Of a stretch of DNA of 64,000 bases, positions 1-64,000 are shown one piece after another. This stretch comes from Mariniblastus sp. Lineage in GTDB: Bacteria; Planctomycetota; Planctomycetia; Pirellulales; Pirellulaceae. The position numbers and the translations under genes were made by a program. Every line of letters begins with the position of its first letter. Position 1 is the stretch's first letter. The notes below the pieces were generated by a model. It saw only the letters and a program-made list of their open reading frames with translations, was not told the DNA's origin and made no database searches. Location of the stretch: contig JAQXDZ010000022.1 of NCBI GenBank assembly GCA_029251085.1, positions 23,522 through 87,521 on the forward strand. The letters are read 5' to 3'.

Positions 1-384
1 CGCAGTTGAACCACAATGACCGCCGATGATTTCCATGACGCGGCAATAGTTGAAATGCGACATTCCCGAGCCGCCGTAATTTTTGTCGATTGTCATGCCA
101 AGGACGCCGATATTCCCAAGTCCTTTGATGACGCCGTCTCGGATTTGTGCGTCCCGATCAATCTGAGCAGGGTCGATGTACTGCTCGCAGAAACTTTTTG
201 TTTTCGCAACCATGGAATCACCAGCGGCTTGTGCGTTGGCTGGGAGTTCCGGGTAGGGCATCATGGATTCTGTGCGAAAGCGGCCGAAGTATAAATCTTT
301 TACGAAGCCTTCTTTCTCAGGGCCTTCAAAAAAAAGCGAGTTGGCCTGATCAATTTGTTTCTTTTGTATATCCGACAGAGACAT
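1..384 (-). CDS. Acyl-CoA dehydrogenase, N-terminal part (cut by window edge)
   Basis: This is the first 128 codons of a flavin-dependent acyl-CoA dehydrogenase, which would introduce the alpha-beta double bond in acyl-CoA beta-oxidation or branched-chain catabolism. The frame starts at the ATG at 384-382 (MSLSDIQKKQ) and runs open to base 1, so the C-terminal FAD-binding and catalytic parts lie outside the window. Visible family features are the N-terminal helical domain and the segment GMTIDKNYGGSGMSHFNY, which matches the YGGxG region common to the family. The divergent neighbour is a thiolase, which fits a fatty acid or amino acid degradation context. The substrate cannot be told from this fragment. 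Family assignment is secure; the exact specificity is not. Confidence 0.85.
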   Translation of the reverse strand, partial: MSLSDIQKKQIDQANSLFFEGPEKEGFVKDLYFGRFRTESMMPYPELPANAQAAGDSMVAKTKSFCEQYIDPAQIDRDAQIRDGVIKGLGNIGVLGMTIDKNYGGSGMSHFNYCRVMEIIGGHCGSTA

Positions 385-898
385 AAATATGACTTTCATC
401 CAAGGAAAACTGAGCCAACACGTCTGAATAAGACGGGCTCGAAGAGCGTCTTCGATTATCGGGATAAAAGCCCGAAAAGCAACGTGTTCGCTTGCGATTC
501 TAATCGCGTCCTGCGTGGCTATTGTTAATTTTTACCGGTTAACCCCGCCACTTGGCTGCCAATTTGCAACATATGGTTCGTTTTAAATCGAGACGTTCAA
601 GAGGACTTAATTTGAATTTAGAGTTTGCGATTTTGAGATTTGTCCCATTTGGCGTTGTCGAGTTGATTGAAAATCCACGTTCTGGACAGCTTGGATTAAT
701 GGCTGGCATCGGTTCTCCCAACACTGGCATTTGAGATAGCAACGTTCTGCCGGAATTTAAACCGATTAGCGCAATTCGCTCATTGCTGCTGGTTGAACCG
801 TCAACCCATTGTGAGAAAGAATTTGGTTGGGCAATTGGTATAAACGTTGATTTTCCTTAACATGGTCGGCGTTGCTCGTTTCTTCAAGGATAAAATCT
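385..898. other. Intergenic region between divergent acyl-CoA dehydrogenase and thiolase genes
   Basis: About 510 bases without a convincing gene. Two short overlapping antisense frames around 540-740 have no recognisable domain, no good ribosome binding site and mutually exclusive support, so neither is called. A short hairpin (5-bp stem TCGGG/CCCGA, 459-475) is present but has no T-run. The region must hold the promoters of both divergent genes; I could not pick out hexamers with confidence. Confidence 0.4.
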
Positions 899-2071
899 AT
901 GTCTGACGCTTACCTCATTTCTGGAGTTCGCACTCCAATCGGTTCCTTTCTTGGTGGGTTTGCAAGCCTCACTGCGACTGATCTTGGTGGTGTTGCTATT
1001 GAAAATGCGATCGCACAGTCTGGCCTCGCGAATGATCAAATCGACGAAGTGATTATGGGAAATGTGATCGGTGCGGGCGTTGGACAGGCACCGGCTCGTC
1101 AGGCAGCGCTCAAAGCAGGGCTTCCACCGACGATTGCTGCAGTCACCATTAACAAAGTTTGCGGCTCGGGTCTCAAGTCAGTGATGATTGCTAGTCAAGC
1201 GATTCGTTGTGGTGACGCCTCGGCGATTGTTGCGGGTGGAATGGAGAATATGTCGGCGGCACCGCACTTGGCCAAGGGGCTAAGAGGCGGTGTTAAACTT
1301 GGAGACACAACCTTGGTGGATGCGATGGTGTCGGATGGTTTAACTTGTTCTTTTGAATCATGCCACATGGGAATGCATGCCGAACATATCGCGGAGAAAT
1401 TTGGAGCGAGCCGTTCAGATCAGGATCAATTTGCCTTGCTCAGTCAGCAGCGTGCTGGTCGCGCGATGGAAGAGGGAGTGTTTCAAGATGAGATTGTTCC
1501 GGTGACAGTCAAGAACCGGAGAGGAGATGTCACGGTAGACGTAGATGAAGGGCCTCGGCCGGATACAACTTTGGAAAAATTGGCGAGCCTGAGAACAGTT
1601 TTTGATCGAGAAGGAACCGTCACTGCTGGCAATGCATCAACCCTCTCTGATGGCGCCGCTGCCGTCGTGGTTGTGGATGAGGCGACCGCGGAAACAGCGG
1701 AATGGAAATTTAAAATTCTCGGTAGTTTTACATCGGGAACCGAACCCAAAGATCTGTTCATTGCTCCTGTCGAGGCGATCAGGGGGGCATTAGCTAAAGC
1801 GAATTTGACGTTGGAGGAAGTTGATTTATTTGAAATCAACGAAGCGTTTGCAAGTCAGATGGTTGCCTGCCTGAAAGAACTTGGGCTTGATAATGAGCGA
1901 GTCAATATTTATGGCGGTGGGATTTCACTGGGGCATCCAATTGGTGCCAGTGGAACGCGTGTCCTGGTGACTTTAATGCACGCCCTCAAAAGGACTGGCA
2001 AGAAACGAGGTGTTGCCAGTCTCTGTTTGGGAGGTGGAAACGCCGTAGCGATGGTGATTGAAGCCTGTTAA
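899..2071 (+). CDS. Acetyl-CoA C-acetyltransferase (thiolase)
   Basis: This 390-residue thiolase catalyses thiolytic cleavage, or the reverse condensation, of acetoacetyl-CoA or 3-ketoacyl-CoA. All three catalytic elements of the family are visible: the nucleophilic Cys88 in NKVCGSGLKS, His346 in GHPIGASGTR, and Cys376 in SLCLGGGNA. Length is normal for the family. The start at the ATG at 899 is preferred over an upstream TTG at 872 because AAGGA lies at 886-890, 8 bases upstream. The neighbouring acyl-CoA dehydrogenase and PrpD-like gene suggest carbon catabolism rather than polyhydroxybutyrate synthesis, since no PhaB or PhaC is adjacent. Biosynthetic and degradative thiolases cannot be separated from sequence alone here. 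Confidence 0.93.
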   Translation: MSDAYLISGVRTPIGSFLGGFASLTATDLGGVAIENAIAQSGLANDQIDEVIMGNVIGAGVGQAPARQAALKAGLPPTIAAVTINKVCGSGLKSVMIASQAIRCGDASAIVAGGMENMSAAPHLAKGLRGGVKLGDTTLVDAMVSDGLTCSFESCHMGMHAEHIAEKFGASRSDQDQFALLSQQRAGRAMEEGVFQDEIVPVTVKNRRGDVTVDVDEGPRPDTTLEKLASLRTVFDREGTVTAGNASTLSDGAAAVVVVDEATAETAEWKFKILGSFTSGTEPKDLFIAPVEAIRGALAKANLTLEEVDLFEINEAFASQMVACLKELGLDNERVNIYGGGISLGHPIGASGTRVLVTLMHALKRTGKKRGVASLCLGGGNAVAMVIEAC

Positions 2072-2158
2072 TTGGATTGAGTCTGTTGCCCAATAAACTA
2101 CGGTGTGTTTGTTTGACCGTCGTTTGCGATCGATTATTTTTGTTTATGAAAGACGACT

Positions 2159-3586
2159 ATGGATTCGCTGTTTACCGACATTGCCAGTTATGTTCACGAA
2201 GGCGAAATCGCAAGTGAGCTTGCCTACGAGACAGCTCAGTTTTGCTTGATGGACAGCCTCGGTTGTGGCTTTTTGGCACTGGCTTATCCGGAGTGCAGGA
2301 AGATGCTCGGTCCGGTCGTGCCAGGTGCGAGTATGCCCGGCGGTTGTCGGGTTCCCGGGACTCCACTCGAGCTGGATCCAGTCAAAGCAGCCTTTGATAT
2401 TGGAACCATCGTTCGTTGGTTAGACTTTAATGATACCTGGTTGGCCGCTGAGTGGGGGCATCCCTCAGATAATCTTGGTGCAATCCTTGCTGTCGCTGAT
2501 TACCAAAGTCGAGTTAAAGGTGAGTCGGTGTCCGTAAAGGATGTGTTGACCGCGATGATTAAAGCACATGAGATTCAGGGGATTTTGGCACTTGATAATT
2601 CCTTTAATCGAGTCGGTCTTGATCACGTACTTTTGGTTCGTGTCGCGAGTACCGCAGTGGCCAGTAAAATGTTGGGTGCGAGTTACGATCAGACCGTAAA
2701 TGCTATTTCGCACGCTTGGATTGACGGTGGTGCGTTGCGAACCTATCGCCATGCACCTAATACGGGTTCGCGGAAAAGCTGGGCGGCTGGAGATGCGACG
2801 AGTCGAGCGGTCAGGCTGGCCCTGATTTCGCTGTCAGGTGAAATGGGATATGCCACCGCGCTTTCGGCTCCGAAGTGGGGCTTTCAAGACGTTCTGTTTG
2901 GTGGGCAACCGATTACGTTGGCGAAGCCGCTGGAATCTTATGTGATGGATAATATTCTATTCAAGATTTCCTTCCCCGCGGAATTTCACGCTCAAACTGC
3001 CGTAGAGTGTGCCATCACGTTGCATCCTGAAGTGAGTGGGCGGCTCGGAGAGATCGATCGTGTTGAGATGGAGACCCAAGAACCGGGCGTGCGAATCATT
3101 GATAAATCAGGTCCCCTGAATAATTTTGCGGATCGGGATCATTGCTTGCAGTACATGGCAGCGATTGGTTTGATTTTTGGTGAACTGAATGCCAACCATT
3201 ACTCAGACGAAGTTTCCAGTGACCCGCGGATTGATGCACTGCGAGATAAGATGGTGGTGCGGGAAAATGAGTCCTTCACAAAGGACTATTACGATTTGGA
3301 TAAGCGAGCGATTGGCAACAGCATTCAAGTCTTTTTCAACGACGGAACATCGACTGAACGAATTGAAGTTCAATACCCGATTGGGCATCGCAATCGACGT
3401 GCGGAAGGGATACCGGTTTTGCAAACGAAATTTGCAAACAGTTTGAAAGGTGTCTTTGGAGAAGAGCAACAAGCGGCAATCCTTGGAAGTTTCCAAAACT
3501 CTGATTTGCTAGAGTCGATTCAAGTCAAGGATTTTTTGGATCTGTTCGTGAAGAACACGGATGGGCTTGAGACTGCCCTAGCTTAA
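2159..3586 (+). CDS. prpD: MmgE/PrpD family protein, likely 2-methylcitrate dehydratase
   Basis: This 475-residue protein belongs to the MmgE/PrpD family and is close to the bacterial PrpD length of about 480. PrpD dehydrates 2-methylcitrate to 2-methyl-cis-aconitate in the methylcitrate cycle, which oxidises propionyl-CoA. Characteristic stretches include RWLDFNDTW (residues about 85-93), [32 protein letters not shown] in the middle and [10 protein letters not shown]. The start is the ATG at 2159. It follows the thiolase with an 87-base gap and may be co-transcribed. PrpB and PrpC are not in the window, so the pathway cannot be completed here; other MmgE/PrpD members act on different substrates such as itaconate-type acids. 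Confidence 0.85.
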
Positions 3587-3707
3587 AGTTGTTGTGAGTT
3601 TGTCTGCCGTCGAGAGGTCTTGTGCCGGACGGGCTTGGCTAATGACAGTCACGAATTTTTTGCCTATAATTTTGGCTCTATGTAGCCATTTACTATGCGA
3701 TGAATTC

Positions 3708-4976
3708 ATGACTCAATCTACGAAGTTTTCGACAACGCGTTCTGATATTTCCGGCCATGCTGTAACGCAGTTGGCCGAACAATTTGGGACACCTTGCTAT
3801 TTTTACGATGCTCAGACGATTCGCGATCGGATTGAGCAATTACGGCAATTCGACGTTATTCGCTTTGCTCAAAAGGCGAATTCGAATTTGGCTGTTTTGG
3901 ATCTAGTCCGAAGAAATGGCGTTGTTGTGGATGCCGTCAGTTCCGGAGAGGTGTTTCGCGCGAGGAAAGCGGGGTTCGACTATACGGGAACACCTAGTCC
4001 AATCGTTTACACGGCTGATATTTTCGACCGGGAAGCACTCGATTTAGTTGTCGAAAACAAACTTCATGTGAATGTTGGCTCGCCCGATATGATTCAGCAG
4101 TTCGGAGAGCGGGTTCCTGGTGGGGAGATTACCCTGCGCATCAATCCAGGATTCGGTCATGGGCATAGCGCAAAGACAAATACGGGGGGAGATTCGTCGA
4201 AGCATGGCATCTGGCATGAGGAGCTAGATGAATGCTTGCGGTTGGCTGCAAAACATCAGGTCACGGTGACCGGTTTGCACATGCACATTGGTTCGGGAAC
4301 TGATTTTGAGCATCTTTCTCAGGTTTGCGAGGCGATGAGAACGACTGCGTTGCAGGTTGGATCAACAATCAAGGTGATTAGTGCCGGCGGGGGATTGCCG
4401 ACGCCCTATCGCGATTCTGATGTCGGACTCGACGTGGATCGTTATTATCAGTTGTGGGACAAGACTCGGAAGGAACTGGAATCGGAATTTGGCCACGCGA
4501 TTAGTTTGGAAATTGAGCCGGGGCGATTTTTGGTTGCTGAAAGTGGTTTTTTGTTAACAGAGATTAGGGCGGTCAAGAAAATGGGGAAGAACTTGTTCTA
4601 CCTCGTCGACGCTGGATTTAACAATCTTGCGAGGCCAATTCTGTATGGCGCCTATCACCCAATGTCGATTGCGTTTGCCGGCGACGGCAGTGAAGCATCT
4701 CAACCGGTAATTGTTGGTGGACCGCTGTGTGAATCGGGTGATATATTCACGCAAGAAGAGGGCGGCTTTGTTTGCTCTCGAGATTTACCAGTTGCGTCGG
4801 TCGGCGATTATCTGGTCATTGAGTGTGCCGGTGCTTACGGTTACGTCATGAGTTCGAACTACAACAGTAAACCATTTGCTGCGGAGGTACTTTTGGACGG
4901 TGATTCCGCTCACCTAATTCGCCGCCGGCAAACGCCTGAGGATCTTGTGCTGGGCGAGTCAATTCCAGCCAGTTAA
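3708..4976 (+). CDS. lysA: Diaminopimelate decarboxylase-like PLP enzyme (group III decarboxylase)
   Basis: This protein of 422 residues has the alanine racemase-like barrel plus C-terminal sheet domain of group III PLP decarboxylases. Lys56 in FAQKANSN is the expected PLP lysine. HMHIGSG, the glycine loop SAGGGLPTPY, EPGRFLVAESG and GGPLCESGD (the Cys-Glu-Ser substrate motif) are all present. LysA converts meso-diaminopimelate to lysine in the last step of lysine biosynthesis. An in-frame upstream start at 3594 would add 38 poorly conserved residues; the ATG at 3708 fits the family N-terminus better. Related carboxynorspermidine or D-ornithine/lysine decarboxylases share this fold, so the substrate is inferred. 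Confidence 0.87.
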   Translation: MTQSTKFSTTRSDISGHAVTQLAEQFGTPCYFYDAQTIRDRIEQLRQFDVIRFAQKANSNLAVLDLVRRNGVVVDAVSSGEVFRARKAGFDYTGTPSPIVYTADIFDREALDLVVENKLHVNVGSPDMIQQFGERVPGGEITLRINPGFGHGHSAKTNTGGDSSKHGIWHEELDECLRLAAKHQVTVTGLHMHIGSGTDFEHLSQVCEAMRTTALQVGSTIKVISAGGGLPTPYRDSDVGLDVDRYYQLWDKTRKELESEFGHAISLEIEPGRFLVAESGFLLTEIRAVKKMGKNLFYLVDAGFNNLARPILYGAYHPMSIAFAGDGSEASQPVIVGGPLCESGDIFTQEEGGFVCSRDLPVASVGDYLVIECAGAYGYVMSSNYNSKPFAAEVLLDGDSAHLIRRRQTPEDLVLGESIPAS

Positions 4977-5081
4977 ACAAAGCCAAACAGGATGGAATTC
5001 AGGATGAAATTAGGTTGGCAATTAAATTGAGTCGGACAGAGCGGATCAATCGCGATTTTATCTGTTCTGAAAACTGCAGGC

Positions 5082-5966
5082 CTACTCGGTTTCGGTTTTG
5101 ACTTGCCTGATGGCAGTTAAGAATTTTTTGCAACTGTCCATCCGCTTGTTCACATCCGGTTCAAGGCACTTGTGAATGGCTTTGGCCAGTTTTTGATTCA
5201 GGTCAGGTCGATGTTCTAGAATAGGTGTGACCTCGGATGTGTCGTGTGCCAAAGCGGCTTGCCCAGTGGTGTCAGTCGAACGCCAGGGATGTTCAAAGGT
5301 CAAGAATCTGTAGACAGTAACACCAAACGAAAACACGTCAAGTTTCTGGTTGGTTTCTCGTCGGCGAACGATTTCGGGTGCCATGTACTGCGGTGTGCCT
5401 GTTCGGTTGCCAGGCATCTTGTAGGGGCGTTCGTTGGGGACGGTGAGTCCAAAGTCGATGAGCTTGAGCCACGTGAAATCTTTATAGCAAATAAAGTTTC
5501 TGGGACAGACGTCGCGGTGGATGAACCCCTGGTCATGAACGGCCTGGATCGAATCAGCCATCTCGCGGATTAGCTTCATCCGATCGGGGAAGAGGCTGGC
5601 GTCTCGTTTTCGGATCGAAATGTCGAGCCCGGGACCATTGATGTACTCCATCAGAATGTACTGCTCACCCTTGGTCGTGGTACCGTATTCGTACGTTTCA
5701 ACGATATGAGGATGGTGAATTTGGAGCGCGATTTCACCTTCGTTAGGCTTGTTTAGCCCTTTAAAACGTGAGTTGAAGTAGGCGGTTTTTTCATCGTCCA
5801 GGAATTTGATACCAAATAACTTGTTCGTACCGATCTCTTGGGCAACGTGAAACTTGGACATGGTTCCGGTGAACGCATGTCGGTCGAGTCGGAATCGGGC
5901 AGAAACGTCCAGCCGTTCTTTGTTGGCTTTCCCTTTACCGCCCAGTAGTTTGTCAAAAATACCCAT
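5082..5966 (-). CDS. Serine/threonine protein kinase with atypical catalytic loop
   Basis: This 294-residue cytosolic kinase consists almost entirely of the catalytic domain. Visible elements are the ATP-binding Lys54 in FGIKF, the catalytic loop HRDVCPRNF with Asp152 and Asn157, the metal-binding DFG (171-173) and the APE motif in QYMAPEI. Two things are unusual. The loop lysine of the usual HRDLKPxN is Cys154, and the glycine-rich loop is poorly preserved (AFTGTMSKFH). There is no transmembrane segment or sensor domain, unlike many planctomycete kinases. It is followed on the same strand side by accD 70 bases upstream, but no functional link is evident. Kinase fold is secure; activity is uncertain. 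Confidence 0.88.
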   Translation of the reverse strand: MGIFDKLLGGKGKANKERLDVSARFRLDRHAFTGTMSKFHVAQEIGTNKLFGIKFLDDEKTAYFNSRFKGLNKPNEGEIALQIHHPHIVETYEYGTTTKGEQYILMEYINGPGLDISIRKRDASLFPDRMKLIREMADSIQAVHDQGFIHRDVCPRNFICYKDFTWLKLIDFGLTVPNERPYKMPGNRTGTPQYMAPEIVRRRETNQKLDVFSFGVTVYRFLTFEHPWRSTDTTGQAALAHDTSEVTPILEHRPDLNQKLAKAIHKCLEPDVNKRMDSCKKFLTAIRQVKTETE

Positions 5967-6036
5967 AAGCTGCGGTCAAGAAAGTTATCGGAGGTTGCTG
6001 GTGTTAATGCTGGAACACGAAAACGAGAGGCTGTCT

Positions 6037-6876
6037 CTATTTTCCACAATAGTCGATTGTTCTAGCGATTTCGGTTTTCAATTTTGCACGGTTGACAATT
6101 CGATCTACAAATCCGTGCTCGAGAAGAAATTCACTGGTTTGAAATCCTTCTGGCAATTCAATGCGAATGGTTGCTTTAATTGTGCGCGGTCCGGCAAAAC
6201 CAATTAAGGCTTTCGGTTCTGCAAAAACAACGTCTCCAAGCGATGCGAACGAAGCAGCGACACCACCCATGGTTGGGTTGGTGAGAACGGAAATAAATAG
6301 ACCGCCCTGTTGATCGTAACGAGCCAGCGCGGCGGAGACTTTCGCCATTTGCATCAGCGAGAGGATTCCTTCGTGCATTCTCGCTCCACCGCCAGATCCG
6401 CTGATAATGATCAAGGGCAGATTTTGTTCAGTCGCTCGCTCGACAAGTCGAGTGAGGCGTTCGCCGACGACAGATCCCATGCTACCCATGATGAACTGTG
6501 AGTCGGTAATTCCAATCGCAACACGTCGTGCCCGAATCATCCCGCATCCGGTGATCGCGGCATCGGAGAGTCCAGTTTTCTTTCGCTCCGCCGCGAGGCG
6601 ATCTGTGTAGGCTCGCGAGTCTTTGAATTCCAAGGGATCGCCGGCAAGTAAATTACCATCCCATTCCTCAAAGGTTCCATCGTCGAGCACTTGAGCAATT
6701 CGCTGGTGAGCCGACACATACATGTGGTGGTCACAAGAGGGGCAGACACGCAGTCGTTTCTCTGCCTCTTTGTTAAATATAGGTGATTTGCATCCGGGGC
6801 ACTGGATCCAAGTACCTTCGGGAATGTTTCGTTTTTTTCGTCCAGTCACAATGGTCTTCATTTGAGACATCGTCAT
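6037..6876 (-). CDS. accD: Acetyl-CoA carboxylase carboxyltransferase subunit beta
   Basis: AccD forms, with AccA, the carboxyltransferase that moves carboxyl from biotin to acetyl-CoA, giving malonyl-CoA for fatty acid synthesis. The 279-residue protein has the N-terminal zinc ribbon with Cys26, Cys29, Cys45 and Cys48 (CPGC and CPSC), followed by the crotonase-like carboxyltransferase domain with [12 protein letters not shown] and [12 protein letters not shown]. Length and domain order are normal. Several in-frame ATGs crowd the start (MTMSQMK), so the exact N-terminus could be a few residues shorter. No accA or folC neighbour is present. Identification is firm. Confidence 0.96.
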
Positions 6877-7113
6877 ATCCGTTATTGCAGCGGCTCTTCA
6901 ATAGGCCGGTGTAAACTTGTTAGTTATCCTATTGTCGCATAAATGCTGGTTTATGTTCAACAGCTTATTTCATGATTCTTTAGGCCTGCTGAGAGGATTC
7001 CTTTGATTATTTAGTGGGAATTGCTGGTTTTAGCGCTGAAATCGATTCCTGAGGAGCAACTTTTCTTAAATTACCGCGCGGCTTTTCCAGTAATCGAATC
7101 CCCTTTAAAACTA

Positions 7114-7133
7114 GGGCCATTGAGAAATGGCCC
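7114..7133 (+). promoter_or_regulatory. Perfect hairpin with GAGA tetraloop in leader of decarboxylase gene
   Basis: An 8-bp perfect stem GGGCCATT/AATGGCCC is closed by the GNRA-type loop GAGA and ends 30 bases before the ATG at 7164. No T-run follows, so it does not look like an intrinsic terminator on the plus strand. It would fold in the 5' leader if transcription starts upstream. A regulatory role is inferred only from shape and position. Confidence 0.4.
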
Positions 7134-7163
7134 GATCAGGTAAATGTTGCGAACCAACCGACT

Positions 7164-8609
7164 ATGAAATTTCCAGAAGAAGTCTTTTCATCCCAACGCT
7201 TTCGAGAGCAAGGCGCCGCCGTTATTGAGCTCATTGCAAACTGCATGGAGGAATCGATATCGGGGAAGCCAAACAAGGTCATCGAGATGACTGACCCCAA
7301 GAGCGCGATGCGCGAGGTACAACAGTGGTTCGATCGATGTACGGTCGATGATTCCAAAGACGTGTCCAAGTTATTTGCAGATATTTATCAGCGAACAATA
7401 CGTCTTCATCACCCGGGCTATCTTGGGCACCAAATCAGTCCACCCCTACCCGATGCTGCATTGGCTTCTTTGTTCAGTGATTTTTTAAATAACGGCATGG
7501 GCGTTTTTGAAATGGGGATTGCCGGGACGGCGATTGAGCGTTTTGTGGTGAAATCACTTGCAAAAAAAATGGGCTTCCCCGAATCAGCGGATGGATTCCT
7601 GACGTCGGGGGGAACCCTTGGTAATTTGACGGCGTTGCTGGCGGCGCGTCGCGCTAAAGCGGTTGGTGACGTTTGGGAATCTGGGGTGCACCGAAAGACC
7701 GCTCTACTGGTGTCGGCTCAAGCCCATTACTGTGTCGACCGATCCGCGCGTGTCATGGGATGGGGGGCGGAAGGCGTGGTTAAGGTTCCGGTGAAACAGG
7801 ATTTCACAATGGATGTTGAGCAGTTGGAATTAACGCTGCAAACGGCGAGAGCTGAAGGGTTGGAAGTGATCGCGGTGGTTGGCAGTGCGTGTTCGACTGC
7901 AACTGGGACCTTTGACGACTTGGAGGGGATTGGAGCATTCTGTCGACAACATGGACTCTGGTTTCACGTTGATGGAGCACACGGTGCGGCGAGTGTATAT
8001 TCAAAACAATATGCAGACAGGGTCAAAGGCCTACATTTGGCGGACAGTGTGGTGATGGATTTCCACAAACTGCTGATGACACCTGCATTAGCGACAGCAG
8101 TCGTCTTTAAAGAGGAGAAGTGGGCGGCGAAAAATTTTGCACAAAAGGCGGAATACCTGTGGGACGATGCAAATCATGTGGATGACTGGCACGACTTGGC
8201 CAAGCGAACATTTGAATGCACCAAGTCGATGATTGCTTTAAAAGTTTTCACCATTCTTGCGGTTCACGGCGAACGGGTCTTTGATGAGAATGTGACGACC
8301 CTTTATCGCTCCGCCAGTGAATTCGGGGGGATTCTAGAACGAGCTGAAGATTTTGAGTTGGCGACGCTCCCCCAGTCCAATATCGTCTGTTTTCGATTCA
8401 CACCCAAAGGCGAGCATGATCTGGATTTGCTGAATCGCAAGGTCCGCGAAGAGTTATTATCGACGGGCGAATTCTATATTGTTCAAACCACCCTTCGGGG
8501 GCAGGTCTGGCTGCGCACGACCATTGCCAATCCATTCACAAAAATCTCCCATTTTGAAAATCTAATCGACGAAATACGTCGCGTTGGGCACAGGGCGTTT
8601 GCAGATTGA
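7164..8609 (+). CDS. Pyridoxal-dependent amino acid decarboxylase (group II)
   Basis: This 481-residue cytosolic enzyme belongs to the group II decarboxylases (glutamate, aromatic amino acid, diaminobutyrate). Diagnostic features are LTSGGTLGNLTALLAAR near residues 145-160, the PLP-contacting HVDGAHGAA, and the Schiff-base Lys302 in DFHKLLMTP. Length matches the family. The product would be an amine, but the substrate cannot be assigned; aromatic amino acid and L-2,4-diaminobutyrate decarboxylases are the nearest types by overall look. It is transcribed alone, with a leader hairpin upstream and an M16 peptidase gene convergent 22 bases after its stop. It ends in TGA, showing that TGA is used as an ordinary stop here. 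Confidence 0.88.
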   Translation: MKFPEEVFSSQRFREQGAAVIELIANCMEESISGKPNKVIEMTDPKSAMREVQQWFDRCTVDDSKDVSKLFADIYQRTIRLHHPGYLGHQISPPLPDAALASLFSDFLNNGMGVFEMGIAGTAIERFVVKSLAKKMGFPESADGFLTSGGTLGNLTALLAARRAKAVGDVWESGVHRKTALLVSAQAHYCVDRSARVMGWGAEGVVKVPVKQDFTMDVEQLELTLQTARAEGLEVIAVVGSACSTATGTFDDLEGIGAFCRQHGLWFHVDGAHGAASVYSKQYADRVKGLHLADSVVMDFHKLLMTPALATAVVFKEEKWAAKNFAQKAEYLWDDANHVDDWHDLAKRTFECTKSMIALKVFTILAVHGERVFDENVTTLYRSASEFGGILERAEDFELATLPQSNIVCFRFTPKGEHDLDLLNRKVREELLSTGEFYIVQTTLRGQVWLRTTIANPFTKISHFENLIDEIRRVGHRAFAD

Positions 8610-8631
8610 TCAAGAAATGGTGATTGGCAGT

Positions 8632-9870
8632 CTAGTTCGGCGCAACTAAGTTTTCGCATGGACCCACAGTGACGGTCATGTTTTGGTCAAGCGGAAAGGC
8701 TGCGAGGGCTTCATGAATTTGATCGAGCGTGACCGATTCATAGATTGCCGCAATTTCAGCCACCGTTTTAAAGCTCTCTTCACTAAGCCATTGAGAACCA
8801 ATCGAAAACATTCGGCTATTGGTTCGTTCACTCGCTAAAACAATATGCGAGGCAATTTTTCGTTTAGCGAGGTTTAGTTCCTTTTGGGTGATTCCCTCGT
8901 TTCGAATGCTTTGCTGGAGCTTGGCTAGGCGACCGAGGTTCTCTTGAGCTTGCTCGGGGCTACAGCAAATGAACGTCATGACAGCCCCGCTTCCCTGGTA
9001 GTCGTACCCGCCCATGCCGGCTGATTCGGCCAGTCCTGAGTCGAGAAATTCCCAATAAAGTCGGCTGCCGCTATCGTCTCCAATGATGCTGCATAAGACG
9101 GCGGTTGCAAACCGGATTTCCTGTGCCGATGACGGGCCAGCCGCCATTTGCAAAATGTATTGCTGGTGAGAATTTGGTTTGTGCATTGACACAAACCCTG
9201 TTTGGTAATCAGCGGTCTTGGTTGATCGTTCAGGAGAGAATGGCGTCCATTGTCCGCAATGTTTATCCAGATCTTCGACAAGTTTATCGAAATCAATTTT
9301 TCCGGCACCCGCGAAACAGATATTGGAAGGACTGTATCTCTCTTTGAAGTAACTCATCATGCTCTCGGGCGTGAGGCCGGAGACGGAGTCGACCGTACCG
9401 AGTACTGACTGCCCAAGTGGATGCTTACCAAAAAACTCCGACATCATACGTTCGTAACCGCCATAGGGAGGTTGGTCATCGTACATTTTGATTTCTTCGA
9501 TAATGACCTGTTTTTCAGTCTCGAAGTCGTCGACGCGCAGTGATGGCCGCATAATGTCGCTTAATAGTTCTACAACCTGCCCCTGGAATTCCGGAAGAAC
9601 CGCGGCGTGATAAATTGTACTTTCTTCACCGGTACGGGCATTGCTCGCTGAGCCCATTTCGTCCAGTTCTAGATTCACTTGAGCCGCTGACCGGTTAGGC
9701 GTACCTTTAAAAACCATGTGCTCTAAAAAATGGCTGACGCCGCTGATTTCCGAGGTCTCATCCCTCGCGCCGGTTCTTACAAAAAAACCAAACGCTGAGG
9801 TGTAGGCCTGAGGATTGCATTCGGCGAGTATGTTCAGACCGTTCTTAAGCCTGTGTTGCCGATATTCCAT
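8632..9870 (-). CDS. M16 family zinc peptidase, catalytic subunit
   Basis: This 412-residue protein is an M16B (processing-peptidase-like) metallopeptidase. The inverted zinc motif HxxEH is intact at His47-Glu50-His51 (VSHFLEHMVFKG), and the third ligand lies in VIIEEIKMYDD near residue 125. The second half lacks the Arg/Tyr substrate-holding motif: the equivalent region reads GSRLYWEFLDSGLAESAG. The preferred start is the ATG at 9870 (MEYRQHRLKNG); a longer frame to 9960 would lie inside the upstream gene. It overlaps that upstream M16 gene by 26 bases, which suggests translational coupling and a 1:1 heterodimer. No signal peptide is visible. The substrate is unknown. Confidence 0.9.
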   Translation of the reverse strand: MEYRQHRLKNGLNILAECNPQAYTSAFGFFVRTGARDETSEISGVSHFLEHMVFKGTPNRSAAQVNLELDEMGSASNARTGEESTIYHAAVLPEFQGQVVELLSDIMRPSLRVDDFETEKQVIIEEIKMYDDQPPYGGYERMMSEFFGKHPLGQSVLGTVDSVSGLTPESMMSYFKERYSPSNICFAGAGKIDFDKLVEDLDKHCGQWTPFSPERSTKTADYQTGFVSMHKPNSHQQYILQMAAGPSSAQEIRFATAVLCSIIGDDSGSRLYWEFLDSGLAESAGMGGYDYQGSGAVMTFICCSPEQAQENLGRLAKLQQSIRNEGITQKELNLAKRKIASHIVLASERTNSRMFSIGSQWLSEESFKTVAEIAAIYESVTLDQIHEALAAFPLDQNMTVTVGPCENLVAPN

Positions 9871-11104
9871 TTGCTTCAAACTCCAGAGGTTGTGGCCCCA
9901 AAGTGACGATGTCGAAACTTTGCGGGGGATTGGCGGCGAGATATTCGTTGATTGATTCAACCGTTAATTCATTGATTTTTTCATTGACTTCATCGAGCGT
10001 GCGAACGCGGCCGAGATGGAACCAGTCGCCGGCAATTGATCCAGCGCGACCTCGGCATGATTCCTGTTGCATGACCATTCCGCTTTTGACTTGAACTTTT
10101 AGCCGACGTAGTTCGTCTTCTTTGATTCCTAGAGCCATCTTTTGGAGTTCCTCGATAATGACATCGAGAGTTTCTTGGGCTCTTTCGTTGGTAGTTCCGC
10201 TGTAACAAAGGACTGCTCCTTTGTCTTTCAGCGTATGGCAAGAGGCGAATACCGTGTAGCACAAACCACGTTTCTCACGGACTTCGGTGAACAGTCGGGA
10301 GCTCATCCCCCCAGAAAGCACGCCAATCGCTCCGCGATTGAGATAGTAGTTCTCATGCGAATAGGCTACGCCGGGGTAGGCAATGGCGATATGCGTTTGT
10401 TCACTTTCGTGTTCAATGTGCTCAACGCCGTGGTTGGCTGGTTCTGTTGAGACGATTGGATCAGGTTTAGCTTGCCAGTCTTGGAAAAGTTCACCGACAT
10501 GCGTTTGGAGTGAATCGAAATCAAGTTTACCAGCACAGGCAATGATCAAGCCATTGGGGCGATAGTGTTGCTCGTAAAAGCTCTCGATATCGTTAAGCGT
10601 GATGCTCTGAACAGTCTCAAGTGAGCCCTCGCAATTTCTTCCGTCAATTGCGCCGTAAAAATTCGTTCGAAGTTTCTGTAAAGCTCGCTGAGCAAGATCG
10701 TCGCCCAATGCCGCGATTTCTTGAAAGCAAACCAGTCGGCCGTCTTCAAGTTGGTCTTCGGGGAAGGAAGGGCGTTGGAGAACATCGGCGTAGATCCGCA
10801 ACGCATCGTGAAGCTGAGCTGCTTGCATAGCCCCGCCGAAATTCGTGTTGTAAAGCGATGCTGAGGAAGAGTAGTCGACTCCCAGTGATTCAAGCGCTTC
10901 AATAAATTCGCGACTATTAAGGTCTCCACAACCTCGTTGGACCATTTCACACACAAAGTTGGCGATCCCCCGTTGGGATAACGCGTCGTATCGGCAACCT
11001 GCGGGAACAGCGATAGAAAATGCAGCCGACTCAAGCCAGGGCATTGGCTGTGCTACAAGAGTGATACCGTTTTCGTAGGTATGATGAAAAATCTGTTGTT
11101 CCAT
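9845..11104 (-). CDS. M16 family peptidase-like protein, non-catalytic subunit
   Basis: This 419-residue protein has the M16 two-domain architecture but has lost the zinc site: the position of HFLEHM reads NFVCEM, so both histidines and the glutamate are gone. It keeps the Arg/Tyr motif of the partner subunit in SRLFTEVREKRGLCYTV. Known bacterial M16B heterodimers pair one subunit carrying zinc ligands with one carrying the R/Y pair, and the next gene provides exactly the missing half. The ATG at 11104 is preferred over an in-frame TTG at 11113. It is the first gene of a two-gene unit. Assignment as an inactive partner is inferred from motifs and gene overlap. Confidence 0.9.
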   Translation of the reverse strand: MEQQIFHHTYENGITLVAQPMPWLESAAFSIAVPAGCRYDALSQRGIANFVCEMVQRGCGDLNSREFIEALESLGVDYSSSASLYNTNFGGAMQAAQLHDALRIYADVLQRPSFPEDQLEDGRLVCFQEIAALGDDLAQRALQKLRTNFYGAIDGRNCEGSLETVQSITLNDIESFYEQHYRPNGLIIACAGKLDFDSLQTHVGELFQDWQAKPDPIVSTEPANHGVEHIEHESEQTHIAIAYPGVAYSHENYYLNRGAIGVLSGGMSSRLFTEVREKRGLCYTVFASCHTLKDKGAVLCYSGTTNERAQETLDVIIEELQKMALGIKEDELRRLKVQVKSGMVMQQESCRGRAGSIAGDWFHLGRVRTLDEVNEKINELTVESINEYLAANPPQSFDIVTLGPQPLEFEANGISATQA

Positions 11105-11197
11105 AAGTCTCAACGCCGTTTTTATTTTTCGGAAAACGGTATTCTAGACTGAATTTTATCTACGCGAAGAGGGCATAGGCGGAGTTGTTCACTTTGC

Positions 11198-14167
11198 TTA
11201 TACGATTGGCGATTCAGGGCCTTTTAGCCGAGCATTGAGAATTTTAATTGGATGTTGGGCTAATCGACCTGTCCCGTCGAGAATTTGGTGGCGGCAACTA
11301 GTCCCGGGGGCGGCAATAACAGACTCCGACTCTTCTGCTCGGATTTTTGGAAACAATACGAGTTCGCCAATTTTCATCGAGAGATCGTAGCGCTCCGGGG
11401 TGTAGCCAAAGGAGCCTGCCATACCGCAGCATCCTGAGGGTATTAGGCGAACGCGATGACCTGCCGGAAGTTGTAGCATCCGAACGGTCGGTTTAAGTGA
11501 GGCGAGTGCTTTCTGGTGGCAGTGTCCGTGCAATCGAATGGTTTGTTGTTTGGGCTCGAATTGATTTGAATGAATTTTTCCTTCATCGATTTGTGTTTCA
11601 ATGAATTCATCAAACATTAGTACGTGATTGGCTAATTCGTTTGCTGAATCCCGGAGCGATGCGTCCACGAGGGCGGGGTACTCGTCTCGAAACGTAAGGA
11701 TGGCAGACGGTTCGATTCCAATTAGAGGGGTGTCCGGTCCGACAAGATCTCGGAATTGACGAACGTTTTCATTGGCGTGGTCTTTTGCTATTCGAAGCAG
11801 GCCTTGTGATATTGCAGAGCGGCCGCTCTCGCGATGGCGAGGCATGCGTACATCAAACCCGAGTCCTTCCAGAAGTTCCACTGCCGCAATGCCAATGTCG
11901 GGTTCGAGGTGATTAGTGAATTCATCGCAGAACAGAAAAACCGTTCCGTGGCGAGACAGCTCTGTGTCAGGGCGACGGTTTGAAAACCAGTGTCGAAAAG
12001 TGTGTCTCGGAAGGTGGGGGAGGGATCGCTTTGCTGCGATTCCGAGCCATTTTTTTAAGATGCTCCCCGTTAAGCGGTTTTTGATCAAATAGTTTAGTGG
12101 CCGGCTCAACCCATGCACGCGTTTGAAATTTCCTGAAAAGTTCGCGATGCGTTGGGCAAGTTTGGGAACACCGTGGGTGTCGTAATAGGCTTGCAGGAAT
12201 TCAGATTTTAGCTTGCTTACATCGACGTTGGAGGGGCATTCTCGCTTACAGCCCTTGCAGGAAAGGCATAGTTCCATGACCTTTTTTAGATCATCGTTGG
12301 CCAGTGGTGCTGCTGGGTTTTCTGGGTTGGTAAGCGTCTCTCGAAGAATGTTGGCTCGAGCGCGTGTAGAGTCAAGTTCATTTCGGGTCGCCATATAACT
12401 GGGGCACATGGTCCCACCAGTCAATTCTGTTTTTCGACAATCACCAGAGCCGCTGCATAATTCTGCGGCGGCCAGAATTCCTTGTTCTGGCTCAAAATTG
12501 TAGACGGTGCTTACATCCGTAGTTTTTTGGTTGGGGCGGTATCTAAGGTGAGTATTCATTGAGGGGGAGCCGATGATTTTCCCCGGATTGAAAAGGTTGT
12601 TGGGGTCCCACAGATTTTTTATTTGTTTGACGACATCAAAGTTCTTGGTGCCAATCATGAATTCTAGAAATTCACCTCGCAGCCGACCGTCGCCATGTTC
12701 TCCGCTTAAAGAGCCACGATAGGATTTGACGAGTCGGGCAACATCCTGAGCAATGGCACGGAAAATTTGCTGATCAATTTCTGATTTTAGATTTAGGATT
12801 GGCCGTAAGTGGAGTTCGCCCGATCCGGCATGCGCATAATGCACGCAATCTAAATCGTATTTATCACGAAGTATGTGATCTAAATCTCGGATAAACTGGG
12901 GGAGATCAGGCAGGGCTACTGCGGTGTCCTCAATCACTGCGACAGGTTTTGCATCTCCGGGCGTATTAGATAGAACTCCCAAGCCCGATTTGCGCAACTC
13001 CCAGACTTGGTTCGTCTCTTCCCCTAACAATGTTGGGTAAGCTGTGCCCAAACTGGATTTCAATAATTCCGCTTCGAGGTGGTCTAATTTTAGTTGAACC
13101 TCCGGTGCTGTATCTGCTCGTAGCTCTGTGATTAAAATTGCTTTCGGTGACCCAACAATAAAGGACATGTTTTCTATTTGTTGGAGATTGCGTGAAGCAC
13201 CGGCAAGAATGTGGTGGTCGATTAACTCGACAGCATATGGGTTATGTTTTACCGCAATTTGTGTCGCTTCCAGTGCGTCCTGCACCGAAGAGAAGTGCGC
13301 GCACTGAAGGCCGACCGAGGAGGGCGGGATGGGAATGCAGTTAAGTTTGAGCTCAGTTGCAAAAAAAAGCGTTCCCTCGGAACCGGCAAGAAGGTTGCAG
13401 AAATTAAAGGGTCGATTGCTCGTGGGATCCAGTGCATTGGCATCCAGGAGAAGGTCGATGGCGTAACCTGTGTTGCGGCGTTTGATTTCCGGTTTGGGGA
13501 ATTGTTTTTGGATCTCTGCTTTGACCTCGGGTGTGCTGAGTAAATCACGGACGCCGCGATAAATTTTGGTTTCTAAAAGTTCCGGGTCTGATTCGCATTT
13601 TTGTTCGAATTGTTGAGTGGTTAACTTTTTGAATGAAGTGGAGGTGCCGTCGGAAAGAAAGCCAGTGACCTCGAGAGTATGATCGCGGGTGCTACCAAAC
13701 CTTAGAGAGTTCGAGCCGCAAGAGTTGTTGCCCAGCATGCCGCCGACCATTGCTCGGTTCGACGTCGAGGTTTCCGGGCCGAACATTAAGCCGAACGGTT
13801 TTAGTGCTAAATTTAATTCATCCCGAATTACCCCGGGTTGTACGCGTACCCATTGTTGCGACGCATTGATTTCTAGAATTCGGGTGAAATGTTGGGAAAT
13901 GTCTACGATTATTCCATTGCCAACCACTTGGCCGGCTAGTGATGTGCCAGCGGCGCGAGGTATCAGGCTCAGTTGGTGTTCGCTAGCGAACTTTATTAGC
14001 CTTTGGATATCTTCATCCGAGCGTGGGATCGCTACAGCGAGAGGTCGTTCACGGTAAACGGACGCATCGGTCGAATAGGCGTTTCTCACCAACCTGGAAA
14101 CGTGCATTTCCCCGTCTAGGCGAGAGCCAAATCGTTCAAGTTGACGTTGCAGGTCGGGTGCGATCAT
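11198..14167 (-). CDS. FAD-linked oxidase fused to Fe-S/CCG domain (D-2-hydroxyacid dehydrogenase type)
   Basis: This 989-residue protein joins three parts. The N-terminal FAD-binding PCMH/VAO-type domain includes PRAAGTSLAGQVVGNG (about residues 70-86). The FAD-linked oxidase C-terminal domain follows, with the YAHAGSGELHLRP segment. The C-terminal third is GlpC-like, with CLSCKGCKRECP for an iron-sulfur cluster and a cysteine-rich module ending GCCGMAGSFGY. The architecture and length resemble E. coli YdiJ, a D-2-hydroxyglutarate dehydrogenase of about 1018 residues, and related D-lactate dehydrogenases. It would pass electrons from a D-2-hydroxyacid to the respiratory chain. Substrate is inferred. 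It is transcribed away from the PSD1 gene. Confidence 0.88.
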   Translation of the reverse strand: MIAPDLQRQLERFGSRLDGEMHVSRLVRNAYSTDASVYRERPLAVAIPRSDEDIQRLIKFASEHQLSLIPRAAGTSLAGQVVGNGIIVDISQHFTRILEINASQQWVRVQPGVIRDELNLALKPFGLMFGPETSTSNRAMVGGMLGNNSCGSNSLRFGSTRDHTLEVTGFLSDGTSTSFKKLTTQQFEQKCESDPELLETKIYRGVRDLLSTPEVKAEIQKQFPKPEIKRRNTGYAIDLLLDANALDPTSNRPFNFCNLLAGSEGTLFFATELKLNCIPIPPSSVGLQCAHFSSVQDALEATQIAVKHNPYAVELIDHHILAGASRNLQQIENMSFIVGSPKAILITELRADTAPEVQLKLDHLEAELLKSSLGTAYPTLLGEETNQVWELRKSGLGVLSNTPGDAKPVAVIEDTAVALPDLPQFIRDLDHILRDKYDLDCVHYAHAGSGELHLRPILNLKSEIDQQIFRAIAQDVARLVKSYRGSLSGEHGDGRLRGEFLEFMIGTKNFDVVKQIKNLWDPNNLFNPGKIIGSPSMNTHLRYRPNQKTTDVSTVYNFEPEQGILAAAELCSGSGDCRKTELTGGTMCPSYMATRNELDSTRARANILRETLTNPENPAAPLANDDLKKVMELCLSCKGCKRECPSNVDVSKLKSEFLQAYYDTHGVPKLAQRIANFSGNFKRVHGLSRPLNYLIKNRLTGSILKKWLGIAAKRSLPHLPRHTFRHWFSNRRPDTELSRHGTVFLFCDEFTNHLEPDIGIAAVELLEGLGFDVRMPRHRESGRSAISQGLLRIAKDHANENVRQFRDLVGPDTPLIGIEPSAILTFRDEYPALVDASLRDSANELANHVLMFDEFIETQIDEGKIHSNQFEPKQQTIRLHGHCHQKALASLKPTVRMLQLPAGHRVRLIPSGCCGMAGSFGYTPERYDLSMKIGELVLFPKIRAEESESVIAAPGTSCRHQILDGTGRLAQHPIKILNARLKGPESPIV

Positions 14168-14251
14168 AAACGCATTAAGTTCGTAGAAAAATGGATAAGA
14201 TTGAAACTACATGAATTCGGAGGGATTTGAATTGTTTTTGCCGGTTCCTTC

Positions 14252-14280
14252 AAACAAACATATTGTTTTGACGTTTGTTT
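14252..14280. promoter_or_regulatory. Inverted repeat in a divergent promoter region
   Basis: AAACAAAC (14252-14259) and GTTTGTTT (14273-14280) form an 8-bp inverted repeat with a 13-base spacer, about midway between the divergent starts at 14167 and 14409. Position suggests an operator or promoter element; AT-rich chance symmetry is a real alternative. Confidence 0.25.
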
Positions 14281-14408
14281 TTAATGATACCGTATGGGAA
14301 TTGTGGTGAATCGATTTTGACGAAATTAAAGCTGGACTTTAAACTAATGGGGTCGCCGAGTGTCCCCCGAACTATTGAATTTGTAGCAACCCACTTATTT
14401 GATCGCCA

Positions 14409-17400
14409 ATGTCAAACATAATTTACTGTCCACCGTTCTTCGCCGTACTTGCTGTCGTGGTAAGTTCTGCATCTTGTCTAACGGCACAGGAAACGGATAA
14501 GGATAAATCGGCGGCGTTTACATCAGCGCAAATTGAATTTTTTGAAAACAAAGTTCGGCCGCTTTTGATCGACAAGTGTTTTAGCTGTCATGGTCCCGAA
14601 TCTAAGCCTCTCGAGGGTGGTCTTAATTTATCTTCACGTAAGGGTGTGTTGTTTGGCGGAGACTCAGGGCCAGCATTGGTCGCGGGTGCTCCAGAGGAGA
14701 GTTTGCTAATAGATGTCATTAACTATGGCGACGTTTATGAGATGCCCCCGGATACCAAAATGTCTGCGGAAGAAATTGGCGTTCTGACCAAATGGGTGAA
14801 AGATGGTGCGGCTTGGCCTGAGACAGGTGAAGCTCAGGAGTTGCAGCGGGAGTCCTTTGATCTTGAGGCTCGAAAAGCTTCTCATTGGGTTTGGAAGCCG
14901 ATCAAAAAGCCCCGGGTGCCAGCGGTTGAAAATGCTGAGTGGCCGGCGGGTCCCGTCGACAATTTCGTATTAAAAAAGTTGGAGTTGGCTGGTTTGACCC
15001 CCGCGGTTGACGCCGAGCGAAGAGCTTTAATCCGCAGAGTCTATTTTGATCTGATTGGATTACCACCTACGCCCGAGAAGGTTGAGTCTTTTGTCAGTGA
15101 TGAAACTCCCGACGCGTTTGAGAAAGTCGTTGACGAGTTGCTGGAGTCTGACCGGTTTGGAGAGCGATGGGCGCGGCACTGGATGGATTTGACTCGATAT
15201 GCGGAATCGGGCGGGCATGAATTTGACTACGAAATCCGAAATGCTTTTCGTTACCGGGATTACCTGATTCGAGCGTTCAATGAAGACGTGTCTTACAAAC
15301 AACTTTTGCAGGAGCATATCGCCGGTGACCTTCTGGCTCGCCCGAGACGGCATGCCACGGAAGATTACAACGAGTCAATATTAGGAACTGGATTTTGGTT
15401 CTTAGGAGAGGCCAAACACTCTCCGGTTGATGCGAAAGCAGAGGAAGCAAGAACCATTGATAACCAGATCGACGTTATGTCGAAAACGTTTCTAGGGATG
15501 ACGGTAGCCTGCGCGCGTTGTCACGATCATAAATTCGATGCAATTTCGACGGAGGACTATTACGCGTTGTCTGGGTTTTTGCAAAGCTCGCGCCGTCAGT
15601 CGGCCATGCTAGATCCTGGACGTAAGATTGAGTCTCGGTTTAAGGATGCCTCAAATTTGGTTGACCAAGGCAATGCGTTGTCGTTACAGATTCTCGATGG
15701 GTTTTTGAATTCTGATAGTGCGACAATTAAAAAGTACCTTGTTGCATCTCTGGAAATTTTGAGATCAGATCCCGAATGGAACCAGCCCGCTCCCCAGATA
15801 ATTGAGGGCGAGAGTTTAAAGCAAATCAGTGTTGCGGCTGGAGAGGTGAGTCACCAGGCCATCGCAAAGCAAAAGGATCTAACCTGGAGTGGTAATAAGC
15901 ATCTTTTTTGGAAAGGTGGCGAGGTTGGAAGCGAATTGGTGCTGGAGTTCTCGCATGACGGCCCAGCCGCCAATGTGTTGTTGAGTGGTGATTTTACTCA
16001 GGCAATCGATTATGGAATTGCCAAGGTGGTGCTGAATGGCTCGGTTGTTTTAGAGCGGCTCGATCTCTTTGCATCCAAGCTTGGAAAAAAGCGAGTTAGT
16101 TTTGGAAAAGTCCCATTGCTTGCGGGGGCCAATCGACTGGCGTTCGTACTGTTAGATTCCAACCCAGCAGCCAAGCCCGGGCAAATGATAGGCCTCGATT
16201 TTATTGAGCTGCAGGGAGCTCCTGAGGTTGAAGCCAACTCGTTATTGACGGTGACGGAAACGGCTAAACAAGCTCAATTAGATTCCGAATTGCTGCAGAG
16301 ACTGGTCGATGCGATTAAGGACCCTTCGGCGGCGTCAAATTCCAATCCATTTAATCTACTTCAGCTTGTTTCCAAAAAGAACGTACAGGTCAACGAGGGG
16401 TTTTCTGGGGAATTGAATCGTCAGGCTGAGGCGCGGTTGGGGGGAATTAAAAAGTGGGACGATGACACGACCGTTTTTGCAGATTTTTCGAAAGGGTTAC
16501 CGGAGGATTGGTACCGGACCGGGTTTGCTTTTGATGTGGTTGGACAGGCGCCCGTCTTTTCCGCGGTGGGGTCGTTGTTGGATGGGCGTACCTCCGTCAA
16601 CAGTGGACGCTATGGGGCAAAGTTCTGTGGGGTGATTCGCTCTCCAACGTTTGAACTAAAGCAGTCCCATATTCATTATCTCTGTCGGGGGCGGAATGCG
16701 ACCATCAGGTTGGTGATCGATGGTTATACCATGGATGAATTTAATGCTTTACTGTTTCAGGGCTGTAAATTTAATATTCGCGATTCGGCAGAATTTCATT
16801 GGGAAACACAGTCTGGCGATATAAGGAATCAACTCGGTCGCCGGGCTCACATTGAAATTATTGATCATGGCCATGGGTTCGTTGAGTTGGAACAGATTCG
16901 TTTCTCGAATGGAGCTAGGCCTGTTGACCCGGTCTCAGAAGTGTTTGCCGACCAAACCTTTGACTCTCTTGCAGGGTTTGTTGAGGGATGGGTAAACGGT
17001 GTGGTCGCCAAAGGGGTGGATTCCTCAGTGACAAATACGTCAACTTTGATCGACTATTTAATAGAGCGGGATTTGGTTGGTCTGTTTCTGCCGTCATCAA
17101 AATCCAGTTCAGTCCATCGCGCTGGTAAATATGATAATTATGTTTCGGTGGAGTCACCGATCCGCAAGTCTTCAGAGCATGTGTTGGTCGATCAAGTAAG
17201 CCAGTTGAAGGCTATTCGTGAGAGGTTAAAAGAAATTGATCGGGACGTTCCAGAACCGGTGTTTGCAATGGCTTTGACCGATGGTACTGGTGAAGACGAA
17301 AAAGTATTCATCCGCGGCAACCATAAAAATCTTGGCGCAGTAGCGCCACGACATTTTTTGTCAGCAATTTCAGACCGGGCTTTGAACCCCCAAGACGGAA

Positions 17401-18281
17401 GCGGTCGTTTACAGTTGGCCCAGAAGATGACCGCGCCGAACAATCCTCTGACGACGCGTGTGGCAGTCAACCGAATTTGGCATCATCTATTTGGTCGGGG
17501 GATTGTGGGTTCTGTCGATAACTTTGGCGTGCTTGGCGAATTACCAACCCATCCAGAGTTGTTGGATTACTTAGCCAAGGAATTCGCGTCTGACGGTCAA
17601 TCGATTAAGCGATTGATTAAACGTTTGGTGCTCACAAGGACCTATCGCATGGCAAGCAAATCGTCAAGTGAAGGAGAGTCGGCGGATCCGGGGAACCTGT
17701 TGTTGCATCACGCGAGAATTCGTCGGTTGCAGGGGGAGGCGATTCGGGATTCAATGTTGTCGGTAGCGGGGAATCTCGATCTAAAAATGTACGGGCCTCC
17801 GGTTCCAGTTCATCTAACATCGTTTATGTCGGGACGCGGTCGACCCAGAGCGAGTGGCCCTGTCGATGGTGCCGGGCGACGAAGCGTTTATATTTCAGTA
17901 AGGCGGAATTTTCTTTCGCCAATGATGCTCGCCTTTGACACGCCAATTCCTTTTAATGCGATTGGTGCACGCAATAAATCCAACGTGCCTGCTCAGGCAT
18001 TAATTTTGTTGAATGATCCGTTTGTAATTGGGCAGGCAAAAATTTGGGCTGGAAGACTGATCAAACAGGGTAAAAGCCGGCAGCAGCGAATTAATGATGT
18101 GTATCTGACGGCGATTGGTCGCCCGCCGACTACCATAGAAAGTCAGAACGCAAGTGATTTCATTGATTTACAGGCGAAGTCACTCGGTGTTGCCGCAGAT
18201 GGTATTGATAACAATCTGGAAGTGTGGCGGGACTTTTGTCACGTCGTTATTAACCTGAAAGAGTTTATTTACATTCGTTGA
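14409..18281 (+). CDS. Exported PSD1/planctomycete cytochrome C protein with DUF1549 and DUF1553
   Basis: This 1290-residue protein begins with a signal peptide (hydrophobic residues 9-25) and then a planctomycete-type cytochrome c domain whose haem motif is CFSCH at residues 57-61. A DUF1549 domain follows, including FLGMTVACARCHDHKFDAIS, which carries a second CxxCH at 368-372. The middle part (about residues 450-850) is beta-rich and not recognised, possibly carbohydrate-binding. DUF1553 lies at the C-terminus (RVAVNRIWHHLFGRGIV and onward). Such proteins are abundant in planctomycetes and nearly always precede a DUF1501 gene, as here. Involvement in extracellular or periplasmic polymer oxidation has been proposed for the family, but the reaction is unknown. 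It ends in TGA. Confidence 0.93.
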   Translation: MSNIIYCPPFFAVLAVVVSSASCLTAQETDKDKSAAFTSAQIEFFENKVRPLLIDKCFSCHGPESKPLEGGLNLSSRKGVLFGGDSGPALVAGAPEESLLIDVINYGDVYEMPPDTKMSAEEIGVLTKWVKDGAAWPETGEAQELQRESFDLEARKASHWVWKPIKKPRVPAVENAEWPAGPVDNFVLKKLELAGLTPAVDAERRALIRRVYFDLIGLPPTPEKVESFVSDETPDAFEKVVDELLESDRFGERWARHWMDLTRYAESGGHEFDYEIRNAFRYRDYLIRAFNEDVSYKQLLQEHIAGDLLARPRRHATEDYNESILGTGFWFLGEAKHSPVDAKAEEARTIDNQIDVMSKTFLGMTVACARCHDHKFDAISTEDYYALSGFLQSSRRQSAMLDPGRKIESRFKDASNLVDQGNALSLQILDGFLNSDSATIKKYLVASLEILRSDPEWNQPAPQIIEGESLKQISVAAGEVSHQAIAKQKDLTWSGNKHLFWKGGEVGSELVLEFSHDGPAANVLLSGDFTQAIDYGIAKVVLNGSVVLERLDLFASKLGKKRVSFGKVPLLAGANRLAFVLLDSNPAAKPGQMIGLDFIELQGAPEVEANSLLTVTETAKQAQLDSELLQRLVDAIKDPSAASNSNPFNLLQLVSKKNVQVNEGFSGELNRQAEARLGGIKKWDDDTTVFADFSKGLPEDWYRTGFAFDVVGQAPVFSAVGSLLDGRTSVNSGRYGAKFCGVIRSPTFELKQSHIHYLCRGRNATIRLVIDGYTMDEFNALLFQGCKFNIRDSAEFHWETQSGDIRNQLGRRAHIEIIDHGHGFVELEQIRFSNGARPVDPVSEVFADQTFDSLAGFVEGWVNGVVAKGVDSSVTNTSTLIDYLIERDLVGLFLPSSKSSSVHRAGKYDNYVSVESPIRKSSEHVLVDQVSQLKAIRERLKEIDRDVPEPVFAMALTDGTGEDEKVFIRGNHKNLGAVAPRHFLSAISDRALNPQDGSGRLQLAQKMTAPNNPLTTRVAVNRIWHHLFGRGIVGSVDNFGVLGELPTHPELLDYLAKEFASDGQSIKRLIKRLVLTRTYRMASKSSSEGESADPGNLLLHHARIRRLQGEAIRDSMLSVAGNLDLKMYGPPVPVHLTSFMSGRGRPRASGPVDGAGRRSVYISVRRNFLSPMMLAFDTPIPFNAIGARNKSNVPAQALILLNDPFVIGQAKIWAGRLIKQGKSRQQRINDVYLTAIGRPPTTIESQNASDFIDLQAKSLGVAADGIDNNLEVWRDFCHVVINLKEFIYIR

Positions 18282-18400
18282 AATGCCCAAAGGTGTTGAG
18301 GGCTATTGTTTTCTACAGCAGTGTGGGGGATGGCAATGATTTAGTCTTTTTTTAACGAGATTTTAGATCGTCTAGCGATAAGAATTGAAATGGTGCACCT

Positions 18401-19837
18401 GTGAAGAAAAAAAAATCTCATTGTGGAGTTTACCGTCCAAAAGGGCTGACACGACGGGAGATGTTGCAGCAATCTGCTTGTGGTTTTGGAGCGGTAGCGC
18501 TGTCTGCCCTGCTCGCAGAGGGTAAGTTCTCCGGACTATTGGCGGATGAAACGAACGCGCAAGGCTTGCATCATCCGGCAAAGGTAAAGCGAGTCGTTTA
18601 TCTTTACATGGATGGCGGGCCGTCGCAGGTCGATACATTCGATCCCAAGCCGAGGCTTGAGAAGGAAAATGGAAAGCCATTCTCGATGAAAATTGAGCCC
18701 ACTCAATTTAATAATATTGGCAAAACGTTGATGAGCCCCTGGAAGTTTAAGAACTATGGGGAATCGGGAACTCCGGTAAGTGAACTTTTCCCGCATGTCG
18801 CAAAACATGTTGATGATCTGGCCGTGATTCGTTCGATGACGAGTGATTTTTCGGAGCATACCAATGCAAATTATTTCCTCCATACAGGAAGCGGTTTTCA
18901 AGGTCGGCCCAGTATGGGAGCGTGGTTGGGTTACGGACTGGGGAGTGAGTGCAAAGATTTGCCGGGGTTCATCGTTCTTAATGGTGGCTTAACCCCACCG
19001 GGTGGACTTGACTGCTTTAACAGTGGTTTCCTTCCAGCATCGTATCAAGGGTCAGTCTTTAACGCGGGTGAATCTCCAATCGCAAACATTCGCCCCTCTG
19101 AACGGATGCCTTCACTCCAGCGAAATAAGCTGGATTTATTAAATCGCCTGGATTCGGACACCCTGAAACGGATGGGTACAGACGACCAGCTTGAATCAGC
19201 GATTGCGAATTATGAACTGGCTTTCAAAATGCAGTCCGTCGTTCCCGATTTGGCCAGTTTGGCCGGTGAGACCGAGTCGACGAAAGAGGCCTATGGATTA
19301 AACTCTAAAAATCCGAAGACATCGATTTACGGTCGCCAGTGCCTGTTGGCGAGAAGACTGCTCGAACGGGGGGTGCGGTTTATTGAGCTGACTTGCCCGA
19401 ATGTGGGGCATGATCGGTGGGATCAGCATAATAACCTGAAAAAAGGGCATGAGGACAATGCCATGGCGGTGGATCAACCGATAGGAGCACTATTGAACGA
19501 TCTAAAGCAGCGAGGTTTATTTGAAGATACCTTGGTGGTCTGGTCGGGAGAATTCGGAAGGACCCCGTTTGCTCAGGGAGCCAATGGTCGTGATCACAAT
19601 CCATTTGGTTTCAGTTTGTGGATGGCGGGTGGTGGCGTTCGAGGCGGGACCATCGTGGGGGCGACTGACGAATTCGGCTACAAAGCGATTCAGGATAAGC
19701 AGCAAATTCATGACCTGCATGCGACGATGTTGCATCTGTTGGGTGTGGATCACAAGAAATTGACTTATCGCTGGTCCGGTCGGGACATGAGATTAACCGA
19801 CGTACATGGAAAATTAATTTCGGGTGCACTGGCTTAG
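18401..19837 (+). CDS. DUF1501 domain protein with Tat signal
   Basis: This 478-residue protein has a twin-arginine-like leader (LTRREMLQQS followed by a hydrophobic stretch) and a DUF1501 domain, which belongs to the alkaline phosphatase/sulfatase-like superfamily. YMDGGPSQVDTFDPKP near residues 69-84, VVWSGEFGRTPFAQG and GRDHNPFG are characteristic and would place metal ligands. The start is the GTG at 18401, because later ATGs fall inside or after the twin-arginine segment. It follows the PSD1 cytochrome gene by 119 bases, the usual planctomycete arrangement, so the two products probably act together outside the cytoplasm. The substrate is not known. Confidence 0.93.
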   Translation: MKKKKSHCGVYRPKGLTRREMLQQSACGFGAVALSALLAEGKFSGLLADETNAQGLHHPAKVKRVVYLYMDGGPSQVDTFDPKPRLEKENGKPFSMKIEPTQFNNIGKTLMSPWKFKNYGESGTPVSELFPHVAKHVDDLAVIRSMTSDFSEHTNANYFLHTGSGFQGRPSMGAWLGYGLGSECKDLPGFIVLNGGLTPPGGLDCFNSGFLPASYQGSVFNAGESPIANIRPSERMPSLQRNKLDLLNRLDSDTLKRMGTDDQLESAIANYELAFKMQSVVPDLASLAGETESTKEAYGLNSKNPKTSIYGRQCLLARRLLERGVRFIELTCPNVGHDRWDQHNNLKKGHEDNAMAVDQPIGALLNDLKQRGLFEDTLVVWSGEFGRTPFAQGANGRDHNPFGFSLWMAGGGVRGGTIVGATDEFGYKAIQDKQQIHDLHATMLHLLGVDHKKLTYRWSGRDMRLTDVHGKLISGALA

Positions 19838-19891
19838 GGAAAGTCACAATTACCGAATCGAAGACTGACTAAAGAAAACTGTTGACTACTT

Positions 19892-21067
19892 ATGTCTCGA
19901 ATTTATCTTGATAATGCTGCCACCAGTTGGCCCAAACCAGACGGCGTTTATGCAGCAATCGATCACGCTCAACGCGTTTTGGGAGCACCGGCGGGGCGAG
20001 GAGCATACTATGAGGCGAATGACGCGAGTAGGATCGTCGAGCACGCCAGAACTGCAGCTGCGAACCTAGTCAACGCTCCGAAGAGCCGGAATGTTGCGTT
20101 TACTTTTAACGGAACTGATTCTCTGTCGACGGCAATTTTGGGTTTGCTAAAGAAGGGCGACCATGTTGTTACAACGGTTGTCGAGCACAATTCGGTTTTA
20201 CGGCCGCTGAACCATCTTGAAGCCGGTGGGTTGATTAAAGTGACGTGCGTTGGCTGTGATGACGAGGGTTTTGTAAATGCCGATGCTCTCATATCTGCGA
20301 TTAAGCCTGAGACAAGGTTGTTGGCGGTCAATCATGTGAGTAACGTCACCGGCTCTATTCAGCCGGTTGAAACATTGAAAGAACGTTTGGCACAGTTAGA
20401 GAATCAGAGGCTCGTTTATCTGCTCGACGCAGCGCAATCGCTCGGGCACATACCGGTCGACATCCAAACGCTGGGTTGCGATATCCTCGCGTCCTCCGGA
20501 CATAAAGGACTTCTTGGGCCGCTCGGAACAGGGCTGATTTATTTATCAGATCGTGTGGTAAATTCGGTCAATCCATTACGTTTTGGCGGAACGGGAACGG
20601 AAGGCAGTATCGAGTTTCAACCTGAGCAAATGCCAGATCGGTTCGAGTCGGGAAATTTAAATGTTCCTGGAATTGCGGGGGTGCATGCAGGTATTCGATT
20701 TTTGGAATCGACCGAAGGACTTGAACTTCGAGCCCGCCGCCATGTCAACGCAACGCGTCTTCTGCAGGGGTTGTTGAAAATTCCCGGAGTGGAGATACAT
20801 GGTGCCAAGGAAATGGATCATCGTATCGGCGTCTTTAGTTTTAATATTAATGGTTGGGATTGCCATGAAGTCGCGTCGATCCTCGATGCTAACTGGGCGA
20901 TCCAGGCCAGAGCAGGGCAGCATTGCGCACCACTGATTCATCGCGCTTTGGGAACTGAGCCAGAGCATGGTACGGTACGGTTAAGTGTTGGATTGTTTAC
21001 CACACTTGCCCAGACAGAGATGGTGTTGGAATCAATCGCGAAACTTGCCGACCGAGGTGCGGGCTAA
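19892..21067 (+). CDS. Aminotransferase class V / cysteine desulfurase-like enzyme
   Basis: This 391-residue PLP enzyme starts with the typical YLDNAATSWPKP and carries Lys205 in SSGHKGLLGPLGTG as the Schiff-base residue and Cys345 in RAGQHCAPLIH as the likely persulfide-forming cysteine. The GHKGLLGPLGTG form matches the desulfurase-related class V subgroup rather than classical IscS or SufS. It would supply sulfur from cysteine, but no IscU, SufE or SufBCD gene is adjacent. It lies 54 bases after the DUF1501 gene on the same strand, so co-transcription is possible, although a functional link is not obvious. Fold secure; physiological acceptor unknown. Confidence 0.87.
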   Translation: MSRIYLDNAATSWPKPDGVYAAIDHAQRVLGAPAGRGAYYEANDASRIVEHARTAAANLVNAPKSRNVAFTFNGTDSLSTAILGLLKKGDHVVTTVVEHNSVLRPLNHLEAGGLIKVTCVGCDDEGFVNADALISAIKPETRLLAVNHVSNVTGSIQPVETLKERLAQLENQRLVYLLDAAQSLGHIPVDIQTLGCDILASSGHKGLLGPLGTGLIYLSDRVVNSVNPLRFGGTGTEGSIEFQPEQMPDRFESGNLNVPGIAGVHAGIRFLESTEGLELRARRHVNATRLLQGLLKIPGVEIHGAKEMDHRIGVFSFNINGWDCHEVASILDANWAIQARAGQHCAPLIHRALGTEPEHGTVRLSVGLFTTLAQTEMVLESIAKLADRGAG

Positions 21068-21125
21068 ATTGATTCTGGTGTCGGGGACAAACATCCCGTC
21101 CCAGCCAAGGGTTTAGTTACGCCGC

Positions 21126-22280
21126 TCATGCCGATGGTTTTTCGGTCGCTACTGGCTTTTTGGGTTTAACATTTTTCTTGCCAAGCCGTAACACAAATTT
21201 GTCCTTGACCGCAACTAGGCATATTTCGCGTCGGTTAAAAGCGAGTTGTCGAGCTTTGACAACTTGAAAACCAAGCGCTTTGACAGCTTTCATCAAATCG
21301 GGGATGGAAGTTGTGTTTTTCCATTCAGAAAATTTCAATGTCAGGATAATTCCCTTAACATCAACCAGCGGGTGGTTGACGATTTCTGCAATTGTTTCGA
21401 TTGAAAAATTTGGGTCGGCATTTAAGTCGGAAAGCAGCCATTTTGTATTTCGAAATTCTTTCCGTCTAACATCTGTTCCACGTTTTCGGATGTGAACAAA
21501 GTTTTCATGTTCGAGGATACCAGTTTCCATTTCAGCGGGATCGATGCCGATCACGCTGGCACCTTTTTCAAGTAACAGTTGGCAGGCGCCTCCGGGAGCG
21601 CTGCCAATTTCCGCACAAATATCGCCGGGCTGAATCGTAATCCCCGACCACATCAAAGCTTCGCTCAGTTTGAAATAAGCGCGACTGTAGGTTTCGATTG
21701 AGGTATCAATTGCTGGAGCGCCCCCGGGCCATCTCCCAGCGACAGTGGAAGCGAAGTGATATCCGTACCACCATTCGTTTGGCTCGACCATGACTACATC
21801 AAAAACTTGATCGTCTGGCTTAGATTCTTTATTGACGACAATTTTAGAGCCTGTTTTTTCGGCTGCCGCCTTAAATAGGGTGCCGACTTCGTTGGCCAGA
21901 GCAGAGATGCCTGGTTCGAATCCATTCTTTCCGGGAGTAAAGGGATCGCGTTGCCAGACATGCACGTGGTTTGAGTTGCTGAAGTGCGGGATGGTTGAGA
22001 TCTCTGCGACCATCGAACTTGCATCTTGTGACGTACATTTACCCAGTGACCAACCATAAGTTCTCGCGAGAGCGGACTTAAGAGTAAATCGTTGGGGAAG
22101 TGGGTTGTCCGCACTGACCTTGAACGTAATAAATCCCGGTCGCGAAAAGGCGAGGTTTAAATTTGGATGATTGTTCGTGATTTCCAATTTGGTCGCACTT
22201 TCAGCGCCGTTTTGGCAGATCACAAAAATAAACTGTGACGGGGCGGGAGTGATTGGTGAGTCGGGTGCGGTATTGGCCAT
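21126..22280 (-). CDS. FtsJ/RlmM-like SAM-dependent 2'-O-methyltransferase
   Basis: This 384-residue protein has a Rossmann methyltransferase domain in its second half, with the SAM-binding loop EIGSAPGGACQLLLEKG and acidic Asp in VIGIDPAEM. A K-D-K-E arrangement typical of RNA ribose 2'-O-methyltransferases can be traced: Lys in YFKLSEAL, Asp in LLSDLNADP, Lys in LTLKFSEWK and Glu in FNRREICLVA. The N-terminal half resembles the region preceding the catalytic domain in RlmM, which methylates C2498 of 23S rRNA. A lysine-rich tail (KKNVKPKKP) may help RNA binding. RNA target is inferred by resemblance only. It is divergent from the YhaO gene. Confidence 0.75.
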   Translation of the reverse strand: MANTAPDSPITPAPSQFIFVICQNGAESATKLEITNNHPNLNLAFSRPGFITFKVSADNPLPQRFTLKSALARTYGWSLGKCTSQDASSMVAEISTIPHFSNSNHVHVWQRDPFTPGKNGFEPGISALANEVGTLFKAAAEKTGSKIVVNKESKPDDQVFDVVMVEPNEWWYGYHFASTVAGRWPGGAPAIDTSIETYSRAYFKLSEALMWSGITIQPGDICAEIGSAPGGACQLLLEKGASVIGIDPAEMETGILEHENFVHIRKRGTDVRRKEFRNTKWLLSDLNADPNFSIETIAEIVNHPLVDVKGIILTLKFSEWKNTTSIPDLMKAVKALGFQVVKARQLAFNRREICLVAVKDKFVLRLGKKNVKPKKPVATEKPSA

Positions 22281-22606
22281 AGTTCATTTCAGTAAAAATT
22301 TTGGTTGCAATACAATGATTGCCGGTTGCTGATGCTATCACTTTTTTGAGTTTTGCGAACGTGGGGATCATGAAAATCCTCGAAATGCGTCGAGAATCGA
22401 CTTCGGTGCCGGCCTCCGAGTGGGGTGGCAGAACGTTAATCAATGGGAGGTTGATTGATATAGGTAACCAATATCCGTTGGGATAAACTGACGGAAACCA
22501 TAAATATCGTGGTTCCCTCAATTTTTAGTTTTGGTCAGATACCTCTGTTTTGACCGAGAGGGAACTGAGTTAGTTTTAAGTAACAGGTGCCAGGAAGGCC
22601 GCTGTC
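22281..22606. other. Divergent intergenic region upstream of methyltransferase and YhaO-like genes
   Basis: A 326-base gap between head-to-head genes. It holds one small plus-strand frame (see the 38-codon candidate at 22370-22486) and the presumed promoters of both flanking genes. No strong terminator or known RNA motif was seen. Confidence 0.4.
22370..22486 (+). CDS. Candidate 38-residue small ORF
   Basis: An ATG-initiated frame of 38 codons begins MKILEMRRES and ends YPLG before a TAA. A GTGGGGA stretch lies just upstream at 22361-22367, but its spacing to the ATG is only about 3 bases, which is short for a ribosome binding site. No domain is recognised and the peptide has no membrane segment. 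It precedes the YhaO-like gene by 120 bases on the same strand and could be a leader peptide or chance. Low confidence. Confidence 0.2.
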   Translation: MKILEMRRESTSVPASEWGGRTLINGRLIDIGNQYPLG

Positions 22607-23836
22607 ATGACAGAAAAGATTAAGTTTATCCATTCTTCAGATTTTCATCTGGATGAGCCAATTCGTGGCCTGCAGCAGCTGCCTCAGCAACTTATGGAAA
22701 CACTCGCGGAGGCTCCTTACCTCGCGGCAGAGAGTGTCTTTGATAAAGCAATTACTGAAAAAGTTGACTTCGTTTTGCTTTCAGGAGGGCTTTGTAATCT
22801 CGAGCAGTTGAGCGCACGGGCCGTTGCGTTTTTGATTAAACAATTCAATCGATTAGAACAAAAAGATATTCTAGTTTACTGGTGTGGGGCAAAAGAGGAC
22901 GCGGCTGACCAATGGCCAGGAGCAATCAAGCTGCCAGACAATGTTTATCAGTTTCACGCTCGGTCCGTCGAGCATTTAGATTTTCGAAAAGATGGGAAGT
23001 CCTTAGCGAGGATCATTGGTGCGGGGTGTGACTCCAAACCCGTGGCAGGCGACCTGTTAGGGTGCGTGGATGATGATGTCTTCAATGTCGTTTTAGCTCA
23101 CGCGGATTCAGAAGTCACAGCATTCGACAGCGATGCGATCAACTATTGGGCACTCGGTGGCCGGTCAGTATCCTTGACTGAAGAGTACGACAACTCAGTT
23201 ATTGTTTACCCGGGGCCACCTCAGACGCGCGAGTTTCATTCGGGAGCGCCCGGTGGATTCAAATTAGTTCAATTGCACCAGTCCCGAAAGACAAACGTCC
23301 GCACGATTAGGGCAGATCGAGTCCACTGGTGTTCTCAGGTTGCCGAAATCCAGGATCATTCAAGTTTGGATGATGCGAAGAATCAATTCGGTGAACTTGC
23401 TTTCCAGCTTGCCGCTGAACATTCTGAGCAAGCCATTTTATGCCGTTGGCAGTTTGTGGTGACCGGACCAGAGGCAGTCAATCCGGAGTATGGAATTGAG
23501 TGGCGGGCGTCACTGCTGGACTGGCTGCGGGCTGAGTTCAGTGGGGCTGGCAATGGTCTGTGGTCGGTCAGTCTTGAGGAAAAAACTAAGGGTGATCTTC
23601 CTAATCAGTTGTATGAGGAGGAAACATTACTTGGCGAATACCTCAGGGCTGTGGGGCGTTATCAAAGTGACGATGAGTTACGTTTGAATTTGCAAAATTA
23701 TTTGAAAGATGATGTGCCACGTTGGGAAACTGATGGGCTGGCGATTGTCAATGAACAGCAGCGGGTAGAGATTTTGTCCAAGGCAGCTATGCTCGGAATG
23801 AGTTGTCTGGGAGGGCAGGCTGTTCCCCCAGTTTGA
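22607..23836 (+). CDS. YhaO/SbcD-like metallophosphoesterase-fold protein with degenerate active site
   Basis: This 409-residue protein resembles the Mre11/SbcD-type nuclease YhaO and precedes a YhaN/SbcC-like ATPase, the usual order for this pair. The fold start is clear (IKFIHSSDFHLDEPI, keeping Asp and His of motif I). Three of five metal-binding motifs are altered: the usual GDxxD reads GGLCN, the usual GNHD region reads GAKEDA, and the GHxH near residue 185 reads GGRS. A histidine survives in VLAHADSE. This argues that the protein has lost, or changed, two-metal nuclease activity and may act as a structural partner. The gap to the next gene is 69 bases on the same strand. Confidence 0.82.
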   Translation: MTEKIKFIHSSDFHLDEPIRGLQQLPQQLMETLAEAPYLAAESVFDKAITEKVDFVLLSGGLCNLEQLSARAVAFLIKQFNRLEQKDILVYWCGAKEDAADQWPGAIKLPDNVYQFHARSVEHLDFRKDGKSLARIIGAGCDSKPVAGDLLGCVDDDVFNVVLAHADSEVTAFDSDAINYWALGGRSVSLTEEYDNSVIVYPGPPQTREFHSGAPGGFKLVQLHQSRKTNVRTIRADRVHWCSQVAEIQDHSSLDDAKNQFGELAFQLAAEHSEQAILCRWQFVVTGPEAVNPEYGIEWRASLLDWLRAEFSGAGNGLWSVSLEEKTKGDLPNQLYEEETLLGEYLRAVGRYQSDDELRLNLQNYLKDDVPRWETDGLAIVNEQQRVEILSKAAMLGMSCLGGQAVPPV

Positions 23837-23905
23837 ATATTACTGGCGGGTGGAGGTGTCAGGGTGGCGAAGACAAAATTAAAACTGCGTTAAAGGAGTT
23901 CCGCG

Positions 23906-26900
23906 GTGAAAGTAAAAGATTTTGAAGTGGATGGATTTGGCGTTTGGAAAGGGCTTGAAGTCGAGCAGGTTTCCAAAGAGTTAACGGTGTTCTGCGGTTA
24001 TAACGAAGCTGGCAAAACAACGCTGATGCAATTTGTGCGCTCGATGATGTTCGGGTTTTCCTCGCCACGGCTTGAGAAATACTCGCCTCCTGTTTACGGA
24101 GGTTTGGCTGGAGGAACTGTGGGATTGTCTACATCCGTCGGTAGTTTTGAAGTACAGCGTCACGTTGATCCAAATCGCTACCACGACTCCGTGGGAGACC
24201 TCGTGGTGATCGACAGCCATGATGGCGCGGTACACGGCCCAACTAAACTACAGTCGCTTTTGGGGGATATTGACGAATCTATCTTCACGAATGTGTTTGC
24301 GATTGGTTTGCAAGAAATTCAAGAGTTGGGAGCACTGAATAGCACTGCAGCGGCTGATCAATTGTATAAATTGGCAAATGGATTGGATCGCGTATCTTTA
24401 GTTGACGTAATGCGAAACCTCTCCCAGCGAAGGGACGCCATTTGGTCAGGACAAAATGGGAATCGGGCAAGGCTTGCGATACTTGGGAAGGAGCGGGAGT
24501 CACTTTTAAAAGAGTTGGAATCCCTGAAGCAGAGGTCTAAGGATTATTCGCAGTTGGCAAACAAGGTTGTCGAAGTCGGCTATCGTTTAGAGGAGCTGGC
24601 CAAATCCTTGAAAGAAAATGATCGGCAGTCCAGGGTTTTGGAGGTGGCAATTCAAGTTTCGGAACGTTGGCATGATCGCGTTTCAGTCGCTCGGCAAATT
24701 CAAGAATTTGGGACATTGCCAAATCGGGACGAGGTCTCGATTGTGAAACTTGATCGAATCAACGAGGAGATCGCCCATCAGCGGGAGCGAATTGAAAATT
24801 TTCGGGAGCAACGACTGGAAATTAAAAAGGATGGTTCAGCATTGCCTATCAAGCCACTTCTCTGGGCGCAAAAGGCTCGCATTGAAGCTCTTGCCGAGCA
24901 TACTCCGTGGATTGAATCGTTACAGCGTCAGTCTGTCCGCTTGGAAGCGGAAATAGATCAAATTGAAAACAGTCTCGTTGGAGAAGTGGATGGTCTTGGA
25001 GACCAGTTGAAGATAAAAGCGAGTGACATTCGCGGCCTTGGCAATCGGGGGCTAGCCTCGCTGGAGCTTACTGGTCGAAAGCTGCAGGATCAAGAAGATG
25101 GGATCATTCAATTAGAGCACGATTTTGAAAAGACCGAATTTGATCTTGGACAGCACGAGGAGCGACTGGGGACTAGCGTGGCTCGTCAAAGCACGTCGGA
25201 GTCACTCGATGAAACTGGCAAGCAGGTAAACCGGTTGCGTCGCCGAATTGAATTAGAGCAAAAAATTGACAAGCTTAACCGTGGCAGAATGGAGTTGGAA
25301 CGCGACGTCGATTCAGTAGTAACTGAGCAGGTTCTTCCGCTTGAAAAGTTATCCATCGTTGGAGTTACCTTCATTGTAGGTGTCGTTCTGCTTGGATTTG
25401 GTTTGATAGATGCCGTTTCCGGGGGATCTTGGATTAGCCAGACTTCCACAAATATGGGCATCGTATTTGTCTTTCTGGGAACGATCGCAGGTGTGGTCGC
25501 AATGGGGTTGAAATACCATTGGGAAGGTCAAGCGAAGGAGGACTTGGAGGATTTTCGTCATCAAATTGAAATTGTTCGGCAGCAGCTGAAGCGAGCGAAA
25601 GTCGAGCGTACTGAGATCGATCGCCAGCTTCCTGAAAAGGTAAGCGGGCAATGGGAACTTGCGCTCTCAGATGCAGAAAACCGATTGGCAAGACTCGAGG
25701 AATTAGTGCCGCTTGAGGGGCGGGTTTTGACTGCGCGAGCGAATCAAGATGAGTTGAAGCGGCGGATTGCAACGCAGGAGCTCGAGGTTGAGAAAACGAG
25801 TAAGCAGTGGAAAGCAAGTTTAAGAGCTGCCGGCTTGCCGGACGTATTGCAGCCTTATCAGCTTCGAGAGATCGTTCAGCGAGCCGATCGAATCTCAGGC
25901 ATCAGTGACCGTCTGGATCACTTAAAGGCTGAACAGGTGGAGCGGAAGCGTGAACTCGAAAGCTTGAATTTGAGAATAGATCAGACGCTTCAAGAGTCAG
26001 GAGTCAATTATGCGGGAACGGAGCTAATTGACCGAATCAATCATTTGGGGCTATGCATCAATGAACAGCGTGGATTGGTCCAGCGCAGACGCGAATTTAC
26101 TCACCGCTATCGCGTCTTGAAAGCGAAGTTCGTCAAAGCAAAGCGAGAGTTAGATCGGCTGCTTGGCCAAAAACAAAGGCTACTGTCGGTTGTCGGAGCA
26201 GAATCCGAGTCGGAGTATCGCGAGTTTGATTCAGAATTAATGCGTCGAGATGCGTTGATTGAGAATCGAGATCATTTAAGCCAACAAATAGATGCAGCCT
26301 TGGGGCGGAATCATACCGAATCCCAAATCGAGGAATTGCATCAGGAATTTGGTGCTACTGGATTGGAAGCAGCCTGGGAATCCGTCCAGAAGCAAATAGA
26401 CAGTGCCCGGGAGCGACAGACCCAATTTCAGCAAGAAAGTGCAAGTTTACACCAGGAAATCAAAGTCGTGGGCGAGGATAAAGGCATGGCGCTTGCAAGC
26501 TTGAAACTTGAGGTTGTCGAAAATGAAATTGTTGAACTGAAAAAGGAATGGCAGGTACTCGCGACTGGCTCAACCATGTTGGAAGTGATTCGAGAAAGTT
26601 ATGAATCGAAGCGGCAACCGGAAACGCTCAAAGAAGCATCTAGTTTCCTGACCAAGTTGACTGAAGGAGCGTACACTCGAATCTGGACCAGGTTAATCGG
26701 AGAAGAGTTGTTGGTGGATTCGGCGGATGGCGGGTCGATTTCCGTTGATAAACTAAGCCGCGGCACACGAGAGGCCGTGTACCTAAGCTTGAGGTTGGCG
26801 TTGGTGGGAGCTTATGCGAGACGCGGGTCGGTGGTTCCAATGGTACTCGATGACGTCCTCGTGAATTTTGACGGGCGTCGAATCCAGGCGGCGGCAGAAG

Positions 26901-27379
26901 TGTTGTGCGAGTTCTCGAGGCAAGGTCACCAGGTCTTAATGTTTACCTGCCATGACCATATTCGTGATGTTTTCCACAGCCTTGCTGCGGACGTAAGGGT
27001 GCTTCCCGATCATCAGGATGTAGTGGATTCCAAGGCAATTCCGGTTCCTTATGAAGGAACTCCGAAAATGAAAGAGCAACTTGAACTGCCCACATTTAAA
27101 CCCAAGTTAATGCCTGAAGATGACCTCGTAAGTCCGGCGGCAATGGAGCCAGATGGAATACCCGTCGAATACGTTGAATATGCCTCGACAAATGTCCGAA
27201 TTGACCCTGAGCAGTACGATTCTGAGTTGGAGTTTGAACTCGCCGTGGTTGCATCCGATCAGAAGCGAGAGCAGAATTATTTGGGCGGCACCGTCTTGGA
27301 AGGCGACCATTCGATTTTACCGATGGAACTCTCAGCTGACGAAGAATTTTGGACCAAGCCGGCATCATCACTGGATTAG
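23906..27379 (+). CDS. YhaN-like AAA ATPase (SbcC/Rad50 family) with membrane segments at the hinge
   Basis: This 1157-residue protein is an SMC-like ATPase. The Walker A motif is GYNEAGKTTL near residues 32-41, long coiled-coil arms follow, and the ABC signature LSRGTREAVYLSLRLAL plus Walker B VPMVLDDVLVNFD are near residue 950-990. In the centre, where Rad50 has a zinc hook, there are two predicted transmembrane helices (about residues 479-538) and no CxxC. That suggests a membrane-anchored hinge, as seen in YhaN-type proteins. A further 130 residues of acidic, proline-containing tail follow the ATPase lobe. The start is GTG at 23906 with AAAGGAG at 23892-23898. It probably works with the preceding YhaO-like protein in DNA end metabolism. 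Confidence 0.87.
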   Translation: MKVKDFEVDGFGVWKGLEVEQVSKELTVFCGYNEAGKTTLMQFVRSMMFGFSSPRLEKYSPPVYGGLAGGTVGLSTSVGSFEVQRHVDPNRYHDSVGDLVVIDSHDGAVHGPTKLQSLLGDIDESIFTNVFAIGLQEIQELGALNSTAAADQLYKLANGLDRVSLVDVMRNLSQRRDAIWSGQNGNRARLAILGKERESLLKELESLKQRSKDYSQLANKVVEVGYRLEELAKSLKENDRQSRVLEVAIQVSERWHDRVSVARQIQEFGTLPNRDEVSIVKLDRINEEIAHQRERIENFREQRLEIKKDGSALPIKPLLWAQKARIEALAEHTPWIESLQRQSVRLEAEIDQIENSLVGEVDGLGDQLKIKASDIRGLGNRGLASLELTGRKLQDQEDGIIQLEHDFEKTEFDLGQHEERLGTSVARQSTSESLDETGKQVNRLRRRIELEQKIDKLNRGRMELERDVDSVVTEQVLPLEKLSIVGVTFIVGVVLLGFGLIDAVSGGSWISQTSTNMGIVFVFLGTIAGVVAMGLKYHWEGQAKEDLEDFRHQIEIVRQQLKRAKVERTEIDRQLPEKVSGQWELALSDAENRLARLEELVPLEGRVLTARANQDELKRRIATQELEVEKTSKQWKASLRAAGLPDVLQPYQLREIVQRADRISGISDRLDHLKAEQVERKRELESLNLRIDQTLQESGVNYAGTELIDRINHLGLCINEQRGLVQRRREFTHRYRVLKAKFVKAKRELDRLLGQKQRLLSVVGAESESEYREFDSELMRRDALIENRDHLSQQIDAALGRNHTESQIEELHQEFGATGLEAAWESVQKQIDSARERQTQFQQESASLHQEIKVVGEDKGMALASLKLEVVENEIVELKKEWQVLATGSTMLEVIRESYESKRQPETLKEASSFLTKLTEGAYTRIWTRLIGEELLVDSADGGSISVDKLSRGTREAVYLSLRLALVGAYARRGSVVPMVLDDVLVNFDGRRIQAAAEVLCEFSRQGHQVLMFTCHDHIRDVFHSLAADVRVLPDHQDVVDSKAIPVPYEGTPKMKEQLELPTFKPKLMPEDDLVSPAAMEPDGIPVEYVEYASTNVRIDPEQYDSELEFELAVVASDQKREQNYLGGTVLEGDHSILPMELSADEEFWTKPASSLD

Positions 27380-27439
27380 GAATTGTGGCGTTCGACCGTT
27401 TTTGCAAACTGTTGACAATTGTTTAGAAGGCTGGTGTTG

Positions 27440-28420
27440 CTAACCGGCGTCCAATTTTTGTTTAAGATCGGAGAGCTTTTTCTCTGCTTCTTTGCGTACC
27501 GGTTCGATCTCTGTCTCATTGATGAGTTCAGTGAGCGCTTCGATTGCCCTAGTTTTTTTGCTTTTTGTGTTTGCTTGATCAGCACTCACGATAATTTTCG
27601 CTTCGCGTGCCAACTGTTTGTTATCTTTAGCCGTATACTTTTTTTGAAACGCGGCGAGATCAGCTTTGACCATTTTGAGGGCGCCGAAATCCTGCCGGAG
27701 CTTCAAATATCCAAGCATGGCTTTTAGCTTAGCGTCCGCCTGATCCGATTCAATTTGGCTTGCAAGATCTTTAAGTTGGTTGCGGACTTCTTCAGTAGTC
27801 TCGATGACTAGCCGATTTACTCTCAGGGCTGGTTCGGAGTAGCTTGGAATCTGCCCCGGTTCGCCGATTTTACGAACTCGACTGATTGCCTTTATCGCAG
27901 ATTCGAAATTCCCTTTTTCTTTTTCCTGAGTGAATTTGTCGGCTGCCTCAGATAAAGATTGTGCTTCTCGGGCAGACAGTATGCGTCCTGAATTTTGCAA
28001 GGCGGCAATCAACATGTTGGGAAGGTCAGGCCCACGTAAAGAGCCGGATCGGCCGTAAAGTGTTTCACCATCGGCACGTACGATAAATAGTTGTGGAATT
28101 CCATTGCCATCGGGAGTGTGGTCGCGTCTCCATTGAGCATACTCTGGAGAACTAACATCAAGCTTGATTGGCACGAACTGTGCCACGATGGGTGCAATTG
28201 ACTGATCGGTGTTGAGCCGTTTCAGTAGTGCTGCACACGGCGGTCAGGTGCTTTGACCTGCGATGGCGAAAATAGGTCGGCCACTTGCTGCCGAAATCTG
28301 CTTGGCTGCAGTGAGGCTGTCTGCTGCTACGTTTGTTTTTGTCTGAGCAGTCAGTGGCAAAGTAATGCCGGTAAAGATGGCAAGCATTGTGCCCAAGATG
28401 AGATTGTAACTTTTGAACAT
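27440..28420 (-). CDS. Exported thioredoxin-fold protein with in-frame TGA: candidate selenoprotein (Sec-Pro-Pro-Cys)
   Basis: Read through one TGA (28246-28244), this frame gives 326 residues. Residues 1-26 form a signal peptide (MFKSYNLILG then a hydrophobic core ending in LTAQ). Residues about 40-125 form a thioredoxin fold: first strand PIFAIAGQST, then the TGA as residue 59 in the motif U-P-P-C62, the strand FVPIKLDV, and the cis-proline segment GIPQLFIVRADGETLYGR (Pro108). A lysine- and glutamate-rich helical domain of about 190 residues follows. The TGA stands exactly where thioredoxins have the nucleophilic first Cys of CxxC, and the frame stays open with matching codon use on both sides. 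A hairpin lies directly after the TGA. The alternative is a nonsense mutation giving a dead 58-residue fragment. Selenocysteine insertion is inferred; selA, selB, selC and selD are not in this window. Confidence 0.65.
28216..28246 (-). promoter_or_regulatory. Possible bacterial SECIS-like hairpin after the in-frame TGA
   Basis: Counting bases after the TGA on the minus strand, bases 3-7 (GCCGT) pair with 24-28 (ACGGC), then after a small internal loop bases 11-13 (CAG) pair with 19-21 (CTG), leaving a 5-base loop CACTA (a 7-base loop starting with G if the last pair opens). Bacterial SECIS elements are stem-loops that begin within a few bases of the UGA, inside the coding region. Loop distance here, about 13 bases, is slightly shorter than usual. 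The fold was done by eye and is tentative. Confidence 0.35.
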
Positions 28421-28542
28421 GGCTTTTTTCCGGGTAGAAAACGCTGGTTTGTCTTTTCGCCAAATGGAAGGATTCAGGAATGGTCTCACGGTTGGCATGA
28501 TGAATTTTGGAGGCGAACTTTAATCGTTTGCAGGATTTGAAA

Positions 28543-29865
28543 CTACCAACCGGTACGGTACGCCGGACCAAGGAGTGCATTGGCTTCTTTGACCGTTTGA
28601 GAATTTCCTTTGAACTTGCAATTGGCTGCGTCCCAGTCAAATGTCTCTTTCGGCCAGCGGTTGATGACCGTCCCCATGAGAACGGCTTCGGTTAACGGAC
28701 CAGCATATTCGAATGGTGCTCCAGTCGCTTCAATTTTTCCTTGAGCCGCATCGATCCACTGATGGAAGTGATTTCCACTTTCCACAGTTGGGGGCAGTTT
28801 ACTCATGGGGGTTCCATCAACTTGGTAAACCTGCGGATTGCCGATGTGAGGCAGAATCAGACTGCCTTTGGTTCCAATAAAGACGGAACCTTGGCTAGGT
28901 AGTTTTACCTTGGCTGGAATTCCGTCAACTTTCGATGGTCGCAGGGAACCGTTATACCAAGTTAGATTGAGCTCGTCGGTGGTATAAGGCGTTCCACGAA
29001 ACGTGTAAACAACATGGCTTAGCAGCGCGAAATTATTTTTGAAGGGGCCGGGTCCTAGTGAGGTGCACTGGGTTGGCTCTTTGATCTCCAAGGCTGTGAA
29101 AACAGGGTCAACAATGTGACATCCCATATCACCCTGGGTGCCGGTTCCAAATGCCAGCCATTTCCGCCAGTTATTGCGATGGTACCACCCTTCTACATAA
29201 GGCAGCTTTTCAGATACACCACAGTAAAGATCCCAGTCCAAATGGGCCGGTGGCGGCGTGGGGGCCTTGCCTTTCATTTCGCCGCCCCAGCCTTTGCCGG
29301 ACCAGCTATGGACATCTTTTACAGTGCCGATTAACCCACTCTGAATCCAGGAAACTGCGGTGCGATAAGCCGGGTGTGCGTGGATCTGGATTCCCATTTG
29401 GGTTTTCAGATTTGGTTTCTTTGCTGCTTTTTCTGCAAGCATGCGGCACTCGGCAATGTCATGCGCTAACGGTTTTTGTAAATAGACATGCTTGTCGTGT
29501 TCCATCGCCATCAGGGCGATCGGAGCGTGCATGTGATCTGGTGTAGCAATGACAACCGCATCAAAGTCGTCAGCAGCGTTTTTAAATAGCAGACGATAGT
29601 CTTGGAATTTTTTTATGTCAGTCCCCATTGGGTCGACAATTTTGTGTAGTGATTTGTCTACATCACAGGCGGCAGTGAGTTCAAAATTAGGATGAGATTT
29701 CATTTCTTTCAAATCCGCTTTGCCCCTGCCACCAAATCCAATCGCGGCTATTCGGAAATTCTCAGCTGTTTTGCGTTGCGTCCCGAAGACCATGCTTGGC
29801 GCGAGTGTCGCAATGGATGCTGAGCCAGCGGCGGCTTTGATGATTTGACGGCGATTCAAGCTCAT
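28543..29865 (-). CDS. Gfo/Idh/MocA family oxidoreductase with Tat signal
   Basis: This 440-residue protein starts with a twin-arginine leader (SLNRRQIIKAAAGSASIATLAPSMVFG), so it is likely exported folded, a common trait of planctomycete members of this family. The Rossmann NAD(P) segment is RIAAIGFGGRGKADL near residues 37-51. The typical VIATPDHMHAPIALMAM and HVYLQKPLAHDIAE (EKP-type motif, here QKP with Gln for Glu) follow. Such enzymes oxidise or reduce sugars and inositols and some are glycoside-cleaving; the substrate is not predictable. It precedes the thioredoxin-like gene by 122 bases on the same strand. The QKP variant is common in this exported subgroup. Confidence 0.9.
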   Translation of the reverse strand: MSLNRRQIIKAAAGSASIATLAPSMVFGTQRKTAENFRIAAIGFGGRGKADLKEMKSHPNFELTAACDVDKSLHKIVDPMGTDIKKFQDYRLLFKNAADDFDAVVIATPDHMHAPIALMAMEHDKHVYLQKPLAHDIAECRMLAEKAAKKPNLKTQMGIQIHAHPAYRTAVSWIQSGLIGTVKDVHSWSGKGWGGEMKGKAPTPPPAHLDWDLYCGVSEKLPYVEGWYHRNNWRKWLAFGTGTQGDMGCHIVDPVFTALEIKEPTQCTSLGPGPFKNNFALLSHVVYTFRGTPYTTDELNLTWYNGSLRPSKVDGIPAKVKLPSQGSVFIGTKGSLILPHIGNPQVYQVDGTPMSKLPPTVESGNHFHQWIDAAQGKIEATGAPFEYAGPLTEAVLMGTVINRWPKETFDWDAANCKFKGNSQTVKEANALLGPAYRTGW

Positions 29866-30047
29866 GTTGATCTCTTGTTAGGTTTTGAATGGGAACGAGA
29901 ATACGACTAAGTTTAAGAGTATTTGACTTGAATTGCCACAATCAAGTTGGGACATCCGAAGCAATCGACAAGAAAGTGCCGAGATCGATCTTGCGATTGG
30001 AAATGACTCTGATTCTCGTTGGCTACCCGGCGAGAATTATCGCGGAT

Positions 30048-31748
30048 TTACGATCTCTTTTGGTAGAAATCGAGGGCGAAGAGTGCGGTCGCGATGATTA
30101 GCATAATCATTGGGATAACGTCGCCAACGGTTCGGTAAAGGCTGGTTCGTGTGGTGGGACGCACAAGTGAGCGGATCATTCCCGGTTGTCTTCGGCCGCC
30201 GGTCTGTAGGAGTCTCCCACAAGAGTCAATTTCAGCCGATAGTCCTGTGTTGGCACAAACCAAATGAGGTTTTCGCATCTCTACCGCACGAAAAACATTA
30301 CATGCCAAATGCAAATCGAGGCAGCTGGTGCCAAAGAACCAGCCATCGTTGGTCATGTTAATCAGGGCGTCTGGTTCATTGTTTTGTTCGGCAAGCTGGT
30401 TGACTTGTTTTCTGATGTAGTGGGGAACCGTCGATTCGAAGCAAATGTTAGGGCTGAGATTGACGTCGTTGATTCTGATTGAGACGGGCTCAGTTCCGGC
30501 ATTGATTCCTCCACCGATCGGAGAGAATTTTTTAATGATTGGAAACCAACCGGATAGTGGAACATACTCGCCAAACATGACGAGATGATTTTTATAATAT
30601 CTTGAATCGACAAGCCCATTATTGTTGATCAGAAAGGCAGATGCGAAGTGCGTGTTCTGTTTTGGGTCAAGAGTCGTACCGCCCGTGAGCAGTGGCACTG
30701 AGTTTTCATTTAAGGGGGAGAGTGACGTGGCATCCTCCCAAAATTTCGTTCGGGCTGTAGCGGCCCTTTGACTGGTAATTTCTGGACTTGCGTCTGACAG
30801 TAGGTCTTGATAACTGCTGAAAGCAGATTCCGGCCATACAATCAAATCTAGATCAGACCATTTTTTTCTAGCCGCCTGGGTTATCTCAATCTTGCGTTTC
30901 CTGCAATCAAAAAATTCCTCCTCCGTGATTGGTCGGAAGACAACATCATCATTCGTTTGAATTAAGGCGATCGCTAATTCAGAGTCATTTGCCGGTTTTA
31001 ATTTTACGTCCTCACCGAGCTTCGCACTTCCGTACACAATCGTCGCAATGAAAGTTAAACATGCAATGGCGATTGACAAACGGTTATTGCCCTTCGAATA
31101 ATCGGGTTGGTGTGAGGTTGAAGAGGGTTCCGTGAGTTTCTTTGCGAAACAGAGTTTGATGGTAGCGGTGATTCCAACGGAAACTAGGCAGATAACAAAC
31201 GTGAGGGTGTAGGCACCAAAAATGTCCGCAACCTGGATGAGTAAAGGGGTGCGATACTGGGTGTGAGATAAACAGACCATTGCCATGCCTGTCGCGAAGT
31301 TAGATCGGAACCATTCTATTCCGGTCCAGACGACAGGAATTGCAATTACAGATGGAATTTGAAATCGGTGCACCAATGATCGGGCGAACCCAACTGAGAG
31401 TGGCGTGTATATAGCCATGTAAGCCGAAACGGTAAGCCAGCCAAGCCAGAGGGCTGGGTGCGGAATCGGAATAAAATAAAACACCGAAAGCCAAAAGAAT
31501 AATCCGGCCAAAAAAAGTTGTCGATAAGGCCTTCGGCCAGCTAGGGTTTTTGATTCAATCAGCCAGATCATAGGGCAAAGTGCGAACCAGCCTAGCCAAC
31601 TTAGCCCAACCGGTGGAAAGGCGAGCCACAGCAAGATCATCGAGAGTGCACCCACAAGAAAGGTCTTGTATCGTTCCTCCAGAGGTGGGCCAGACGCTTC
31701 GGCGTCTTGGCCCACAGCGGTTTTTGGAATCGTCGTATGCTTGCTCAA
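30048..31748 (-). CDS. lnt: Apolipoprotein N-acyltransferase
   Basis: Lnt adds the third acyl chain to the N-terminal cysteine of lipoproteins in the inner membrane. The 566-residue protein has about six N-terminal transmembrane helices (for example MILLWLAFPPVGLSWLGWF), then a periplasmic nitrilase-like domain. The Glu-Lys-Cys triad is visible in VWPESAFSSY, YYKNHLVMFGEYVP and PNICFES, and a final membrane helix ends the protein (VIPMIMLIIATALFAL). Length is slightly above the E. coli 512. It lies on the same strand as moeA and trpG upstream, 86 bases after moeA. Identification is firm. Confidence 0.93.
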   Translation of the reverse strand: MSKHTTIPKTAVGQDAEASGPPLEERYKTFLVGALSMILLWLAFPPVGLSWLGWFALCPMIWLIESKTLAGRRPYRQLFLAGLFFWLSVFYFIPIPHPALWLGWLTVSAYMAIYTPLSVGFARSLVHRFQIPSVIAIPVVWTGIEWFRSNFATGMAMVCLSHTQYRTPLLIQVADIFGAYTLTFVICLVSVGITATIKLCFAKKLTEPSSTSHQPDYSKGNNRLSIAIACLTFIATIVYGSAKLGEDVKLKPANDSELAIALIQTNDDVVFRPITEEEFFDCRKRKIEITQAARKKWSDLDLIVWPESAFSSYQDLLSDASPEITSQRAATARTKFWEDATSLSPLNENSVPLLTGGTTLDPKQNTHFASAFLINNNGLVDSRYYKNHLVMFGEYVPLSGWFPIIKKFSPIGGGINAGTEPVSIRINDVNLSPNICFESTVPHYIRKQVNQLAEQNNEPDALINMTNDGWFFGTSCLDLHLACNVFRAVEMRKPHLVCANTGLSAEIDSCGRLLQTGGRRQPGMIRSLVRPTTRTSLYRTVGDVIPMIMLIIATALFALDFYQKRS

Positions 31749-31834
31749 GTTGATCCTTGGTTAGAATTGCAGACCCTCCATTTTATCGGGTTCGAACCAA
31801 TCCAACTACGTTGATTTTTCGTGACTGGAATAAA

Positions 31835-33054
31835 TTACGCGAATGGAAAAAATTCCACTTTTTCGCCTGCTGGATGAGCGGTCGTGTTTTCCTGGAATCT
31901 AATCAGACCTTCCGCTTCGGCGAGCGCGAAAAGGTCGGAGGAACCCCGCCAAACAAGTGGTTCAAACTTACGAATCGTTTGCTCGTCGACGACTCGTTTG
32001 CCCGGCCAGAATGTAGGCCGGTTTCCACGAGTCTCATGGGCAGTGTGGAGCACGCCATGTTCTGAGGGGATTTGCCCAATTTGGGAGCCGAGCATCTTTT
32101 CAATTGCCCTTCTTACGAACAGATGGAAGCCAACAAGACTGCTAACGGGATTGCCGGGTAAACCAAAGACGTAACGTTTTCTTCCCTCGGAGTTGTTCAC
32201 GCCAAACCAGATTGGCTTACCCGGTTTAATTGCGACTTTGTGGAAGATCTCAACCACGCCGAGGTCTTTCAGAATTCCGGGTACAAGGTCCATGGTTCCG
32301 GCCGAGACTCCACCGGAAAGCAGGAGAATATCATGCGTAAGCCCTGCCTTGATCAAATTTGCGAGTTGATCAGGGGCATCAACGCTTGAGCCAAGGTCTG
32401 TGACTCCGAGGCCAAATTGTTGAGCAAGCGCGACTAACATCGGCCCGTTGCTATTGCGGATTTGACCTCGCAGCGGTTTCATTTGGTGACTAACGAGTTC
32501 ATTGCCAGTCGGTAAAACAGCGACGGTTGGTTTTTCTCTGGTGGAAATGCTCGCCGCCCCAACCTCGGCCATCAAACCGATATCAGTTGCACGAACAATA
32601 TGTCCCTGAGGTAATACGGTTTGTCCCGTTTTGAAATTAACACCCTGACGAAGTATGTTTTTTTCCGGTGAGATCGAATCAATCAATAGCTGGACTCGCT
32701 GACCGGTGTCCGTTGCTTCTGTTTCTGTTTGCTCCACCATAACAACAGCATCTGCATTGTTGGGTAGAGGAGCGCCAGTCATGATTCGCGAAGCTTGGCC
32801 GGATTCGATTGGGTGCTGAGGCCAATCGCCGGCGATGATCGTCTCAATGATGCTTAAGTTTTTTCTACCGTTGTTCACGTCGTCACTGCGAACGGCAAAG
32901 CCATCCATCATCGACTTGTCGTGCGGTGGTGAATTGACGTCCGAAAGAATCTCACTGGCGAGAACACTGCCCACCGATGAAGCGAGTGGGACATTGGTCA
33001 GCGGCAACGGGGTGACGTTTTCGTCAAGCAATTGAAATGCCTGCTCTACTGGTA

Positions 33055-33058
<4 letters not shown>
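31835..33058 (-). CDS. moeA: Molybdopterin molybdenumtransferase
   Basis: MoeA inserts molybdate into adenylated molybdopterin in the last step of molybdenum cofactor synthesis. The 407-residue protein shows the MoeA N-terminal region SPPHDKSMMDGFAVRSDD, the MPT-binding segments PTGNELVSH and SGGVSAGTMDLVP, and the C-terminal KPGKPIWFG and GLPGNPVSS. The preferred ATG at 33058 overlaps the stop of the upstream amidotransferase as ATGA, indicating translational coupling. A longer in-frame extension to 33205 would lie inside that gene and is rejected. No other moa/moe gene is in the window. Confidence 0.94.
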
Positions 33059-33645
<587 letters not shown>

Positions 33646-33834
33646 GGCGTTGTCCGGTGTGTTCGTGGCAAGAATAAGAGTCCGGCCTGCTAGCATTTAT
33701 TATCAACGAAAACCGTTTCTAGGTTAAGGGCAGGTATTCTATTGACCCAATTACAGCATGCATTTACGTTTTAGCAGTACGCATCAACAGCGTTTTTGAA
33801 TTTTGCCCTCATTTTGCCCCAAGGAAGAGGCTTT

Positions 33835-35034
33835 ATGACTACCCAAAATCTACGTGTCGAACACGGCACAGAGACTTCGGATGTTTCATCTGCTCCGCTT
33901 TTAGACGTTGGACGTGGTAATCGACCACTGAAAGACGAAATTATGGAAGCGGTCTCAGACATTATCGATTCAGGTTGGTTCATTGGTGGACCACATGTAA
34001 AGCTATTAGAGGAGACGGTTGCGGAGGTCAGTCAAACTGAATTTGCAATCGGATGTGCTTCTGGAAGCGATGCCTTGTTATTGGCTTTGATGGCCATTGG
34101 TATTGAACCGGGCGATGAAGTAATTTGCCCTAGCTTTACTTTTTTCGCGACCGCCAGTGCGATCCACCGGCTTGGTGGAACTCCCGTGTTTATTGATATC
34201 GAACCAGATACGTTTAACCTAGACGTTTCAAAAATTGAATCACTTATCACTTCGAGAACGAAGGCGATTATTCCTGTTCATTTATTTGGGCAGTGCGCTG
34301 ACATGGATCCGATCAATTCGATTGCTGAGGCTCATGGGCTAAAGGTGGTTGAGGATTGTGCCCAGGCGATCGGAGCGACTTACGCTGGAAGATCTGCGGG
34401 AAGCCTCGGTTCAGTCGGATGCTTTAGTTTTTACCCAACCAAAAACCTGGGCGGTTTTGGTGACGGTGGCATGCTGACAACTAACGATCCAGAAATCGCT
34501 GATAAATTACGCCTGTTGGCGAATCACGGTATGCGGCCTCGGTATTATCACTCGGAGGTTGGGATTAACAGCCGGCTGGATGCAATTCAAGCTGCGGCTC
34601 TCAATGCCAAAATGAAGCATATTGGGGATTACTCATCGAAGCGGGCAGTAAATGCAGCCCGCTATGAGCAGTTGATGGTCGACGCAGGGCTCGCGGATCA
34701 ATTGCTAATACCGCAAGCTAACACTGACTGTGGTCACGTGTGGAATCAGTTTACGATTCGAATTCCGGGTGGTAACCGAGACCAGGTCCGGCAACAGCTT
34801 GCAGAGATGAATGTAGGTAGCGAGGTTTACTATCCGGTTCCCTTGCATCAACAGGAGTGCTTTGCTTCGCTCAAGGAAAACAATGTCGATTTAGTGGAAA
34901 CTGATCGCGCGGCAGAAGAGGTTTTGAGTCTGCCAATTTTCCCGGAGCTAACTGCCGCTGAACAGGCTTATGCCGTCAATTGTCTAGCCAAGATTTTAGA
35001 CGTGGTTGAAATGCCGTTAAAACGAGCAGGCTAA
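33835..35034 (+). CDS. DegT/DnrJ/EryC1/StrS family sugar aminotransferase
   Basis: This 399-residue PLP enzyme transfers an amino group to a nucleotide-linked keto sugar, typically for surface polysaccharide or lipopolysaccharide synthesis. Signs are GCASGSDALLLALMA (74-88), PSFTFFATASAIHRLGGTP, the EDCAQAIGATYAGR segment (173-186) and Schiff-base Lys203 in FYPTKNLGGFGDGG. The start is ATG at 33835; the purine-rich AAGGAAGAGG at 33821-33830 precedes it closely. Sugar nucleotide pathway neighbours are absent, so the product is unknown. A clear intrinsic terminator follows the gene, indicating a single-gene transcript. Confidence 0.92.
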   Translation: MTTQNLRVEHGTETSDVSSAPLLDVGRGNRPLKDEIMEAVSDIIDSGWFIGGPHVKLLEETVAEVSQTEFAIGCASGSDALLLALMAIGIEPGDEVICPSFTFFATASAIHRLGGTPVFIDIEPDTFNLDVSKIESLITSRTKAIIPVHLFGQCADMDPINSIAEAHGLKVVEDCAQAIGATYAGRSAGSLGSVGCFSFYPTKNLGGFGDGGMLTTNDPEIADKLRLLANHGMRPRYYHSEVGINSRLDAIQAAALNAKMKHIGDYSSKRAVNAARYEQLMVDAGLADQLLIPQANTDCGHVWNQFTIRIPGGNRDQVRQQLAEMNVGSEVYYPVPLHQQECFASLKENNVDLVETDRAAEEVLSLPIFPELTAAEQAYAVNCLAKILDVVEMPLKRAG

Positions 35035-35092
35035 CACGTTGCAGTTGAACGTTGCGGTTGAATTGATTGCAAATTGATAAATTTAGTAGACG

Positions 35093-35121
35093 AAAAGCGG
35101 GAGTTTAGCTCCCGCTTTTTT
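35093..35121 (+). terminator. Intrinsic terminator after the DegT-family gene
   Basis: A stem with GCGGGAG paired to CTCCCGC, extended by A/T pairs, has a 5-base loop TTTAG and is followed by six T residues. On the minus strand it also carries a T-run from the AAAA side, so it may work for both this gene and the convergent S9 peptidase gene. Confidence 0.85.
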
Positions 35122-35152
35122 CGTTACGTGATTTACCTTAAACCACAAGCAT

Positions 35153-37399
35153 TTACTTTGCGCCCGGTGGCATCTGATTCAAAAAGAAGTTCGTGATTAG
35201 ATTTTGCAGATGGACGGTGGTATTCTCACCTTCATTAATGGAATGGGATCGATTGGGATACGCCATCATTGAAAATTGGCGATCTTGTTTTACCAATTCA
35301 TTGATTAGTAATTCGACCGTCTGGTAGTGACAGTTATCATCTCCGGTTCCGTGAATTACGAGTAAATTGCCGGTCAGGTTTTTTGCGAAATGGATTGGGG
35401 ATCCTTCGTGGTATCCATCGGGGTTATCTACGGGAACGTCCATGTAACGTTCCTGATAAATCGAATCGTAGTAGAGCATGTTTGGAACTGGGGCAATTGA
35501 GACGCCCGTGTGATAGAGGTCTGGATGTTTGAACATTGCATTGAGAGTCATCGAGCCGCCGCCGCTCCATCCCCAAACTCCAATTCGCTGGGCGTCAATC
35601 CATGGATACTTTTTAGTAAGGGCTTTGACTGCTGTGGCTTGGTCTGCGGGTGGAAGGATTCCGACTCGCCGGTAAACAGTCTTTCGAAAGTCACGTCCCC
35701 TCGGAACATTGGTGCCACGATTGTCGATGCTGCAGACGATGTAGCCCTGTTCGGCTAACAGTCGATGCCACAGATATCGATTGCCTCCCCATTGATTGGT
35801 AACCGTTGTGCCCCAAGGCTCTCCGTAGACGTAGACAATCATTGGGTATTTCAACGCGGGATCAAAGTTTTGAGGCTTCATCATCCAAACATCCAGAGGT
35901 GTCCCATCGTCTGCGTTGACTCTTGTGAATTCTGATTTCACTGGAGGGAGTTTTGAAATTTCAGTTTTGGCTTTCTCATTACTGATGATTTCTCGAGTGA
36001 TCTGGTGAGTTGGCAGATCAATCAAATGAGTTGTCGGCGGTTGGCCAAACCGAGAATGTGTATGGAACGCGATTTTTCCGTCAGGTGAAATGTCGTAGCT
36101 GTTCCAGCCAGAAAACTCGCTTGGTGTAATCCGCTGCGACTTACCGCCTTCAAGCGGAACCGAGTAAAGATAGCGATCGGTGGGCTGGTCGGGAGCAGCA
36201 ATGAAGTAGACCAGTTCATCCGTAATTCGAACCAATTGAAACGCATCGAAGGGGTCACTCATGATCGGTGTCATTTTACCGTTGCTGCGATTGACTCCGT
36301 AGATGTGACGGAATCCGTCTTTTTCACTGACCCACAGGATCTGTTTTCCACCGTCGAACTCAACGTCGTGGTCACATGTTTCCACCCAGGCTTTATCGGA
36401 ATCGCTAAACAAAACTTTCGTTTTACCTGTGGAGGCATCACCGATTAAGACTCGGTTTTGGTTTTGCTTTCGATTGAGGTGCTGCAGTCTTAGTTCATTG
36501 TTGTTAATCCAGCGGGCTCTCGCGATGTAGTTTTCGCGAGGGTCACCAGGGACGTCGAGCCATTGAGTTGATTTGGTTTTCAAATCAACGATGCCGACCC
36601 GTACAGCCGAATTAGTTTGGCCCGGTTTCGTATGTTTGAATTGCTTTAGGGTAGGGTACAGCGAATCAGTATTGTTGATCAGTGTGAATTTACCGACTTC
36701 GGAGGTGTCAAATTCCCAAAATGCAATGCGTTTACTGTCGGGTGACCAGCGGAAGCAATCCTTGAGATCGAACTCTTCTTCGTAGACCCAGTCTGAAGTT
36801 CCGTTGATGATTTCAGGAGTCCGTTTCGTCGTTATCTTTTGTGAGACGCCAGTGGCAAGTGACTCAACATAAACATCCCCCTCCGAAACGTACGCGACAC
36901 TTTTGGCATCTGGCGATATTTTTGCGAACATTAATGACGTGGCAGGTCGGTCGACTCCGATTTGCCGCAGCGTGCCCGATTTGCGGTCCATTAACCAATA
37001 ATCTCCTCGGGAATGATGCCTCCACACTTTTCGGGTGTTAGTGAAAATTAAAGCAATTTCGCGATCGCGAGCCCATTGATGACTGGCAATGGAGAGAGGC
37101 TTTTTGGCTCTAGCTGGGATTAGCTGATCCGCTGGAATCAGAACCGTCTCTTCATGAGTGACTGGGTCGACGGCGATCAGATCGACGGCATTGGCAATTG
37201 TCTGAGAATCTCGGTTGGTAACATACTTCGATCCAGACGTTTCCCAATTAGGGGAGAACGACTTGGTCGAAAAACGATTGCTCTTGTAAATGGATTCAAC
37301 CGTGAGCGGTGGGGTTGGAGAGGGCGTTTGAGTTTCCTGAGCCAGAAGGGGGCACGTGACGAGGGATATTAAAATTGCAAAAAAGAGTTGTTTACTCAT
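35153..37399 (-). CDS. S9 family serine peptidase (dipeptidyl peptidase IV type), exported
   Basis: This 748-residue protein has a signal peptide (FFAILISLVTCPLLAQ) and the DPP IV beta-propeller domain (about residues 90-490) followed by a prolyl oligopeptidase alpha/beta-hydrolase domain. The nucleophile is Ser612 in GVWGWSGGGSMT; Asp in GTGDDNCHY and His in NRSHSI complete the triad. Propeller features such as DWVYEEEFDLKDCFRWSPD contain the double-Glu loop (EEEF) that binds the free N-terminus in DPP IV enzymes. It would trim dipeptides from peptides in the periplasm or outside the cell. No neighbour suggests a specific substrate. Confidence 0.92.
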   Translation of the reverse strand: MSKQLFFAILISLVTCPLLAQETQTPSPTPPLTVESIYKSNRFSTKSFSPNWETSGSKYVTNRDSQTIANAVDLIAVDPVTHEETVLIPADQLIPARAKKPLSIASHQWARDREIALIFTNTRKVWRHHSRGDYWLMDRKSGTLRQIGVDRPATSLMFAKISPDAKSVAYVSEGDVYVESLATGVSQKITTKRTPEIINGTSDWVYEEEFDLKDCFRWSPDSKRIAFWEFDTSEVGKFTLINNTDSLYPTLKQFKHTKPGQTNSAVRVGIVDLKTKSTQWLDVPGDPRENYIARARWINNNELRLQHLNRKQNQNRVLIGDASTGKTKVLFSDSDKAWVETCDHDVEFDGGKQILWVSEKDGFRHIYGVNRSNGKMTPIMSDPFDAFQLVRITDELVYFIAAPDQPTDRYLYSVPLEGGKSQRITPSEFSGWNSYDISPDGKIAFHTHSRFGQPPTTHLIDLPTHQITREIISNEKAKTEISKLPPVKSEFTRVNADDGTPLDVWMMKPQNFDPALKYPMIVYVYGEPWGTTVTNQWGGNRYLWHRLLAEQGYIVCSIDNRGTNVPRGRDFRKTVYRRVGILPPADQATAVKALTKKYPWIDAQRIGVWGWSGGGSMTLNAMFKHPDLYHTGVSIAPVPNMLYYDSIYQERYMDVPVDNPDGYHEGSPIHFAKNLTGNLLVIHGTGDDNCHYQTVELLINELVKQDRQFSMMAYPNRSHSINEGENTTVHLQNLITNFFLNQMPPGAK

Positions 37400-37529
37400 A
37401 ACGCTTTAAACCTTGGATTAACTCGAAGTCAAAGGGATGCCTAAATGGAAAGAAACAGTATTACAAAACGGCGTATGGGGTTTGTAGGAAACCTGGCCTA
37501 CGCGTTAAGCAGCGGGCGTTGTCGATCAA

Positions 37530-38282
37530 TTATGCCCACCAACCTCCATTGATGTGGATTGTCTGACCGGTGACGTAGGATGATAAATCACTTGCAAGGA
37601 AAAGTACGACATCGCCAATTTCTCGTGGCTCAGCAAACCGGCCTAACGGTACCATTTTGATCATCGCCTGCCGATTGTCTTCAGGAATTGATTTGCCCAT
37701 TTCGGTATCTACGACACCGGGGGCAACGGCGTTCACGCGAATATTCTGTCTCGCTAATTCTTTACTCAAAACCTTAGTAAAGGTGATGACGCCTGCCTTG
37801 GCGGACGCGTAATTTGCCTGCCCGAAAAATCCAGTGACGGCGGAGAGTGAAGCCACGTTGATAATGGAGGCTCCTTCGTTAAGACTGTCTACTACTGCTT
37901 TGCAGCAGTTAAAGACACCTGTCAAATTTGTATCGATGACATCCGACCACTCCGAGTGTGACATCTTTTTAAAGCTTCGGTCCCGTAAAATTCCAGCGTT
38001 GTTGACGAGAATATCGATGCCTCCGAAACGGGCGGTAATTTCCGAGCACATGCTGGCAAGTTGCTCGGGGTCACGAACGTCAGCGGGCAGTGCAAGGCAC
38101 CGGTCGCCAAGAGCTTCGCAGGCCGTTTGAGCAATGGTTGCATTATTGCCTTCGGCATCGGGGAAGTAGTTGAGGATGACATTGGCGCCAGCTTCGAAAA
38201 GTGAAGTAGCGGTTGCAAGGCCGATCCCTTGGCCGCCGCCGGTTACGATCGCTGTTTTCCCTGTTAGGTCGATGTTCCGCAT
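37530..38282 (-). CDS. Short-chain dehydrogenase/reductase (FabG-like)
   Basis: This 250-residue cytosolic SDR has the NAD(P)-binding TGGGQGIGLATATSL (residues 14-28), NNAG at about 91-94, and the catalytic Ser, Tyr and Lys in VASLSAVTGFFGQANYASAKAGV. The C-terminus ends TGQTIHINGGWWA, typical of 3-oxoacyl-ACP/CoA reductases. The gene lies 78 bases downstream of an enoyl-CoA hydratase gene on the same strand, so it may reduce or oxidise a 3-hydroxyacyl-CoA in the same pathway rather than serve core fatty acid synthesis. The symbol fabG is not assigned because paralogues in such settings often have catabolic roles. Confidence 0.9.
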   Translation of the reverse strand: MRNIDLTGKTAIVTGGGQGIGLATATSLFEAGANVILNYFPDAEGNNATIAQTACEALGDRCLALPADVRDPEQLASMCSEITARFGGIDILVNNAGILRDRSFKKMSHSEWSDVIDTNLTGVFNCCKAVVDSLNEGASIINVASLSAVTGFFGQANYASAKAGVITFTKVLSKELARQNIRVNAVAPGVVDTEMGKSIPEDNRQAMIKMVPLGRFAEPREIGDVVLFLASDLSSYVTGQTIHINGGWWA

Positions 38283-38360
38283 TTTGTTGTCCCGTTAAGT
38301 TTCCTTGGTGGAGGGGTTGAGTTGGGGTTGTTGAAGTTTGTTGGTGAATAAAAGGCCATC

Positions 38361-39152
38361 TCAACCTTTGGGGTTCCAAGTTGGCAGGCGTTTTTCAATA
38401 AAGGCGGCGAGACCTTCGCGTGCATCTTGCGTTTCCCGAGCAGAGGCCGATACCTGTATCGATTGCATGAGCTGTTGTTCGAGGTTGAATGGGAGGCAGT
38501 TTTGCAGGTGAGATTTGGTAATCGCCAGAGCTGAGCGTGACCCCGTCAAAATGGCGTTCACTAGTTTGTCGGTCCGAGCGCTCAAGTCATCCAGAGCAAC
38601 TGCATCATAGACGAGCCCAACGTCGAAGGCTCGGGTGGCGTTCATGCGTTCTCCGCTGAGCAGTAAATGATTCGCTACGCCCGGTGCGACGCGAAAATTA
38701 AGGAAGGGAGTTACGATTGCAGCAGTGATGCCGCGGGCCGGTTCCGGCAACATAAAGAACGACTCTGTTGAAGCGAGGATGAAATCGCATGCGAGTACCA
38801 TGCCGACTCCTCCGGCAAGAGTCGGACCTTGCATTACCGCAATTGTGGGTACTTCAATCTCAAAGATGGTCTGGAGACAACTGGCGTAGACTTCGGAGTC
38901 CTTTTTCCATTCAGCTTGGCCGTTTTCTGAATTCGCGCGATCTTGCATTTCTCCGAGATCCATTCCCGCGCAAAAAACAGATCCCTCCGCTCGAAGTACG
39001 ACAAGCCGGAGGGAGTCATTTTGGGCGAGCGTATCGAAGTCGGCTTGGAGTTGCTGAATCATCTCCCGTGTCAGTGCATTTCGTTTATCCGGACGGTTTA
39101 AAACAACTTGTCCGATTCCATCTTCGATGGATGTCTTTACAAAGGTTTCCAT
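38361..39152 (-). CDS. Enoyl-CoA hydratase/isomerase family protein
   Basis: This 263-residue crotonase-fold enzyme has VLNRPDKRNALTREM near the N-terminus, the oxyanion segment GSVFCAGMDLGEM and GPTLAGGVGMVLACDFILAS. At the second catalytic site the usual hydratase Glu region reads LPEPARGITAAIV, keeping Glu. The ATG at 39152 (METFVKTSIED) is preferred over an upstream start at 39194. It is divergent from an AtuA-family gene, with only 144 bases between starts, and is followed by the SDR gene. This grouping resembles terpene or leucine-type acyl-CoA degradation modules, in which a hydratase acts on a branched acyl-CoA. Precise substrate unknown. Confidence 0.88.
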   Translation of the reverse strand: METFVKTSIEDGIGQVVLNRPDKRNALTREMIQQLQADFDTLAQNDSLRLVVLRAEGSVFCAGMDLGEMQDRANSENGQAEWKKDSEVYASCLQTIFEIEVPTIAVMQGPTLAGGVGMVLACDFILASTESFFMLPEPARGITAAIVTPFLNFRVAPGVANHLLLSGERMNATRAFDVGLVYDAVALDDLSARTDKLVNAILTGSRSALAITKSHLQNCLPFNLEQQLMQSIQVSASARETQDAREGLAAFIEKRLPTWNPKG

Positions 39153-39296
39153 ATCGTGGCTCTTGAGTTGCCTGAGAAGATTTATTGTTAGCATTTGGTG
39201 AGATCTAACATAGTGACGTGACGGCGTCTCGTCGATACTCTGCAGTTCAGGTAGACTTGAGAAAAAGTTTTCTTAATTGATAAGGGACGTCCAGCG

Positions 39297-40679
39297 ATGG
39301 CAGATCAAGAATTGCAAAAAGATAAAGTTTTGATTGCAAACGGGCAGGGTTTTTGGGGCGACAGTATCCTCGGACCGATCCGATTGGTTAACGAGGGGCC
39401 GCTCGATTACCTGACGCTTGATTATCTGGCTGAAGTCACCATGAGCATTATGCAGAAGCTCAAGAGCCGTGACCCGCAGAAAGGTTATGCGACGGATTTC
39501 GTTGAGATGTGCCGGCGAGTTTTGCCGTTGTGTCATGAAAAGGGAATCAAAATTATCGCCAATGCCGGCGGGGTGAATCCCGTGGCATGCCGGGAAGCGC
39601 TGGCGGCTGTGATTCGTGAGCAAGGTCTGACCGGTATGAAAATTGGGATCGTCGAAGGGGATGATATTCTCGATGATCTAAGCTCGTTGATCGAGGGCGG
39701 TGAAGAATTTCAAAATATGGATAACGGCCAGCCATTGAAGCCTTATCTTGATCAAGTGAAAACTGCGAACGTTTACATTGGAGCCGAGCCGATTGTCGAA
39801 GCCCTCAAGCAAGGGGCCGATATTGTAATTACCGGACGTGCGACTGATCCTTCTATTGTGCTCGCCCCAATGATGTACGAGTTTGGATGGACGATGGACG
39901 ACATGGATCGCTTGGCGGCAGGAACAATAGCCGGACATATTGTAGAATGTGGTGCTCAATGCACTGGTGGGAATTTCGTGCATTGGAAAGAAATTCCCGA
40001 TATGGCACGAATCGGTTACCCGGTAATCGAAGCCCGTTCCGATGGTAGTTTCGCGGTGACGAAACACGAGGGAACTGGAGGCCGCGTTTCGGTCGAAACG
40101 GTGACGTCTCAGTTGGTCTACGAAATGAGTGATCCAGCGAATTATATTACACCCGATTGTGTCGCTGATTTTACTTCAATCCAGTTGCGTCAGAACGGGG
40201 AAGACCGCGTGGAGATCAGCGGTATTACGGGTCGGCCCGCCACCGATACGTACAAAGTTTCTATCTCGTTTCACGAAGGCTACAAAATTATCAGCCAACT
40301 CACTGTGGCGGGGCCGGATGCTGTTGAGAAGGCAAAGCTTTGTGCTGATATCGTTTTTGAACGAGTCGCCATGGACGGGGTGACGTTCACAGATGAAGAG
40401 AAGTTTGTCGAGATTGTCGGGACGAACGTGTGCCATCAGGGGATCGTGGAAGCGCCCAAAGATCCGGCGGAAGTGATTCTTCGCATTGGAGCGCGAAGTG
40501 AAGATCGAGCAAAACTCGATCGACTGGGGATGGAGATTGTTCCTTTGGTGACCAGTGGTCCTCCGGGAGTTACCGGGTTTGCGGGTGGGCGACCGAAGGC
40601 GACTGAGATCATTAGTTACTGGCCGGCGCTGCTGAGCAAGGGAAAGATCGAGACACGGGTTTCGGTCGAAGAGGTGTAA
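39297..40679 (+). CDS. AtuA-family (DUF1446) protein
   Basis: This 460-residue protein matches the DUF1446/AtuA family, named for acyclic terpene utilisation in Pseudomonas. The early NGQGFWGDS segment, IIANAGGVNPVACREAL, ITGRATDPSIVLAPMMYEFGW and GHIVECGAQCTGGNF are characteristic. The biochemical function of AtuA is not established; in some proteins a C-terminal small domain follows, which is absent here as a fused part. The start is the ATG at 39297, with AAGGGA at 39282-39287. The divergent enoyl-CoA hydratase and SDR genes support a role in branched acyl-CoA breakdown. Confidence 0.86.
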   Translation: MADQELQKDKVLIANGQGFWGDSILGPIRLVNEGPLDYLTLDYLAEVTMSIMQKLKSRDPQKGYATDFVEMCRRVLPLCHEKGIKIIANAGGVNPVACREALAAVIREQGLTGMKIGIVEGDDILDDLSSLIEGGEEFQNMDNGQPLKPYLDQVKTANVYIGAEPIVEALKQGADIVITGRATDPSIVLAPMMYEFGWTMDDMDRLAAGTIAGHIVECGAQCTGGNFVHWKEIPDMARIGYPVIEARSDGSFAVTKHEGTGGRVSVETVTSQLVYEMSDPANYITPDCVADFTSIQLRQNGEDRVEISGITGRPATDTYKVSISFHEGYKIISQLTVAGPDAVEKAKLCADIVFERVAMDGVTFTDEEKFVEIVGTNVCHQGIVEAPKDPAEVILRIGARSEDRAKLDRLGMEIVPLVTSGPPGVTGFAGGRPKATEIISYWPALLSKGKIETRVSVEEV

Positions 40680-40779
40680 GTGGTTGAGGTTCGTCGGCTG
40701 TTTAGGAGCGGTTGCTAGATCTGGTTAAATTTATTCTGGCTGAATTCAATTTAGCTATCGGGCTCCCTGTTAGCATCGC

Positions 40780-42672
40780 TTAGAACTTGCGTAGGCTTGT
40801 TTTAACGACACCCTGTTCTTCGTTATTAACTTGCATCTCGGTGATTTTCCAGGCGTCATCTTTAAGTTGAATTTTAAAGTTGGCGTCATATTTGTTTTCT
40901 CGTTCATGAATGTGCCCCCAGTGTTCAATGGTGCCAATAAGGTTCCATTTGCAGGCATAATCAAATTCAGGGAGCTCGTCGTCCGGGTTGATTGAACTGC
41001 TTGATTTTTGACCTTCGAGAAGGTTAACCTCGTTGACGCGGGCAATGGCCCCTCCTTGCTCTTTTACTTTGAGGCTTTGATTGATGTCGAGATAGAGTTG
41101 GCGTAGAAGCTCGCCATCGACACTTTTGGAGAGCGCGTCGTAGACATCGCTCTCGTCCTGGTAATCGAAAGCTCGGAACATGTTTTTATGCAGTTGTGCA
41201 AAAACCTGAGTTGCGTCTTCGTTTGAAAGCTCAAACTTGGGTTTTTCAGCCAAAGGATTTGGAAATTCCATTGGGACATAGCGGAATAATGCCAGTCCGA
41301 TTATCACGAGCAAAGCTCCTGCAATCGAGGCGTTTCTCAAATTCAATTTGAATATGTAGCTTACGATCAGACACAGGAGAGCGAGGGCTATGCAAATGGT
41401 TGTGACGGCTGGAAGTTGAATCACGGAAGGTTTAAGTGACTCGAGATCGACGGTCGAGGAAACGTCGACAATCGCAGGCAGCGGTTTGCGTTCGGGCGCG
41501 ATCCATTGGAACGTGTTATTTTCCAGGAACATGGAAAATTGAGTTTTTTCAATTTTGTCGTAAGCGAACACAACCGTATCAACTGACTTAATTGCGTTGT
41601 TAAATTTGTCCCAGGTCACTTCGACTTCGGTCGGAGCCCCTTTTGTGCTGTAGGACATGATGACGCCAACCCTGCCGTTGGCCATACTGATTTTTCGTTT
41701 CTCGGCCTGAACGGCAAAATCTCGAAGGTCTAATCCATAAAAATCAACACGATCAAAAACAGGTTGAACTTCGACTGAGTCAATAAGGACGGGATTGCCA
41801 ATTGAGAAGAAGGCTTCGATTTTCTTTGCCGCTGCTGCTTGTTCGTCCACGTCGAGAAAACTCTCGTCCCGACGGTCGATCTCCATCAACGTAGCGAGAG
41901 TTGCCAACGGAATCAGAACTTCGTGCCGCACTTCATGGGCTGTAATGTATATGAAGGAATAAACGCTACTGTAGCTGGTAATGCCAAGATTCTTTTCGCG
42001 TTGTTCCTCAAACCAAACTTCCCATTCTTTTTCAGAGGCATCTGTGGAAAGAATCGGCTTGTCCCAGTCGAATCGGAAGGTTTCGGGTGCTCCGGGTTTC
42101 ATCATGTGCATGTAGGGGGTGTCTGATCCAGCTTGTTTCAAAAGAATTTTTAGCTCGGACGGTAGCAGCGCACCTTCGGCGACCATGTTTTGTTGAACGG
42201 TAATAAACTCTGGTGGTTCGTCATATTTAAATTCAATTTCAAAACCCATTGGATAGTTCATCAGCATTCCAGCTTTAATTCCTTCCTCGGGAATTTCAAT
42301 GTCGATGATTTCGGTAATTTTGGGTGTGAATAGATTTCCATTGGCATCGCGTATCGTGATTCGCTCGGCGAGGTACTCGGCGTGATCTTGGGTGGCATCA
42401 AGTAATTCATCGCTGTCATAAAACCCATCCTCCAATGCTTCCACCCCTTGCAGCAGTTCTAAGTCTTCCGCGAAGCACTTGAGTCTCATGGTTGTCTGGG
42501 CACGATTGACATAGATGTCGGCCTCTACGACCGAAACTGGATGAGAATTCCGCGCGGAGTTCGTCCGAAGCGGGATAGAAGAGGTTGGCGAATCTGCCCG
42601 GGAGTCTTTGACGCAACTGAGAGCGATAAAAGTGATTGCTATCGACAGCAACAAAATGGAGGAGTATTTCAT
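40780..42672 (-). CDS. Membrane-anchored hypothetical protein with C-terminal two-helix region
   Basis: I do not recognise a characterised family for this 630-residue protein. It begins with a signal sequence (KYSSILLLSIAITFIALSC) whose Cys may be a lipoprotein attachment site, though the lipobox is imperfect. A large soluble part of about 400 residues follows, apparently facing the periplasm (RMTLLRCFAEDL-like beta-rich segments and EFKYDEPPEF). Two transmembrane helices lie at about residues 420-465 (ICIALALLCLIVSYIF and GALLVIIGLALF). The last 150 residues form a domain ending ITEMQVNNEEQGVV. The ATG at 42672 is preferred over an in-frame extension to 42777, because it starts the signal peptide. 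Function unknown. Confidence 0.7.
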   Translation of the reverse strand: MKYSSILLLSIAITFIALSCVKDSRADSPTSSIPLRTNSARNSHPVSVVEADIYVNRAQTTMRLKCFAEDLELLQGVEALEDGFYDSDELLDATQDHAEYLAERITIRDANGNLFTPKITEIIDIEIPEEGIKAGMLMNYPMGFEIEFKYDEPPEFITVQQNMVAEGALLPSELKILLKQAGSDTPYMHMMKPGAPETFRFDWDKPILSTDASEKEWEVWFEEQREKNLGITSYSSVYSFIYITAHEVRHEVLIPLATLATLMEIDRRDESFLDVDEQAAAAKKIEAFFSIGNPVLIDSVEVQPVFDRVDFYGLDLRDFAVQAEKRKISMANGRVGVIMSYSTKGAPTEVEVTWDKFNNAIKSVDTVVFAYDKIEKTQFSMFLENNTFQWIAPERKPLPAIVDVSSTVDLESLKPSVIQLPAVTTICIALALLCLIVSYIFKLNLRNASIAGALLVIIGLALFRYVPMEFPNPLAEKPKFELSNEDATQVFAQLHKNMFRAFDYQDESDVYDALSKSVDGELLRQLYLDINQSLKVKEQGGAIARVNEVNLLEGQKSSSSINPDDELPEFDYACKWNLIGTIEHWGHIHERENKYDANFKIQLKDDAWKITEMQVNNEEQGVVKTSLRKF

Positions 42673-42936
42673 CGATTTACTGAGATTGTTGATATAAGCG
42701 GGGAATAAGATCGTATCTAGCACGAGATCGATGCGACCGACTCCCCTAGCATACCTTCTCGAGATTGACTTCGGCAAACGGAGAAGGGCGTTGCTGGTCA
42801 GATGGTGTGTCTCTTTTCACATGAACTTGCCGAACATGGGCGATAGTCCGATTGCAGAGAATGCGGTTTTCTGTGAAATTTGAAGGTCTGCGGGGTTCGT
42901 TCCTAGCCTCCTCAATCCTCCATTGCCTGAAAATTC

Positions 42937-44892
42937 ATGAATCCACTATCTGAAATACGCGCTCGATTTTCCACGACACTCTCTGGAATGGTAGACGAAT
43001 CTGATAATTTGCTTGCAATGATTCGTCCAGCTGGCGATTCAAAATTTGGAGATTACCAAGCAAATTGTGCAATGCCGCTTGGAAAACAATTAGGCCGATC
43101 GCCGCGTGAGATTGCGAGTGAGATTTGCGAGAGCGTTCAACTAGATGATTTATGTCAAAAGGTTGAGATCGCCGGCCCTGGGTTTATCAACCTAACTATC
43201 GATGATGCCTGGCTGAAGCGTGGCTTGACGGCCGCTTTAGTGGACGACCGACTAGGGGTGACGCGAGTCAGCGAGCCAAAAACATTTGTGATTGACTATT
43301 CCTCGCCGAATGTAGCCAAACCGATGCATGTAGGGCATGTTCGATCGACGTTCATTGGCGATGCCATTTCCAAAGTTTTACGATTTGTCGGTCACACGGC
43401 CATTTCTGATAATCATCTTGGAGATTGGGGAACTCAATTTGGGATGATCATTTACGGGTATAAGAATTTTTTAGACGAAGCGGCCTATCAACAGGAACCC
43501 GTCGCTGAGTTGGGGCGTTTATATAAATACGTCCGCAAGTTGATGGATTATCACGCGGCTGCTAAACGGTTGCCAGAATTGCAGGCCGCTCAAGAGGAAT
43601 TGAAAGGCAAGCAAACGGATCTCGAGTCAACTGATTCGCAGGGTGATAAGAAAGCAGAAAAGCAACTCAAGAAACAGCTGAGACAGTTAAGGTCAAAAAT
43701 GGAAGACCAAGCTGAGGCAGTGGCGGGGTTGGAAGCAAAGATTTTAGAAGTTACCAGCGACCCTGAATTGGAAAAGGATGCAGTGGCTCATCCAAATATT
43801 AATCAAAACGCTCAACTGGAAACGGCTGCGCTTCATGAAGGAGATGCAACCAATCAGGGGCTCTGGGAAGAGTTCTTGCCGCTCTGTCGGCAGGATATGC
43901 AAAAGATTTATGACCGGCTGGATATTAAGTTTGACTATGAGCTGGGCGAAAGTTTTTATCACAATGAGCTGGCTAATGTTGTTAGCGATCTGACCGACAA
44001 AGGCTACACCAAAGAGAGTGACGGGGCGATTTGTGTTTTCCTAGATAATCACAATGCCCCAATGATCATTCAGAAACGGGATGGTGCTTATTTGTATTCC
44101 ACGACGGATCTGGCAACGATCCAATACCGGATGGAAAAATGGAATGCGGACGCATGCCTCTATGTGGTTGACCACCGCCAGTCAGAGCATTTTGAAAAAC
44201 TGTTTGATGTCGCAAGACTTTGGGGATTTGATGAGGTTGAACTGGCTCATGTCGCTTTTGGAACAGTCATGGGCCCCGATGGAAAACCTTACAAGACTCG
44301 GTCAGGAGACACGGTTGGGCTGTCTGGATTATTGGATGAGGCGGAAAACCGGGCTCTAGAAATCGCGACAAATCAGAATCCGGAGTTGACGGAGGATCGA
44401 CACCGTGAAATTGCCAATGTGATTGGGATAGGTGGTTTAAAGTATGCCGATCTATCTCACAATCGCGGTTCTGATTACGAGTTTAGTTACGAGAAAATGC
44501 TGGCCTTGCGGGGTAATACGGCAACTTATCTGCAGTACAGTTACGCCAGAGTCCAGGGGATTCTTCGTCGCACAGAAGCGGACGTGGATGCCATCCGAAC
44601 TAATCCCGGTGAATTTATTTTTGAGAACGACGTTGAGCGTCAGTTAGGGCTGAAGTTGATTCGATTTGGTGAAGCGCTGGATGAAGTTCTGGTGGAGTAT
44701 AAGCCTAACGTTTTGTGCAATTACCTGTTCGAATTGTCGCAGTTGTTCGCACAATTTTTCGATAAATGCTCGGTCAAGGACGCAAATTCAGAGGACTTAA
44801 AGAAAAGTCGTTTGCAGCTTTGCGATTTAACGGCTCGCACCATTCGGGGCGGTTTGGAATTGCTGGGAATCGGGGTTCTGGACAAGATGTAG
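42937..44892 (+). CDS. argS: Arginyl-tRNA synthetase with a coiled-coil insertion
   Basis: ArgS charges tRNA-Arg with arginine. The 651-residue protein has the N-terminal Add1 domain with GDYQANCAMPLGK, the HIGH-type motif HVGH at 131-134 (SSPNVAKPMHVGHVRS), the ISDNHLGDWGTQFG segment and the class Ia catalytic core with LYSTTDLATIQYR. The C-terminal anticodon-binding domain contains ATYLQYSYARVQGILRR. About 90 residues around 205-295, rich in Lys, Glu and Gln and predicted coiled-coil (ELKGKQTDLEST and onward), interrupt the core, making it longer than the E. coli enzyme of 577 residues. The classical KMSKS is not evident, as in many ArgS. Identification is firm. Confidence 0.95.
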   Translation: MNPLSEIRARFSTTLSGMVDESDNLLAMIRPAGDSKFGDYQANCAMPLGKQLGRSPREIASEICESVQLDDLCQKVEIAGPGFINLTIDDAWLKRGLTAALVDDRLGVTRVSEPKTFVIDYSSPNVAKPMHVGHVRSTFIGDAISKVLRFVGHTAISDNHLGDWGTQFGMIIYGYKNFLDEAAYQQEPVAELGRLYKYVRKLMDYHAAAKRLPELQAAQEELKGKQTDLESTDSQGDKKAEKQLKKQLRQLRSKMEDQAEAVAGLEAKILEVTSDPELEKDAVAHPNINQNAQLETAALHEGDATNQGLWEEFLPLCRQDMQKIYDRLDIKFDYELGESFYHNELANVVSDLTDKGYTKESDGAICVFLDNHNAPMIIQKRDGAYLYSTTDLATIQYRMEKWNADACLYVVDHRQSEHFEKLFDVARLWGFDEVELAHVAFGTVMGPDGKPYKTRSGDTVGLSGLLDEAENRALEIATNQNPELTEDRHREIANVIGIGGLKYADLSHNRGSDYEFSYEKMLALRGNTATYLQYSYARVQGILRRTEADVDAIRTNPGEFIFENDVERQLGLKLIRFGEALDEVLVEYKPNVLCNYLFELSQLFAQFFDKCSVKDANSEDLKKSRLQLCDLTARTIRGGLELLGIGVLDKM

Positions 44893-45074
44893 AGTCATGG
44901 TGGTCTTCGGGCCGTGCGTCTTGGTCGAAGAAGCCAAAGAACACCGGCGGATTTCTCTGGCACTCGCTTGGAAAGCTGGTCAAACAGTTTACGATAGTAA
45001 ACCATGATTCTACCGCGTGCATGGTTTAAGCAATGAACTTGGGGCAAGAGGCTCCCGGCGTTGCAATTTAGAGA

Positions 45075-45959
45075 ATGGAGTTCACCGTGAAGCCTTCTGT
45101 CGGAAACAATGTTGTCGACGAATTTCTTTGTGGAAACGCTGTCGACGTTGCGCGAGAGCTTCCTGATTCTATTGTCGATACAATTGTCACCAGTCCTCCG
45201 TACTACCGGCAGAGAGACTATGGATCGGTTGAACAAATTGGACAGGAAATCTCCCCTGCTGCCTATGTCGAGCGGATGGCTGAGTTGTTCTCGGAATTGA
45301 GGCGTGTGGTCAAGCCGACGGGATCCCTCTGGATGGTGATCGGTGATAAATATCTCAAAGGGGAATTGCTCGGGATGCCGTGGCGTGTTTGTCTTGCCCT
45401 AAAAGAGGTTGGCTGGGTTCTCAGAAGTGATTGTATTTGGCACAAGCCTAATGCGATGCCGTCGAGTGTTAAGACGAGACCGACTGTTGACCATGAGTAT
45501 ATTTTCTTTTTCAGTCACTCCAAAAAAGAATACTTCTACGATGCAGATGCGGTTCGCGAACCGCACGTTACCTTTTCTGAATCATCGAAGATGAAGGGAG
45601 GTCGTCGGCATTTTGGGAAACGTGGCGGTACGCCGGAAAAGGGGAAAAATTCCGGGGACTCCAACCTGCATGATGGCCGTTGGGATCAGGCATTTCATCC
45701 CAAGGGTCGAAACAAGCGGACGGTTTGGTCGATCTCCCTTTCGAAATTTCGAGAAGCCCATTTTGCTGTCTATCCGGAATCTCTGGTTGAGACATGCTTA
45801 AACGCCAGTTGTCCGGCCGACGGGGTCGTGTTGGATCCATTTTCGGGTGCGGGGACAACCGCAATGGTGGCCAAGCGAAGCGGTCGAAAATATATCGCGA
45901 TTGATTGCGTGCCTGAGTATATCGAAATCGCGAAAAAGAGAATGGAAGCTGGGGAATAG
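45075..45959 (+). CDS. Solitary site-specific DNA methyltransferase, probably N4-cytosine, beta class
   Basis: This 294-residue protein has the catalytic motif IV TSPPYY at 39-44 and the SAM-binding motif I LDPFSGAGTT near 252-261, in the order IV before I, which defines the beta class. SPPY rather than DPPY or NPPY favours N4-cytosine methylation over N6-adenine. Typical context residues such as WHKPNAMPSSVKTRP are present. No restriction endonuclease, specificity subunit or vsr gene lies on either side (argS upstream, a symporter downstream), so it is a solitary enzyme, possibly epigenetic or a leftover of a restriction-modification system. The recognition sequence cannot be predicted. The start could also be a GTG 12 bases later. 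Confidence 0.88.
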   Translation: MEFTVKPSVGNNVVDEFLCGNAVDVARELPDSIVDTIVTSPPYYRQRDYGSVEQIGQEISPAAYVERMAELFSELRRVVKPTGSLWMVIGDKYLKGELLGMPWRVCLALKEVGWVLRSDCIWHKPNAMPSSVKTRPTVDHEYIFFFSHSKKEYFYDADAVREPHVTFSESSKMKGGRRHFGKRGGTPEKGKNSGDSNLHDGRWDQAFHPKGRNKRTVWSISLSKFREAHFAVYPESLVETCLNASCPADGVVLDPFSGAGTTAMVAKRSGRKYIAIDCVPEYIEIAKKRMEAGE

Positions 45960-46123
45960 TCGTTCTTGTTAAACCGATTCGGGGAGATTGGGATGGGTCG
46001 CCCGAGCTTGATCCGTGAGCAGAGATTGGCTTCAAGAATGTGGGACTGGCATGCAGGCATTTCTTGGTCGACAATGTGCATTCGCCGGGTTTTAAAAAAA
46101 TGCGTTAGATTCTGGAGTGAGGG

Positions 46124-48040
46124 ATGACATTAACGATTCTTGATTACAGCATTATTGTGTTGTACTTCATCGTGATGCTGGGGATCGGCTTTTGGTATCG
46201 CAGTCGTGCCGGCAAGAACATTGCTGAGTATTTTATTTCTGGACGTTCGTTACCGTGGTGGATCGCGGGCACTTCAATGGTGGCGACGACGTTCGCAGCG
46301 GACACGCCGTTGGCAGTTGTCGGTTTGACGATTCAAGATGGAATGGCGGGTAACTGGGTTTGGTGGGCACTGGCACTTGGGGGAATGGTGACAGTGTTTG
46401 TTTATGCTCGCTTGTGGCGACGCGCTGGCGTAATGACAGATGTCGAATTAGTTGAGATCCGATATGCTGGGAAACCGGCTGCGGCGTTGCGTGGAACACG
46501 AGCTCTCTACGTCGCGTTAATTGTGAATCCAATCATCATTGGGTGGGTGACCACTGCGATGGTAACAGTTTTGAATGAAACTATTTTGCATGGTGTAGGC
46601 GCGACTTCGATCGAGCAAAGTTTATTCGGCGATGAGGCTCTACTGTACCGTCCTTGGTTGATCATATTCTTCACGCTCGTGATGGTTGCCGTATACGGAA
46701 TGATGTCAGGTATGTGGGGGGTCGCGATCGCCGATGCGATGCAGTTTTGTTTTGCGATGTTTGGGTGTACTGCTCTGGCTTATTTGGCGATCGTGGAATG
46801 TGGCGGTGCGCCGGCATTGGAAGCCAAGGTTGTCGAAAATTTTGGAGAGAACGGCTCAGCCGCGTTTGACTTTATCCCCAGTCTGACTGGAGAGAATGCC
46901 TGGATGCCGGTTTACGTCTTTTTAATCATGCTGCTGGTGCAGTGGTGGGCAACTTGGTATCCGGGGGCAGAACCGGGCGGTGGAGGTTACATCGTTCAGC
47001 GGATGGCTGCGTGCAAGGATGAGCGGCACTCGATGTTAGCGACGCTTTGGTATCAGATTGCCCATTATTGTATTCGTCCATGGCCTTGGCTGATTGTCGC
47101 CTTTGCGGCGCTGGCGTTGTATCCAGAATTGAGAACAAGTGAATTAGCGGACGCAAGTTTCGACTCTGGCGTTGGGTTTCCAATGGTAATGCGAGATCTT
47201 GGGAAACCCGGTCTCAATGGTTTGTTGTTGGTTACTTTCTTTGCTGCATTCATGTCGACGCTAAGTACTCAGATGAACTGGGGAGCGTCTTATTTGGTCC
47301 GTGATGTGTATCAGCGGTTTATGAAACCTGATGCCACCGAACGTCAGTTGACACGCGCTTCGCGCGGGGCCTCGTTGATCATTTTGATTGCGGGGGCAAT
47401 TGCTGCTATCCAGATGGCCAATGTTTCGATTGACGCAGCGTGGAAGATCCTGTTGGCACTTGGCGCGGGCACCGGTGCTGTTTTCATGTTGCGTTGGTTT
47501 TGGTGGCGGATTAACGCGTGGAGCGAAATTGCCTCGATGGTGGGATCCTTGGTGTTTTTCCTTTCCTATGAATCGGTAATAACTTCGCTGGCAGGCGTTG
47601 ATACTTTACGAGCCGGTGAACTGACCTGGGCTGGTTTTGATCCAGCTCTCTCAGAGGTTAAAATGCTAGCCGTCGCTTTGTTGACCATTGTTTTTTGGTT
47701 AATTGTGACGTTTTTGACGCGACCGGAAAATCCTGAGACGCTTGATCGGTTTTACCGCAAGGTTCGTCCAGGTGGGCCATTTTGGAAACCAGTCGCAAAA
47801 CGCAACCCGGATGTGACGCCAGATGACGATGTCGCGCTTTCGATTGCAGCGGCGATTTGTGCGACTGGAATCGTGTATACCGTGCTTCCGTGCATTGGCA
47901 ATATTATCTTTCAGCACTACAGGGAGGCGGCTTATTGTGGCGTTGCCGCGATTGGATTTACGCTGATCGTGGTATTTTTGGTCCGAAAAATTCTCTTGAA
48001 AATTAAAAAGAATGAGGCCTCTAACCGGCTTTCTGATTGA
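46124..48040 (+). CDS. Sodium:solute symporter family protein
   Basis: This 638-residue inner-membrane protein has about 14 transmembrane helices and belongs to the SSS (SGLT/PutP) family, which couples uptake of sugars, amino acids or other solutes to sodium. The first helix region DYSIIVLYFIVMLGIGFWY, SGRSLPWWIAGTSMVATTFAADTP and the later TFFAAFMSTLSTQMNWGASYLVRD fit the family core. The sequence TFAADTPL keeps the small residues of the first sodium site region. It follows the methyltransferase with a 164-base gap. Substrate cannot be inferred. Cytoplasmic C-terminus ends KKNEASNRLSD. Confidence 0.9.
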   Translation: MTLTILDYSIIVLYFIVMLGIGFWYRSRAGKNIAEYFISGRSLPWWIAGTSMVATTFAADTPLAVVGLTIQDGMAGNWVWWALALGGMVTVFVYARLWRRAGVMTDVELVEIRYAGKPAAALRGTRALYVALIVNPIIIGWVTTAMVTVLNETILHGVGATSIEQSLFGDEALLYRPWLIIFFTLVMVAVYGMMSGMWGVAIADAMQFCFAMFGCTALAYLAIVECGGAPALEAKVVENFGENGSAAFDFIPSLTGENAWMPVYVFLIMLLVQWWATWYPGAEPGGGGYIVQRMAACKDERHSMLATLWYQIAHYCIRPWPWLIVAFAALALYPELRTSELADASFDSGVGFPMVMRDLGKPGLNGLLLVTFFAAFMSTLSTQMNWGASYLVRDVYQRFMKPDATERQLTRASRGASLIILIAGAIAAIQMANVSIDAAWKILLALGAGTGAVFMLRWFWWRINAWSEIASMVGSLVFFLSYESVITSLAGVDTLRAGELTWAGFDPALSEVKMLAVALLTIVFWLIVTFLTRPENPETLDRFYRKVRPGGPFWKPVAKRNPDVTPDDDVALSIAAAICATGIVYTVLPCIGNIIFQHYREAAYCGVAAIGFTLIVVFLVRKILLKIKKNEASNRLSD

Positions 48041-48148
48041 ATCGGGTAAGATTAGCCAGCGTTTAATTTTGGGTGGGATGGCAGACGGATGGATTGATCA
48101 ATATTGGCCAGTTTTTGTTGTTGCGGTAACATCTTGTTTTGGCTGCCA

Positions 48149-49222
48149 ATGAAACTTGAGACTGGTATGGAAAACAAACAACCTACTCGAATTTTGATCA
48201 CTCGATTAAGTCACATTGGGGACTGTATCTTGACGTTGCCTGTTCTGTCGGCAATTCGTGGGCAGTATCCTGAAGCGTTCATTGCGTGGGCGGTTGAATC
48301 TCCTACTCAGAAACTGTTGCGGCACCACCCTGATCTAGATGAAATTATTATGATCCCCAAAGGGTGGATGACCAAGCCAAAATGCTGGTCTCAAGTGACG
48401 AAGAATCTACGATCATTTAAATTTGATATTGCGATTGATCCGCAGGGAATCACCAAAAGTTCACTTCTTGGCTGGGTTAGCGGAGCGAGAACACGAGTCG
48501 GGGGGCGAGGTCGATGGGGTCGAGAGTTGTCACCGTTCCTGAATAATTGTCTTGTTGAGACTGAATCCGCTCACGTCGTCGACCGCTCCATGGAACTGCT
48601 AACGGCGATAGGAGTCGAAGGGGAACACCTGAAGTCGCGCAGGCGAGAATTACCGCTTTGCGAGCAGGCGGTAAACACGATGGACGCTTGGATTTCAAAC
48701 GCTGAGGTTGACGGTCCCTTTGCGGTGATCAATCCCGGTGGCAGTTGGGCCTCGAAAAGATGGGAAATGGATCGATATGGGGCAGTCGCAAGTTATTTAA
48801 AGCGGCAATACCAGATCCAAAGCGTGGTTGTTTGGGCCAATGATGAGGAGCTTGAAATGGCGAAGGCAATCCACGAGGTTGACCCTGAGGCGTCGATTAT
48901 TGCTCCTGCGACGAGTTTGACAGAATTGGCAGCACTGACGCATCGGTCGGTGTTCTTCGTCGGCGGTGATACCGGTCCATTGCATTTAGCCGTGGCTTCA
49001 GGCACTCCCTGTGTCGGGCTGTACGGCACAACTCGGCCAGAAGAATCTGGTGCCTATGGTTCTGAGCACTTGGCTATTCAGAAGTGGTACCAGGCAGGAA
49101 GCTGTCGAGAAAGAAGGTCAGCAGAAAATGACGCGATGCGTGACATTCACGCCAGTGATGTCATTGAGGCCTGCGACGAGATGATCTTGAAACTTGGTTT
49201 AAAGCTTCAGTCGGTGGCTTAG
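48149..49222 (+). CDS. Glycosyltransferase family 9 (heptosyltransferase-like)
   Basis: This 358-residue cytosolic enzyme resembles the ADP-heptose:LPS heptosyltransferases (WaaC/WaaF), which build the lipopolysaccharide inner core. The start ILITRLSHIGDCILTLPVLSAIR contains the GDxxL-type N-terminal motif; VINPGGSWASKRW and VGGDTGPLHLAVASGTPCVGLYG mark the nucleotide-sugar site. The first ATG at 48149 (MKLETGMENK) and one at 48167 (MENKQP) are both possible; 48167 may be the true start. A DUF4254 gene, often found with GT9 genes in LPS loci, lies 1 kb away on the opposite strand. Confidence 0.87.
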   Translation: MKLETGMENKQPTRILITRLSHIGDCILTLPVLSAIRGQYPEAFIAWAVESPTQKLLRHHPDLDEIIMIPKGWMTKPKCWSQVTKNLRSFKFDIAIDPQGITKSSLLGWVSGARTRVGGRGRWGRELSPFLNNCLVETESAHVVDRSMELLTAIGVEGEHLKSRRRELPLCEQAVNTMDAWISNAEVDGPFAVINPGGSWASKRWEMDRYGAVASYLKRQYQIQSVVVWANDEELEMAKAIHEVDPEASIIAPATSLTELAALTHRSVFFVGGDTGPLHLAVASGTPCVGLYGTTRPEESGAYGSEHLAIQKWYQAGSCRERRSAENDAMRDIHASDVIEACDEMILKLGLKLQSVA

Positions 49223-49226
49223 TCTG

Positions 49227-50225
49227 TTATCTAGTGCTCGTTTCGGTTGAGACCTCGACGATAATCGGGAGGTGGTCTGAACCCGTTGCATTGCCAACAT
49301 ACCGATCGTGGACGCAGATTTCCGGGGAAACGAATGCATGGTCGATAGGAATTCGAAAGATTTTCCATTGCGTCGGCCAGGTCGCTTGATTCCCAAATCC
49401 ACGACGGCTGTCACGAAGTCCCGTCTGGGCTTGAAAATCCTTTAAATAGGGAGACCAGGGCGTGCAATTAAAATCACCCACAACAACAGTCGGCATATCT
49501 AAATCACCGAGCAATTCTGCGACTTTTGTGAATTGTTGATTTCTAAACGACATCCGTGCTCGGGAGGTCGGGGAATAGGTATGAACGGCTGCAAGCCGTA
49601 TCGTCTGTTCGTCAAATGAGACGACTGCCGAGAGAAACGGATTGTCGATATTGATCGCCGGTAACTGGCGTTCTTGAACATCCGAAAGTGGATACTTGCT
49701 AAAGATGGCAACTCCAAAACCGTGTGGGCGTGGATTACTGATTGAATAGGGATAGGTTTCCTGAAGCCCTTTAAGTTCAGCGTCCCATTTTTTGGAGTAT
49801 TCTATAATCGTTACTACATCCGGATCGTGTTCGGCGACTTCGTCGATAACTGCTTGGTAATTGCGATTAATTACCAACACATTGAACGACATTATTTTCA
49901 GTGTCTGGGATGCGGTCGTAGATGTTGAGATGGGATAGTACATCGACAGAGTGCCAGAGGTCGCAAGTAGGGTCAGAAAAGCCAGCACACAAGCAAGTCT
50001 GTATCGTTTCACCACCACTGACAGGATGCCGGTAGCAGCGAGTGTCAACATAATTTGGAATCGAAAATTGCAAGCAAGCTCTGCCAGAAAGAAAAATCTT
50101 CCGGTGAGCGTAAACAAATATATCCCGGCCGTAAGAAGACCAAAAACGAAAATGAATTTTGAAAAGATCGATTTGGAAAAAGAAATAATTCCCGATCGTT
50201 TTTCGTTAGCGACTGGTTCGTTCAT
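49227..50225 (-). CDS. Membrane-bound endonuclease/exonuclease/phosphatase family protein
   Basis: This 332-residue protein has three N-terminal transmembrane helices (for example FIFVFGLLTAGIYLFTLTG and LACVLAFLTLLATSGTL) and a C-terminal EEP domain. The metal-dependent motifs are visible: MSFNVLVINRNY, Glu in TIIEYSKKW, the AVHTYSP segment, VVVGDFNCTPWS and the final GSDHLPIIVEV. Such membrane EEP proteins (YafD-like) probably hydrolyse a phosphodiester or phosphomonoester in the periplasm or at the membrane; the substrate is unknown. The start codon lies at the end of a 13-bp triplicated repeat and follows the DUF4254 gene closely. It is convergent with GT9, 4 bases apart. Confidence 0.85.
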   Translation of the reverse strand: MNEPVANEKRSGIISFSKSIFSKFIFVFGLLTAGIYLFTLTGRFFFLAELACNFRFQIMLTLAATGILSVVVKRYRLACVLAFLTLLATSGTLSMYYPISTSTTASQTLKIMSFNVLVINRNYQAVIDEVAEHDPDVVTIIEYSKKWDAELKGLQETYPYSISNPRPHGFGVAIFSKYPLSDVQERQLPAINIDNPFLSAVVSFDEQTIRLAAVHTYSPTSRARMSFRNQQFTKVAELLGDLDMPTVVVGDFNCTPWSPYLKDFQAQTGLRDSRRGFGNQATWPTQWKIFRIPIDHAFVSPEICVHDRYVGNATGSDHLPIIVEVSTETSTR

Positions 50226-50257
50226 TGAGACGATTCATTGAGACGATTCATTGAGAC
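50223..50257. repeat. 13-bp tandem repeat, nearly three copies, at a gene junction
   Basis: The unit CATTGAGACGATT is present three times from 50223 to 50257, the last copy being incomplete. On the minus strand each copy supplies an ATG (at 50251, 50238 and 50225). The TGA of the DUF4254 gene (50250-50248) overlaps the first ATG, which opens a 9-codon frame whose own TGA (50224-50222) overlaps the ATG of the phosphatase gene at 50225. Confidence 0.9.
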
Positions 50258-50916
50258 GCCGTAGCAGATTCGGACGCTTTTTTGATGGCTGCATGGGGTT
50301 TGCCGGGACTCATCGATGCAGCCTGATACAAGTAAGGATTCAATGTCGGATCATTGTACATCTTAAACTGCCGATAAGTTCGGTGGCGTTTTTTACCAGA
50401 GAGAATATCATCGATCAACTGTCCAAGTGAGCGGGACAAGTCGTCTTGCTGCAATCGGCAAACGGCAATCTTTTGCCTTACTGATTCGAAATGCTCCTCA
50501 GAAACATCGTCACGTTCTAACTGTTCCTGAAGGTGATACAGTCTTAGTGCCAAGATTGATAGACGATCAATCGTGCAGCCAGGAGTCTCGGTATTCATCG
50601 GAGCATTAGGGTCAATTTCTAATTCTGATGAATTGACAATCAAGGCAATCTGGTCATCAATTTTTTCAATCCAGTCATTTCGCTGTTGGTTGTATCCGTC
50701 GATCGACCGTTTGACGCGAGCAATTTCTGCGTCAGTGACATCTCTCGACCGCGCGATATCTTCTTCGTGCCACAACAGATAGTTAAAGCTATGTTGCTCG
50801 CAAACCAGCTTTAGGAAACCTTCGTATTCGTTATCGACTGGTACTTGGTGCCAGCGGTCAACTGTCAATGTTTGCAGGTCGGTGATTTCTTTAATGTCGA
50901 TCATGGTTCCATCCAT
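50248..50916 (-). CDS. DUF4254 domain protein
   Basis: This 222-residue soluble, mostly helical protein matches the DUF4254 family, recognisable by NYLLWHEEDIARSRDVTDAEI, the NTETPGCTIDRLSILALRLYHL segment and the C-terminal RTYRQFKMYNDPTLNPYL. The function is unknown, but the family is commonly encoded beside heptosyltransferase-type genes, and here a GT9 gene lies about 1 kb away. It is followed by the membrane EEP gene through the repeat junction, suggesting coupling. The start could be the ATG at 50904 (MIDIKE), four residues in. Confidence 0.88.
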   Translation of the reverse strand: MDGTMIDIKEITDLQTLTVDRWHQVPVDNEYEGFLKLVCEQHSFNYLLWHEEDIARSRDVTDAEIARVKRSIDGYNQQRNDWIEKIDDQIALIVNSSELEIDPNAPMNTETPGCTIDRLSILALRLYHLQEQLERDDVSEEHFESVRQKIAVCRLQQDDLSRSLGQLIDDILSGKKRHRTYRQFKMYNDPTLNPYLYQAASMSPGKPHAAIKKASESATASQ

Positions 50917-51003
50917 TGTTGTAGCCGAATCGTCTGTTCGGCCTCTTACGATTGCGGCCTCGTCCTAGGTGACTAACTCTGGAGTTGAATTCTACGATGA
51001 ATT

Positions 51004-51053
51004 GTACAAATCAACCATGCTGATTTAGGCGATACAGGCTCGCCATGGTGTAC
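51004..51053. promoter_or_regulatory. Bulged inverted-repeat hairpin in a divergent intergenic region
   Basis: The contiguous 3' arm at 51040-51053 pairs with three separate 5' pieces: GTAC (51004-51007), ACCAT (51014-51018) and GGCGA (51028-51032), with all bulges on the 5' side and a 7-base loop (51033-51039). It lies between the DUF4254 gene (minus) and the M28 gene (plus). No T-run follows on either strand, so it is not an obvious terminator. Function unknown. Confidence 0.4.
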
Positions 51054-51170
51054 CTAAAAAGGGATGCAATAACTCAATATTGAGAAAAATAATTGGGGTT
51101 CCATGGGCCCTAAGACGCGAATGTGCGTTGGATTGATGATGCGACTTGCGTATGATGAGGGCAGAAGCGA

Positions 51171-52331
51171 ATGGAAATGCGGGGCTCGCAGATTCCGTTC
51201 GCTAGCAACAAAAGGGTGACTCGAATGCGTGTTGGCGAACCGAATGGCTGTATCAGAGTAGTCTCTTCTCCAATTTGTTTTTTTGTATTAATCCTGCTTT
51301 CCCTTTGTTGTATCGGCAGTGACGCGTTTGCCTTGGGGACTCAGGGGCAGAGTTCTAATCTTTTGCAGCAAACTCCGGTTGAAAATTCAGGTCAGTTTCC
51401 TCGACAGGAAGCGAACAAGTTGAAGCCTCCCATTCGACTGATATCCCAAGACCGGAAATCGGCTTTTGATGGAAACCGGTCTTTCGGCTACCTCGCGGAC
51501 ATCTGTAAAATTGGCCCCCGCCCCAGTGCTTCCAAGGGGATGGCAAAGCAAAAAAAATATATCCAGGCTCATTTCGAAGCGATTGGCGGTCAGTTCTTTC
51601 AGCAAGAATTCATTGCCAAGAGTCCTTATTCAGGAAAAAATGTAAAGCTGCACAATTTATTGATTCGGTGGCATCCAGAGCGGACTCGACGGATTTTAAT
51701 ATGTTGTCATCATGACACTCGCCCGTTTGCCGATGCGGATAAGCGTAATCCTCGCGCGAAATTTATTGGCGCGAATGATGGGGGAAGTGGAGTCGCCTTG
51801 CTCTGTGAATTGGGGCATCATATGGAATCACTCAATGGTGAGTTTGGTGTAGATTTTGTGTTTTTTGATGGTGAGGAGTTTGTTATTCAACGTCCTCGAG
51901 ATCGAATGTTTTTGGGGTCGACGTTTTTTGCTGAGCAATATTCGAGAGGGGTTCCTAACTGGCGTTACGAGTGTGCAGTTTTAGTCGATATGGTTGCCGA
52001 TAAAGATCTGCAGCTGCCTCTGGAGGGAAATAGCCTGCATTTTGCTCGCGGTTTAACGGAGGAGATCTGGGATGTTGCCCGTGAAATTGGAGTGAGGGAA
52101 TTTGTGCCTGAAGAATTTAAGTTCATTCGCGATGACCACCTTCCCTTAAACGAAATCGCCAAAATACCAACTTGTGATATTATTGATTTTAATTTCCCTA
52201 ACCCAACTGCGGGGAATATATACTGGCACACGCGAGAGGACAAATTAGAAAATTGTTCCGCTGAATCGCTGGGGAAAGTCGGTTCTGTTGTTTTAGCTTG
52301 GCTTCAGAAAAAACAACGAACTGCGAAATAG
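51171..52331 (+). CDS. M28 family peptidase (glutaminyl-peptide cyclotransferase-like), exported
   Basis: This 386-residue protein has a hydrophobic N-terminal export segment (ICFFVLILLSLCCIG) and an M28-type zinc hydrolase domain. Candidate metal ligands are His in CCHHDTRPFAD, Asp in GANDGGSGVAL, Glu in FFDGEEFV and His in YWHTREDKLENCS. The single-zinc arrangement and the CHHDTR context resemble bacterial glutaminyl cyclases, which form N-terminal pyroglutamate, more than aminopeptidases. The start is the ATG at 51171; a second ATG at 51225 would give a leaner signal peptide. It is followed on the same strand by a small membrane protein gene. Confidence 0.85.
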   Translation: MEMRGSQIPFASNKRVTRMRVGEPNGCIRVVSSPICFFVLILLSLCCIGSDAFALGTQGQSSNLLQQTPVENSGQFPRQEANKLKPPIRLISQDRKSAFDGNRSFGYLADICKIGPRPSASKGMAKQKKYIQAHFEAIGGQFFQQEFIAKSPYSGKNVKLHNLLIRWHPERTRRILICCHHDTRPFADADKRNPRAKFIGANDGGSGVALLCELGHHMESLNGEFGVDFVFFDGEEFVIQRPRDRMFLGSTFFAEQYSRGVPNWRYECAVLVDMVADKDLQLPLEGNSLHFARGLTEEIWDVAREIGVREFVPEEFKFIRDDHLPLNEIAKIPTCDIIDFNFPNPTAGNIYWHTREDKLENCSAESLGKVGSVVLAWLQKKQRTAK

Positions 52332-52395
52332 TTAAGTTTGGGTCAACTTGGTAGGGTTGTCGAATTCGGTTTCTTTGCGTTGGAAATAAGTTATT

Positions 52396-52953
52396 GTGAT
52401 TGATTCTGGGTCTGTAATTCAATCGTTCGAATTGCTGGGAGCATTTGAGGGCATCAAAGGGTTTTCTTTGATGCTGGGCATTGTTGCCATTGCCTCGGGC
52501 TTGTTCCTTTTCTTAAATCACCGGCGGCATCTCAATGAGGTCCTCTCGGACGCTAAGAATAAACGTATTTTTGCGTTTGAGATTCGGAAATATCGGCGAC
52601 GCTCAGCGATCAGCGCGATGATTACATCAACCGGTTTTATGTTGGCGGCACTGAATTGGGTGAATGAACCTCGAGTCTTCACCGTTTTTATAATGATGAT
52701 CCTCGGGTTACTGCTCGCAATTCTGGTGATCGCGTTCTTTGATCTTTTTCTGGTTGGCTTGCAACAGATTGCCACGCCTGATCCACGGTCACAAAAAGCG
52801 ATGATTGAAGCGTTTTTGAAGCAGCGAGAAGAGGCGGTCGCTCAGGCGAAGGCCGAGGGCAATTCGGAGGACGAATCTGACGTTCAGTCCTCTCCAGTAA
52901 CGCCAAACTCGGCATCGCTAGAAGATGCCGAGCAGGCGGATGAGACCAGTTAG
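52396..52953 (+). CDS. Hypothetical membrane protein, three helices
   Basis: This 185-residue protein has a GTG start at 52396 and no recognised family. It contains three hydrophobic segments: GFSLMLGIVAIASGLFLFL, AISAMITSTGFMLAALNW and FIMMILGLLLAILVIAFF. A charged, Gln/Glu-rich tail carries KAMIEAFLKQREEAVAQAKAEG and an acidic end. A basic loop RKYRRRS lies between the first two helices and suggests a cytoplasmic face. Its stop codon overlaps the stop of the convergent ftsK by four bases (TTAG). It follows the M28 gene by 64 bases and may be co-transcribed with it. Confidence 0.6.
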   Translation: MIDSGSVIQSFELLGAFEGIKGFSLMLGIVAIASGLFLFLNHRRHLNEVLSDAKNKRIFAFEIRKYRRRSAISAMITSTGFMLAALNWVNEPRVFTVFIMMILGLLLAILVIAFFDLFLVGLQQIATPDPRSQKAMIEAFLKQREEAVAQAKAEGNSEDESDVQSSPVTPNSASLEDAEQADETS

Positions 52954-55874
52954 TCCTCTACGTCTTCGTAATCCTCGTCGTCTTCTTCGTACTCTTCATA
53001 CTCCTCTTCTTCTTCGTCCTCTTCGTAGTCGATGTCGTCGTACTCTTCGTCGTCGTGGGCTTCGTCTTCGTGGTCGTCATCTTCCGAATCCATTTCGTCT
53101 ACGACTTCAAATTCGACTTCCTCTTCTTCTTCCTCGGGGATTTCTTCGATCGGTTTCTTTTTTCGCTTCGGAGAGAACGAAACGTTTGCGGCTAGAATCG
53201 AAGTTTGCCCAGGCTCAATACGCTCCAATTTCTTCGGTTTCAGTTCGACCTTTTTGTCCTCAGCTTTAGGAGTTTCTTCGACCCAGTCCTCGTCATTGAC
53301 GGGGTTCGGGTCGCCAGCCTGAATGTTCGCCCATTGATCTTCGGTCATCATGACCTCACGGGCTTTGGAGCCATTGTAAGGGCCTACATAACCGTCCTCT
53401 GCCATGAAGTCGATGAGTCGCGCGGCTCTTCCATAGCCGATCCCCATCGCTCGCTGGAGGAGCGAGCAGCTACCGCGTTGCTCTTGAACCACGATCGAGA
53501 TCGCCTGCTCGTAAAGCTCGTCCCGGTTTTCCAATTTCTTCGGGGTATCGTCATCCCCTTCTTCGTCCTCTGATTTAATTTTAATATTAACCAGTTCGTT
53601 GACGAAGTTCTGCTCTCCGGTGCTGACGCAATCCGTAATGGAATTGATTTCTGGATCGCTAAGGTAGGTTCCCTGGCCACGAAGTAAGTTGCTAGTCCCT
53701 TTACCGAGGAAGAGCATGTCACCCATTCCCAGCAATTTATCGGCTCCATTGTCGTCAAGGACAACGCGGCTGTCAGTTTTTGACGCGACCTGGAAAGCAA
53801 TCCTGGCAGGCAAGTTTGACTTAATGAGTCCAGTAATGACATCGACGGTCGGCTTCTGGGTTGCCAGAATCAAGTGAATTCCGACAGCACGACTCTTTTG
53901 AGCAATTCGAATAATGTGCTGCTCAACCTCTTTGCCCGCCGTCATCATCAAGTCTGCCATCTCGTCCGCCACGATCACGATAAACGGCATGTTGACAGGG
54001 ATCGCGTCCTTTTCTTCAGCCGATTCGGGCTGCATCCGCTCCATCAGTTCTTCTTCGCCAAGTTCGTTGTAACTGGTGACGTGGCGGACACCTGCCTTGG
54101 CAAGAAGCGTATAACGTTCATCCATTTTCTCGCAGGCCCAGGCCAGAATTGCCTCGGCTTTCCGCATGTCGGTAACGACCGGATGCATTAGGTGTGGCAA
54201 TCTCCCATAACCACTCAATTCGACCATTTTGGGGTCAATCAATAGCATTCGAACTTCGTCAGGGCGACGAGTCATCAGGATAGAGGAGATGATGGCGTTG
54301 AGGCATACGGACTTACCCGTACCGGTACGTCCAGCGATCAGTAAGTGTGGCAACGCCGCGAGATCCGCCACCAACGGAGCACCGACGGCATCGGCTCCGA
54401 GGAACAGCGGAATCTTCATCGATTCAATTTCTTTTTCGCTTTGTTCCATGACTTGGCGGAGGCGAACCACTTGTCGGTTTTCATTGGGGACTTCGACACC
54501 GACGGAGTTTTTGCCAGGGATGGGGGCCACGATCCTAACGCTCGGGACACGCATTGCGATCGCTAGGTCATCGGCCAGCGAGGTAATTTTGTTGAGCCTC
54601 AGACCGGGAGCGAGTTCGATTTCGTATTGTGAAATAACGGGACCCGTTTCAATTTCAACGACACGGACATCATAACCAAACTGTTTGCACGTTTTCTCGA
54701 GAATCTCAGCCTTCTTGAGGGCGTCTCGCTTTTGACGCTCGAACGGCACCGCGTTGCTCCGCTCAAGCATCTCAAGCTGAGGGAGTTCGTAATCGGACAT
54801 TTCTTCCGCAGAAGTCGATTCGTTAATCTGGCTGATGACCAGTTCGCGCTCAGTCGGCTCCTTCTGCGGTTTTTGCCGAGGCATTTTAAAGTGCGGTTTG
54901 GGAACCAGCGGAGCGACTGCGACTGGTTCTTCCAGCTCTTCGACTTCTTCAGAATCCTCTAACGATTCGTCGGTATCAGAAATCGAGCTAATCTTAATTG
55001 TGGTTGGCTCTTCTTCCTGTTCAGCAGCAATTTCGTATTCGCTGTCATCGTCTTCGTATTCGACGTCGTCCTCTTCGGTGTAGCTGCCGTCAGCCGCCTC
55101 GTGTGCTTCTTCAGACTCTTCAGTTCCCTCGAATTCCCGAGTTCTAAATCGGATTGTGCGAGGGACATCGCCATCCTCGAACTGCTCAGCGTCTTGTTCT
55201 GAAATCTCGGCCTGATCAACCGATGCGGCGGTAGTTCCATTAAACCAAGTCAGCAGGTTGTGTACGAGCCCGAACGGAAGAACCCTAGACGCTGCCAAGA
55301 TAGCAGGAGTGAAGACGAGACGCCCAGCCCGAAATACCATGTACTCGGTCCACATCATCATGCCAGTGACCAAGAACATCGAGGTAATGATCAGGCTGCC
55401 ACCTAATCCCAAATAACTTCCAAGAATCCCCCGGCCCATTGCGCCGAGATATCCTCCGGGACCGATGAGCGGGCTCATCATTCGATCGGGAAGCGCAATG
55501 CTCGCCAGTGTTGTGAGCGCCATTAGGCTTAGCGTCCAACCGGTCGTTTTGATCCACGGTGATTCAATAGCCTGGCGTTTAAAAAGCGCGAGTTCCATCG
55601 CGATCAAGCCGATAACTAAAAAGTAGGCACCGATGCCAACGGTGTTGACCAGCATGTCCGCTGTCCACGCACCAATAGGACCGCAAGCATTGGCAAAAGA
55701 CGTGTTGGCAGGGTAGTAGAGTTGGTCGGGCTGATATACCTGGTTGAGCAGGGGGGACGCGCTAAATGCCGGGTCGGCTGGATCAAAAGTCGCCAGCGCA
55801 GCAACGAGGAAAACGATGGCTGCGAGCAAGCCAACGGCGAGAATATCGTTGCGAATCTTTCGTTCTTCAGACAT
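52950..55874 (-). CDS. ftsK: DNA translocase FtsK/SpoIIIE family with a highly acidic C-terminal tail
   Basis: FtsK pumps DNA at the division septum to resolve and segregate chromosomes. The 974-residue protein has four N-terminal transmembrane helices (to about residue 185), an acidic linker (about 230-330), and the RecA-like motor with Walker A AGRTGTGKSVC and the segment VDVITGLIKSNLPARIAFQV. The gamma winged-helix domain follows (SCSLLQRAMGIGYGRAARLIDFM). After a basic KRKKKP, the protein ends in 66 residues of which 47 are Asp or Glu and none Lys or Arg (909-974). FtsK normally ends at or near the gamma domain, so the tail is unusual. The corresponding DNA (52953-53150) is low-complexity. 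Planctomycetes lack FtsZ in general, so this FtsK would act in a different division setting. Confidence 0.92.
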   Translation of the reverse strand: MSEERKIRNDILAVGLLAAIVFLVAALATFDPADPAFSASPLLNQVYQPDQLYYPANTSFANACGPIGAWTADMLVNTVGIGAYFLVIGLIAMELALFKRQAIESPWIKTTGWTLSLMALTTLASIALPDRMMSPLIGPGGYLGAMGRGILGSYLGLGGSLIITSMFLVTGMMMWTEYMVFRAGRLVFTPAILAASRVLPFGLVHNLLTWFNGTTAASVDQAEISEQDAEQFEDGDVPRTIRFRTREFEGTEESEEAHEAADGSYTEEDDVEYEDDDSEYEIAAEQEEEPTTIKISSISDTDESLEDSEEVEELEEPVAVAPLVPKPHFKMPRQKPQKEPTERELVISQINESTSAEEMSDYELPQLEMLERSNAVPFERQKRDALKKAEILEKTCKQFGYDVRVVEIETGPVISQYEIELAPGLRLNKITSLADDLAIAMRVPSVRIVAPIPGKNSVGVEVPNENRQVVRLRQVMEQSEKEIESMKIPLFLGADAVGAPLVADLAALPHLLIAGRTGTGKSVCLNAIISSILMTRRPDEVRMLLIDPKMVELSGYGRLPHLMHPVVTDMRKAEAILAWACEKMDERYTLLAKAGVRHVTSYNELGEEELMERMQPESAEEKDAIPVNMPFIVIVADEMADLMMTAGKEVEQHIIRIAQKSRAVGIHLILATQKPTVDVITGLIKSNLPARIAFQVASKTDSRVVLDDNGADKLLGMGDMLFLGKGTSNLLRGQGTYLSDPEINSITDCVSTGEQNFVNELVNIKIKSEDEEGDDDTPKKLENRDELYEQAISIVVQEQRGSCSLLQRAMGIGYGRAARLIDFMAEDGYVGPYNGSKAREVMMTEDQWANIQAGDPNPVNDEDWVEETPKAEDKKVELKPKKLERIEPGQTSILAANVSFSPKRKKKPIEEIPEEEEEEVEFEVVDEMDSEDDDHEDEAHDDEEYDDIDYEEDEEEEEYEEYEEDDEDYEDVED

Positions 55875-56210
55875 CTGTCAAACCAATCGGTTTCCGGCAA
55901 TCAAAGCGGTGCCAGTTTCCGCGGCTATCCATGCCAACCTGCGTTCCTTCGTTGGATCTGTTTAAAATGTAAACAGAGTCATCCAATGTCATTATCGGAT
56001 TGAAAGCTGTTATAATTTGCTTGAATCAGCGGAGACGTTGCGGTTGGAAAAACAGCGAGCGGTTCCCTGATTCGTAGTTTTGAAATAATTAATTTATCTG
56101 GCTTAATCCCAACGGTTCGCCTGATCGTTTTAAGACGGTGCTCGCATCGCTGGGGCCACCCGCAAGCGGTGTTTTTTACCCAGTAAATCGAATTTTGGAG
56201 TTTGGATTAA
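55875..56210. other. Divergent intergenic region between ftsK and SGNH hydrolase gene
   Basis: A 336-base gap. It contains a perfect 8-bp dyad (55957-55977, listed separately) and a consensus-like plus-strand TATAAT at 56011-56016 without a good -35 box at the usual distance. A TTTGGAG Shine-Dalgarno lies at 56194-56200 before the GTG start of the hydrolase gene. No further gene is seen. Confidence 0.4.
55957..55977. promoter_or_regulatory. Perfect palindromic dyad upstream of ftsK
   Basis: An 8-bp perfect inverted repeat (TCTGTTTA and TAAACAGA) with a 5-base centre lies 83 bases upstream of the ftsK start. It has an operator-like form. It contains CTGT and ACAG halves reminiscent of the gram-negative LexA box, but the half-site spacing is 11 instead of 8. 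It may bind another regulator or simply form a leader hairpin on the ftsK transcript. Confidence 0.4.
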
Positions 56211-57407
56211 GTGATACCAAAAATTAATCGAAGAATCGCAATCAAGTGGACGCTGCAGTCAACGGCTCTGCTTGGCTTAGGAACGCTTGGGCAATCGGTT
56301 TCTGGAGACCATACTTCGCGGCTGCGCCAGATAGATGAGCCAGAGATCGATGGTTCGACGGCTTGGTTCGATGTTGAAAACTGGGAAGTGGAAGGTAGAG
56401 CCTACCGAGAGACTGCGAAGCCGTTCGACCGTTTTCCGGCAAAGGCAGAAGCCAGTTTGCGCAAGGCGGTGTGGGATTTAAGTCGCCACTCTGCCGGCAT
56501 GGTCGCCCGATTTGCGACTGATTCACCGGTGGTAAAAGTACGGTATCAGTTGTCTTCGCCTAGACTGGCCATGAATCACATGCCTGCAACCGGCGTAAGC
56601 GGGGTTGATTTGTATGCCAGAACAGAGGGAGGCGATTTGCGGTGGGTAAATGTGTCGCGGCCGACAAAAACAAGTGTCGAGGCAACTCTCGCTAACGGCA
56701 TTGATTCGTTGTCCAGTTCCAGTTCCGAACCAGAATCCCGAGAGTTCGCACTCTATTTCCCTCTCTACAACGGGGTCGAAAAACTTGAAATTGGAATCGA
56801 GAAAAGTGCGAAATTAAAGCCAATGTCGGCTCGTAAAAAACCAATTGTGTTTTACGGAACTTCGATAATGCATGGCGCTTGCGCGTCTCGGCCAGGAATG
56901 AGTATTTCGAGTATTTTGGGGCGCCGCTTGAACTGCCCTGTGGTCAATCTTGGGTTTTCCGGGAACGGTAAAATGGAATTGCCTGTTGCGGATTTAATCG
57001 GGGAGCTTGACCCGTCGGTGATCGCGGTCGATTGCCTGCCTAATATGAATGGTAAGCTTGTCAGTGAACGAGCCGTACCGTTCGTTAAGCGGTTGCGTAA
57101 ATACCACCCGGAGATCCCTATTTTGCTAGTGGAAGATCGAGCCATGACAAACTCGGTTTTCTATCAGCGCTCAAAAGATTTTCATCAACAGAATCGAGCA
57201 AGTCTCGAGGCTGCCTATCAGTCTTTGTTGGGTGCCGGTGAAAACAACATTTTTTACCTAGACGGTCAAAAACTGTTGGGGAGTGACGGAGAGGGGGCAA
57301 CGGATGGATCGCATCCTAGTGATTTGGGGATGGTTCGCTACGCCGACGCCTACGAGCCTGTTTTGCGAAGCATGCTCAAGAGCAAGAGAAATCAGGGAAC
57401 GCGTTGA
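56211..57407 (+). CDS. Exported SGNH/GDSL-type hydrolase
   Basis: This 398-residue protein has a twin-arginine-like N-terminus (INRRIAIKWTLQSTALLGLG) and a two-domain layout: a beta-rich N-terminal half, as in carbohydrate-binding or esterase accessory domains, and a C-terminal SGNH hydrolase. The block I nucleophile region reads YGTSIMHG, so the GDS has Thr in place of Asp, a variant common in this subgroup. Asn is in GFSGNGKMELPV and the Asp-His pair in DGSHPSDLG. It probably deacylates carbohydrates outside the cytoplasm. Start is GTG at 56211 with TTTGGAG 10 bases upstream. The two FtsK-side genes are divergent. Confidence 0.85.
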   Translation: MIPKINRRIAIKWTLQSTALLGLGTLGQSVSGDHTSRLRQIDEPEIDGSTAWFDVENWEVEGRAYRETAKPFDRFPAKAEASLRKAVWDLSRHSAGMVARFATDSPVVKVRYQLSSPRLAMNHMPATGVSGVDLYARTEGGDLRWVNVSRPTKTSVEATLANGIDSLSSSSSEPESREFALYFPLYNGVEKLEIGIEKSAKLKPMSARKKPIVFYGTSIMHGACASRPGMSISSILGRRLNCPVVNLGFSGNGKMELPVADLIGELDPSVIAVDCLPNMNGKLVSERAVPFVKRLRKYHPEIPILLVEDRAMTNSVFYQRSKDFHQQNRASLEAAYQSLLGAGENNIFYLDGQKLLGSDGEGATDGSHPSDLGMVRYADAYEPVLRSMLKSKRNQGTR

Positions 57408-57427
57408 TTTCGGGCGCCCAGCAGGTT

Positions 57428-58078
57428 TTACTTGCGCAGTAGATCCTGAAGAGCCTGAGCCACAGCGGCTTGGTCGTTGAGCATCCAAACTGCCGAGGTG
57501 ATCGCTAACCCAGCGGAAATCAAGAGTAGCGGTATGCCGGCCATGTTGGGGCCGACTGGCATTTTTTTGAGGGCTTTGTAAAGTTCTTTTTCGAGCGCTT
57601 CCCAGCCTTCATAGCTTTGGTGGTTGCCACCGGCCGTTAATTGGACGTTCCGCAACCAGTCGTTGGTTTCAATGTGCAAATGAACCTGTTTCTCAGGAAG
57701 GAAAAGACTGTCGCCACTCCAGCGACTACCACGGTCGAGTTTCATGGCCACGCTGGTAAGCAAGGGGCGTAGCTGTTCCTGGGTCACGTTGTAAATCACA
57801 ATCCTCGACCTCATTAGCAGAACGACGAGCGAAATACAGAGTGCGTAAAAGATGATCAGCATGATCCAAACCCAAGCACCAAAGCGACTCGCAGCGCCTT
57901 CTGGAAAGAATAATTCCATTGGTCCAATGATGACAAACCCGACCATTCCGATCGCTAGAGCAGCACCGTCCCGTGATCCAGTCGTCACGAAGGGGAACCC
58001 TTTTAAATTAAGCACACCCAATAAAAACAGATAGACTGCCAAGGGGGCGACGGCGATGCAAAAATGTAAAGGGTCCAT
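57428..58078 (-). CDS. Hypothetical membrane protein
   Basis: This 216-residue protein has no recognised family. Three hydrophobic segments are near the N-terminus (for example FCIAVAPLAVYLFLLGVL, ALAIGMVGFVIIGPMELFF and WIMLIIFYALCISLVVLL). A cytoplasmic or periplasmic domain of about 80 residues follows (VTQEQLRPLLTSVAMKLD and HLHIETNDWLRNVQL), then one C-terminal helix (GIPLLLISAGLAITSAVWML). It ends 21 bases from the stop of the convergent SGNH hydrolase gene. Nothing nearby suggests a function. Confidence 0.7.
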   Translation of the reverse strand: MDPLHFCIAVAPLAVYLFLLGVLNLKGFPFVTTGSRDGAALAIGMVGFVIIGPMELFFPEGAASRFGAWVWIMLIIFYALCISLVVLLMRSRIVIYNVTQEQLRPLLTSVAMKLDRGSRWSGDSLFLPEKQVHLHIETNDWLRNVQLTAGGNHQSYEGWEALEKELYKALKKMPVGPNMAGIPLLLISAGLAITSAVWMLNDQAAVAQALQDLLRK

Positions 58079-58260
58079 GAATCAACTTTTCTTTCGGGCA
58101 GCTTCGGACTCAATCGAGTTCTGTTAAGCCGAATCTATCTCTAAGTCTAAATCTTGCGTTAGAAAAGGTCAACGAAGGAGTCAAAGGAACGGCGTTGGAT
58201 GGTAATGTTTTCTGTCTTTTGAGACGTTCTAAAGGATCAGGCCATTAAACGGATTCTGCG

Positions 58261-58641
58261 TTAAGCCATTTTCTTGCCCGCAAGAATCCCCAGGAATACA
58301 AAAACCAATCCAAGCAACACGTTGACGGAGACATTTCCAAAAGCGATCAGTAAGTTGCCTTCAGTGACGTGTCCAATCGTCTCGGCGCCAAAAGTTGAAA
58401 ACGTCGTCAATGCTCCCAGAAAGCCGATTCCGAATCCTAACCGAATCGATTCGCTTTTCTCAGAATGGCCGCTTCCGATAATCAATCCGATTAAAAAGCA
58501 GCCGATGAGGTTGGCGATGAGAGTCCCAAAGGGTAGTGATTCCGGGAAAAATCGTTTCGAAACCTCCGCAATACCAAATCGAGAAATCGCCCCGAGAGCG
58601 CCGCCGATTCCAATCAATAGGATCTGGATTTCCGTGCGCAT
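58261..58641 (-). CDS. crcB: Fluoride ion channel CrcB/Fluc
   Basis: CrcB is a small dual-topology channel that exports fluoride. The 126-residue protein has four transmembrane helices, the GGALGAISRFG N-terminal motif, the FGTLIANLIGCFLIG segment with the conserved Asn, and the phenylalanine-containing GFLGALTTFSTF. Length is typical. GGGAGAGG-like GGGAGAGG upstream of ATG serves as ribosome binding site. No fluoride riboswitch is apparent in the 280 bases upstream. The gene stands alone. Identification is firm. Confidence 0.94.
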   Translation of the reverse strand: MRTEIQILLIGIGGALGAISRFGIAEVSKRFFPESLPFGTLIANLIGCFLIGLIIGSGHSEKSESIRLGFGIGFLGALTTFSTFGAETIGHVTEGNLLIAFGNVSVNVLLGLVFVFLGILAGKKMA

Positions 58642-58924
58642 GTGGAGCCTCTCCCTTAATTAACCAGCCACTTTTTGTTTCGCATTTTCGTTTTGGAATG
58701 GGCTAAAGTCCCAGTAACAAGACTAGCCTTCCGGCGGTCCATTCTATCCCTTGAGAATGCGGAATACCGTTCAATCTAAGCGATTGCATACTTTTCGAAG
58801 ATAAAACTTCAGTCTTGCTGGTTAGCTGGGCCGGTCGCCGCTGCAGTTTTGTGAAGGTCAATCGGATTACTAACTTCTTTAAATCACTCGATTTTATCCT
58901 CGTCATTTACCGCAAGCGGAAGTG

Positions 58925-60364
58925 TTACTTGGTGGCTTTTTTCTTGGGCTTGTAAATCTCGGTTGCTGTCCCATAAAAGACTTCCGCCGCATTCATCATG
59001 GTCTCTCCGAGCGTTGGATGGGCATGAACCGTCTCGGCGATATCTCGTACAACGCACCCCATTTCGATCGCCAAAGCCGCCTCTGCGATTAGCTCGCCTG
59101 CATTGGGGCCGACAATTCCGCATCCAAGAATTCTTTCTGTTTCGGGATCGACAATCCATTTCGTCATTCCCTCGGTGCGTCCGAGCGCCTGTGCACGGCC
59201 ACTGGCAGCCCACGGGTAAGCAACGACTTGGTGGGAGACTCCATCTCTTTTGGCTTCCTCTGCGGTGAGTCCGGCCCAGGCAATCTCAGGGTCGGTGAAA
59301 ACGACGGCTGGAATTGCCCGTTTGTCGAAGGTTGTGGCGTGTCCAAGGATGACTTCGACCGCGTGTCGACCTTCGTGGTTCGCTTTGTGAGCCAACATGG
59401 GTTCGCCGGCAGCATCACCGATTACGTAAATATTCTTTTCGCCGGTTTGTAGATTGTCATTGTGAGCAATGAAGCCCCGTTGGTCCGTTTTTATCCCGGG
59501 TAAATTTTCGAGTCCGATGTTTCTTGTACTCGGGGATCTTCCAACTGAAATGAGAACGCGGTCATATTTTTCAGAGCCAAATTTTGCTGGCCCCTCAAAC
59601 GTAACTTCGACCTTGTCATCCCCAGATTTTGAGACACTGCCGACTTTGGTGTTCAGGAAAATGCGGTCTTCGAATAGCGATTTTAGTCTCTTGGCGAGCG
59701 GTCGCACGAGATCGCGATCTGCCCCCATGAGTAATCCATCCTGGAGTTCCACGACACTTACTTTGGTGCCCATATTGGCGTACACAGTTCCCATCTCAAG
59801 TCCGATATACCCGCCGCCGATTACCAGCATTGTTTCCGGGATATCTTTGAGTTCCAGTGCACCGGTGGAGTCCATGACTCGGTCGGAACCGATGTTGAAA
59901 GCCCCCGGGAATGCCGGGGTGCTGCCAGTAGCGATGATTGCATTTTCAAAATGAATTTTTCCACCTTCGGGAATCGACGGATCGTCCCCTTCGAGGCAGA
60001 GCGTATTGGCAGTTTCAAACTTGGCAAACGCTTTGACAATCGTGACCTTACGTTTTTTAGCAAGTCCACCGAGTCCGCCCGAAAGAGTGTCGATTACCTT
60101 ATTCTTTCGTTCACGTAATTTATCAATTTCAATCGTGGGAGTACCAAAAGATACACCCCAGTCATGTTCCATTTCCTGAGTTTCTGAAACGACTCTCGCG
60201 ACATGAAGGAGGGCTTTTGAGGGAATACAACCGCGAAGTAGGCATGTTCCCCCGAGTCGACCTTCTGCTTCGACTAGAACAACATCCATGCCTTCGTCTG
60301 CTGCCAAGAATGCTGCGGCATAGCCGCCGGGTCCACCACCGATAACAACGAGTTGCGTCTGCAT
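58925..60364 (-). CDS. lpdA: Dihydrolipoyl dehydrogenase
   Basis: This 479-residue flavoenzyme (E3) reoxidises dihydrolipoyl groups of 2-oxoacid dehydrogenase complexes or the glycine cleavage system with NAD. The FAD motif is VVIGGGPGGYAAA (7-19), the redox-active disulfide is Cys41 and Cys46 in GGTCLLRGCIPSK, the NAD motif is MLVIGGGYIGLEMG, and the C-terminal HAHPTLGETM holds the catalytic His-Glu. The ATG at 60364 (MQTQLVVIGGG) is preferred over a longer frame to 60412. No E1 or E2 gene is next to it. It lies 156 bases after rpsD, separated by hairpins. Confidence 0.95.
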   Translation of the reverse strand: MQTQLVVIGGGPGGYAAAFLAADEGMDVVLVEAEGRLGGTCLLRGCIPSKALLHVARVVSETQEMEHDWGVSFGTPTIEIDKLRERKNKVIDTLSGGLGGLAKKRKVTIVKAFAKFETANTLCLEGDDPSIPEGGKIHFENAIIATGSTPAFPGAFNIGSDRVMDSTGALELKDIPETMLVIGGGYIGLEMGTVYANMGTKVSVVELQDGLLMGADRDLVRPLAKRLKSLFEDRIFLNTKVGSVSKSGDDKVEVTFEGPAKFGSEKYDRVLISVGRSPSTRNIGLENLPGIKTDQRGFIAHNDNLQTGEKNIYVIGDAAGEPMLAHKANHEGRHAVEVILGHATTFDKRAIPAVVFTDPEIAWAGLTAEEAKRDGVSHQVVAYPWAASGRAQALGRTEGMTKWIVDPETERILGCGIVGPNAGELIAEAALAIEMGCVVRDIAETVHAHPTLGETMMNAAEVFYGTATEIYKPKKKATK

Positions 60365-60434
60365 TGAAAAGCTCCACGAAATGGAAACGTATAATGGGGC
60401 CCCATCATTCACAAGTTGGATGGGGTATCGAAAG

Positions 60435-60464
60435 GCGGTGCCCGTAATTGAGTTTGAGCACCGC
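60435..60464 (-). repeat. Hairpin downstream of the rpsD terminator
   Basis: Plus-strand GCGGTGC (60435-60441) pairs with GCACCGC (60458-60464), a 7-bp stem with a 16-base loop. Part of its right arm could instead pair with the adjoining terminator stem (CCGCGCC with GGCGCGG), so two folds compete. It lies between rpsD and the dihydrolipoyl dehydrogenase gene. Confidence 0.45.
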
Positions 60465-60468
60465 GCCT

Positions 60469-60497
60469 AAAAATGGCGCGGACTGAGCCGCGCCATT
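60469..60497 (-). terminator. rpsD: Intrinsic terminator after rpsD
   Basis: On the minus strand ATGGCGCGG pairs perfectly with CCGCGCCAT (9 bp) around a 6-base loop, followed by TTTTT. It starts 24 bases after the rpsD stop codon and separates rpsD from the dihydrolipoyl dehydrogenase gene. Confidence 0.8.
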
Positions 60498-60520
60498 AGG
60501 TTTCAATTGTCTTAGATTAT

Positions 60521-61135
60521 CTATCGAGACAAGAATTCGACCACGGTGTTCGCATCTACCGGAAGGCTAATGTCGCTTCCCGATGGCAAGCCCTGAACGT
60601 TAGCGGTCAGTGTGTCTGAATCAAATGAGACCCACTCGCAGCCTTCGCCTTCAACGCCTTGCTCGCGAATCGCTTGATACATCTTTAGGATGTTTTGGCG
60701 AGGGCGAACAGTGATGATGTCACCTGGGCGAAGCAAGTACGACGGACGATCAACTTTGATGCCGTTGACGCGAAAGTGGCCGTGAGCAACACCTTGCCGT
60801 GCTTGCGAACGCGTTTTGGCAAGGCCAACCCGTCGAATTACGTTGTCCAATCGCTGTTCGCAAAGAAGAAGTAGGTTTTCACCAGTGTTTCCTTTTTGGC
60901 GAGTCGCTTTTCCAAAGTACCTACGCAATTGCCTCTCACCGAGGCCGTAATAATGCTTGATCTTTTGCTTTTCCATCAACGCCATACCGTAGTTGGATGG
61001 GCGGCGGAAACGGGTGTGCATCCCGGGAGGCTGATTGCCCCTCTTCTCCAGGGCCTTCGCGGCGCCGGATGTTTCGTAAATAAGCGATTGTAGGCGTCGG
61101 TTGACGCGGCCTTTTGGGCCAGAATAACGTGCCAT
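60521..61135 (-). CDS. rpsD: 30S ribosomal protein S4
   Basis: S4 is a primary assembly protein of the 30S subunit and binds 16S rRNA. The 204-residue protein starts ARYSGPKGRVNRR, contains GLGERQLRRYFG and the S4 RNA-binding domain RLDNVIRRVGLAKTRSQARQGVAHGHFRVNG, and has the usual C-terminal extension. There are no zinc-binding cysteine pairs in the N-terminus, so this is the zinc-free form. A frame extends upstream to 61285, but the ATG at 61135 matches the family start and is preceded by GGAG. It is outside the usual alpha operon with rpoA, rpsK and rpsM, and has its own terminator. Confidence 0.96.
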   Translation of the reverse strand: MARYSGPKGRVNRRLQSLIYETSGAAKALEKRGNQPPGMHTRFRRPSNYGMALMEKQKIKHYYGLGERQLRRYFGKATRQKGNTGENLLLLCEQRLDNVIRRVGLAKTRSQARQGVAHGHFRVNGIKVDRPSYLLRPGDIITVRPRQNILKMYQAIREQGVEGEGCEWVSFDSDTLTANVQGLPSGSDISLPVDANTVVEFLSR

Positions 61136-61352
61136 CTTCAATGAGCTCCATTGCTTCAATTGGTGAACTTTTCCTGTGCATGTTTTGGCAAACAAACACA
61201 AGAACGTAGCCATCACTCCCCGCAACGCACGAGGCGAGACTCCGATTAAGCGTTGAAATATCGCGAATCGTGGAGGGTTTGACAAGTGCTAATCTCGGTT
61301 TTTTCCGAGTCGATTAGCAATCCAAGATTGCGAAGTTACCCCTCTACCATCG

Positions 61353-62399
61353 TCATTGAACGAAGATTTCTGAGGAGAGATTGGCTAATTCTTTTGCAGT
61401 TGAGAACTTTTTGCAGTTTCCAGCGGCGGTTGAAGCTTGGAGTTTGCGAAAAAGGTCGGTTTCTAGCGGTCTTTCTGCGATCTCTCGAATGAAGACGCCC
61501 TTGACTCTGTCGCCGAAATGGCGGGCCATTTTCAGGTAGATCTTGGGGTCTTTCTCCCCCGAGTCACCAACCAGAATAAAATCTCGGTCGGGCATGTATT
61601 CCATTAGCCGTTTGATTTCCGAGGCTTTTCCCTTTCGCCGTAAAATGATTCGTTTTAATAGTTGGTCGCGAAGGCGAAAATTCCGGAGGTGCATCGTGCC
61701 GTTGGGAAAGTCGTGAATCGAGTGCATTTGTTGCAATGATTGGAACAACTGCCAGGGACTTGAGGAAACGTAATGAAACCCGGCACCGTTGGCTTCCCAT
61801 TGTCGGTAAACGTCAGACATACCATCGACGCTGCGAAATTCTCGCAGAAAAGTGTTGACCAGAAGTTCCCGGCGGTCAATCACCATCGAATCTTTAATCG
61901 TGTCATCGATGTCAGAAACGACGCTGATGCCACGGGTCGGGTAAAGCTTGGCAACACACTCAACCGGTTGATTGGCTTGGTCTTCAGTTGAGATCAACAG
62001 TTTAATTTGTGGCGTACCGCCGACCGAAGTCGCAACGGAATCGACTTCGTCCCGGTCAATTACAAACGAGTCATCGAAATGACCATTTCGACGGGTCTTC
62101 TTTTTAAGGCAGTACTTCTTTCCATTGAATGTAACAAGGATTGGTTGGCGGTGGTCGCCTTCTGCCATGAACGGTTTTATCCGCTCTTGGAACATTTCAC
62201 CCTGCATTTGATCAGGAGTAGCCTGCATGACTCCGCCGAGCATCCGAATCATCATTCGCTGCCGCATGCTGAAAACTGCAGGATTCTGCGAGATAACTCC
62301 CGAAACATGGATTCGCCAATAGGCACCGCTCGGATAACCAAACGCTGGGTAAGCCATTAGCGCTGTTGTCGAGTCTTTGGAGCCACGAATCTTGATCAT
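61353..62399 (-). CDS. App1-like phosphatase domain protein (DUF2183)
   Basis: This 348-residue protein matches the App1/DUF2183 family of HAD-type phosphatases, named for the yeast phosphatidate phosphatase App1. The catalytic motif DIDDT is at 163-167 (VVSDIDDTIKDS); later features are HYVSSSPWQLFQSL and the GDSGEKDPKIY segment that supplies the third and fourth HAD motifs. The first 150 residues form a beta-rich domain. There is no signal peptide. Bacterial members are uncharacterised, so lipid phosphatase activity is inferred from the yeast homologue. It stands alone between rpsD and a DUF1598 gene. Confidence 0.87.
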   Translation of the reverse strand: MIKIRGSKDSTTALMAYPAFGYPSGAYWRIHVSGVISQNPAVFSMRQRMMIRMLGGVMQATPDQMQGEMFQERIKPFMAEGDHRQPILVTFNGKKYCLKKKTRRNGHFDDSFVIDRDEVDSVATSVGGTPQIKLLISTEDQANQPVECVAKLYPTRGISVVSDIDDTIKDSMVIDRRELLVNTFLREFRSVDGMSDVYRQWEANGAGFHYVSSSPWQLFQSLQQMHSIHDFPNGTMHLRNFRLRDQLLKRIILRRKGKASEIKRLMEYMPDRDFILVGDSGEKDPKIYLKMARHFGDRVKGVFIREIAERPLETDLFRKLQASTAAGNCKKFSTAKELANLSSEIFVQ

Positions 62400-62707
62400 T
62401 GCTGAGTGCAGTTGCCAGACTGAGTGAAAAACGGGAGTTCGAAGTCGTTGTTATGATTAGATAACGATTTTTATTCGTTGCAAGTCCATCTTATTTGGAA
62501 GGAACTTAAAAAAAATGCAAATGAAGTCTGCTTTCGCGGTGGTTTTTGCCGCAAATGGCCGCTTAATGGGTGGTTTTTTTACATCGCATTCTTGGCACGG
62601 TAGTTTGCGGCTATCTGTGCTGCAGATTCGATTTTCGTGCAAATAAAAAAGGCGACCCGGTGGGCCGCCTTAGTGTTTTCTAATTGGAAGTCGCTAACAC
62701 TCTAGAG
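62400..62707. other. Intergenic region between App1-like and DUF1598 genes
   Basis: About 300 bases, AT-rich, containing the terminator of the DUF1598 gene at its right end and the presumed promoter of the App1-like gene at its left. A short antisense frame of about 60 codons has Cys/Lys-rich composition without recognisable features and is not called. Confidence 0.4.
62645..62671 (-). terminator. Intrinsic terminator after the DUF1598 gene
   Basis: On the minus strand AAGGCG pairs with CGCCTT and CCC with GGG, with one G-T pair between and a 3-base loop ACC, followed by a run of six T. It lies 37 bases after the stop codon of the DUF1598 gene. Confidence 0.85.
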
Positions 62708-64000
62708 TTAGTCCCACCACCACTGACCTTTTGCCAATTTCGAAAGATCAATCTGGCTCTTAACCTTCTCAATTGAGCCATCCTCATCGGCTTGAATTCG
62801 GTCTGAGTTCAAGGCAATTCGGGGTTGGATGTTAATTCCACCGGCGATTGGAGACATGAAGTAATTTCCCTTCCAGACGGCGTTGGCAACTGGAGCAACC
62901 ATTGTTGGTGAACTGAGGGTTTCTACGGGCAGTTTTGACTCATCGCCGAAGACACCTAGGTTCCAGTTTGCCTGGCTGTAAAGATCCATTTTCTGGATGA
63001 ACGCTGCGACAACGGAAAGGTCGATCACGTTTCGAAGTTCGCCCCAAAGAGCATCCTTCTTTTCCATTTGCGTGTAATTGCGAGTGAATGAGTTACAGAA
63101 GGCCATGCTGGCTCGATTCACGCCTCCGGTTCGCTTCCGCACTCCGCCAGCGGCAACACTCTCGTCTTCGCCAACTAGCTTGACTCGGTTTCCGACTAAC
63201 TCCATTGCTGTTCGGTCGGCGTTGACTGCGACACAGTCGTACTCAGGTTGGAAGAACCAACGCTGGAGTGAGCTCTTGGCGACTGAATTTGGAGTTGCCT
63301 TTTCGATGAAGCTGGTGATTTTAACGCCTGCTGGTGGAGCTTTCAGGCCAATGCCCATCAGCTTCATTTGGTAATCTGCTTCGACCATGACCCGAGCAAA
63401 ATTCGTTTTCGTTGAAACGCCGTTGACGGTGATTTGCTGCATGCCAAGCGATTGCTTGTAAGCGTTAACGACTTGGTTTTCCATGCCGCGACGGAAGTTT
63501 CCGCTTTTCGCGATTCGAGTGTAGGTGTCGCGGAAATTAGCAAGACCTTCCTGAGTCGGATCGATTGAGCATGAGATGATTGGCGTTTGATTTCCTTCTG
63601 CGTCAAAGCAGCGGAGTGCAACGATCAGATCTTGAAGTTGCAGAGTTGCCAGTCCTGACTTCATTCCAACGACGCGGTTATCGGCGTTGATGAAATAACC
63701 TTCTGCTGGACCGGCGATCACGATGTCTTTTGATTCTGGGTAGAAGAACACGTGGCTGATTTTGGTCATGCCCGCGAGATACTTCATGTCCGGAGGAACC
63801 GTTTGGCCAGCGTTGACAAGTTTCTCAACCTCTTTCTCGAGACGAGTCAGAGAGATCTTTCTCAGCTTAGAAGACTTTTGAAGATCTTTGTTAACGGAAG
63901 CTTTGGCTGCTTCGTAGCGAGCACGACTGAGCAGTGCTGCATCGCCCTTGGTCATCCGGTTCATGAGGACGCCGTTGGCATCGATCTCGATACCACCCGT
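62708..64000 (-). CDS. DUF1598 domain protein (5' end outside window)
   Basis: The open frame runs from the window edge, without a start, to a stop at 62708, giving at least 430 residues. An ATG at 63964 exists, but 12 further in-frame codons continue upstream (TGGIEIDANGVL), so the true start lies beyond the window. The sequence matches the planctomycete DUF1598 family: MTKISHVFFYPESKDIVIAG, FINADNRVVGM, SCSIDPTQEGLANF and GIGLKAPPAGVKITSFIEKA are typical. The family has no known function; other members are exported and often repeat-associated. The C-terminus is SKLAKGQWWWD-like. A clear terminator follows. Confidence 0.8.
   Translation of the reverse strand, partial: TGGIEIDANGVLMNRMTKGDAALLSRARYEAAKASVNKDLQKSSKLRKISLTRLEKEVEKLVNAGQTVPPDMKYLAGMTKISHVFFYPESKDIVIAGPAEGYFINADNRVVGMKSGLATLQLQDLIVALRCFDAEGNQTPIISCSIDPTQEGLANFRDTYTRIAKSGNFRRGMENQVVNAYKQSLGMQQITVNGVSTKTNFARVMVEADYQMKLMGIGLKAPPAGVKITSFIEKATPNSVAKSSLQRWFFQPEYDCVAVNADRTAMELVGNRVKLVGEDESVAAGGVRKRTGGVNRASMAFCNSFTRNYTQMEKKDALWGELRNVIDLSVVAAFIQKMDLYSQANWNLGVFGDESKLPVETLSSPTMVAPVANAVWKGNYFMSPIAGGINIQPRIALNSDRIQADEDGSIEKVKSQIDLSKLAKGQWWWD

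What the first reader, a model, noticed from the sequence alone, without database searches (positions are those of the whole stretch)
27440..28420. Candidate selenoprotein: exported thioredoxin-fold protein with Sec-Pro-Pro-Cys
Two minus-strand frames (28420-28247 and 28243-27440) are in the same phase and separated only by a TGA. The first ends ...IFAIAGQST and the second begins PPCAALLKRL. The TGA sits at the nucleophilic first position of a CxxC redox motif, and a cis-proline segment (GIPQLFIV) follows at the right distance. A signal peptide starts the frame. Coding potential continues for 267 codons after the TGA. Established: in selenoproteins Sec replaces exactly this Cys in many thioredoxin-like families. 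Inference: this is a functional Sec codon. TGA is a normal stop elsewhere here, so global code change is unlikely.
Basis: partly seen in the sequence, partly recalled or inferred. Interest (0 to 1): 0.93.

Follow-up and report, generated by a model that had tools for sequence, protein, structure and literature searches.

The report
Overlooked planctomycete thioredoxin-fold selenoprotein family
In a planctomycete bacterium, a gene for a thioredoxin-like protein contains a TGA stop codon at its active site that is very likely read as the selenium amino acid selenocysteine; relatives in dozens of related species keep the same TGA, and protein databases list almost all of the relatives found only as a shortened fragment that lacks the active site.

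Summary
The minus-strand frame 28420-27440 is open except for one TGA (28246-28244), at the first position of a UxxC motif. In 47 of the 49 best matches from 241 family genomes (the window's gene included) that codon is TGA; the other two have Cys. The window's genome has selA, selB, selD and tRNA-Sec above curated cut-offs. Purifying selection is strong on both sides of the TGA. An RNA hairpin just downstream is more stable than synonymous-codon shuffles (mean z -2.0, n=31); six control offsets are near 0. Of 77 database relatives, 73 start after the TGA; the four covering it have Cys. Best reading: a new family of exported Thioredoxin_7 selenoprotein with a helical C-terminal region, often followed by SHD1. 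NCBIfam of June 2026 gives no match for the window protein, and no row of a 2026 catalogue of 119 families lists this domain set. Two more Thioredoxin_7 genes in this genome have TGA at the same motif position. Redox direction, partner and substrate are unknown. Sec insertion itself is not shown by experiment.

The parts
27440..28420 (-). Whole gene, 326 residues with predicted Sec at 59, stop TAG at 27442-27440
   Evidence: same ATG and near-equal length in the closest relatives
28343..28420 (-). Signal-like N-terminus (residues 1-26, ends ...LTAQ), likely export signal
   Evidence: read by eye; a hydrophobic start, often ending in A-Q, recurs in the aligned relatives; low pLDDT there; no predictor run
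28076..28318 (-). Thioredoxin_7 domain (residues 35-115)
   Evidence: PF13899 35.9 bits, cut-off 27; Trx fold in the model
28244..28246 (-). In-frame TGA, predicted Sec59, first position of UPPC
28235..28237 (-). Cys62 codon of UPPC, predicted resolving residue, invariant in A1 (28 rows) and A4 (34 rows)
28094..28096 (-). Pro109, the likely cis-proline (G-I-P), invariant in A1 and A4
   Evidence: it lies just before strand 110-114 in the model
28193..28234 (-). Predicted SECIS-like RNA hairpin; inner stem-loop 28226-28201, apical loop 28216-28210, 27 nt after the TGA, -10.3 kcal/mol
   Evidence: z -2.45 for this sequence; for the family and the close relatives
27446..27973 (-). Helical C-terminal region (residues 150-325), function unknown
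   Evidence: AlphaFold model, mean pLDDT 88.9

Best explanation
The gene very likely encodes a selenoprotein: its in-frame TGA at residue 59 is predicted to be read as selenocysteine by the SelA/SelB/SelD/tRNA-Sec system whose genes lie in the same genome, with a hairpin just downstream as the likely SECIS. The product is predicted to be exported and to carry a thioredoxin-fold domain with a Sec-Pro-Pro-Cys active site, followed by a helical region (inferred from sequence and model). The likely chemistry is thiol-disulphide exchange in the cell envelope: Sec59 would be the attacking nucleophile and Cys62 the resolving thiol, with a selenenylsulphide intermediate (inferred from the Trx family, untested). 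The helical region, and the SHD1 domain present in many relatives, would hold or select the partner protein (guess). A DsbD-like membrane protein of the same genome, itself with a TGA in its Trx domain, is a plausible electron donor (inference only).
Against: No protein-level or labelling evidence. The window's own hairpin lacks the G expected in the first two loop positions of the published bacterial SECIS model and has only 3 bp directly under the loop; 17 of 31 relatives have that G. No single consensus structure emerged from 35 aligned sequences. Codons +5 to +15, which cover most of the hairpin, differ synonymously at 0.30, only the 34th lowest of 312 windows; the minimum lies over its 3' part and beyond. 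Four of 47 TGA genomes (G135, G141, G187, G229; 80, 71, 77, 91% complete) have no selA, selB or tRNA-Sec over cut-off. Export was judged by eye. Neighbouring genes give no functional link. Redox direction and partner are guesses.
Confidence: 0.9

Rival explanations
1. Two separate short genes: a 58-residue (or 84-residue, from the upstream ATG) exported peptide ending at the TGA and a 248-residue protein starting at GTG 28186, as gene callers have it.
For: 73 of 77 database relatives start after the site. The GTG is the same codon in the five close sequences compared.
Against: The codons between the TGA and that GTG, with PPC and the helix of the Trx fold, are conserved as protein across genera. 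The Cys homologues are single open genes. A Trx fold split this way would lose its active site.
Confidence: 0.03
2. A pseudogene or assembly error with a nonsense change at a Cys codon.
For: A TGA is one base from TGT or TGC.
Against: The same TGA is found in many assemblies, at down to about 28% protein identity. dN/dS is low on both sides. No other stop is present before the end of the window's gene.
Confidence: 0.01
3. TGA read as another amino acid (genome-wide code change or a suppressor tRNA).
For: The frame is open under any reading of TGA.
Against: TGA ends 8 of 36 long ORFs of the window. Where the site has a sense codon in the loci and proteins read, it is Cys, the usual Sec replacement. 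A tRNA-Sec and the full sel set are present.
Confidence: 0.02
4. Sec is inserted, but the protein is not a general thiol oxidoreductase: it is a dedicated envelope chaperone or oxidant-responsive switch (Trx plus helical region, as in YbbN/CnoX).
For: The two best Foldseek matches align over nearly the whole length: 3qdn, a putative thioredoxin of Salmonella, and 3qou, E. coli YbbN (E 1.8e-4 and 2.0e-4). YbbN joins a Trx domain to a TPR domain (recalled).
Against: The overlay is poor (TM 0.25-0.29, rmsd about 13 A). YbbN is cytosolic (recalled), whereas this protein looks exported. No TPR model matched the window protein; TPR_6 matched 1 of 28 relatives.
Confidence: 0.15

Closest known systems
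Known UxxC Trx-fold selenoproteins (Trx, thiol:disulfide interchange protein PF13098, thiol-disulfide isomerase-like; Table 1 of PMC13188914)
   Same: Sec at the first position of a CxxC motif in a Trx fold; bacterial Sec system; Cys homologues exist
   Different: Different domain set: Thioredoxin_7 plus a long helical C-terminus, often SHD1; NCBIfam gives no match for the window protein
NF041199 Trx7/PDZ selenoprotein
   Same: Thioredoxin_7-type domain; Sec in the motif
   Different: Listed motif is CxxU, not UxxC; no match for the window protein, at most 16.2 bits against a cut-off of 300 in the ten proteins listed singly; no PDZ match in the window protein
Hypothetical protein GOS_C (NF045500)
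   Same: Trx-like fold, UxxC, found in marine metagenomes (passages of PMC2398784)
   Different: NF045500 was not reported at E<=1 for the window protein or nine relatives (I did not verify that this model is in the library); it is annotated as cd02973 TRX_GRX_like (passage of PMC9312934), not Thioredoxin_7
DsbD C-terminal domain and TsoB
   Same: Thioredoxin_7-type domain with the redox pair at the same place
   Different: No membrane domain found here; free-standing protein, predicted exported
Human AGR2 and Rp19 (1sen; TXNDC12)
   Different: Eukaryotic ER proteins of about 130 resolved residues, without the helical C-terminus; no Sec (recalled)

Membership tests
Bacterial UxxC selenoprotein (the kind) | In-frame UGA at a redox site, conserved between species | tested here: met
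   47 of 49 best matches, window included; 36 of 40 named loci
Bacterial UxxC selenoprotein (the kind) | Homologues with Cys at the same site | tested here: met
Bacterial UxxC selenoprotein (the kind) | selA, selB, selD and tRNA-Sec in the genome | tested here: met
Bacterial UxxC selenoprotein (the kind) | Stem-loop with apical loop 16-37 nt after UGA, loop 3-9 nt, MFE <= -7.5 | tested here: met
   window: loop 7 nt, spacing 27, -10.3 kcal/mol; mean z -2.0 across 31 sequences; model
Bacterial UxxC selenoprotein (the kind) | G in the first two loop positions and upper stem of 4-16 bp | tested here: inconclusive
   Window loop CUCAACA has no such G and only 3 bp directly under it; 17 of 31 sequences have the G. 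The review says some elements break the model
Bacterial UxxC selenoprotein (the kind) | Selenium shown in the protein | not testable with these tools
   needs 75Se or mass spectrometry
Pfam Thioredoxin_7 (PF13899) | Score over the curated cut-off | tested here: met
   35.9 bits against 27; 28 of 28 members match at E<=0.01
NF041199 Trx7/PDZ selenoprotein | Score over the curated cut-off of 300 bits | tested here: not met
   no match at E<=1 for the window protein; 16.2 bits at best among the ten listed singly. In one search, 8 of 28 relatives match weakly (best E 1e-4, bits not shown)
GOS_C (NF045500) | Match to the NCBIfam model | tested here: inconclusive
   not reported at E<=1 for any of 10 proteins, but presence of the model in the library was not verified
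DsbD / TsoB | DsbD transmembrane domain | tested here: not met
   Only Thioredoxin_7 found in the window protein at E<=0.001, and no DsbD_TM at E<=1
YbbN/CnoX | Trx plus TPR arrangement of YbbN | tested here: inconclusive
   Foldseek rank 2 (3qou), but TM 0.26-0.29 and rmsd 13.4

The most novel reading that the evidence does not exclude
Many planctomycetes of this family may run a selenium-based redox relay in the cell envelope: a Sec-containing DsbD-type membrane transporter (UPTC) would pass electrons to several Sec-containing Thioredoxin_7 proteins, among them this one and a UGWC protein, so that the whole chain carries Sec where other bacteria use Cys.
Probability: 0.25. Interest if true: 0.78.

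Novelty: new member of a known kind. Interest (0 to 1): 0.62.

Why it matters
It adds a conserved selenoprotein family, so far visible in the protein database searched almost only as decapitated fragments (73 of 77), to a phylum that the main texts of five selenoprotein papers do not mention. It shows where automatic annotation cuts off an active site. It also makes a testable case for selenium-dependent thiol chemistry in the envelope of aquatic planctomycetes, with two further Sec candidates in the same genome.

Tried and rejected
A single consensus RNA fold over 35 of the 47 UGA-proximal sequences gave no pair: the hairpins shift position, so I used a synonymous-codon null with control offsets instead. 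Spacing of the loop alone is not specific: 23 of 30 control hairpins at offset +50 also fall at 27-32 nt, so I rely on the z-scores. Gene neighbourhood: order is conserved only among close relatives; the Gfo/Idh/MocA-type gene upstream (PF01408) has a blastp-linked relative in 16 of 41 loci (40 loci and the window) and gives no functional link. Plasmids: no match. PADLOC: no match. L083 looked like a TGA case, but its TGA is at another site; it was printed and dropped before the counts on. L075 (UPRC, same genus) is too distant and was not counted among the 47. The VIA-align rows cover mainly residues 28-145, so the helical part remains unassigned; it was not folded alone. Literature: the searches (listings) and the passages or sections show no such planctomycete family; the S9 Table of PMC4807772, which lists selenoprotein candidates of two planctomycetes, was not held, so it may be listed there. 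The tree is a quick one with several long branches; only its count of label changes is used.

Full report
What is there. The minus-strand frame from ATG 28420 to TAG 27442-27440 is interrupted once, by TGA at 28246-28244. Read through, it gives 326 residues: a signal-like start (judged by eye), a Thioredoxin_7 domain (PF13899, 35.9 bits against a cut-off of 27) with U59-P-P-C62 and a G-I-P109 segment, and a long C-terminal part. It is the only TGA-split pair of its size in the window, and TGA ends 8 of 36 long ORFs there, so it is a normal stop elsewhere.

Conservation of the TGA. A six-frame search of 241 genomes of the family (own included) found matches at E<=0.001 in 112, many of them to other Trx proteins. 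I read 65 loci: the 49 best matches and 16 weaker ones that I chose from the list. Of the 49 best, the window's gene among them, 47 have TGA at the aligned codon and 2 have Cys (G218, G217). Of the 16 weaker ones, 15 have Cys at their motif and one, L075 of the same genus, has U-P-R-C; it is too distant to count. In the named genome collection, 36 of 40 loci have TGA and 4 have TGC; by their titles all 40 are planctomycete metagenome assemblies, among them Mariniblastus, Rubripirellula, Rhodopirellula and Pirellulaceae, and many are the same assemblies as above. A phylum-wide sample of 392 genomes gave 5 with a match at E<=1e-15: the own genome, three Cys forms in another family of the class, and one doubtful TGA form. 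On a quick tree of 49 chosen rows (38 Sec, 11 Cys) the Sec label needs 3 changes, against a mean of 10.1 in shuffles, 0 of 500 as low.

Databases show a cut-off protein. Of 33 and 44 proteins found with two queries (in one search only the candidates sharing most words were scored), 73 of 77 start after the site. The four that cover it (P0044, P0046, P0051, P0055) have Cys, in CPAC or CGAC. A few of the 77, such as P0034 and P0078, are only partial relatives.

Machinery. The window's genome has selA (592.8 bits), selB (367.1), selD (255.5) and tRNA-Sec (67.4), each over its curated cut-off; the tRNA has a UCA anticodon (read by eye). Across the 241 genomes, selA is over cut-off in 39 of 47 TGA genomes and in 81 of 194 others (Fisher p = 2e-7; related genomes are not independent). 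Of the 8 exceptions, G125, G138, G179 and G186 have selB and/or tRNA-Sec over cut-off; G135, G141, G187 and G229 have none of the three. I did not check selB and tRNA-Sec in the other TGA genomes, the window's own apart. The Cys form is not tied to loss of the system: G218, with Cys, has selA and tRNA-Sec over cut-off.

Selection and RNA. Among seven close sequences (21 pairs) dN/dS is 0.042-0.112 after the TGA and 0-0.281 before it. I took 31 of the 47 sequences, less than 85% alike, and compared the best hairpin with an apical loop 16-37 nt after the TGA to synonymous-codon shuffles: mean z -2.0, 30 of 31 negative; the window's sequence has z -2.45. In a coarser repeat it was -2.01 with 29 of 31 negative, while six control offsets gave -0.36 to 0.23, and five Cys homologues at the same site gave -0.5 to 1.1. 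In five close sequences (near copies L022 and L026 left out) synonymous difference is 0.23 in codons +1 to +16 against 0.45 in +20 to +264 and 0.52 upstream; the eight lowest of 312 eleven-codon windows start 10-17 codons after the TGA, but the window +5 to +15, over most of the hairpin, is only 34th lowest at 0.30. For the window: loop 7 nt, spacing 27, -10.3 kcal/mol. Against: no G in the first two loop positions, 3 bp under the loop, and no common fold in 35 aligned sequences.

Other Sec candidates in the genome. Of 8 Thioredoxin_7 matches, 3 have an in-frame TGA: this gene, a DsbD-like protein with U-P-T-C on contig C28 and a protein with U-G-W-C on C14. With a pattern, the TGA was seen at the motif in 10 of 12 and 9 of 12 genus loci read, own genome included.

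Known or new. The 2026 review (PMC13188914; section 5, section 7 parts 1-2 of 3, and passages) lists 119 families or subfamilies. None lists this domain set, and the word-start planctomyc does not occur in its main text. NCBIfam of June 2026 gives no match for the window protein, and at most 16.2 bits to NF041199 (cut-off 300) among ten members listed singly. Searches listed no report of it. PMC4807772 (passages) reports Sec machinery and selenoprotein candidates in two planctomycetes; its S9 Table was not held. So Sec use in planctomycetes is known, and this is a new member of a known kind.

Noticed in passing
L126 1-1866 + (G000 C28): A DsbD-like gene (DsbD_TM and Thioredoxin_7) of the window's genome has TGA at the first position of its C-terminal motif, U-P-T-C; the same TGA was seen in 10 of 12 genus loci read, own included.
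   Followed up: partly
L132 1333-2046 - (G000 C14): A 238-residue frame with Thioredoxin_7 and TGA in U-G-W-C; the same motif was seen in 9 of 12 genus loci read, own included.
   Followed up: partly
L075 1429-2370 + (G137): Distant protein of the same genus with U-P-R-C, perhaps a further Sec family.
   Followed up: no
L019 (G000 C164): selD lies in a 738-residue frame with an N-terminal extension that looks like a pyridine-nucleotide-disulphide oxidoreductase (by eye).
   Followed up: no
window 39275 -: Another same-phase pair of open pieces (135 and 304 codons) separated by a TAA.
   Followed up: no
window 22607-27379 +: A phosphoesterase-like gene (by eye) beside an AAA_27 ATPase, an SbcCD-like pair (by eye), convergent with the selenoprotein gene.
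   Followed up: no
P0035-P0077: Many database entries with SHD1 as their only listed Pfam domain start after the site and are probably 5'-cut selenoproteins of this family; their DNA was not read.
   Followed up: partly
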